Made by a program: the position numbers and the translations under genes
In this document: positions 1-33,342 of the stretch, piece by piece
How the letters are laid out: every line of letters starts with the position of its first letter
Numbering within the stretch: position 1 is the stretch's first letter
NCBI GenBank assembly: GCA_903820035.1
Contig: CAIJFT010000455.1
Coordinates: 1-33,342 of the forward strand
Length of the DNA: 33,342 bases
Reading direction: 5' to 3'
Source of the DNA: an uncultured Opitutia bacterium
GTDB lineage: Bacteria; Verrucomicrobiota; Verrucomicrobiia; Opitutales; Opitutaceae
Notes under the pieces: model-generated
Databases searched by the model: none
What the model saw: only the letters and a program-made list of their open reading frames with translations
Told to the model about the DNA's origin: nothing

Positions 1-615
1 GAGTTCCTGAAGGTGGCGTTGGCGCATCTGCTCGCCGTGGTCAGCCCCGGTCCGGACTTTGCCGTGGTCCTTAAACAAAGCCTGATCCGGGGGCGGCGCG
101 CCGCGATCTGGACGGCTGGCGGCATCGGCACGGCGATCCTGTTGCATGTGACGTATTCCCTCTTCGGGATTGGCCTGCTGCTCCGCGGCTCTCCGCTCTG
201 GTTCAACGCCGTAAAATACGCCGGCGCCGGGTACATCGCCTGGCTGGGGCTGCAATCGCTGCGGGCCGCGCCTCGGAGTTGCGACCTTGGCGTTGGGCGG
301 GAGCCGTCCGGCGGCACGGACCGCGGCGCATACGTTACGGGATTTCTGACGTGCGCACTCAACCCCAAGGCGTCGCTGTTTTTTATATCGTTGTTCGCGA
401 TGGTGGTGAGCCCGCAGACCCCGAAGGCGGTCCAGGCGTTTTACGGCGGATGGATGGCCGTCGTCACGGCCGGTTGGTTTTGTTGGGTGGCCGTGCTTTT
501 CACCCAGGAGCAGGTGCGCCGCGCCTTTCTCCGGCACGGCCATTGGATCGACCGGGCGCTTGGCGTGGTCTTCCTTCTGCTCGCAGCCCGCCTGGTGCTC
601 GCGACGCTGAACTGA
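1..615 (+). CDS. LysE/RhtB-family amino-acid exporter (5' end missing)
   Basis: The reading frame is already open at base 1 (Glu-Phe-Leu-Lys before the GTG at 13) and shows the family's N-terminal pattern AHLLAVVSPGPDF in its first helix, so the true start lies just outside the window. About 204 residues are visible, close to the usual 200-210, so only a few residues are missing. The SPGP motif, several hydrophobic segments and the NPKASLFF motif in the middle are typical of LysE/RhtB inner-membrane permeases, which export amino acids or derivatives by proton antiport. The substrate cannot be told from sequence. It converges on mnmA, with a palindromic repeat between. Alternative: any other LysE-superfamily translocator. 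Confidence 0.85.
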   Translation, partial: EFLKVALAHLLAVVSPGPDFAVVLKQSLIRGRRAAIWTAGGIGTAILLHVTYSLFGIGLLLRGSPLWFNAVKYAGAGYIAWLGLQSLRAAPRSCDLGVGREPSGGTDRGAYVTGFLTCALNPKASLFFISLFAMVVSPQTPKAVQAFYGGWMAVVTAGWFCWVAVLFTQEQVRRAFLRHGHWIDRALGVVFLLLAARLVLATLN

Positions 616-671
616 TCGCAAGGTCGCAAGCTTATTGAATGTCTCTGGTTCTTAGCGTTTCCAGAAATAGT

Positions 672-748
672 GTAGCCGCGTTGGAGCGCAGCGACAACGT
701 GGTCTTCCTGCGCGGCCACGTCTTCGCCTCCGGCTCAAACGCGACTAC
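672..748. repeat. Intergenic palindromic element, copy 1
   Basis: A nested imperfect palindrome. The outer arms are GTAGCCGCGTTGGAGC (672-687) and the near-complement ending in AAACGCGACTAC at 748; the inner arms are ACGTGG (697-702) and CCACGT (716-721). A second copy at 18383-18460 keeps 25 of 29 bases in its first 29 (676-704 against 18386-18414), and the second half is also recognisably related. It lies 56 bases after the LysE stop codon. The form resembles REP or BIME elements, but I do not know a named family. Confidence 0.6.
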
Positions 749-778
749 AGAAATCTTGGAACCGCTCTAGGCCGCCTG

Positions 779-803
779 TTGGGCGGGCGGGCTTGTCGCC
801 CAA
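779..803. other. Small inverted repeat between convergent genes
   Basis: TTGGGCG (779-785) and CGCCCAA (797-803) form a perfect 7-bp stem with an 11-base loop between the LysE exporter and mnmA, which converge here. There is no T run on either side, so a role as terminator is only possible. The rest of 616-848 holds the palindromic element at 672-748 and nothing else I can recognise. Confidence 0.25.
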
Positions 804-848
804 GGGGGAAAGGGCCGTCGGTCTAAAATTCCAAGCGGGCTTACGCGG

Positions 849-1931
849 TTACAGGTAGATGCCGCCACCGAGGAGCTTTTCCCCTTCGTAAAATGCCAGG
901 ATCTGGCCCGCGGCGAGTCCGCGTTGCGGGGTCGGGAACTGGATCAGCGCCGTGCTTTCGCTTTCGGGTATGAACTCCAGCGGCACCCGCGGATCACGGT
1001 AACGGACGCGGCCTTCTAGTGCTCGGCCCGTGGTGACCGGGCGGCTGATCCAGCTCAGCGAATGAACGCGTACCTCATGCTGGAAGAGGCCCGGGGAATC
1101 AGGATGGTCGAACGCGACGAGCAGCGCGCGGTCCGCCGCCCTTTTTCCGACCACGACATAGGCTTTGTGGTCCGTGTTGGAAGGGACGCCGATACCCTTG
1201 CGCTGGCCCAGCGTGTAGAAATGGAGTCCGCGATGCCGGCCCAGCTCGCGGCCGTCGGTTGCCTGCACGATGGGACCCGGAGCGTCCGGTACATAGGCGC
1301 GGAGGAAGTCAGCCATCTTCACCTCGCCGATAAAACAAATACCTTGGCTGTCTTTTTTATCGGCCGTTGGCAGCCCGGCTTCGCGAGCGAGACGCCGCAA
1401 CTCCGGCTTCGGCAGGTCGCCGATGGGGAATCGGGCGTCTTGCAGCTGTTCCTGCGACAGCAGTGTGAGAAAGTAGGACTGATCCTTGTTTTTGTCGGCC
1501 CCTTCAAGGAGGTCACAGGTGCCGTCGGCGTGCGCAACGCGGCGGGCGTAGTGCCCGGTTGCCACGGCGGCGAAGCCTTCGGCGCGGGCCCACGCGCGGA
1601 AAACGCCGAATTTCATTTCCCGGTTGCACATGATGTCGGGATTCGGGGTAAGCCCGCGGGCGTAACCGTCGAGCAGGTAGGTTACAACGCGCTCCTGATA
1701 GTCGCGCATCAGATTCACGACGCGGAACTCAATGCCAAGCGTGTCGCAGACGGCCCGCGCGTCGTCGATGTCCTGCATCCAGGGGCAATGTCCGATGACA
1801 TTGTCCTCGTTGATCCAGTTTTTCATGTAGGCCCCGACGATCGTGCAGCCTTGCCGCTGCAATTGTAGTGCCGCGACGGAGCTGTCGACTCCGCCGGACA
1901 TGGCGACGAGGATTTTTTCGCGCGAGGACAT
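849..1931 (-). CDS. mnmA: tRNA-specific 2-thiouridylase MnmA
   Basis: MnmA adenylates and then thiolates U34 of the Lys, Glu and Gln tRNAs, taking sulfur from a persulfide relay, to give the s2U part of the wobble modification. The 360-residue protein has the ATP-binding PP-loop SGGVDSS at 12-18, the catalytic Cys102 in the motif TPNPDIMCN, and the second Cys199 in the motif SQGICFIG; both cysteines of the persulfide and disulfide chemistry are present. YTLGQRKG (near 240) marks the central domain, and a C-terminal beta-barrel region follows. Length is normal (about 360-370). The start gives the family N-terminus; no Shine-Dalgarno sequence precedes it. It is transcribed divergently from the GH13 gene. 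Confidence 0.96.
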
Positions 1932-2063
1932 GATTGAACCGGAAGACCCACGCGGCGCCGCGCCGGGATGTCAAACCGTAGGCGTGCGGTGCGGGCGCGC
2001 GGGCCGAGCATTTTGTTTACCGCTTGTCGCTCCGGCGGTCCGGTTATTGCTTATTCGTACCGC

Positions 2064-4538
2064 ATGGCTGAACCGCAACGCATCGTCCGCGCCTGGCTCG
2101 AGTCGCCGAACTCCGGCATCATCGAGCTGGATCGCGATTGGACGCACCGTGGACAGCCCCGCTTTTCCCTCGGCCGGCACTGTCCGGCGCCGGCCGGCTT
2201 GGCCCCGGGCCCCGGCCTTCCGGCGGGATGCGTCGACGGTTATTTTGTGGATCCCCAGAGCGGCCAGATCACCTTTGTGCTGCCGCTGGAGCGTGGCGAC
2301 GGAATCAATCCGGGCCGTGATGCCGTTTACCTGGCCGGGGATTTCAACGGCTGGGAGGCGGCGGTGGGGCAGGCGGACTGGCGGCTGCAGCCGGCCGAGC
2401 TTGAAGGGGAGCGGGTGCTCGTGTGGCGCGGGGTGGCCGCGCAATTTCCAGGGTGGGGTCAGCGGTTCAAGTTTGTGACCGGCGAGCACCAATGGCTGAT
2501 GCCACCGGAGGACGCGCCGAATGTGGTGCGCGACGGGCACGGCAATGTGAACCGTTTGATTGATCCCGACCGGACCGGCTGGCACCTGTGGCGTTTTTCG
2601 GTGCGGGAGTCGCTGAGCTTGGCCGAGTCGTGGACTGCCGGTTGGGCGGACGGTAGCGGGATGATGGTACCGGTGGTGCCGGGCCGGTTTTTCTTCGAGC
2701 TGAAAACTGAGCTGCCGCTCGGGGCGTTGGTGCGGGAGGATTCCACGGTTTTCCGGTTGTTTGCCCCACGGGCCCGCTCCGTGGTACTCTGGCTGACGGA
2801 TCAAGTTCCGGTTCAGGGAGTGGCTGCTGCCGCCGCGGATTCCTACGCGTTGTTGCGGCGCACGGATGGAGACGGATTGGCGGGCGTTTGGGAGGTTACC
2901 CTCGATCGCAATCTTCACGGCTGGTTTTATTGGTATGCGGTGGACGGGCCGGATGACGGCCGAGGCGCGGGGGGCTTTGATCCGAAGGTGCGGGTGCTTG
3001 ATCCCTATGCGCAGGCGACGCTGGGGCGGGAAGGTCCGGGAGTCGTGTTGGACCCGGTTTGGGTAGGCAAGGCGGACCGGAGTTTTAAGACTCCGGCGTG
3101 GCACGACCTGATCATGGCGGAAGTGCACGTGCGTGACCTGACGGCGCGGGCGCCGATCGTCGCGAGTGACGCCGAGCGGTTGGGTTTTTCCGGGTTGCGG
3201 GCGTGGGTCGAGCACCCGAAATTCCATCTGCACCACCTCGGGGTCAACTGCGTGGAACTGCAGCCCGTGCACGAGTTCGATAACGTGGCGGCCGCCGAGT
3301 ACCACTGGGGGTACATGACGAGCAATTATTTCGCTCCGGAAAGCAGCTACGCCCTCGCGCCGGCGCGGGCTTCGGGGGTCAGGGAGCTGCAGGAGTTGAT
3401 CGCGGCTTTCCACCGTCGCGGCATGGCGGTGGTCCTCGATGTGGTCTTCAACCATGTGGGCGTGCCGGCGCACCTGATGTTTGTCGACCGGCTGTATTAT
3501 TTTGAGCAGGACGCCAACGGGGCGCCGACGAACTGGAGCGGCTGCGGCAACGATCTGCGGGCGCGCTCCGCGATGGCGCGGCGGCTGATCATCGACAGCT
3601 GCCGGCACTACATCGAGGTGTTCGGGGTCGACGGCTTCCGCTTCGATCTCGCCGAACTTCTCGGGGTCGATGTGCTGCGCGACGTCGAGGTGGCGCTTAA
3701 ACGGGTCAAGCCCGACGTCATTCTGATCGCGGAACCGTGGAGTTTCCGCGGGCACATTGCCGGCGCGCTGCGCGACACGGGTTGGGCGTCGTGGAATGAC
3801 GGCTACCGCGACTTTGTGCGCGACTACGTGCGCGGCAACGGCAGCCCGGAACGCATGGAGTACTTCCTCCGTGGTTCGCCGTGGTATTTTGCCAAGTGGC
3901 CGGCGCAAACGGTCAACTACACCGAATCGCACGACGACCGCACGTGGATCGACATGATCACCGAGAATCCGAATTTCGACGGGGAGGTCCCAACCTCGAA
4001 CGATCGGCGGCGCACGCACTTGATGGCTGCGATCCTATTCATGTCTTTGGGTATTCCGATGATCTCCGCGGGTCAGGACTTTCTCCGCTCGAAACAGGGC
4101 GTGAACAACACGTACCTCCGCGGCGACCTCAATGCCCTCGATTACCGCCGGCTTTACCGTTACCTCGGCACCCATGTTTATTTCGCGGACTGGATCGCTT
4201 TTCGGCGCGGGGAGTATGGCCGGCTCTTGCGGCAATGGTCGCGACCCAGCGAGACATTCTTCCGCTTTGTCCCGGCGCCCGGTTCACCGGCGCTGGCGGC
4301 AATTTACAACGCCGACTTGTCGCAAGGCCCCGTGCGGCTTCTCTTTGTCGTTAATCCGTCCCACGCCGATGTGACGATTCCACTCGGCGCCGAGTTGGTC
4401 GCTGCGGGACCCGGGACGTGGGACCTACTGGCGGACCACGAGCGATTCTATCTCACGGACGCCCATGGGGCTTCTCGGCCGGTCGATCCGCAGTTATGGG
4501 TGCCGGCTTTGAGCTGTGCCCTCTGGATCAATCACTGA
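2064..4538 (+). CDS. GH13 alpha-amylase-family enzyme, pullulanase/isoamylase-like
   Basis: This is a predicted alpha-glucan-active hydrolase (debranching or alpha-1,4/1,6 cleavage) of 824 residues. Two N-terminal beta-sandwich regions are visible: AGDFNGWEAA at 91-100 is typical of a glycogen-binding CBM48/E-set domain, and FRLFAPRARSVVLWL near 230-244 starts a second, pullulanase-type E-set. The (beta/alpha)8 barrel follows from about 345. Its catalytic residues are intact: nucleophile Asp528 in GFRFDLAEL, acid/base Glu557 in LIAEPW, and His-Asp-Asp 623-625. YHWGY (413-417) followed by the NYFAPESSY motif matches the YNWGY signature of type I pullulanases. There is no signal peptide, so it probably acts on cytoplasmic glycogen. 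I chose the ATG at 2064; an upstream in-frame start at 1968 would add 32 unlikely residues. Exact specificity is uncertain. Confidence 0.85.
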   Translation: MAEPQRIVRAWLESPNSGIIELDRDWTHRGQPRFSLGRHCPAPAGLAPGPGLPAGCVDGYFVDPQSGQITFVLPLERGDGINPGRDAVYLAGDFNGWEAAVGQADWRLQPAELEGERVLVWRGVAAQFPGWGQRFKFVTGEHQWLMPPEDAPNVVRDGHGNVNRLIDPDRTGWHLWRFSVRESLSLAESWTAGWADGSGMMVPVVPGRFFFELKTELPLGALVREDSTVFRLFAPRARSVVLWLTDQVPVQGVAAAAADSYALLRRTDGDGLAGVWEVTLDRNLHGWFYWYAVDGPDDGRGAGGFDPKVRVLDPYAQATLGREGPGVVLDPVWVGKADRSFKTPAWHDLIMAEVHVRDLTARAPIVASDAERLGFSGLRAWVEHPKFHLHHLGVNCVELQPVHEFDNVAAAEYHWGYMTSNYFAPESSYALAPARASGVRELQELIAAFHRRGMAVVLDVVFNHVGVPAHLMFVDRLYYFEQDANGAPTNWSGCGNDLRARSAMARRLIIDSCRHYIEVFGVDGFRFDLAELLGVDVLRDVEVALKRVKPDVILIAEPWSFRGHIAGALRDTGWASWNDGYRDFVRDYVRGNGSPERMEYFLRGSPWYFAKWPAQTVNYTESHDDRTWIDMITENPNFDGEVPTSNDRRRTHLMAAILFMSLGIPMISAGQDFLRSKQGVNNTYLRGDLNALDYRRLYRYLGTHVYFADWIAFRRGEYGRLLRQWSRPSETFFRFVPAPGSPALAAIYNADLSQGPVRLLFVVNPSHADVTIPLGAELVAAGPGTWDLLADHERFYLTDAHGASRPVDPQLWVPALSCALWINH

Positions 4539-4548
4539 GGGCGGGGAA

Positions 4549-4580
4549 GCGGCTGGTTTCTTGATGACAATGTCAGCCGC
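4549..4580 (+). terminator. Possible weak terminator after the GH13 gene
   Basis: GCGGCTG (4549-4555) and CAGCCGC (4574-4580) form a perfect 7-bp stem with an 18-base loop, ten bases after the GH13 stop codon. It is followed by CAAAACCC rather than a T run, so it would be a poor intrinsic terminator. It could equally be part of the gap upstream region. Confidence 0.3.
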
Positions 4581-4622
4581 CAAAACCCTTGCATCTGTCC
4601 ACGGAGAATCATTCATTGGGCG

Positions 4623-4640
4623 GTCCGCGTTCACGCGGAC
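4623..4640 (+). promoter_or_regulatory. Hairpin upstream of gap
   Basis: GTCCGCG (4623-4629), loop TTCA, CGCGGAC (4634-4640): a perfect 7-bp stem with a tetraloop, 45 bases before the gap start codon. If transcription starts upstream, this would sit in the gap leader RNA. TTGCAT at about 4590 with TTCATT 17 bases later could be a weak sigma-70-like promoter, but the match is poor. Confidence 0.3.
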
Positions 4641-4667
4641 ACCTCTCACGTAGTTAACCAACACTGA

Positions 4668-5732
<1,065 letters not shown>

Positions 5733-5752
5733 GTCATCGTTCCAGCCCTCTT

Positions 5753-5828
5753 GACCGCGGATGCGCGGATCGCGCGAATCGATTCCAATCCATTCGTCGC
5801 GTCCGTGACATCCGCGGTCCTTTTTTTT
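5753..5828 (+). terminator. Long hairpin plus T run between gap and pgk (terminator or attenuator)
   Basis: GACCGCGGATG (5753-5763) pairs perfectly with CATCCGCGGTC (5809-5819). Inside, GCGGA with CGCG and CGAAT (5765-5779) pairs with ATTCG, CGCG and TCCG (5792-5805) with small bulges, leaving a loop near 5780-5791. Eight T residues follow (5821-5828), then ACC and the pgk ATG at 5832. By form this is a strong intrinsic terminator, yet it sits only three bases before a start codon inside a glycolytic gene set. It may set the gap:pgk ratio, or be an RNA-processing or stabilising structure. Confidence 0.7.
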
Positions 5829-5831
5829 ACC

Positions 5832-7094
5832 ATGGCCAAATTCAAATCCATCCGAGACCTGAGCCTCGCCGGGAAACGCGTGCTGATGCGCGTCGATTTC
5901 AACGTCCCGCAGGACAAGGCCACCGGCGCGATCACCAATACGCAGCGCATCTCCGCGGCGCTACCCACCATCAAGCACGCCCTCGAAAAAGGCGCGTCGG
6001 TGGTGCTCATGTCGCACCTCGGTCGACCCGACGGGAAGAAGATTGCCAAGTTCTCCCTCAAGCCGGTGGCGGCGGAGTTGGAGAAGCTCCTCGGCCGTCC
6101 GGTCAAGTTCCTGGATGATTGCGTCGGGTCGGCCGTCGAGGCCGCCTGCGCCGCCGGCACGCTCAAGGCCGGCGAGGTCGTTCTCCTTGAGAACCTCCGC
6201 TTTCACCTTGAGGAAGAGGGTAAGGTGAAGCTCAAGAACGAGGACGGCACCGAGACAAAGCTCAAGGCCGACCCGGCCAAGGAAGCCGCGTTCCGGGCTT
6301 CCCTTTCGAAGCTTGGCGACGTTTTCGTCAACGATGCCTTCGGCACCGCGCATCGGGCCCACTCGTCGATGGTCGGCGTTTCCCTGCAGGATAAGGCAGC
6401 CGGCTTCCTCATGGAGGCCGAGCTCAAGGCCTTCGCCTCCGTCCTTGAGACTCCGCAGCGCCCGTTGCTGGCGATTCTCGGTGGCGCCAAAATCGCGGAT
6501 AAGATTCCGCTCATCAATAATCTCCTGGAGAAGGCCAACAAGGTCATCATCGGCGGCGGCATGGCCTACACCTTCCATAAGGTAAATCGCGGGATGAAGA
6601 TCGGTTCGTCCCTTTTCGATGCCGAGGGCGCCAAGATCGTCGCCGAGCTCGAGGCGAAGGCGAAGGCCCGTGGCGTAGAATTGATCTTCCCGATCGACTT
6701 CATTGCGGCCGATAAGTTCGCCCCGGATGCCAACACGCAGCCGGCGGACATCGCCACGGGCATTCCCGACGGTTGGGAAGGTCTCGATGCCGGCCCGAAG
6801 TCGATCGAGCTCTACCGACAGGCGATCCTCGCCTCCAAGACGATCGTCTGGAACGGCCCCGCGGGTGTCTTCGAGTTCGAAAAATTCGCCGGAGCCACCC
6901 AGGCGATGGCGGCGGCGATCGCCGAAGCGACCGTCCAGGGCGCGACCACGGTCGTGGGCGGCGGCGACACCGCAACGGCCGCCAAGAAGTTCAAGGTGGC
7001 CGATAAGGTCACTCATTGCTCCACGGGCGGCGGCGCCAGCCTCGAGTTCCTCGAAGGCAAGGCCCTGCCCGGCGTCGTCTTCCTCGAGGGCTGA
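5832..7094 (+). CDS. pgk: Phosphoglycerate kinase
   Basis: PGK transfers the acyl phosphate of 1,3-bisphosphoglycerate to ADP, forming ATP and 3-phosphoglycerate. The 420-residue protein carries the substrate-binding motifs RVDFNVP (near 20) and SHLGRPDG (near 60), [13 protein letters not shown], the hinge and nucleotide region ([25 protein letters not shown]), and the C-terminal GGGDTA and STGGGASLE loops. Length is slightly above the usual 390-400, with a lysine- and glutamate-rich insertion after the motif LRFHLEEE. The ATG at 5832 gives the family N-terminus; an earlier in-frame TTG at 5751 would translate the hairpin and is rejected. There is no Shine-Dalgarno sequence, only the T run of the preceding hairpin. 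Confidence 0.97.
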
Positions 7095-7138
7095 AGCCGC
7101 TTGCCGCAGTTCCTCCCAACCTTCCGCTCAACATCACC

Positions 7139-7909
7139 ATGATCTCCCGCAAGAAATTCATCGCCGGTAACTGGAAAATGAACAAGACGTCCGCCGAAGG
7201 CGTGACGCTCGTCCGTGACATCGTCGCCGCCGTGGGCAAGCAGACTGACGTCGAAGTCGTGGTGTGCCCACCGTTCACCGCGCTCGAGAGCGCCGGAGCG
7301 GCGCTCGAGGGCTCCTCAGTTAAGCTCGGAGCGCAAAACATGCACTTCGAGGCGAGCGGCGCCTTCACCGGCGAGATTTCCGCGCCCATGCTGCGGGCGA
7401 TTTTCACGACGCATGTCATCCTTGGTCACAGCGAGCGCCGGACGCTCTTCGGTGAAACCGACGAGCTGGTGAATAAGAAGGTGCTCTCGGCACTTAAAAA
7501 CCAGCTAAAGCCGATCCTCTGCGTGGGCGAGACACTGGCCGAGCGTGAGTCCGGCTCGACCCTTAAGGTCGTGCAGACGCAGACGGAGCGTGCGCTCGAG
7601 GGCGTCAGTAAGGATCAGGCCCAGACCCTCGTGGTGGCCTACGAGCCCGTGTGGGCAATCGGCACCGGCAAGGTCGCGACGACCGAGCAGGCGCAGGAAG
7701 TTCACGCGTTCATCCGCGGCTTGCTGACTAAGCTCTTCACCGAGCCCGTCGCTCAGAAGGTCCGGATTCTCTACGGTGGCTCGATGAAACCCGCCAACGC
7801 GCCCGAGCTGCTCGCGCAAAAGGACATCGACGGCGGCCTCATCGGTGGCGCGGCCCTGGAAGCCCGCAGCTTCGTCGAACTCGTGACGGCCGCGGCGGCG
7901 ATCAAGTAA
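7139..7909 (+). CDS. tpiA: Triosephosphate isomerase
   Basis: TPI interconverts dihydroxyacetone phosphate and glyceraldehyde 3-phosphate. The 256-residue protein has all active-site residues: Asn11 and Lys13 in GNWKMN, His97 in ILGHSERR, and Glu169 in the signature AYEPVWAIGTG, followed by the flexible loop 6. The phosphate-binding GGSMKP motif and the C-terminal GGLIGGAAL motif are present. Length is standard. The ATG at 7139 is chosen because upstream in-frame codons overlap pgk and do not resemble the family. It starts 44 bases after pgk, with no Shine-Dalgarno sequence, and is followed at once by a strong terminator, so it is the last gene of the operon. Confidence 0.97.
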   Translation: MISRKKFIAGNWKMNKTSAEGVTLVRDIVAAVGKQTDVEVVVCPPFTALESAGAALEGSSVKLGAQNMHFEASGAFTGEISAPMLRAIFTTHVILGHSERRTLFGETDELVNKKVLSALKNQLKPILCVGETLAERESGSTLKVVQTQTERALEGVSKDQAQTLVVAYEPVWAIGTGKVATTEQAQEVHAFIRGLLTKLFTEPVAQKVRILYGGSMKPANAPELLAQKDIDGGLIGGAALEARSFVELVTAAAAIK

Positions 7910-7934
7910 GCCGGCAAGCACCGTTCCATTTACC

Positions 7935-7962
7935 GGCCGGACCGCAGGGTCCGGCCTTTTTT
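7935..7962 (+). terminator. Intrinsic terminator of the gap-pgk-tpiA operon
   Basis: GGCCGGACC (7935-7943), loop GCAG, GGTCCGGCC (7948-7956), then six T residues (7957-7962). A perfect 9-bp GC-rich stem with a tetraloop and a T run starts 26 bases after the tpiA stop codon. The rest of the space to 8182 (convergent with the helicase gene) shows no convincing gene or structure. Confidence 0.93.
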
Positions 7963-8182
7963 GTGCGTCGAATCTTCGTCGCCCGAGATGCTCCTGATTT
8001 CGGGACGGTATGCGTGGCTTTCAGCGGTGCAGCGGGGGGCGTGGAAAGCGGGCGGGCATGTGTGATCCAGGCGCACTTTAGCCCCAACGGCGAAACCGCC
8101 CGTACGGCGCGGACCAGGGGCCACACTCCTTCCGCAAATCTCGCCGCAGGCGCAAACCGGCGACGAGAACACTTGATCCCCG

Positions 8183-10801
8183 CTAGGCCAAACTTCCGAT
8201 CTGCCGGACGGTTTCGAACTTCACCACCGCGCGGTTCGCCGCGCGCGATTCGGCAAGCGATACCGTGAAGGTCGCTTCCCAGTCGTTCTGTTCGGTCGCG
8301 TCGATCAACACCTGCGCCACCTTCCACTCCTGCGTGTCCGCGTGCTCGCTCCAGTGGGTGTGCTTCGCCGAGCGCCCCTCGGGATCAAGGCGGAACCGAA
8401 CGTGGAGGTCGAAGTAGGCGCGAAAGGCATTTTCGATCCGGCGCGCCTCGGGGGTGGCCGGCGCGCCCTCGACGGCTCCCACCGCCTCCCCCGTGGCGAG
8501 GCGCGACGTGGCGCTTTCCCAGTCGCGGGCGGCGACATCCTGCAGGAACGCGAAAAGTGCGGTGCGCACGAGCCGGCGGAACGCGGCGTCGTCCCGCGTG
8601 ATGTCGAAGGTCGCCGGGCGCGCCGGCTTGCCGTCGGTCGCATCCTTCGAGACGAAATCCGGGTTTTTCAAACGCTCCCATTCCTCGAGGAGACTCGAGT
8701 CGATGCCCCGGATCAGTTCGCGGAAATAATCCTCCATCTCGACGACGCCCTCGGTCTTGGCGGCGGACGGGACGGTTTGTGCGAGCACCTTCCAAACCTG
8801 GGAGAGGTGGCGCAGCAAAAGTCCTTCGGAACGTTGCAGGCCGTAGTCGCGGATGTAATCGGCGAACGACATGTAGCGCTCGAACATCTCGCGCGCGATC
8901 GATTTGGGCCGGACGTTTTCCTGCCCGACCCACGGATGCGCCGCGGCGAAGGTATTGAACGTATCGTAGAGGAATTCGCGCAACGGCTTCGGGTGCTCGA
9001 TCTGGTCGAGCTTCTCCATGCGCTCGGCGTATTCGACACCGGCGGCGCGCATCTCCGCCATTTTATCCGTTTTCAGTTTGTCGACCTGCCGTCGCAGAAT
9101 CGCGTCGGGATCTTCGACGATCGCCTCGCACAGGGTGAGCACGTCGAACGGATAATCGGGCGACTCGCGGTTCAGCTGCGGCAGCGTGTCGATGAGGTAA
9201 AGCGAGAGGGCCTGGTGCAGTGAAAAGTCGTCCTGCAGCTCGAGGTTGACCCGCACCTTGCGGGCGGGCGTGGCCGGGGTCGGAGTAGCGGAGGCGCGCG
9301 GTTGGAGCTCCACGATCTTCCGGTCCACGAGGGCGCGGAACAGCTGCCAACCGCGCTTGCGCAGCGCGCGCTTTTTGTGGTCGGTCTCGTGCGAGTCGGC
9401 GATGATCTGACGCATCGCGCGGCAGCCGTCGCCGTCGCGGCTGAGCACGAGCAGCAGCATGCCGTGGGAAATATCGAAACGTGAAACGAGTTCCTCGGGC
9501 GGCGCGGTCCGCAGGCGCTCAAAGGTCTTGGTATCCCAGACAACGGTACCTTCGGGTGCGCTTTGCTTCACGAGCTTCTTCTTGCGCGACGGATCGCCCG
9601 CGGCCTTTTCCTCGGCGCGCTTGTTCTCGATGATGTGCTCGGGGGCCTGGATGATGACGTAGCCCTTGTCGTCGTAACCCTTGCGGCCCGCGCGGCCGGA
9701 GATCTGCCGGAAGTCGCGCACGCTCAGGATCGCGGCCTTCTTGCCGTCGAACTTCCACAGCTGGGTGAACATCACGGTGCGGATCGGAACGTTGATGCCG
9801 ACACCGAGGGTGTCGGTGCCGCAGATGAGTTTGAGCAGACCTTTCTGCGCAAGCTGCTCGACGAGGATCCGGTACTTCGGCAGCAGGCCGGCATGGTGGA
9901 CCCCGATCCCGTGCCGGAGCCAGCGCCGCATCTCCTTGCCGTAGGGACTTGTGAAGCGGAAGCGTTCGAGCTCCGCCTGCAGCGCGGCCTTTTCCTCCTT
10001 CGTGCAGATGTTGAGGCTCATCAACGCCTGCGCGGCGTCGGCGGCGGAGCGCTGGGTGAAGTAAACCAGATAAACCGGCGCGCGTTTGAGGGAAAGCAGC
10101 GCGGCGACGCGTTCGGTGAGCGGGACTTCGGAGTATTCGAATTCCAGCGGCACGGGGCGGCGATCGCTGCGCACCGTGACGCTCGGTGCGCCGGTCAGCC
10201 GCGTCATTTCCTTTTCGAAGAACTCCGTGCGGCCGAGGGTGGCCGACATCAGGAGGAACCGCGCGCCGGGCATCGTGAGGAGCGGCACCTGCCAGGCGTA
10301 ACCGCGCTCCGCGTCGGAATAGTAATGAAACTCGTCCATGATCACCACGCGGACGTCGCTTTCCGCGCCGCGGTGGAGGGCGATGTTGGCGAGGATCTCG
10401 GCGGTGCAACAGAGCACGAGCGCCTGCGGGTTCACGCTGGCGTCGCCGGTCATCATGCCGACGTTTTCGGGACCGAAGTCGCGGCAGAGCGAAAGGAATT
10501 TTTCGTTCACCAGCGCCTTGATCGGACAGGTGTAGACGGAGCGTTCACCGGCGCAGAGGGCCTTGAAGTGAAATGCCGCGGCGACCAACGATTTGCCGGA
10601 ACCGGTCGGGGTATTGAGGACGACGTTACTCCCGCCGAAGAGTTCAAGAATCGCCTCCTCCTGCTCGGCGTAGAGCGAGAGACCACGGCTCGCGATCGCG
10701 GCGAGGAAGCGTTCGAGCACCGCGTCGGCATCGGGGGCCCCGCCATCGGCCGCGCGGAAAGGTGCGAGCGGCGCGGTGGTAGACGACGAGGGAGAGGTCA
10801 T
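8183..10801 (-). CDS. Superfamily 2 DEAD/DEAH-box helicase, Ski2/Mtr4-like, DUF3516 type
   Basis: A predicted ATP-dependent RNA (or DNA) helicase of 872 residues. Helicase motifs are intact and in order: Walker A TPTGSGKS (64-71), motif II DEFH (156-159), motif III SAT (186-188), and in the second RecA domain [12 protein letters not shown] (near 300), [10 protein letters not shown] (328-337) and motif [12 protein letters not shown] (366-375). DEFH and the HHAG pattern place it near Ski2/Mtr4/Hel308. The long C-terminal half (about 400-872), helical and rich in charged residues, fits the DUF3516 region found in related bacterial helicases; I cannot confirm the domain without a search. The role is unknown, plausibly RNA turnover. 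It stands alone on its strand, with a 193-base gap to the upstream DUF3300 gene. Confidence 0.85.
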
Positions 10802-10914
10802 TGGCTAGAAGGGCGCAGCGGACCCACGGGAGTCAATCCGCGGGGCAGGGTGGCGGAGCCCAAGGAGGGTGCGGCGCCCTGCTGGTTGGGCCGGCCCGGT
10901 GCGATTTACGATGG

Positions 10915-10936
10915 AGCCCGATGTTGGGATCGGGCT
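10915..10936. other. Inverted repeat between the DUF3300 and helicase genes
   Basis: AGCCCGAT (10915-10922), loop GTTGGG, ATCGGGCT (10929-10936). A T run follows on the plus strand only (to 10939), whereas the neighbouring genes run on the minus strand, where it is preceded rather than followed by the run. It may be a terminator for antisense transcription, or a weak minus-strand terminator after the DUF3300 gene. Confidence 0.35.
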
Positions 10937-10994
10937 TTTCCATGTCGCGGGCGGTTCCCGGGGCAACCCGAGATGGATCGCGGGTTCCGCCTGG

Positions 10995-12422
10995 CTAATT
11001 CTCGCGCCGGTCGCGGCTGCGACCGTTGTCATTGCGGGCCGGGGGCGGTGTGGTCGTGGAATTCGTGGTCGCCGGGGCGGGCTCGCTGACGGCCGGTTTG
11101 GCGGGTGCCGGCGCGGGGGCGCGCGAGCCGACCTGGGTCGGCGGCGGCGTTGGGTTGGCCCGCGGGGAACGGTTCGTGGTCGACGTCGGCGGTGGCGCCG
11201 GAGCGGTCACGTTGGTCGGTGGATTCGCCGGACTCGTGGCGTTCGAGCCTCCGCGTTCGCCGCGATCGGACCGTTCGGTCCGCGGGTTGCGGATGCGGGT
11301 TGCGGGCAAGGCTGTTTGGTCGGTGGTCGAGTTGGGCGTCGGCGACGGGCTGACGTCGCGCTGGTTCGAAGCAGGAGGTGTCGCGACCCGAGCCGAGGGT
11401 AAGAACGGTGCGTTGTTGCCGGGCAACGGACGAATCCCCGTCGGGACTCCGCGGCTCGTGGATGTGGTCCCTTGTGCCGCAGAGACGGCTGGAGCGGTCG
11501 CGGGAGCCGGGGCGTAGTTGCGTTGGCCTGCGCTGAAGGCGGCGTTGGCGTTGCCGGGGTGGCCGCCGTTCGGACCGAGCGGCAGCGGACGAATCACTTC
11601 GATAGCCGCCGGACGCGACGAATAGGTCACGCGCGGGGTCGGCCGCCACGGGCGCGGCGCATAGGGGCGAGCCGGACCGTTGACGACGGCGACCGGCGCG
11701 ACCACCAGCGGACGGCGCCAATCGTGTTCGGTCCAAGGCCGGTGACGATCACCGACCCAAATGGTGTGCCGGCGCCAGTCGCAGTCGAACGCGAGCCAAG
11801 AGCCGACGGCGACGCCGAGGCTGAATCCGATGTAGGGGCGGGCGTTCCAACTCGAGGGAGGGAGCAAGAGGATGTCCGGTTCGTAGTACGGCACATAGAT
11901 CACATTCGGCTGCGCGGGGACGATGCGCACGACGTCGGCCTCGGCGATCACGGTTTGTTGCGGAGTGTCGGTCAGTACGCCGTTGGCGCGGGCTTGGGTG
12001 CGGAGGCGTTGCACCGCCTGCATGACTTCGGCGGGTTGGGCGGCAAAGGCCTCGCCGAGTTGCTTGGTCCAATCGAGATTTTCATCCATCCAGCCCAATA
12101 CCTCGGGGTACGCCGTGAGCGATTTGACGCTTTCGTCCCAGCCGCGGTGTTCGACCTGCGAGCGGTCGTTGGGTTGCTCGCGCAATTGGCGCGCGGCGAG
12201 CACGATGTCGGTCGGGGCCGTCGCCGCGGGAAACATGATGGCCAGTAAGGCGTCGGGGTAGAGCGCGACGGGTGCGACCAGTTGTTCAAGTTGGGCGGTG
12301 GAGCGCACGGTGGCGGTGACCGGCGCGGCGGGCGGGGCGGCGTAAACCGGCACGGGATCCTGGGCCCAAGCGGTGATGCCGACGAGAACGGGGCAGGCGA
12401 GCAGGGCGCGAAGGGTTTTCAT
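10995..12422 (-). CDS. Exported DUF3300 protein with a low-complexity tail
   Basis: The 475-residue protein starts with a Sec signal peptide (positive Lys-Thr-Leu-Arg start, hydrophobic core, likely cleavage after Ala-Trp-Ala at 18-20). Residues about 42-230 match the DUF3300 pattern: QLEQLVAPVALYPDALLA, LDWTKQLGEAF and IVPAQPNVIYVPYYEP. The region near 220 is rich in Trp, His and Arg. From about 270 to the end it is a disordered Pro/Thr/Ser/Ala/Asn-rich tail with Arg-Pro repeats, ending in a basic stretch. DUF3300 proteins are secreted or envelope proteins of unknown function, so no enzymatic role can be given. Its neighbours do not suggest one. Confidence 0.8.
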   Translation of the reverse strand: MKTLRALLACPVLVGITAWAQDPVPVYAAPPAAPVTATVRSTAQLEQLVAPVALYPDALLAIMFPAATAPTDIVLAARQLREQPNDRSQVEHRGWDESVKSLTAYPEVLGWMDENLDWTKQLGEAFAAQPAEVMQAVQRLRTQARANGVLTDTPQQTVIAEADVVRIVPAQPNVIYVPYYEPDILLLPPSSWNARPYIGFSLGVAVGSWLAFDCDWRRHTIWVGDRHRPWTEHDWRRPLVVAPVAVVNGPARPYAPRPWRPTPRVTYSSRPAAIEVIRPLPLGPNGGHPGNANAAFSAGQRNYAPAPATAPAVSAAQGTTSTSRGVPTGIRPLPGNNAPFLPSARVATPPASNQRDVSPSPTPNSTTDQTALPATRIRNPRTERSDRGERGGSNATSPANPPTNVTAPAPPPTSTTNRSPRANPTPPPTQVGSRAPAPAPAKPAVSEPAPATTNSTTTPPPARNDNGRSRDRREN

Positions 12423-12698
12423 GGAAGGGAGGGTTCAGCCGATCAGACGTCCCCGTGGACACGGATATTCACTTTTGTGCCGATCGCACGCGGGAAGTGG
12501 TCGGCGCGACGAACGAGGCGAAGGACGCAACTAATTCTCCTGTCGACTCGGCCGGTGCCGGGCTCGCGGGAACGAAATTCCGACGCCCACGCCCGCCCAC
12601 CGCGCGGGCCTGCAATCGAGGAATGGGTAGCCCTGCGCGGTGGTGCAGGGATTCGATCGGATGGCGAAAGGCACGGATCCCGCGACTCACGCCGCGGG

Positions 12699-13970
12699 CT
12701 ACGGCACCAGCGGCGCCAAGGCCATCTCGACCGCGGCGTTGTTTGCCCCGGGGGCCGTGCGGAGCTGCTGGAGCGCGGCGGTTAGGCGTGCTTGTTGCGC
12801 GGGATCGGAAAGGGCGGGCCAGGTGGCGGCGAGCGCGCGCAGGAGTTGCAGGGTGAGCGCATCGAGGCGCGGGCGGATCACCGTCGCCAGGTCAGGCACG
12901 TCGGTAAACTTGCCCTGACCGCTCGCCTCCCATCGGGCGAAGAGATCGCGCTGGATCACCTTGGCCGCCTCGATTTGGGCGCGGAAGAAACGCTCGGCCC
13001 AAGGCGCGGGAATACCCACGGCTTCCGCGTCGCGTTGCAGGCCGGCGATGATCTGGCGTTCGCGCGCGAGGTCCTCGATGGGGCTGCGGGTGTTCCACTT
13101 GTGGCGTGCGACGTCGGGCATGAGGGCGAGGCGCTCGGCCAGCAGGTTGCGCAGCGGCGCGAGGTCGATGGTTGCCGCCGAGGCGCGGGGCCAGGGATGG
13201 TCGAGCCACTTCTCGAGCAGCCGTGCGCACTCCGGTCCGGACGTGAGGGGCTGCAGCCAGGCGTCGACCGCGGCCTTGAACGCCTCGTCGCGGGGCAGGA
13301 GGTATGCTTTCTCGGATACGTCGAACGGCGCTTCGGGGTGCACCGCGCAGAGTTGCGGCCGCAGTTTCTGCTGGAGCCGGGTTTCGACCGCGTCGGTGAT
13401 CATGACGTCGGCCCGGCCCGCGACGATCTCGTCGAAGATGGCGGCGTTGTCCGGAAAGACCGTGATCGCGGCCTGCTGCAGGCGGGCGCGGGCGAAGCGC
13501 TCGTTGGTACCGCCCGGGTTGACGATGACGCGCACGCCGGGTTGGTCGATCTGCGCGAGGGTTTGGAAACGGGCGGCGTCGACGCAGCGGGCGATGGGCG
13601 TCTTGCCGTCACGCAGGTAGGGGACGGAGAAGAAGGCGGACTTGCCGCGCTCGGCGGTGATCGACACGCCGCCCATCGCGACGTCGAAGCGTCCGGCGGA
13701 GAAGTCATCCATCAACGTCGGCCACGTGGTTGGCACGAGTTCGAGCCGCACGCCCAGGGCGGTGGCGAGCCGGCCGGCAAGCTCGATGTCGAGGCCGATG
13801 TACGGACTCCCGGAGTTCGCGCGGTAACTGAACGGCTTGTAATCGCCCGTGGTGCCGACCCGCAGGACGCCGCGTTGCCGGACGTCCGCCAGCGGGGCCG
13901 CGGTGAGGCAGTGCGGCAGCGCGAGGCAGACCGCGAGGCAGGCGAGGACGAGGCGGCGAAGGATGGTCAT
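12699..13970 (-). CDS. Exported cyclohexadienyl dehydratase-chorismate mutase fusion
   Basis: The 423-residue protein has a signal peptide (1 to about 24, Arg-Arg then a hydrophobic core, Ala-Ala-Pro near the cut). Residues 25 to about 260 form a periplasmic binding-protein fold of the PheC type: VLRVGTTGDYKPFSYR near 35-50, DIELAGRLATALG, and FDVAMGGVSIT at 95-105. Cyclohexadienyl dehydratases turn prephenate to phenylpyruvate or arogenate to phenylalanine. Residues about 265-405 match the secreted AroQ-gamma chorismate mutase: Arg280 in LLAERLALM, Lys291 in ARHKWN, Asp300 and Arg303 in SPIEDLARE, and FFRAQIEAAKVIQ at 328-340. Together the two could convert chorismate to the aromatic product outside the cytoplasm. 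There is no Shine-Dalgarno sequence. Alternative for the N-terminal half: a plain amino-acid-binding protein. Confidence 0.85.
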   Translation of the reverse strand: MTILRRLVLACLAVCLALPHCLTAAPLADVRQRGVLRVGTTGDYKPFSYRANSGSPYIGLDIELAGRLATALGVRLELVPTTWPTLMDDFSAGRFDVAMGGVSITAERGKSAFFSVPYLRDGKTPIARCVDAARFQTLAQIDQPGVRVIVNPGGTNERFARARLQQAAITVFPDNAAIFDEIVAGRADVMITDAVETRLQQKLRPQLCAVHPEAPFDVSEKAYLLPRDEAFKAAVDAWLQPLTSGPECARLLEKWLDHPWPRASAATIDLAPLRNLLAERLALMPDVARHKWNTRSPIEDLARERQIIAGLQRDAEAVGIPAPWAERFFRAQIEAAKVIQRDLFARWEASGQGKFTDVPDLATVIRPRLDALTLQLLRALAATWPALSDPAQQARLTAALQQLRTAPGANNAAVEMALAPLVP

Positions 13971-14032
13971 GCGAAAGGAGAAGGGCTTTGCCCGTCGCCC
14001 GGCGCAGGAGCGCAGGATCCGGGGTGGAACGG

Positions 14033-14059
14033 AAAAGCCCTGCGCGTGCGCGCAGGGCT
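14033..14059 (-). terminator. Minus-strand terminator after the NIPSNAP gene
   Basis: AGCCCTGCGCG (14036-14046) and CGCGCAGGGCT (14049-14059) form a perfect 11-bp palindrome. On the minus strand it is followed by four T residues (14033-14036) and lies 41 bases beyond the NIPSNAP stop codon. The T run is short, but the stem is very stable. Confidence 0.65.
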
Positions 14060-14099
14060 ACATTTCGGAACGCTCAACCTTCAACTGCCGGTTACGGAT

Positions 14100-14942
14100 T
14101 TACAGCTGCGAATAGGCCGTCGGCACCACGAAGCGCGCGGTGTTCTTCGACGTGTTGTTCGCGTACTGCGGGTCGTCCTTCAACTTGTTCCAGCGCGGAT
14201 CGGGTCCGAACTTCTTCCAGTTGTTGAGGTGGGACGCGAGGTCCGGTCCGCCGGTGAGGTAACGTAGGTGAGGCAGGTTCGGGCCGGACAGGGCTTGGCC
14301 GAAAAACACCGGTGACATCCCGAGGTCCTTCATGACCTCGATCTCGCCGTTGTTGAACATCGCCATCTTGCTGAGGGCCGCGCGCTCGCTGTGGCTCTCG
14401 TAGTCGCGCATCTCGAAGATGCGGGTTGCTACTTTCGATTTGGAAAACGCGGGCACCTGCATCTGGGTCATGCCGGCGAAGGCGCGCAGCAACCAGCTGT
14501 CGACGCGGTCAAAGGCGGGACTCGCCTTCGGCACCTCGAGGTAGGCCGCGCCGGCCTTTTGCACCGCGGGGTCCTGGTTGATCTCGGCGCTCACGCTGAC
14601 GAAGGACTCGAGCGATCCGTAGGGAATGAACACCCAGACCGCGGTGTCGGCCTTCGGGGTTGAGGTGAGGGCCTTCTTGTCGACGTCGACCTCGGTGAAA
14701 ACGCCGACATTTTTGATGCCGCGCTGGTTCAGGACCGGGATTAACGCCTTTTCGAGGTAGGCGTCCAACGGTGCCCGCGAACCGCCGGCTTTCAGGCGGT
14801 AGGCGCGCAACTCGTAGTAATCACGCGCGGCGCCCGGCGCGGGAGCGGCGGAGGCGGAGGCGGCGGTGAGCGCCGCGGAGGCCGAGGCGACGAGGGAGGT
14901 TTTTAGGAACGTGCGGCGGTTGGATGTCATGGTGGTGCTCAT
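14100..14942 (-). CDS. Tat-exported NIPSNAP-family protein
   Basis: A 280-residue protein with a twin-arginine signal (SNRRTFLKTSLVASASAAL, residues 8-26) followed by an Ala-rich region and cleavage near Ala-Ser-Ala-Ala. Two ferredoxin-like NIPSNAP repeats follow: the first opens with DYYELRAYRLKAGG (near 40), the second with IFEMRDYESHSERAA (near 158) and includes VFFGQALSGPNLPHLRYL. NIPSNAP proteins are dimeric alpha-beta-barrel folds; in bacteria they often lie beside sugar-acid or aromatic catabolism genes, but activity is rarely known. The ATG at 14942 is preceded by AGGA with workable spacing; upstream in-frame codons look non-coding. It is transcribed divergently from the glucarate-type cluster, which suggests shared control. 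Confidence 0.85.
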   Translation of the reverse strand: MSTTMTSNRRTFLKTSLVASASAALTAASASAAPAPGAARDYYELRAYRLKAGGSRAPLDAYLEKALIPVLNQRGIKNVGVFTEVDVDKKALTSTPKADTAVWVFIPYGSLESFVSVSAEINQDPAVQKAGAAYLEVPKASPAFDRVDSWLLRAFAGMTQMQVPAFSKSKVATRIFEMRDYESHSERAALSKMAMFNNGEIEVMKDLGMSPVFFGQALSGPNLPHLRYLTGGPDLASHLNNWKKFGPDPRWNKLKDDPQYANNTSKNTARFVVPTAYSQL

Positions 14943-14952
14943 TGGGGGTCCT

Positions 14953-15010
14953 GGGAAAAGCGGAAAGTAATTTTGCGGCGGTGGCGAGAGGGGAACGGAC
15001 CGCTTTTCCC
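14953..15010. promoter_or_regulatory. Perfect 11-bp inverted repeat in the divergent upstream region
   Basis: GGGAAAAGCGG (14953-14963) and CCGCTTTTCCC (15000-15010) are perfect complements separated by 36 bases. They begin 11 bases upstream of the NIPSNAP start, between it and the reductase gene at 15164. They could be paired operator half-sites or a large leader hairpin. The rest of 14943-15163 shows no other clear signal. Confidence 0.45.
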
Positions 15011-15163
15011 GGAACGTGGTTTCGTGTTCGGCGGCGGTTGGACCGGCGCCGGCAGCTAAACCGCGCGTATCGCGGTGCCGGCAAAAATAGCATCGCGCGC
15101 GGATGGTGCGATCGTTTGCATCGCGGCGCTTTTTCCATCCCGAATCCCTTTTCTCTACACACC

Positions 15164-16039
15164 ATGTCCGCTTCCCTCTCGATCGCATTCATCGGCACCG
15201 GCGTGATGGGCCGCAGCATGGCGGGCCATCTCCAAAAAGCCGGCCATACGCTGCACGTGCACAACCGCACCAAGGAGAAGGCTCAGGTGCTCCTCGACGC
15301 CGGTGCCTCGTGGCACGACTCGGCCGGCGCGGCCGCGGCGCAGGCCGATGTGGTGATCACGATGCTCGGCTTTCCGACCGATGTCGAAACGAGCTACCTC
15401 GGTGCCGGCGGGATTGTTGCACGGGCCAAACCCGGCGCCCTGCTGATCGACATGACGACCTCGAGCCCGGTGCTCGCCCGCCAAATCGCCGATGCCGCCA
15501 CCCAGCGCGGGCTCGCGTCGCTCGACGCCCCGGTTTCCGGCGGTGACCTCGGGGCCAAGGAAGCCCGGCTCGTGATCATGGTCGGAGGTGACGCCGCCGC
15601 GTTTGCCCGCGCCAAGCCGCTCTTCGAGATTATGGGCAAGAACATCGCCCTGCACGGCGCGCCCGGCGCCGGCCAGTATTGCAAGATGGCGAACCAGATC
15701 GCGGTCGCCGTCGGCATGGTCGCGTGGGTTGAGGCGCTCGCTTACGCCAAGAAGGCCGGCCTCGATCCGACCGCGGTCCACGGCAGCATCAGCGGCGGGG
15801 CCGCCGGCGGGTGGGCGATGACGAACCTCGCGCCCCGCGCGCTCGGGGACAATTTCGCCCCCGGCTTTTACGTGAAGCACATTATCAAGGACATGAAGAT
15901 CGCGCTCGAGAGCGCCGCCGAGTTGAAGGTCGACCTGCCCGGCCTCGCGACCGCGAAGAAGCTCTACGAACAGGTCGCCGCCCGCGGCTGGGAAGATTGC
16001 GGCACCCAGGCGCTCTATCGGCTGTATACGTCGCTCTGA
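15164..16039 (+). CDS. NAD(P)-dependent beta-hydroxyacid dehydrogenase, tartronate semialdehyde reductase-like
   Basis: A 291-residue member of the 3-hydroxyisobutyrate/2-hydroxy-3-oxopropionate reductase family. It has the Rossmann motif GTGVMG (11-16), the NRT motif after the second strand (34-36, usually NADPH-preferring), the substrate motif DAPVSGGDLGAKE (121-133) and the catalytic Lys174 in GAGQYCKMANQ. In the glucarate and galactarate pathway the equivalent enzyme (GarR) reduces tartronate semialdehyde to glycerate. The next two genes code for a GarL-like aldolase and a GudD-like dehydratase, which makes that role the best guess. The ATG at 15164 yields the family N-terminus; no Shine-Dalgarno sequence is visible. 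Alternatives: 3-hydroxyisobutyrate dehydrogenase or a glyoxylate or succinic semialdehyde reductase. Confidence 0.85.
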   Translation: MSASLSIAFIGTGVMGRSMAGHLQKAGHTLHVHNRTKEKAQVLLDAGASWHDSAGAAAAQADVVITMLGFPTDVETSYLGAGGIVARAKPGALLIDMTTSSPVLARQIADAATQRGLASLDAPVSGGDLGAKEARLVIMVGGDAAAFARAKPLFEIMGKNIALHGAPGAGQYCKMANQIAVAVGMVAWVEALAYAKKAGLDPTAVHGSISGGAAGGWAMTNLAPRALGDNFAPGFYVKHIIKDMKIALESAAELKVDLPGLATAKKLYEQVAARGWEDCGTQALYRLYTSL

Positions 16040-16049
16040 CGGGCGACGG

Positions 16050-16146
16050 GTTGAGCGTTGAGGGTTGAGTGTTGAGAGACGCCAATCCTCTGGCTTCTCA
16101 ACTTTCGGTGTCCGGGTTTGCAGTCTCTCAATCCTCAACTCTCAAC
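16050..16146 (+). repeat. Inverted heptad repeat before the aldolase gene
   Basis: Four direct copies of GTTGAG at exactly 7-base spacing (16050, 16057, 16064, 16071) are followed, after a 42-base loop, by CTCAAT, CTCAAC and CTCAAC at 16127, 16134 and 16141, also at 7-base spacing. The two arms are complementary, so the transcript can form a long hairpin that can slip by 7-base steps. The right arm ends four bases before the aldolase ATG. Confidence 0.65.
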
Positions 16147-16150
16147 TCCC

Positions 16151-16918
16151 ATGAAGCTTCCCCCTGACTTCCGTAAACGTGTCCTCGCGCGCGAGTGGCT
16201 GGCCGGCACGTTCCTCAACCTCGGTTCACCAATGACGGTCGAGATCGCCGGGCTGGCGGGCTTCGACTGGGTTTTGATCGACCACGAGCACGGTCCCGGC
16301 GGCGAGGATACGCTGCTGCACCAGTTGCACGCGGCCGCGGCGACGCCGACGTTTCCCGTCGTGCGCATCGCGCACAACGAGACGCCCCGCTTCAAGCGCG
16401 CGCTGGATATGGGCGCCTTCGGTGTGATGGTACCGTACGTGAGCACCGCCGCCGAGACGCGCGCCGCCGTGCAGGCCATGCGCTACCCGCCGCACGGCAT
16501 CCGTGGCGTGGCGAAGTTCAACCGCGGCGCCGGCTTCGGCGCCGACTTCGAGGACTACTATGCGCACGCGCACGAACGCCTGCTCACGGTGATCCAAATC
16601 GAGACGCCCGAGGCGATCCGCAACATCGACGAGATCGCGGCAATCGACGGCGCCGACGTGCTGTTCGTCGGGCCGACGGACCTCTCGTATAACATGGGGA
16701 TCCGCGACCAGCTCGAGAGCCCGCTCTTTACAGAAGCGCTGCGCAAGGTTTCCGACGCCGCGAAAAAGCACGGTAAGGCCGCGGGCATTTTGGTCCATAA
16801 CAACGCCCTTGTCCCCAAGGTCCGCGATCTCGGCTATACGTTCACTGCCCTCGGCAGCGACGGCGGCGCGGTCCGCGCCGGCCTGCTCGGCTTCGTCGCC
16901 GCGCTGAAGGGGAAGTGA
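16151..16918 (+). CDS. HpcH/HpaI-family class II aldolase, GarL-like
   Basis: A 255-residue metal-dependent pyruvate aldolase that splits 2-keto-3-deoxy sugar acids or related substrates to pyruvate and an aldehyde. Catalytic residues match HpaI: Asp44 and His45 in LIDHEHGP, Arg72 in VVRIAHNE, metal ligand Glu151 in VIQIETPEA and metal ligand Asp177 in FVGPTDLS. Length is typical (250-265). With a glucarate dehydratase-like gene downstream and a tartronate semialdehyde reductase-like gene upstream, cleavage of 5-keto-4-deoxy-D-glucarate into pyruvate and tartronate semialdehyde is the most consistent role. Rhamnonate (RhmA) or homoprotocatechuate (HpaI) type substrates are alternatives. No Shine-Dalgarno sequence; the start sits beside the right arm of the heptad hairpin. 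Confidence 0.87.
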   Translation: MKLPPDFRKRVLAREWLAGTFLNLGSPMTVEIAGLAGFDWVLIDHEHGPGGEDTLLHQLHAAAATPTFPVVRIAHNETPRFKRALDMGAFGVMVPYVSTAAETRAAVQAMRYPPHGIRGVAKFNRGAGFGADFEDYYAHAHERLLTVIQIETPEAIRNIDEIAAIDGADVLFVGPTDLSYNMGIRDQLESPLFTEALRKVSDAAKKHGKAAGILVHNNALVPKVRDLGYTFTALGSDGGAVRAGLLGFVAALKGK

Positions 16919-16934
16919 ACCTGAAGCCAATCGT

Positions 16935-17005
16935 TTAACAGGGAGGCCGGGAAGTTCGGGGAGTTTGGGTTCCTCTCCTTCCGCTCTCCCTGCTCTTCCT
17001 GTTAA
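16935..17005 (+). repeat. Imperfect palindrome between the aldolase and dehydratase genes
   Basis: TTAACAGG (16935-16942) and CCTGTTAA (16998-17005) are perfect outer arms. Inside, a purine-rich left half faces a pyrimidine-rich right half, so the pairing continues with mismatches to a total of about 71 bases. It ends 19 bases before the dehydratase ATG, in the same position as the heptad repeat before the aldolase, but the sequence is unrelated. Confidence 0.5.
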
Positions 17006-17024
17006 TTCATAAGTCACCCCGCGC

Positions 17025-18311
17025 ATGAAGATCACCGAAATGCACATCACGCCGATCGCCCTCGGCGATCCGCCCTTGTTGAACGCCGCCGGGCTGCATG
17101 CGCCGTACTGCCTGCGCACGGTCGTCGAGCTGAAGACCGACAACGGCCTGACGGGCCTCGCCGAGGTGCCGGGCAGCGTCGCGGTCGACCAGGCGCTCGC
17201 CGCGGTCCGCGACACCGTGATCGGGAGCGATCCGTTGAACTGGCACGGGTTGCGCGCGCAGCTTGCGCAACGGTGTGCGCCGGAGACCTCGGTGGCGCGC
17301 GGTGACAAGCCCTGGGACGGCCGCACGCGGGTGCAGGTGTACAGCGCGCTCGACGTCGCTTGCCTCGATTTGCAGGGCAAAGCCTACGGCGTGCCCGTCG
17401 CGCAGTTGCTCGGTGGCATCGTGCGCGAACGCGTGCCGTACTCCGCGTACCTTTTCTACAAGTACGAAGGCGCCGGCGGGGAACGCGCGTTCGGCACCGA
17501 CCCCAAGGCCACCGGCTGGGACGCCGCGCGGCAACGGGCGGCGCTCGATCCCGACAGCGTCGTCGCCCAGGCGGTCGCGATGGTGCAGGAGTTCGGGTTT
17601 GAATCGATCAAGCTCAAGGGTGGGTGCTTCGAGCCGGCGCAAGAGGTCGCCGCGATGAAAGCCCTCCACCGGCACTTCGGCCCCGGCGTGCCGCTCCGGC
17701 TCGATCCCAACGCGCTTTGGACCGTCGAGACCTCGATCCAGTACGGCCGCGAAATGGAAGGCATCCTCGAATACCTCGAGGATCCGTGCCGCACGCAGGA
17801 GGGCATGGCCACCGTACGCCGCGCGCTGAAGACGCCGCTGGCGACGAACATGTGCACGACGTCGTTCGACGACCTGCCGGGCAGCGCGCGACTCGGTTCG
17901 GAGGATATCATTCTCACCGACCATCATTTTTGGGGCGGGCTCCACTCGTCGATGGAACTCGCCGCGCACTGCCGCACGTTTGGTCGCGGGGTGTCGATGC
18001 ACTCGAACAATCACGCGGGCATTTCGCTCGCGGCCATGACGCACCTCGGTGCGGCGATGCCGAACCTCACCTACGCCCTCGACACGCACTATCCGTGGCA
18101 GTGGGAGGAGATCGTGACCGGCGGCCGGATCAAAATCGAAGGCGGCTGCGTGACGCTGCCGAAGGGCCCGGGCCTCGGCGTCGAACTCGACCGGGGCGCG
18201 TTGGCGAAGGCCCACGCGACCTACCTCCGTGCCGGCCTCAAGGAGCGCAACGACGAGATTGAGATGCAGAAAAAGGTGCCGGGCTGGAAATTCGCCGCGA
18301 CGCGATGGTGA
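17025..18311 (+). CDS. Enolase-superfamily dehydratase, glucarate dehydratase-like
   Basis: A 428-residue enolase-superfamily enzyme that removes water from an acid sugar by abstracting the alpha proton, with Mg2+. The barrel shows the glucarate dehydratase set of residues: Lys196-Leu-Lys198 (base), metal ligands Asp227, Glu252 and Asn275, Asp299, and His326 in VSMHSNNHAGIS paired with Asp353 in ALDTHYPWQ. The His-Asp dyad and the SNNH motif separate this group from muconate cycloisomerases. The product would be 5-keto-4-deoxy-D-glucarate, the substrate expected for the aldolase upstream. Substrate is inferred; related acid-sugar dehydratases (galactarate, idarate) are possible. It has no Shine-Dalgarno sequence, and a palindrome lies just before it. 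Confidence 0.85.
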   Translation: MKITEMHITPIALGDPPLLNAAGLHAPYCLRTVVELKTDNGLTGLAEVPGSVAVDQALAAVRDTVIGSDPLNWHGLRAQLAQRCAPETSVARGDKPWDGRTRVQVYSALDVACLDLQGKAYGVPVAQLLGGIVRERVPYSAYLFYKYEGAGGERAFGTDPKATGWDAARQRAALDPDSVVAQAVAMVQEFGFESIKLKGGCFEPAQEVAAMKALHRHFGPGVPLRLDPNALWTVETSIQYGREMEGILEYLEDPCRTQEGMATVRRALKTPLATNMCTTSFDDLPGSARLGSEDIILTDHHFWGGLHSSMELAAHCRTFGRGVSMHSNNHAGISLAAMTHLGAAMPNLTYALDTHYPWQWEEIVTGGRIKIEGGCVTLPKGPGLGVELDRGALAKAHATYLRAGLKERNDEIEMQKKVPGWKFAATRW

Positions 18312-18382
18312 TCGGGTTGGGGGCGGCGATCCCTGTGCCATAAGGTGGGCGCTGCGGTCCTCGCCGGCTCGTCTGCGGAGCG

Positions 18383-18460
18383 TCGCCGCGGTGGCGTGAA
18401 GCGACAACGTGGTCTGGTACGTGCGGACCACGCTTTCGGCTGCGGCTTCAGCGCGGTCAC
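18383..18460. repeat. Intergenic palindromic element, copy 2
   Basis: Second copy of the element at 672-748, in the same orientation. The core AGCGACAACGTGGTC (18400-18414) is identical, and 25 of 29 bases match over 18386-18414. The inner arms are CGTGGTC and GACCACG. The second half keeps CACG, TTCG, GGCT and CGCG blocks in the same order as copy 1. It lies 72 bases after the dehydratase stop codon and 53 bases before the SDR start. Nothing else is seen in 18312-18513. Confidence 0.6.
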
Positions 18461-18513
18461 GCGCCTTCGATTCGGGATTGCGCGTGCGGCCGTGGCGCTT
18501 CCACGATTTTGGG

Positions 18514-19287
18514 ATGATTTCCCCTGGACCCCGACTCGCGGACAAAGTGGCGCTTGTAACCGGCGGCGGCTCCGGCATCGGCCGGGCGATCGCGTTGCGG
18601 CTCGCCGCCGAAGGGGCGCGGGTGACGGTTTTGGAGACGCGGGCTGAGGCGGGGGCAACCGTGGTAGACGAAATCCGCCGGGCCGGCGGCACCGCGCAGG
18701 TGGTGGTCGCAGACGTCTCGAACACGGCGCAGATGCGCACCGTCTTTGAGCAATGTGAGACGCTGCACCTGTTGGTGAACAACGCGGGTATTTCCCACGT
18801 CGGCAACGTCCTCGACACCTCGCCCGAGGATCTCGACCGCCTGTATCAGGTGAACGTGAAGGGCGTGTACCACGGACTGCACTTCGGCGTGCCGCGGTTG
18901 CTGGCCTCGGGTGGCGGCGCGATCGTGAACCTCGCGTCGATTGTGTCGAAGGTCGCGCTGCAGGACCGCTTCGCTTACGGCATGACCAAGGGGGCGGTGC
19001 TGACGATGACGCTTTCGGTGGCACGCGACTTCGTGGGCCGCGGTATCCGGTGCAACTGCGTGTGTCCGGGTCGCGTCCACACGCCGTTTGTCGACGGCTT
19101 TCTTGCGAAGAATTATCCCGGCAAGGAAAAGGAAATGTTCGCCAAGCTGGCCGCCGCGCAGCCGATCGGGCGCATGGGTCAGCCGGATGAAATCGCCGCG
19201 CTCGTGGCGTTTCTCCTCTCGGGTGAGGCGTCGTTCATCACTGGCTCCGCGTACGACATCGACGGCGGCGCGACGACGCTGCGTTAA
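18514..19287 (+). CDS. Short-chain dehydrogenase/reductase (classical SDR)
   Basis: A 257-residue classical SDR. It has the cofactor motif TGGGSGIG (16-23), an acidic residue (Glu41) at the end of the second strand that favours NAD over NADP, NNAG (89-92), Asn114, and the catalytic Ser142, Tyr155 and Lys159 (YGMTK). The C-terminus with PIGRMGQPDEIA and ITGSAYDIDGG is typical of sugar or sugar-acid dehydrogenases and of 3-oxoacyl-ACP reductase-like proteins. Its position after the glucarate-type genes suggests oxidation of an aldose, uronate or keto-deoxy acid, but the substrate cannot be read off. A palindromic element in the gap before it may separate it from the operon. The ATG at 18514 is the natural start; earlier codons overlap the repeat. 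Confidence 0.82.
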   Translation: MISPGPRLADKVALVTGGGSGIGRAIALRLAAEGARVTVLETRAEAGATVVDEIRRAGGTAQVVVADVSNTAQMRTVFEQCETLHLLVNNAGISHVGNVLDTSPEDLDRLYQVNVKGVYHGLHFGVPRLLASGGGAIVNLASIVSKVALQDRFAYGMTKGAVLTMTLSVARDFVGRGIRCNCVCPGRVHTPFVDGFLAKNYPGKEKEMFAKLAAAQPIGRMGQPDEIAALVAFLLSGEASFITGSAYDIDGGATTLR

Positions 19288-19295
19288 TGCCGCCC

Positions 19296-19362
19296 GGCGC
19301 GTGAGCGCCGGGACGGAGCGAAAGGGGACTCCGTGCGGTCCGGGTCCCGGCGCTTACGCGCC
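19296..19362. repeat. Palindrome between convergent SDR and cytochrome genes
   Basis: GGCGCGTGAGCGCCGGGAC (19296-19314) faces GTCCCGGCGCTTACGCGCC (19344-19362): 19-base arms with one mismatch. Each arm is itself a small hairpin (CGGCGC with loop GTGA and GCGCCG; CGGCGC with loop TTAC and GCGCCG), and CGGAG and CTCCG pair in the loop. It fills the space between two convergent genes and could act as a two-way terminator or as a repeat element. Confidence 0.55.
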
Positions 19363-19373
19363 GTGCTACAAGC

Positions 19374-21629
19374 TTAGCGCGATGCGGGCTGCAGGAGCGC
19401 GCGGGACGGGCCGTGGGTCGGGTCGATCTCAAGCGCCTTGCGGGCGGCGACGACGGCGGCTTCGCGCTCGCCGCGCTGCCAATAGACGGTGGCGCGGGCG
19501 TACGGATAATCGGCGACGGTCGGCGCGATCTGCTCGGCCTGCTGCAGCGCGGTGAGCGCGTCCTGCGGCCGTTTCGTCTGGGCGTAAAGGAGCCCGAGGT
19601 TGTACCAGGCGCGGTCCTGCCGCGGGTTGCGGCGGACGGTTTCACGGAGGGCGAGTTCGGCGTCGGCAAGTTTGCCGGCGCCGGCGAAGGCGAGCGCGGC
19701 GTTGAAGGCGTAACCGGCATCGGTCGGCGCGAGTTGCGCCGCGCGCCAGAGCGAAGCGGCGGCTTCGGCGGGGCGACCGAGTTCGTTTAATACGATGCCC
19801 AGCGAATCGTGCAGGCCGGGCGAGTTCGAATCCCATTCGGTGGCCTTGCGCAACGGGACCTCGGCTTCGGCGGCCCGACCGCGGTTGAACAGGTCCTGAC
19901 CGATGCGCAGCCGCCCCGTCGGTTGATCGGCGGAAACGGCGAGGTAGTCGTCGAGTTCCTTGCGTAGCGCGGAATCCGCGGGCAACTCGGTTGAGAGCGG
20001 CCACGCGGCGTCGAGCCGGACGAGGCGCGACGGGTCGTTGAGCAGCGGTCGCAGCGACGCGGCCTCGTGCGGCGCGGCGGCGAGGACCTGTGCGGCGGCC
20101 GAGCGCACCATCGGCTCAGGGTCGCGGGTGGCGGCGCGGGCGGCTTCGATCACCTTCGGGTTGTTCGCGGCGAACGGACGCAACAGCAGCAGCAGCGTGG
20201 CGCGCCAGGCGGGGACTTCCTCGGTGGCGATAAATTCCAGCACTTTTCCGGGCGCATCGGGCTGGTTGGCCTGCGCCGCGACGACGATGCGGGTGCGGGC
20301 CCGCTGGCGTGATTCCATCTTTGCGCCGTACCAGGTGTCGACGAAGCCGATCGACCAATCGACGGTTTGGTCGGTGTGGCAGCGGTTGCAGGCGTTGGGA
20401 ATGGCCAGTTCTTTCGTGAGCAGCGGATCCGGCTTCAGGAAGCCGTGGTCATGGCGCGGGTCGCGCTGCATGTAGGTCGTCGTCGGCATGTGGCACGTCA
20501 CGCACTGGTTGCCCGTGCTGCCGGCCTGGTGGTGCGAGTGCTTGAGCGGGTCGATGATCGGCGCGTTGTTGCGGGGCGACGGGCCGTGACACTGCAGGCA
20601 GATCGAGTTGTCTGTGACCGTGAGCTTGGGCTTGCCGGTGTGCGGGTCGTGGCAGTCGAGGCAGGTGACGCCGGCCTTGCCGCCCATGCGGCTCGTGAGG
20701 AGCGAGGTGTAGTTGAAATCCTCGTCGCGAACCTGGCCGTCAGGATAAAAAATTGCGGCCTCGGTCGGCAGCGTGAGCCGGTAATGGTCGGAGTATTTCG
20801 CGCCGGGGACCAACGTACCGGTGAGGAGTTCGTTGCGGGCGTGGCAGGGCGCGCAGGTTTCCTGGGCGCGCTTGAGGTCCCCGGCCGAGGGATTGTGCGG
20901 GAGGCCGGTCGGCTTGCGCTTGGGGTCGAGGTGCTCCGCGGTGGATTGGCCGTGGCATTGCGAGCAGCCGACGCCGTGTTCGCGCCACGTGGAGGCGAAG
21001 GTGTCGGTCGCGGCGTCGTAGCGCTTGTTGAAATCCGTCATGTGGCAGTGCGCGCACATGGAATTCCAATTCATGCCGCGGCCGCGCCAGTGGCCCCATT
21101 CGCCCGGCGTGCGCCGCTCGTCGCCGAAGACATTGAACCAGTCCTTTTTCGCCGGATCGTAGGCGAGCTCGGCGGCTTGGTAGCGTCCGCCCCCGATGGG
21201 TACGATGTACTGCCGCAGCGGCGTGTGGCCGAGGACGAACTCGGCGGTGTACGGCACGGCGGCCTCGCCCGGGCGTTGTTGCTCGTTGAAGAGAGGTTTT
21301 CCGTCCTGCCAGTCGAGTTGGTAGCGGATGCCGTTGACGGTCGTGCTGCGGGCGGGATTGACCGCGTCCGGATCCTGTTGGGCCTCGACGGGGCGATGGG
21401 CGAACGCGTGATGCGAGCCCGACCAGGCCTTGAACGTCTCCTCGTGACAGGAGCGGCATTCGGTCGACTTGAACGAGGCGGGCTTCGGTTGGGCGGTGGC
21501 GGGCGCGGGTGTGGCGGCGGTGACCGCTGCGGCTGGCGTGGCGCGGCGGCAGCCGGCGGTGGCGCCGAGGAGCAGGAGGGTGGTGGCGGCAAGCGCACCG
21601 GTCAGGGCAGCCAGGGAGAGGCGGCTCAT
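19374..21629 (-). CDS. Octaheme c-type cytochrome lipoprotein with HEAT and TPR repeats
   Basis: A 751-residue exported protein. The N-terminus has a hydrophobic signal ending in TAGC (Cys27), a likely lipobox, then an Ala/Pro-rich linker. Eight CXXCH heme-binding motifs occur at about 58, 192, 222, 259, 323, 344, 376 and 414, so it should carry eight covalent hemes; the pattern recalls cytochrome c554-like multihemes. Residues about 445-560 look like HEAT-type helical repeats (NPKVIEAARAA, DPEPMVRSAAAQVL), and about 585-745 are TPRs (NSPGLHDSLGIVLNELGR, QDRAWYNLGLLYAQ). A redox or electron-transfer role with protein-binding repeats is likely; the reaction is unknown. Its ATG overlaps the galM stop codon (ATGA), so translation is coupled. 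Confidence 0.85.
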   Translation of the reverse strand: MSRLSLAALTGALAATTLLLLGATAGCRRATPAAAVTAATPAPATAQPKPASFKSTECRSCHEETFKAWSGSHHAFAHRPVEAQQDPDAVNPARSTTVNGIRYQLDWQDGKPLFNEQQRPGEAAVPYTAEFVLGHTPLRQYIVPIGGGRYQAAELAYDPAKKDWFNVFGDERRTPGEWGHWRGRGMNWNSMCAHCHMTDFNKRYDAATDTFASTWREHGVGCSQCHGQSTAEHLDPKRKPTGLPHNPSAGDLKRAQETCAPCHARNELLTGTLVPGAKYSDHYRLTLPTEAAIFYPDGQVRDEDFNYTSLLTSRMGGKAGVTCLDCHDPHTGKPKLTVTDNSICLQCHGPSPRNNAPIIDPLKHSHHQAGSTGNQCVTCHMPTTTYMQRDPRHDHGFLKPDPLLTKELAIPNACNRCHTDQTVDWSIGFVDTWYGAKMESRQRARTRIVVAAQANQPDAPGKVLEFIATEEVPAWRATLLLLLRPFAANNPKVIEAARAATRDPEPMVRSAAAQVLAAAPHEAASLRPLLNDPSRLVRLDAAWPLSTELPADSALRKELDDYLAVSADQPTGRLRIGQDLFNRGRAAEAEVPLRKATEWDSNSPGLHDSLGIVLNELGRPAEAAASLWRAAQLAPTDAGYAFNAALAFAGAGKLADAELALRETVRRNPRQDRAWYNLGLLYAQTKRPQDALTALQQAEQIAPTVADYPYARATVYWQRGEREAAVVAARKALEIDPTHGPSRALLQPASR

Positions 21630-22684
21630 CGGGTGGAGAACCGGAACACCGTGGTCGAACGATACTCCGCGCCGGGGGCGAGGATGACCGAAGGAAAATT
21701 CGCGTGGTTCGGCGAATCAGGGAAATGCTGGGTTTCGAGGCAGAAGCCGTGGCGGTGGCCGTAGGTGCGGCCGGTTTTGCCGGCGAACGAGCCGTCGAGA
21801 AAATTGCCGGTGTAGAACTGCATGCCGGGTGCGGTGGTCAGAACCTCCAGCGTGCGGCCGCTGGCGGGGTCCCACGCGATCGCGGCCGGGACGAGCCCGG
21901 GGGCGGAGCGGTCGACGACGAAATTCTGATCGTAGCCGCCGGCGAACCGCAGTTGCTCGTGCGGCGACTCGATGCGTTCGCCGATGGCATGCGGGGTCGT
22001 GAAGTCGAGCGGCGTGCCGGCGACCGGGTCAATTTCGCCCGTGGGGATCAGGCCGGCGTTGGTCGGCGTGTAGTGGGCGGCGTGCAGCTGCAGCTGGTGG
22101 TCGAGGATCGGACCTGCGCCGTCGCCGGCGAGGTTGAAGTAGGTGTGGTTGGTCAGGTTCACCGGGGTCGGTTGGTCCGTGACCGCGTGGTAGTCGAGGC
22201 GCAGGGCGTCGGTGGTGAGCGTGTAGGTGACCGTCGTATCCAGATTTCCAGGATAGCCTTCCTCGCCGTCGACGCTGCGATAATGCATCCGCAGGGCGGG
22301 GCCGTCGGCGGCCGCGAACGCAGCGGTGGTCCAGAGTGCCTTGTCGAAGCCTTTGAGCCCGCCGTGCAGGTGACAAGGCAGGCCGCCGGGGGTGTTGTTC
22401 ACCGCGAGGGCGTAGGTGCGGCCGTTCAGGGTGAAGCGGCCGTGGGCGATGCGGTTGCCGACGCGGCCGACGAGGCAGCCGAAGAACGGAGAGTGGGCAA
22501 TGTAGTCCTCGATGCGCTCGAAGCCGAGGACGACGTCGGCGAGCCGGCCGCGGCGGTCCGGGGCGAAGAGACGGACAATCGTCCCGCCGTAGTCGGAGAT
22601 ATCCGCGCGCAGGCCGGCGGCGTTTTCGAGGGTGAAGAGGCGGGCGACGCGGCCGTCGGGGGTCTTACCGAAAGGGAGTGTCAT
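21626..22684 (-). CDS. galM: Aldose 1-epimerase (galactose mutarotase)
   Basis: GalM interconverts alpha and beta anomers of aldohexoses. The 352-residue protein has the substrate loop GRVGNRIAHGRF (73-84), His107 in CHLHGG, the catalytic His180 in NLTNHTYFNLAG, Asp251 and the catalytic base Glu317 in FCLETQHFPD. Length is typical (340-350). There is no signal peptide with the ATG at 22684; an in-frame start upstream at 22798 would add 38 residues unlike the family. It is the first gene of a two-gene minus-strand unit with the octaheme cytochrome. It could belong to general hexose metabolism, and the link to the cytochrome is not obvious. Confidence 0.93.
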   Translation of the reverse strand: MTLPFGKTPDGRVARLFTLENAAGLRADISDYGGTIVRLFAPDRRGRLADVVLGFERIEDYIAHSPFFGCLVGRVGNRIAHGRFTLNGRTYALAVNNTPGGLPCHLHGGLKGFDKALWTTAAFAAADGPALRMHYRSVDGEEGYPGNLDTTVTYTLTTDALRLDYHAVTDQPTPVNLTNHTYFNLAGDGAGPILDHQLQLHAAHYTPTNAGLIPTGEIDPVAGTPLDFTTPHAIGERIESPHEQLRFAGGYDQNFVVDRSAPGLVPAAIAWDPASGRTLEVLTTAPGMQFYTGNFLDGSFAGKTGRTYGHRHGFCLETQHFPDSPNHANFPSVILAPGAEYRSTTVFRFSTR

Positions 22685-23007
22685 CGCAGAGAGCGGAGGA
22701 GCAGAGGCGAAGCCCGGGCGGTTGACAACGCCGGCGTTGGGGCGGCAAGGGACGATCGTTGCCAAGGCGGTTAGAGCACTCGCCGTAAAAGAATCCAAAG
22801 GTCCGCGGGCGATTGGAGGTCTAAAGGCGCCTCTGGGCGCGGGGGATTCTCGCCGGCAGGAAACGTTCTTTGCGAAATTTTGCGCCCGGCGAGTCCGGCC
22901 GATTTACCTGGGCCATGCCTGGGCGCAGGGGATTGGACAAATGTCACGGTGGTGGCTTGCGGCGCGTGTCCGGATGAGTTCCGGTGGGGCGGTCGCCGAC
23001 CTTCCGG
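22685..23007. other. Divergent intergenic region between galM and the flavin reductase gene
   Basis: This 323-base region separates two divergent genes and must hold both promoters. No convincing -35/-10 pair stands out by eye. The only structure I can see is CTCGCCGG (22849-22856) with CCGGCGAG (22886-22893), an 8-bp inverted repeat around a 29-base AT-richer spacer that could hold an operator or promoter. No coding sequence is supported here. Confidence 0.5.
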
Positions 23008-23616
23008 ATGCAACTCGACTTTTCCCAACTTCGCCCGCGCGACGCCTACGGCTGGATGATCTCCACGATTTTGCCGCGGCCGATTGCGTGGGTTTCGACG
23101 ATCGCTTTGGACGGCCGGACCAACTTGGCGCCGTTTTCGTTTTTCCAGGGCGTCACCGCCAACCCGCCCATGCTGATGTTTGTGCCGGTGAACACGCGCG
23201 ACGGCGCGAAGAAGGATACGGTGCGCAACATCGAGGCGGTGCCCGAGTTCGTGGTGAATCTCGTGTCGTTCGACTTGGCGGCGCAGATGAACGACAGCGC
23301 GGCGTCGCTGCCTCACGGCGAGAGTGAGTTTGAGAAATTCGGCATCGCGCCGGCGCCGAGTCAACGGGTGCGTCCGCCGCGGGTTGCCGCGGCTCCGGTT
23401 GCGTTTGAGTGTTCGCTGGAGCGGATCGTCCACTTCGGCGAGGGGCCGCTCGCGGCGAATGTGATCTTCGGCCGGATTCTGGTCGCGCACGTCGACGACC
23501 GCGTGATCGGGGCCGACGGCCGGCCTGATCCGGCGAAGCTCGATCTCATCGGTCGGATGGGCGGGGCCGCCTTTACGCGCACGCGCGACGCTTTCGAATT
23601 GGATCGGCCGGACTGA
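23008..23616 (+). CDS. Flavin reductase-like, FMN-binding split-barrel protein
   Basis: A 203-residue protein of the flavin reductase-like family (FMN-binding split barrel). The N-terminal segment reads WMISTILPRPIAWVSTIALDG (residues 16-36, given in two overlapping parts as WMISTILPRPIAW and AWVSTIALDG), followed by NLAPFSFFQGVTANPPMLMF, which carries the FMN phosphate contacts seen in this family, and VRNIEAVPEFVVNLV. Such proteins bind FMN and either reduce free flavin for a partner oxygenase or have unassigned roles. It is the first gene of a plus-strand run leading to thiolase (24 bases apart), so it may serve that operon. The ATG at 23008 is preferred over the GTG at 22984. No Shine-Dalgarno sequence. 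Confidence 0.85.
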   Translation: MQLDFSQLRPRDAYGWMISTILPRPIAWVSTIALDGRTNLAPFSFFQGVTANPPMLMFVPVNTRDGAKKDTVRNIEAVPEFVVNLVSFDLAAQMNDSAASLPHGESEFEKFGIAPAPSQRVRPPRVAAAPVAFECSLERIVHFGEGPLAANVIFGRILVAHVDDRVIGADGRPDPAKLDLIGRMGGAAFTRTRDAFELDRPD

Positions 23617-23639
23617 GCCGCACCTTACCTACTGTGTCC

Positions 23640-24818
23640 ATGCGCCCCGTTGTCATCCTGTCCGCCACCCGCACCCCCCTCGGCGCGTTTCAGGGCGCCC
23701 TCGCCGGCGTGCCGGCGCCGCGTCTCGGGGCGACGGCTATTCGTGGCGCGGTGGTGGCGGCGGGGGTTGCTCCGGGCGACGTCACCGACGTGCTCATGGG
23801 CAACGTGCTGCAGGCGGGGCAGGGGCAGGCGCCGGCGCGGCAGGCCGCGATTTACGCGGGGTTGCCCGACGCCGCCGCGTGTACGACGGTGCACAAGGTC
23901 TGCGGGAGCGGTCTGGAGTCGGTGATTCTTGCCGCGCGGGCGCTCGCGACCGGCGACGCGGTTGTGGCGGTGGCGGGTGGGATGGAGAATATGAGCGCGG
24001 CGCCGTATCTATTGCCCAAGGCGCGCGAGGGCTTCCGACTTGGACACCAGCAGGCGATCGACTCGCTGTTGCACGACGGTTTGTGGGACCCCTATGGCAA
24101 CGCCCACATGGGTCAGTGCGCCGAGCTCTGTGCCCGCAAGTACGGTTTCACGCGGGAGGCTCAGGATGCGTTTGCCGCCGAGAGTTTTCGCCGCGCGAAC
24201 GCGGCCCAGCAGGCGGGACATTTTTCCGCCGAGATCACGCCCGTCGAGGTGCCAGGGGCGAAGGGTGCGATGACGCGCTTCGAGTGCGACGAGGGGCCGG
24301 CCCGGGTGAACTACGACAAGATGCGCACCCTGCGCCCGGCATTTGATCCGGCGGGTACGATCACCGCGGCGAATGCGTCCAGTCTCAACGACGGGGCGGC
24401 GGCGCTCGTGCTTACAACTGAGGAACGGGCGCGGGCGGCGGGTCGGGCGCCTTTGGCGCGCGTGGTGGCGTGGGGACGGCACGCCCAGGAGCCCGCGTGG
24501 TTTACGACGGCGCCGGCGGCGGCGGCCCGGCAGGCTTTGCAGCGGGCCGGATGGGGTGCGGGCGACGTCGACCTTTGGGAGGTGAACGAGGCGTTTGCGG
24601 TCGTGGCGCTCGCATTCGCGCAGGAGCTCGCCGTGCCGGCCGACCGGCTCAACGTGCGCGGCGGTGCGATCGCACTCGGGCATCCCATCGGCGCCAGCGG
24701 GGCGCGGATCCTGGTGACCCTGCTCGCGGCGCTGCGGGCTCGCGGTGGGCGGCGCGGGCTCGCGGCGATTTGCATCGGCGGTGGCGAGGGACTCGCCTTG
24801 GCCGTGGAGTTGATGTGA
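23640..24818 (+). CDS. Acetyl-CoA acetyltransferase (thiolase)
   Basis: Thiolases condense two acetyl-CoA or cleave 3-oxoacyl-CoA with CoA. The 392-residue protein carries the nucleophile Cys88 in VHKVCGSGLES, His348 in ALGHPIGASGAR and the acid/base Cys378 in CIGGGEG, the same spacing as the well-studied Zoogloea biosynthetic thiolase. WEVNEAFAV and NVRGGAIALG are also present. Length and motifs match the degradative or biosynthetic acetoacetyl-CoA thiolase group rather than FabH. I take the ATG at 23640; a GTG at 23634 in the same frame is also possible. It lies between the flavin protein and an acyl-CoA synthetase (16 bases), in a likely short acyl-CoA catabolic operon. Confidence 0.94.
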   Translation: MRPVVILSATRTPLGAFQGALAGVPAPRLGATAIRGAVVAAGVAPGDVTDVLMGNVLQAGQGQAPARQAAIYAGLPDAAACTTVHKVCGSGLESVILAARALATGDAVVAVAGGMENMSAAPYLLPKAREGFRLGHQQAIDSLLHDGLWDPYGNAHMGQCAELCARKYGFTREAQDAFAAESFRRANAAQQAGHFSAEITPVEVPGAKGAMTRFECDEGPARVNYDKMRTLRPAFDPAGTITAANASSLNDGAAALVLTTEERARAAGRAPLARVVAWGRHAQEPAWFTTAPAAAARQALQRAGWGAGDVDLWEVNEAFAVVALAFAQELAVPADRLNVRGGAIALGHPIGASGARILVTLLAALRARGGRRGLAAICIGGGEGLALAVELM

Positions 24819-24834
24819 CCTGTCGCCGAACCGC

Positions 24835-26805
24835 ATGAATTCATCCCCTTACCTCTGGCGTCCGGAGGACCACGCGTGGACCGGAGAATCGCACGTTGCG
24901 CGTTTCATGCGCTCTCGTGGAATCGGGACCCTCGCGGAACTGCGGCGGGCGTCGGTGCAATCGCCCGGCTGGTTTTGGGACGAGGCGATGCGGGATATGG
25001 GGCTGGAGTGGACGAAGCCCTACACGCAGGTGCGTGACGATACCCGGGGGCTGCCGTGGACGCGTTGGTTTATCGACGGCCAGATCAACGTGACGCACAA
25101 CTGCGTGGACCGGCACGTGAACGACGGGCACGGGCAGGATACGGCGTTATTTTGCGAGGCAGAGTCCAACCCGACGGGCGAGGCGCGGCGCGTGAGCTAC
25201 GCCGAGCTGGCCGAACGCGTGAACAGCTGCGCCGCGGCGCTGCGCGCGGCGGGGGTGCGGCGGGGCGACAGCGTCGGCCTGTACGCGCCGATGCAATTGC
25301 CGACCGTGGTCGTGATGTTTGCCACGATGAAGCTCGGCGCGCGTTTCGTGCCGATCTTCTGCGGCTACGGCGAGGAGGCCTTGCGCGAGCGACTGGCCCT
25401 GTGCGAGGCGAAGGTGCTGTTCGCGTGCGGGACGATGGTCCGCCGGGGCCGGGCGATCGACACCGGGGCGATCGCGCGCGCCGCGGCGGCGAAGGTGCCT
25501 TCGCTCACGCGGGTGGTGTGGACCGACACTTCGGACTGGACGTCGTTTCTCCACGACGGGTTGCGGCGGGTGGCGCGGCGGCCGGCGGAGAGCGCGGGTG
25601 AGCGGGCGTCGGTGGCGTGCGAGCCGACGGAGGCTGAGGAGCCCTGCTTGATCATCTACACCAGTGGCACCACCGGCCGGCCGAAGGGCACCGTGCACAC
25701 GCACGCGGGCTGCCTCGCGCAGATGGGCAAGGAACTCCGCTATGCGTTCGACGTACGGCCGGGCGAACCGTTCTTCTGGTTCACGGACATCGGTTGGATG
25801 ATGGGGCCGTGGGAATTGATCGGCTGTCTGCTCTATCGGACCCCGGTCGTGCTGTACGACGGCGCGCCGAATTTTCCGACGAGCGATCGCCTGTGGGAAA
25901 TCTGCGCGCGGCTCGGGGTGGTCACGCTCGGCTGTTCGCCGACGCTGATCCGCCTGATGCTCCGGGCGACCGACGGCGAGGGGCCGGGCGCGTACGACCT
26001 GGCCAAGTTGCGCGTGCTCGGCTCGACCGGGGAGGTCTGGGACGAGACGAGTTACCGCTGGTACGCGGCGAAGGTCGGCGGCGGCCGTTGTCCGGTGATC
26101 AACATTTCCGGCGGCACGGAGATTGTCGGTTGCCACGTGCAGCCGTATCCGATCGAGCCCCTCAAGCCGTGCACCGTCGGCGGGCCGGCGCTCGGGATGG
26201 ATGTGGATGTGTTCACCGACGAGGGGACGCCGGCGCCCCGCGGGACGATGGGGCACCTCGTGTGCAAGCAGCCGGCGCCGTCGATGACCAAGGGTTTTTT
26301 GCACGACGACGCCCGGTACCTGGAAACGTACTTCAGTCGTTTTCCCGGGGTGTGGTACCACGGGGACTGGGCGAAGGTGGATGAGGACGGCCAGTGGTTT
26401 CTTTACGGTCGCACCGATGACACGATGAAAGTGGCCGGCAAGCGCGTCGGTCCGGGCGAGGTGGAGGACGCGCTGACGTCGCATCCCGCAGTCGGCGAAG
26501 CGGCGGTCATCGGCGTGCCTGACGACGTGAAGGGCACGGCGCTGGTGTGTTTTGTGGTGCTCAAGTCCACCGCGGCGGTGCCGTTGGAGCGCGAGTTGAT
26601 CGGTCACGTCGCCCAGCAGCTCGGGAAACCGCTGGCGCCGCGCCACGTGCATGCGGTGCCGGCGATCCCGAAGACCCGCAGCGGCAAGATGGTGCGCGCC
26701 GCCATCCTGCGGGCCTACCTCGGTCAGCCGGCGGGTGATTTGACCAGCGTGGAAAATCCGCAGGCGTTCGAGGCGATCACGGCGGCAGCCGCGGCGACAT
26801 CATGA
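24835..26805 (+). CDS. AMP-forming acyl-CoA synthetase (acetyl-CoA synthetase-like)
   Basis: An ANL-superfamily ligase of 656 residues that activates a carboxylic acid as acyl-AMP and then acyl-CoA. It has the N-terminal acetyl-CoA synthetase-type region, the P-loop IYTSGTTGRPKG (274-285), SGGTE (425-429), YHGDW (508-512), the hinge motif GRTDDTMKVAGKRVGPGEV (525-543) and the catalytic Lys618 in PKTRSGKMVR. At the position where acetate-specific enzymes carry the pocket tryptophan of WQTE, this protein has Gly426, which should leave room for acyl groups larger than acetate. The substrate is thus probably a short or branched acid. Its stop codon overlaps the next start (ATGA). Confidence 0.9.
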   Translation: MNSSPYLWRPEDHAWTGESHVARFMRSRGIGTLAELRRASVQSPGWFWDEAMRDMGLEWTKPYTQVRDDTRGLPWTRWFIDGQINVTHNCVDRHVNDGHGQDTALFCEAESNPTGEARRVSYAELAERVNSCAAALRAAGVRRGDSVGLYAPMQLPTVVVMFATMKLGARFVPIFCGYGEEALRERLALCEAKVLFACGTMVRRGRAIDTGAIARAAAAKVPSLTRVVWTDTSDWTSFLHDGLRRVARRPAESAGERASVACEPTEAEEPCLIIYTSGTTGRPKGTVHTHAGCLAQMGKELRYAFDVRPGEPFFWFTDIGWMMGPWELIGCLLYRTPVVLYDGAPNFPTSDRLWEICARLGVVTLGCSPTLIRLMLRATDGEGPGAYDLAKLRVLGSTGEVWDETSYRWYAAKVGGGRCPVINISGGTEIVGCHVQPYPIEPLKPCTVGGPALGMDVDVFTDEGTPAPRGTMGHLVCKQPAPSMTKGFLHDDARYLETYFSRFPGVWYHGDWAKVDEDGQWFLYGRTDDTMKVAGKRVGPGEVEDALTSHPAVGEAAVIGVPDDVKGTALVCFVVLKSTAAVPLERELIGHVAQQLGKPLAPRHVHAVPAIPKTRSGKMVRAAILRAYLGQPAGDLTSVENPQAFEAITAAAAATS

Positions 26806-27902
26806 GCGCGGAGGTCGCTGCGGGTATTCGCCGGGTCGGGGTCGTCGGGGCAGGGGTGATGGGTTCGGGCATTGCGCAGTGGATGGCCGCCCGGGGATTC
26901 GACGTGGTGCTCCGGGATGCGCAACCCGCGGCGTTGGGCCGTGCCGCCGAGGTGATGCGCGGCCTCTTTGCCGGCGCGGTGGCCCGGCGAAAAATGTCCG
27001 AAGCGGAGGCGGCGGCCGGGCTGCAACGCCTCGCCACCACGACGGGCTGGGATGGATTCGACACCTGCGATCTGGTGATCGAGGCGATCATCGAGGAGGT
27101 GGGGGCGAAGCGCCGCGTGTTTTCGGAAATCGCCGCGGTGGTGAGGCCGGATGCGATTGTGGCGTCCAATACCTCGGCGTTGCCCATTGAGGAATTCGCG
27201 GGGCACGTGCCGTATCCGGAGCGGACGCTCGGCCTGCATTTTTTCAATCCGGTGAGCCGCATGGCGCTGGTGGAACTGGTCGTCACGCCGCACACCGCGC
27301 CGGCGGTCCGCGACCGGGTACGCGATTTTGCGCGGGCGCTCGGCAAGCACCCGGTGACCTGTCGTTCGACGCCGGGTTTTCTCGTGACGCGGGTGTTGTT
27401 TTTTTATCTCAACGAGGCCGTGCGGTTGTGGGAGCAGGGGGGGGACTTGTCCGCCATCGACGGCGCGCTGCGTGCCTTCGGCTGGCCGATGGGACCATTG
27501 CGCCTGATCGACGAGGTGGGGGTGGATGTGACGGACTTTATTTTCGGCGAGCTCGCCCATTATTATCCCGGCCGGTTTGCGGGTACGACGGCCTGTGGCC
27601 GGCTCGTGGCCGCCGGACTGCTTGGCCGCAAGAACGGCGCGAGTCGCGGGTTTTATCGCTATGGGCCCGAGGGTGAGATGGCCAACGATCTAGAAACGCG
27701 GGCCCTGCAGGCCGTGGTCGGGGTGCGTCCGGCGCCCGAGCCCGCCGCGTACCTGATGGAGATTATGGTGGCCGAGGCCCGGCGTTGCATGGCGGAAGGC
27801 GTGGTCGCGGCGGCGGCCGACGTCGACGACGCGCTGCGGCTTGGGGCGGGCTTCCCCTTGTCGCGCGGCGGCCTACTCGCGTGGGCTGACGGGGCGAAGT
27901 AG
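26802..27902 (+). CDS. 3-Hydroxyacyl-CoA dehydrogenase, stand-alone
   Basis: This enzyme oxidises L-3-hydroxyacyl-CoA to 3-oxoacyl-CoA with NAD+, feeding the thiolase two genes upstream. The 366-residue protein has the Rossmann motif GAGVMGSGIAQ (16-26), Asp39 for NAD, SNTSALPI (122-129), the catalytic His146 in GLHFFNPVSRMALVE and Glu158. After the usual first helical domain (to about 285) a second, shorter copy follows (PAAYLMEIMVAEARR), as in FadB or FadJ, but there is no enoyl-CoA hydratase domain. The start overlaps the synthetase stop codon, implying coupled translation. It is the last gene before a terminator-like hairpin. Confidence 0.93.
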   Translation: MSAEVAAGIRRVGVVGAGVMGSGIAQWMAARGFDVVLRDAQPAALGRAAEVMRGLFAGAVARRKMSEAEAAAGLQRLATTTGWDGFDTCDLVIEAIIEEVGAKRRVFSEIAAVVRPDAIVASNTSALPIEEFAGHVPYPERTLGLHFFNPVSRMALVELVVTPHTAPAVRDRVRDFARALGKHPVTCRSTPGFLVTRVLFFYLNEAVRLWEQGGDLSAIDGALRAFGWPMGPLRLIDEVGVDVTDFIFGELAHYYPGRFAGTTACGRLVAAGLLGRKNGASRGFYRYGPEGEMANDLETRALQAVVGVRPAPEPAAYLMEIMVAEARRCMAEGVVAAAADVDDALRLGAGFPLSRGGLLAWADGAK

Positions 27903-27941
27903 GCCGGATCGGTTTGGAGAGAGAATCGGGGAGCGGAACCA

Positions 27942-27997
27942 ACACCCGAAAACTTCCCGCGCGTCGCGTCGGTCGCGACGCCGGCGGGTGTGTTTTT
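27942..27997 (+). terminator. Terminator of the acyl-CoA operon
   Basis: Outer arms ACACCCG (27942-27948) and CGGGTGT (27985-27991) enclose a perfect inner hairpin CGTCGCG (27962-27968), loop TCGGT, CGCGACG (27974-27980). Five T residues follow (27993-27997). It starts 40 bases after the dehydrogenase stop codon. AACTTCCCGC occurs inside the left arm and again just after the T run. Confidence 0.7.
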
Positions 27998-28078
27998 GAA
28001 CTTCCCGCAGGGCGTTTGGGTGATCACTAACAGTTCGTGTCCGCCGGTTCCGCCGGCGGGAGGCAACGAGACGTCCGC

Positions 28079-28096
28079 ATGAAGTCCACCGCATGA
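28079..28096 (+). other. Possible five-codon leader overlapping the TPR-protein start
   Basis: ATG at 28079 opens a five-codon frame (Met-Lys-Ser-Thr-Ala) whose TGA at 28094 overlaps the ATG of the TPR protein at 28093. GGGAGG (28058-28063) lies upstream of it and partly inside the stem CCGCCGG (28041-28047) with CCGGCGG (28053-28059). This could couple translation through a minicistron, or be chance. Confidence 0.25.
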
Positions 28097-30051
28097 ACCT
28101 CCCTTCGCTTACCCGCCGCCCGGCGGCGGCGGCCCTCTGCTTGGGCCTGATCGTCTTTGGTTTGCTGGCGGTGCGGTTTTCGCCCAACTGGCTGACCTTC
28201 CAACGCGGGGCTGAGGCAGCGAAGGCCGAGGCGGGAAGTCCGGCGGAAAGGGCGGTGATTGAGGAGGCCTTCGCTACGACCTATTATGTGGCGCGGGGCC
28301 ATTTTGTGACCGAGCAGGCCCGCGACCTCGGCACGGAGATCGGCGATCCCAACCATAAAATCGTGCGTTGGCGGCTCCTGATGCCCGCGTTGGGCCACGT
28401 CTTGGGGCTGCCGCCGTGGCTGCTGCTTGGTCTCGCGCAGGTGGGGTGTGTGGGACTCATCGTGGCTTTGGTTGCACTCGGACTCCGGCCAACATCCTCC
28501 GACCGACCGTGGTGGGAGGCGGCCTGCCTCGGACTGGTGGCGGGGGCGAGCGCCCCGTTTTTCACCTCGATGGGTTGGCTCGGTTACTACGACGCGTGGC
28601 TGGCGCTCGCGTTGCTGGCGGTCGCGTTCGCGGGCCCCCGCTGGCTCGTGGTGCTCGCCTGTGTACTGGCGCCGTGGATCGACGAACGTTTTGTCATCGG
28701 GCTGCCGCTCGCGCTCTGTGTCCGGCGTTTGGCCCAGTCAGGCGAGCCGCCGCCGCGCCTGACCTGGCTGAAAGAGGAGGCGCTGGTGCCCTTTATCCTT
28801 GTCACCGCGTATGCGCTCCTGCGTTTGAAGCTCGGCGGCTCCGGTGGTTCACAGACGATCGGGCAGTACCTGGACCAGTTTGTTTTCGCGGAAAAGATTC
28901 CGTTCGCCCAGCGGCTCTTCGGCGCCTGGCAAGGCTTGGGCGCGGGTTGGTGGCTGGTTCTCGCGGCGGTGCTCGTTGGCCGTCGCTGGCGCGGCGGAGC
29001 GGCGCGTGAGGAAACCGGGTTATTGGCGGCGGGCGTGGTTTTGACCGCGCTCGTCGGCTTGTTCACGGCGTTGGATCTGAGCCGTTCGATGGTGCTGGTT
29101 TTTCCGGTTGTGCCGCTCGGCTGGGGAATCGCGGCCCGTACGGCCTGGTGGCGGAGATTTTATGTGGCGCCGGTCTTGGCGTTGGCGGCGTACCTGACCC
29201 CGGCGAGCAATGTCATCGGGAACATGGCGCTGCCGTTCGACGGCGTGACGTCGTACTGCGCCCCGCTGGCTGCGGCACACTTTAATACCGCTGTTGCACT
29301 GGCCGAAATGCCCGACCGGACGGCGGAGGCGCTGGCGCATTTCGCGGCGGCGGTGCGGGTGAAGCCCGATTATGCCGACGCTCACGATAACATGGCGAAT
29401 CTGCTGGCGACGCTGTCTGGGCGGCAGGACGAGGCGTTGGCCCATTTCTCCGCCGCGGTGCGTTGGAAATCCGGATACGCCGACATCCACTGTAACTTCG
29501 CGAATTTCCTGAGCAAAATCCCCGGCCGCCGGGACGAGGCGCTGACCCATTATGCCGAGGCCCTGCGCCTCCGGCCGGATTTTGGGGCGGCGCATTACAA
29601 CCTGGCGGTATTGCTTGCGACCCTGCCCGATCGGCGGGAGGACGCGTTGGCGCATTATGCCGAGGCGCTGCGGGTAAAGCCGGACTTGGCGGAAGCACAC
29701 AACAACATCGCCAATCTGCTGGTCCCGATTCCAGAGCGGCGGGCCGAGGCGCGGGAGCATTACCTTGCCGCCCTGCGCCTCCGGCCTGACTTCGGGGTGG
29801 CTCATTGCAACCTGGCGGTCCTGTTGGGGATGCTGCCCGGCCGGCAGGAAGAGGCGCTGGCGCACTATGCCGCAGGCGTTCGGTTGGTGCCCGACGATCC
29901 AATGGTTCACCTTAACTTCGCGCGTCAGCTTGAAGCTTTGGGCGGCAGGAAAGTGGAGGCTGCGGCGCATTATGCGCAGGCGATCCGGCTTGATCCCGGC
30001 CTCTCTGCGGCCCGAGAAGCCCTGGCCCGCCTGCGGCAGTCCGGGCTGTGA
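28093..30051 (+). CDS. Multi-pass membrane protein with a C-terminal TPR domain
   Basis: I do not recognise a named family. The 652-residue protein has a membrane part (1 to about 400) with an N-terminal helix (AAALCLGLIVFGLLAV) and several more hydrophobic segments near 105-130, 145-160, 165-205, 235-245, 285-300, 315-335 and 340-370, roughly eight to nine passes. Then come seven TPR units of 35 residues (409-652), each close to EALAHYAEALRLRPDF followed by AHNNLA and LL. The layout resembles membrane glycosyltransferase-like or O-antigen ligase-like proteins with TPR tails, but I see no catalytic motif that would prove that. It is a single gene after a terminator and converges on a methyltransferase gene. 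Confidence 0.75.
   Translation: MNLPSLTRRPAAAALCLGLIVFGLLAVRFSPNWLTFQRGAEAAKAEAGSPAERAVIEEAFATTYYVARGHFVTEQARDLGTEIGDPNHKIVRWRLLMPALGHVLGLPPWLLLGLAQVGCVGLIVALVALGLRPTSSDRPWWEAACLGLVAGASAPFFTSMGWLGYYDAWLALALLAVAFAGPRWLVVLACVLAPWIDERFVIGLPLALCVRRLAQSGEPPPRLTWLKEEALVPFILVTAYALLRLKLGGSGGSQTIGQYLDQFVFAEKIPFAQRLFGAWQGLGAGWWLVLAAVLVGRRWRGGAAREETGLLAAGVVLTALVGLFTALDLSRSMVLVFPVVPLGWGIAARTAWWRRFYVAPVLALAAYLTPASNVIGNMALPFDGVTSYCAPLAAAHFNTAVALAEMPDRTAEALAHFAAAVRVKPDYADAHDNMANLLATLSGRQDEALAHFSAAVRWKSGYADIHCNFANFLSKIPGRRDEALTHYAEALRLRPDFGAAHYNLAVLLATLPDRREDALAHYAEALRVKPDLAEAHNNIANLLVPIPERRAEAREHYLAALRLRPDFGVAHCNLAVLLGMLPGRQEEALAHYAAGVRLVPDDPMVHLNFARQLEALGGRKVEAAAHYAQAIRLDPGLSAAREALARLRQSGL
29317..30051 (+). 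repeat. Seven tandem TPR units of 105 bp
   Basis: Starting at Arg409, six units of exactly 35 codons and a final one of 34 codons run to the stop codon. Each begins with Arg, has Glu-Ala-Leu-Ala-His near positions 4-8 and Pro-Asp near 17-18, and ends in a short turn ending Pro/Leu-x-Gly/Asp. Canonical TPRs have 34 residues; the extra one sits at the turn. The DNA copies are visibly related but diverged. Confidence 0.8.
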
Positions 30052-30109
30052 GCGGCGGGCCGACGGAGACCAACGCCTTCGGATCCGGCGCGGCTAGGGC
30101 GGCCTGACG

Positions 30110-30889
30110 CTACCGCAATTCGCGGTGCGCGGCCCAGAAGCGGCACTCGTCGGAGAAATCCCGCACCGCGCGGGAGTCCTTGGCGAGGCTGGTGCGCATG
30201 GCGTCGCTGGCGTGGTTCCAGCCGGTGGCGGCGAGGTCGTCGAGAATCTCGCGGCGGTCCGGCAGGTGCATGAAGGTGCGGCCGGCCTCGTCCTCGAAAT
30301 AGCGGTCACCGAACTCCACCAAACGCGGATCCTGGTCGCCGCGGACCCAGCGCAGCGTTTCCAGCCGCCAGAGCGCGCGCTCCATCGGCGAGGAGTCGCG
30401 ATCGTGCGTCGTGAATAACAGCGGCGCGCCCGGTGCGCATACCCGGTGCAATTCCCGCAGGGCCTGCCGCCGGTTCGCGCGGCCGGGGATTTGCATCAGG
30501 CCGTTGAAGAGAAAGAGCGCGCCGCCGAATAATTTTCCGTCCAGTGCGGGGCAGGCGGCCAGGGCGGTGGCGTCGGCGTGCAGGAACGCGATCGCCTCGG
30601 CCGCGCGCTCGGCGGCGAGACTGCGCGCCTGGTCGACGAGTTCGGCGGCGAAGTCGAAGGCGGTGAGATTCGGGTAGCCGAGTTGCCACAGACCGAGGGT
30701 GACGCGCCCGGCGCCGCAGCCGGCTTCGAGCAGCGGCGCAGTGCGGTCGGTCAGGTAGCGTTCGATCCAGACTCGTTCCGACGCCCAGAGGCCGAGTTCG
30801 TGGGCGGCCCGGGTGTAGTGCACGACCGAGAGCAGGTCGTTGAAGTCGGCGCGAACGGTCTCGGCGGTGATTTTGTTTGCGGGAGCCAA
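30110..30889 (-). CDS. Class I SAM-dependent methyltransferase
   Basis: A 259-residue Rossmann-fold methyltransferase. Motif I is LLEAGCGAGRVTLGL (53-67), followed by an acidic residue in LTAFDFAAELVDQA, then FLHADATALAACPALDGK (motif II region) and FNGLMQIPGRANRRQAL with LLFTTHDRD (motif III). The substrate is unknown; no RNA- or protein-binding extension is seen. The start is a TTG at 30889; no ATG or GTG lies between it and the stop codon of the upstream rRNA methyltransferase gene, which is in the same frame 13 sense codons earlier. The intervening bases form a terminator-like hairpin. Start placement is therefore less certain than the identity. Confidence 0.8.
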   Translation of the reverse strand: MAPANKITAETVRADFNDLLSVVHYTRAAHELGLWASERVWIERYLTDRTAPLLEAGCGAGRVTLGLWQLGYPNLTAFDFAAELVDQARSLAAERAAEAIAFLHADATALAACPALDGKLFGGALFLFNGLMQIPGRANRRQALRELHRVCAPGAPLLFTTHDRDSSPMERALWRLETLRWVRGDQDPRLVEFGDRYFEDEAGRTFMHLPDRREILDDLAATGWNHASDAMRTSLAKDSRAVRDFSDECRFWAAHRELR

Positions 30890-30894
30890 CGGAG

Positions 30895-30921
30895 AAAAAG
30901 GGGCGCCCTCGCGTGGCGCCC
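30895..30921 (-). terminator. Hairpin with T run between rRNA methyltransferase and methyltransferase genes
   Basis: GGGCGCC (30901-30907) and GGCGCCC (30915-30921) form a perfect 7-bp stem with a 7-base loop. On the minus strand it is followed by C and five T residues (30895-30899). It lies directly after the upstream gene and ends six bases before the TTG start of the next, so it would limit transcription into the methyltransferase gene. Confidence 0.65.
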
Positions 30922-30928
30922 GCTGGGA

Positions 30929-32050
30929 TCACTTCTTCTTCCGCCAGGCGGCGATGAACATGCCGTTGGCGTTCAAATCGTGCGGCCAGAGAAATTGGGT
31001 GGCGCTTTCGGTGCCGAGCGTCGCGAGCGGGGAGGGCTCGAGCTCGGGGTGTGCGGCGGAAAAAGCCTCGACCACGCTCGTGGTTTCGCTGCGCGTCAGC
31101 GTGCAGACGGAGTACACCAGCCGACCGCCGGGCTTGAGCGAACCCGCGACTTGGTTGAGCAGGGCGAGTTGGGTGGCGGCGAGCTCCAGCACGTCGGCGA
31201 TGGACGTGGTCCAGCGGGCGTGCGGATTGCGCTGCCAGGTGCCGACGCCGCTGCAGGGCGCGTCGACGAGGATGCCGTCGAACTTTGCCTTGGTCGGCAG
31301 TTTCGCTGATCCGTCCCAGAGGGCCGCGCGGTAGTTGAAGATCTTCGCGCGGGCGGCGCGGCGTTTCAGTGTATCCAGCCGCCCGCTATGGCGATCGCTG
31401 GCCCAAACCAGACCCTTGTTGGCCATGAGGTCGGCGAGATGCAGGGTCTTGCCGCCTTCGCCGGCGCAGGTATCCCACCACGTTTCGCCCGGCTGCGGCG
31501 CGGCGGCGAGGCCGACGAGCTGCGAGGCGAGGTCCTGGATTTCGAATTCGCCCGTCTTGAACTGCTCGGTTTTGAAGAGGTCCTGGGTGCCGGTGAAACG
31601 CAGCGCGTCGGCCGAGCGGGCGGACGCTTCGCAGGCGAACAGCGATTTGGCGAGCGCAGCGCCCCGGCCGGGGCGGGCGCGCAGCCAAAGGGCGGGCTCC
31701 CGTTGTAGTTGACGCAGGGTTTCGGGCGGGATGTCGGCTTCGCCGGCAAGCCACGCGGGCACGGCGCGGACGCCGAGGGTCTCGTTCTTGACCGATTTTT
31801 CGTCGGCTTTGAACCGTGCCTGCATGCTGGAGGCTTGCTCGATACGTTTTTGAGGCGAGGCCTTGGAGTCGAGCCAAGACAACCAGCGGAAGTAGGCGAA
31901 GACGGCGTGAGAGACTCCCCGCCGTGCGGGCGGCTGCAAATAGCGGTGACGCTCAAAATAAAAGCGCAGGGCGGAGTCGGCCCGCTGGTCGGAGGAAATG
32001 GTCGCAAGGACCTGCGCGGCGTGGTTGAGCGTAGTCTGGTCGGGAATCAC
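30929..32050 (-). CDS. RsmB/NOP-family RNA (cytosine-C5) methyltransferase
   Basis: A 373-residue enzyme that should methylate C5 of a cytosine, most likely in 16S rRNA. An N-terminal NusB-like helical region (about 8-60, LNHAAQVLATISSDQRAD) is followed by the SAM domain with WWDTCAGEGGKTLHLADLM (191-209), motif IV DAPCSG with Cys266, and motif VI YSVCTLTRSET with Cys316, the pair of cysteines used by this family for catalysis and release. The protein is shorter than E. coli RsmB (about 430). The start is taken as GTG at 32050; upstream in-frame sequence overlaps the end of the TonB receptor gene. GGGA lies three bases before the start. Confidence 0.87.
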   Translation of the reverse strand: MIPDQTTLNHAAQVLATISSDQRADSALRFYFERHRYLQPPARRGVSHAVFAYFRWLSWLDSKASPQKRIEQASSMQARFKADEKSVKNETLGVRAVPAWLAGEADIPPETLRQLQREPALWLRARPGRGAALAKSLFACEASARSADALRFTGTQDLFKTEQFKTGEFEIQDLASQLVGLAAAPQPGETWWDTCAGEGGKTLHLADLMANKGLVWASDRHSGRLDTLKRRAARAKIFNYRAALWDGSAKLPTKAKFDGILVDAPCSGVGTWQRNPHARWTTSIADVLELAATQLALLNQVAGSLKPGGRLVYSVCTLTRSETTSVVEAFSAAHPELEPSPLATLGTESATQFLWPHDLNANGMFIAAWRKKK

Positions 32051-32177
32051 GTTCCCACAGAGACAGAGAAGGGGCGGGGATGAAACACGTATTTCGGCCG
32101 GAGCAGGGGAATCCGCGGCCGGTCTGTTCAAGGCGGGGCCCCGATGAGGACATCGGATCCCACGGGCCGGCGGATCG

Positions 32178-32197
32178 CGCCGCGCTGGAGCGCGGCG
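32178..32197 (-). other. GC-rich hairpin after the TonB receptor gene
   Basis: CGCCGCGCT (32178-32186) and AGCGCGGCG (32189-32197) form a perfect 9-bp palindrome around GG, 20 bases past the receptor stop codon on the minus strand. There is no T run. Eighteen of 20 bases at 32180-32199 match the left arm of the palindromic element at 676-695, so it may be a degenerate half copy. Confidence 0.35.
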
Positions 32198-32217
32198 ACG
32201 GGAATTTCGGAATCGCG

Positions 32218-33342
32218 CTAGAACGAGCCTTTCACGCCGAACGACCAGAGCGAGCCGTAGGTCGTGCGCTGCCGGAACTGCGCCACTTCCGGCGTGGTGG
32301 GGCCGTAGATTTGCGTGTCGTTGGGGGCGTCGCCGATATTGCGCAGGTTGGCGAAGAGCGCGAAGCGCTTCATCACGGTGTATTCGCCCTGGACGTCCAT
32401 GATGAGGAGCTTGGAGGTCCAGTTGAACGTGGCGGCTTCGATGCTGCGCCCGGTGACCGGACTGCCGCGGCTGAGTCCGCGGTAGTTCCAATTGGCGCGC
32501 ACGTTGAACTTCGGGCGGGTCAGGCTGAGGCCGCCGTTGTAGCTGCGCGGTACATAGCCGGCGAAGTTGGCGTTTTGATCGCCGGTGGCGCGGATGGCGG
32601 TGGCGTTGGCGAACACCTGCACGCCGCGCGCCCAGCGGGGCAGAAACGTCAGCGCCTGCTTGTAGTCGATTTCACAGCCGGTCATCCGCACGGAGCCGGG
32701 CAGGTTGTACTGCGTCGCGACGTCGTAGCGGCCGTAGGTCGCGTCATCGATGCCGTAGAGGGCGAGGAACTCCGGCGTCGGCGCGAAGGTGGTCGAGCCG
32801 AAGAAATTCTCGAAGTCGCGGCGGAAGGCGCCGACCGACAACTGGCCCACGCCCTCGAAGTAGTACTCGAGGCGCACCTTCGAGGTTTTCGCGCTCCACG
32901 CCTTGATGGCGGCGTTGTTCAGGCTGATGCGGTTGCTGTTCGAGGGCGGGAGCTCGGCGTCGGGCAGCGATACGCCGCCGGCGTATTGATTGAAATTGGG
33001 CCGGCCCACCGAGGTGTACCACGCGGCGCGGAAGGTGAGGTTCTCGCGCAGATTGTAGCTCGCGTTGAGATTGGGGAAAAGACGCAGGTATTCCTTTTCC
33101 GTGTGGGCGGCGCGGTCGAGCAGCGTGAGCTGGGAAACACCGAGGGTGTTTGAGGTCGGGACGATCAGCAACGGACTGCCGTTGGCGCCGCGCACGACGC
33201 GGCCGGCGGCATCGCGCTGGTAGTTGCGCGTCGGATCGTTGAGCGGGCCTTCGGCGTCGATGTTGGTCTGCTCGGCGCGGAGGCCGCCGACGAGTTTCAG
33301 GCGACGGCTGAAGAGCGCGAGGTCACCGCGGAGGTAGGCGGA
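32218..33342 (-). CDS. TonB-dependent outer-membrane receptor (C-terminal part)
   Basis: The frame is open to the end of the window, so the N-terminal plug and first barrel strands lie outside. About 374 residues are visible. They show alternating aromatic beta-strands typical of a 22-strand barrel (NASYNLRENLTFRAAWYTS, FNVRANWNYRG), the family motif SVGRPNFNQYAGGV near the middle, and the closing strand WSFGVKGSF with a C-terminal Phe recognised by the BAM machinery. Such receptors import siderophores, cobalamin, sugars or peptides with energy from TonB. The ligand cannot be told. It is followed on the same strand by the rRNA methyltransferase gene, with a hairpin between. Confidence 0.88.
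   Translation of the reverse strand, partial: SAYLRGDLALFSRRLKLVGGLRAEQTNIDAEGPLNDPTRNYQRDAAGRVVRGANGSPLLIVPTSNTLGVSQLTLLDRAAHTEKEYLRLFPNLNASYNLRENLTFRAAWYTSVGRPNFNQYAGGVSLPDAELPPSNSNRISLNNAAIKAWSAKTSKVRLEYYFEGVGQLSVGAFRRDFENFFGSTTFAPTPEFLALYGIDDATYGRYDVATQYNLPGSVRMTGCEIDYKQALTFLPRWARGVQVFANATAIRATGDQNANFAGYVPRSYNGGLSLTRPKFNVRANWNYRGLSRGSPVTGRSIEAATFNWTSKLLIMDVQGEYTVMKRFALFANLRNIGDAPNDTQIYGPTTPEVAQFRQRTTYGSLWSFGVKGSF

Follow-up and report, generated by a model that had tools for sequence, protein, structure and literature searches.

Bifunctional proteins that join a cyclohexadienyl dehydratase (CDT) to a chorismate mutase (CM) have been described from Proteobacteria in two domain orders. The closest published account (PMC10520331) covers nine proteobacterial species and finds the CDT-CM order only in beta-Proteobacteria and the CM-CDT order only in gamma-Proteobacteria. 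From this clean split, a lack of gene transfer between the classes was inferred there, and transfer of fusions between beta- and gamma-Proteobacteria was argued against. CM and CDT activities were published for JbCDTCM of Janthinobacterium sp. HH01 and DsCDTCM of Duganella sacchari, together with a crystal structure of JbCDTCM (PMC10520331). The same account lists active-site residues, nine for CDT and ten for CM, defines a WLXXXW linker whose fourth position is Phe or Tyr, and reports that Lys287 of JbCDTCM is essential for CM activity. No verrucomicrobial CDT/CM fusion was reported among the matches listed in searches of the open-licence literature for chorismate mutase and cyclohexadienyl dehydratase, and the string 'Verrucomicrob' is absent from the text of PMC10520331.

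Here we describe a CDT-CM fusion gene from an uncultured Opitutia bacterium of the family Opitutaceae, phylum Verrucomicrobiota. The window, meaning the whole stretch of DNA analysed, is 33,342 nucleotides long and corresponds to contig C455 of a 6.05 Mb genome; Rfam and tRNA scans of it returned nothing. The product of the gene is very probably exported and bifunctional, of the same type as JbCDTCM; the gene would have arrived laterally as a ready fusion, and its product would not serve as the housekeeping route to phenylalanine. The enzyme type is already known from Proteobacteria. What is new is its presence in another phylum, its occurrence as a single inserted gene and the finding of both domain orders within one genus.

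The fusion gene occupies positions 12699–13970 on the minus strand, starts with an ATG at 13970 and encodes 423 amino acids followed by a stop, with matches in Pfam, NCBIfam and the PDB. Its single frame runs from a signal-peptide-like N-terminus (residues ~1–24, 13899–13970; assigned by eye, with low AF2 confidence) through a PheC-type CDT domain (residues ~25–257, 13200–13898) and a linker of sequence WLDHPW (residues 255–260, 13191–13208), which fits the WLXXXW pattern of CDT-CM enzymes (PMC10520331), to an AroQ-gamma CM domain (residues ~262–405, 12756–13187). Pfam places SBP_bac_3 at residues 36–257 (E 4.3e-25) and CM_2 at residues 266–340 (E 5.9e-10), while the gamma-class CM family TIGR01806 of NCBIfam covers residues 269–380, scoring 91.8 bits where 74.15 is the cut-off. 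The best PDB matches are 8cq4 (JbCDTCM; E 6.9e-146, residues 8–421) and 8cq6 (DsCDTCM), and the prephenate dehydratase domain PF00800 was absent in a Pfam search with E values up to 1. An earlier note on this DNA had given the same coordinates, leaving the strand unnamed, and had read the frame as a PheC-like domain followed by a secreted-type CM at residues 265–405; it had also supposed a verrucomicrobial host and named proteobacteria as the main source of the fusions characterised so far. The coordinates, the two domains and their order, the CM match, the host assignment and the proteobacterial precedent (PMC10520331) are all borne out.

Structure prediction, which the same note had proposed as a check, leads to the same assignment, as both predicted domains match solved structures. 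The AF2 model of the whole protein, built with 32 homologues, has a mean pLDDT of 92.9 and a pTM of 0.85, and its top Foldseek match is 8cq4 (E 5.0e-46). Comparison of the full model with 8cq4 gives a Z of 36.0 with an rmsd of 14.8 over 388 residues (VIA); each domain fits on its own, and we read the large rmsd as a predicted domain orientation unlike that in the crystal. The CDT domain aligns with 5hpq, the monofunctional PheC of Pseudomonas aeruginosa, which lacks a CM domain, with a Z of 33.7 and an rmsd of 2.0 over 238 residues (VIA) at 59% identity. Modeled alone, the CM domain reaches a pLDDT of 96.3 and superimposes on 8cq4 with a TM of 0.88 and an rmsd of 2.0. It shares the all-helical CM fold of the monofunctional secreted AroQ-gamma enzymes 6cnz, 5ts9 and 2fp1 (TM 0.83–0.88), which lack a CDT domain.

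Alignment of the fusion protein, which has identities of 58% with JbCDTCM and 56% with DsCDTCM, shows that all nine active-site residues of PaCDT are kept (Y44, W83, K123, N151, T155, N156, N175, T192 and E196). Eight of the nine are invariant across 33 CDT-CM proteins and T155 is nearly so. The dehydratase catalytic residues on which the earlier note had made its N-terminal assignment depend are thus present, among them Glu196 (codon at 13383–13385, minus strand), which corresponds to the catalytic Glu173 in PaCDT and to Glu200 in JbCDTCM (PMC10520331). The cysteine pair C129 and C208 of the CDT domain is likewise kept and is found in 33/33 CDT-CM sequences. In the CM half, R280, K291, I298, D300, R303 and R366 correspond to R49, K60, I67, D69, R72 and R134 of MtCM. 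Arg280, Lys291, Asp300 and Arg303 sit exactly where the note had put them, and the codon of Lys291, the counterpart of JbCDTCM Lys287 (PMC10520331), lies at 13098–13100 on the minus strand. MtCM differs in carrying Glu106 and Glu109 at the positions of Lys337 and Gln340, which are the residues of the published fusions. R280, K291, D300, R303, K337, Q340 and R366 are invariant in the 33 CDT-CM sequences, as are W255, L256 and W260 of the linker.

The protein therefore agrees with JbCDTCM (8cq4, 8pnh) and DsCDTCM (8cq6) in domain order, linker, CDT active site, cysteine pair and CM catalytic residues. It differs from them in the phylum of its host and in a few details of sequence. Ile307 and Ala336 replace the Val and Ser of the CDT-CM enzymes in PMC10520331, the fourth linker position is His, as in six other homologues, and eight extra residues follow directly past the linker. 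The Ile307 and Ala336 deviations are judged not to be defining, because Ala336 is common to several other CDT-CM proteins in the alignment of 33. The second group of described fusions, represented by AfCMCDT of Aequoribacter fuscus (8cq3), resembles the protein in having the same two domains and, according to PMC10520331, in being exported and carrying out identical reactions; its domain order is reversed, and CM domains from the one order and the other fail to group as a single clade.

The gene lies inside a conserved block. Its left neighbor encodes a DUF3300 protein (10995–12422, minus strand), located downstream on the same strand after a gap of 276 bp, and its right neighbor, upstream, encodes a NIPSNAP-domain protein (14100–14936, minus strand). 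Further out lie a DEAD-box helicase with DUF3516 (8183–10801, minus strand) and a protein with both 3-hydroxyisobutyrate dehydrogenase domains (15170–16039, plus strand), each found in 24/24 other genus members searched (67–88% and 76–92% identity, respectively). Synteny was analysed in 18 stretches from 16 genomes of the genus, 12 of which carry the DUF3300 and NIPSNAP genes on one stretch; among the other four, DUF3300 is absent from one and NIPSNAP from another, and in two DUF3300 was not found in the stretch. The two genes are 1677 bp apart in the window, where the interval holds the fusion gene, as opposed to about 107–420 bp in 11 of the 12 relatives (ten gaps of 107–244 bp and an eleventh, in G018, of ~420 bp extrapolated from a partial match). 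None of the 18 stretches contains a match to the fusion protein. The fusion gene is thus a single-gene insertion in a conserved intergenic site, and because that site is short in relatives we take its arrival there to have been lateral and as a ready fusion. In the twelfth relative (G004), some 3.8 kb of different DNA lies at this site, so it may take up foreign genes more than once.

Codon use does not set the gene apart. Its codon-use distance to the other genes is 5.15, within their range of 3.08–6.77, so nothing marks the arrival as recent or the gene as foreign, although no other gene among the 21 measured has a GC3 as high as its 0.882. A terminator-like hairpin of 10 pairs, 8 of them G-C, separates the NIPSNAP gene from the fusion gene (14036–14059, minus strand), with the caveat that the scanned region of 3.1 kb holds three sites of this kind and 2.7 are expected by shuffling. 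The gene is also flanked by an inverted 13-base pair, GTAGCCCTGCGCG, with its left member at 12627–12639 (plus strand) and its right member, which overlaps the hairpin, at 14049–14061 (minus strand). This sequence occurs three times in 354 kb sampled from the host genome (loci L259 and L280), two of the copies forming another inverted pair about 300 bp apart. It resembles a rare dispersed repeat, perhaps REP-like or the end of a mobile element, and the repeats around the fusion gene could be a trace of the way in which such genes move. No direct repeat longer than 11 bases borders the insert.

By homology and conserved residues, the C-terminal CM would convert chorismate to prephenate and the N-terminal CDT would convert prephenate to phenylpyruvate in a separate active site outside the cytoplasm. 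Formation of phenylpyruvate there is predicted from the similarity to measured enzymes, and formation of phenylalanine would require an exported aminotransferase as well. The host also encodes a cytoplasmic-type PheA (CM plus prephenate dehydratase), contigs C182 and C333 both carrying this sequence at their ends, and for this reason the exported fusion is probably not the housekeeping phenylalanine route. As its most likely role, we tentatively propose salvage: chorismate and prephenate that leak from the cell or from lysed neighbors, or are otherwise present in the environment, would be captured and turned into stable phenylpyruvate, which could then be taken up.

Genomic context says little about the role, as no widely recurring neighbor family was found. 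Up to four genes per side were surveyed at 29 of 33 CDT-CM loci (the locus in the window and three others were dropped, the fusion having been missed by the simple gene caller), and no family was present in more than five of the 29, so that an operon or pathway partner was rejected as a candidate. The DUF3300 and NIPSNAP proteins and the sugar-acid-type enzymes encoded nearby in the window were also considered as partners and suggest no link.

Two other roles have been proposed for related enzymes. Phenylalanine synthesis by a periplasmic 'hidden overflow' route, as put forward for P. aeruginosa (PMC10520331), would suit two consecutive enzymes that are, by homology, both exported. We regard it as possible, if rather doubtful, given that neither flanking gene encodes an aminotransferase, that the host has the PheA-type gene and that the published enzymes are not feedback-inhibited by phenylalanine (PMC10520331). 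Participation in a chorismate-sensing or signalling system, in which the CDT domain, derived from a solute-binding protein, would report phenylpyruvate or prephenate to a membrane partner, was proposed in PMC10520331, where the low Km for chorismate (<7 uM) speaks for it, as do genes for transporters or binding proteins in the vicinity of some fusions. At this locus we consider sensing unlikely: the flanking DUF3300 and NIPSNAP genes are no known transporter or receptor genes, the other 29 CDT-CM loci share no common neighbor, and the gene is a single insert, separated by the hairpin from the gene upstream. That the CDT half is simply a solute-binding protein, as its Pfam label SBP_bac_3 might imply, and the CM half a relic is highly improbable in view of the complete CDT active site with Glu196, the CM catalytic residues invariant in 33 homologues and the closest solved relatives, which are active enzymes (PMC10520331). 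A beta-proteobacterial contaminant in the metagenome bin, for which one could point to the 469 contigs, the 4.43% contamination and the beta-proteobacteria among the closest homologues, can be dismissed as extremely improbable, because the genes on either side occur in 24/24 other genus members searched, the block order recurs in relatives and codon use stays within the contig range.

The distribution of both fusion orders was surveyed in several genome sets. In the family Opitutaceae (252 genomes, at the limits used), CDT-CM fusions are found in two genomes, that of the window and G013, and CM-CDT fusions in 13: nine belong to the window's genus, one of them (G014) with its fusion split over two contigs, and four to one further genus. 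Both orders are thus present within one genus. Within this family, the search for verrucomicrobial homologues of the same order, also suggested in the note, yielded a single further CDT-CM, G013, in the window's own genus. In an even sample of the phylum (387 genomes), 25 had a match, the fusions being those of the window genome and of G113, a CM-CDT genome of the second genus; a CM domain in frame was found in none of 13 checked among the 23 other matching genomes. The order of Pseudomonas massiliensis, which we take to be GTDB Pseudomonadales, has CM-CDT in 11/244 genomes, and that of a Sterolibacterium genome, presumably GTDB Burkholderiales, has CDT-CM in 3/250 genomes, centre genome included. 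Among 394 genomes of the order of Aeromonas, 40 had a match (E ≤ 1e-25), none in an open frame longer than 342 aa, and the fusion was not seen. A scan of loci with known source organism (80 kept of 306) gave 32 CDT-CM, of which 31 are proteobacterial and the remaining one belongs to Opitutaceae, and a single CM-CDT, L116, from Gammaproteobacteria. Taken together, the family, order and locus scans show that the fusions are commoner than the nine species of PMC10520331. Matches occurred in 1424 plasmid records, but in no case did they cover 80% of the query in one place.

In six CM-CDT genomes of the window's genus, the neighboring proteins are 92–98% identical and the fusion proteins 80–84%, so that these genomes inherit CM-CDT at one site. 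In G013, the DUF3300-NIPSNAP site is empty and the CDT-CM gene lies on another contig. Its protein is only 68% identical to that of the window, as against 84% for the helicase and 91% for the dehydrogenase, which suggests separate arrivals or fast change.

Trees were built for each domain and for full-length CDT-CM proteins. The CM tree has 85 rows and just 134 columns and includes 33 of 42 single CM frames (the rest were short or below 45 bits); the CDT tree has 87 rows, with 34 of 91 single CDT frames. Long branches are common among the fusion rows. Two truncated sequences and six near copies were left out of both trees, and L204 (truncated) and L180 additionally out of the CM tree. On the CM tree, the 30 CDT-CM rows fall together (93/74), and within these the sequences from the window and G013 group with CDT-CM rows from Undibacterium and Rhodocyclales (99/92). 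Eleven Opitutaceae CM-CDT rows group with L199 and L201 (100/99), and the nine remaining non-Opitutaceae CM-CDT rows lie elsewhere, several of them among single CMs. On the CDT tree, all 23 CM-CDT rows, gamma-proteobacterial and Opitutaceae alike, form one group (99/90), and the sequences from the window and G013 are placed beside those of Undibacterium (90/93), in contrast to the ladder position of the window's sequence and L037 in a first, smaller tree. Four single PheC proteins (L068, L070, L075 and L079; three betaproteobacterial, L070 from an unclassed proteobacterium) stand among the CDT-CM rows of this tree, which suggests that they lost a CM domain or that CDT halves were exchanged.

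As regards their CM halves, a single origin of all fusions, of either order, was rejected (AU p 0.0035), and the absence of one clade agrees with the independent fusions described in PMC10520331. CM-CDT as one clade on the CM tree was not rejected (p 0.164), though the free tree scatters these rows; for the CDT tree, a single CDT-CM clade was rejected (p 6.4e-6; p 0.0018 without the five L063–L069 rows). In the full-length CDT-CM tree of 35 rows, both Opitutaceae sequences are placed at the base of the beta-proteobacterial set, where the branching order is not settled; in the best tree a branch (22/0) has all 27 remaining ingroup rows on one side. The data neither show nor reject the two Opitutaceae sequences as sisters (p 0.378), and pairing of the window's sequence alone with Rhodocyclales rows has a p of 0.041. 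With such a basal placement, the donor and direction of transfer can only be inferred. We infer that the window's gene would have come from a proteobacterial donor as a ready-made unit and entered the short intergenic site; transfer in the opposite direction, out of Opitutaceae, is a possible reading that is compatible with the full-length tree.

These results oppose a class-restricted occurrence of the fusion orders, as both are found outside Proteobacteria and in one genus, and the presence of one of them as an insert at a conserved site alters the published account. It is conceivable, and we suggest it with reserve, that both orders travel between phyla as stand-alone genes and that one verrucomicrobial genus took up both, CDT-CM at least two times and at different sites. 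If so, the processing of chorismate outside the cell would have been selected repeatedly, and the division of the orders between proteobacterial classes in PMC10520331 would be an effect of sampling. Close relatives with and without a fusion are natural pairs in which the role of exported chorismate enzymes could be tested.

Some minor observations concern other loci. At L193 and L195, both from the order of Pseudomonas massiliensis, a CM frame is followed on the same strand by a CDT frame of its own, 23 and 36 bases away, which is either an unfused stage or a split CM-CDT. Both cysteines of the CDT disulfide pair are lost in 6 of the 7 Opitutaceae CM-CDT proteins examined, out of 13, and L006 keeps both. 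Finally, genome G106 carries at positions 25145–25387 of contig C307 a CDT-domain piece with one in-frame stop and 47% identity over residues 172–253, which is possibly a decayed copy.
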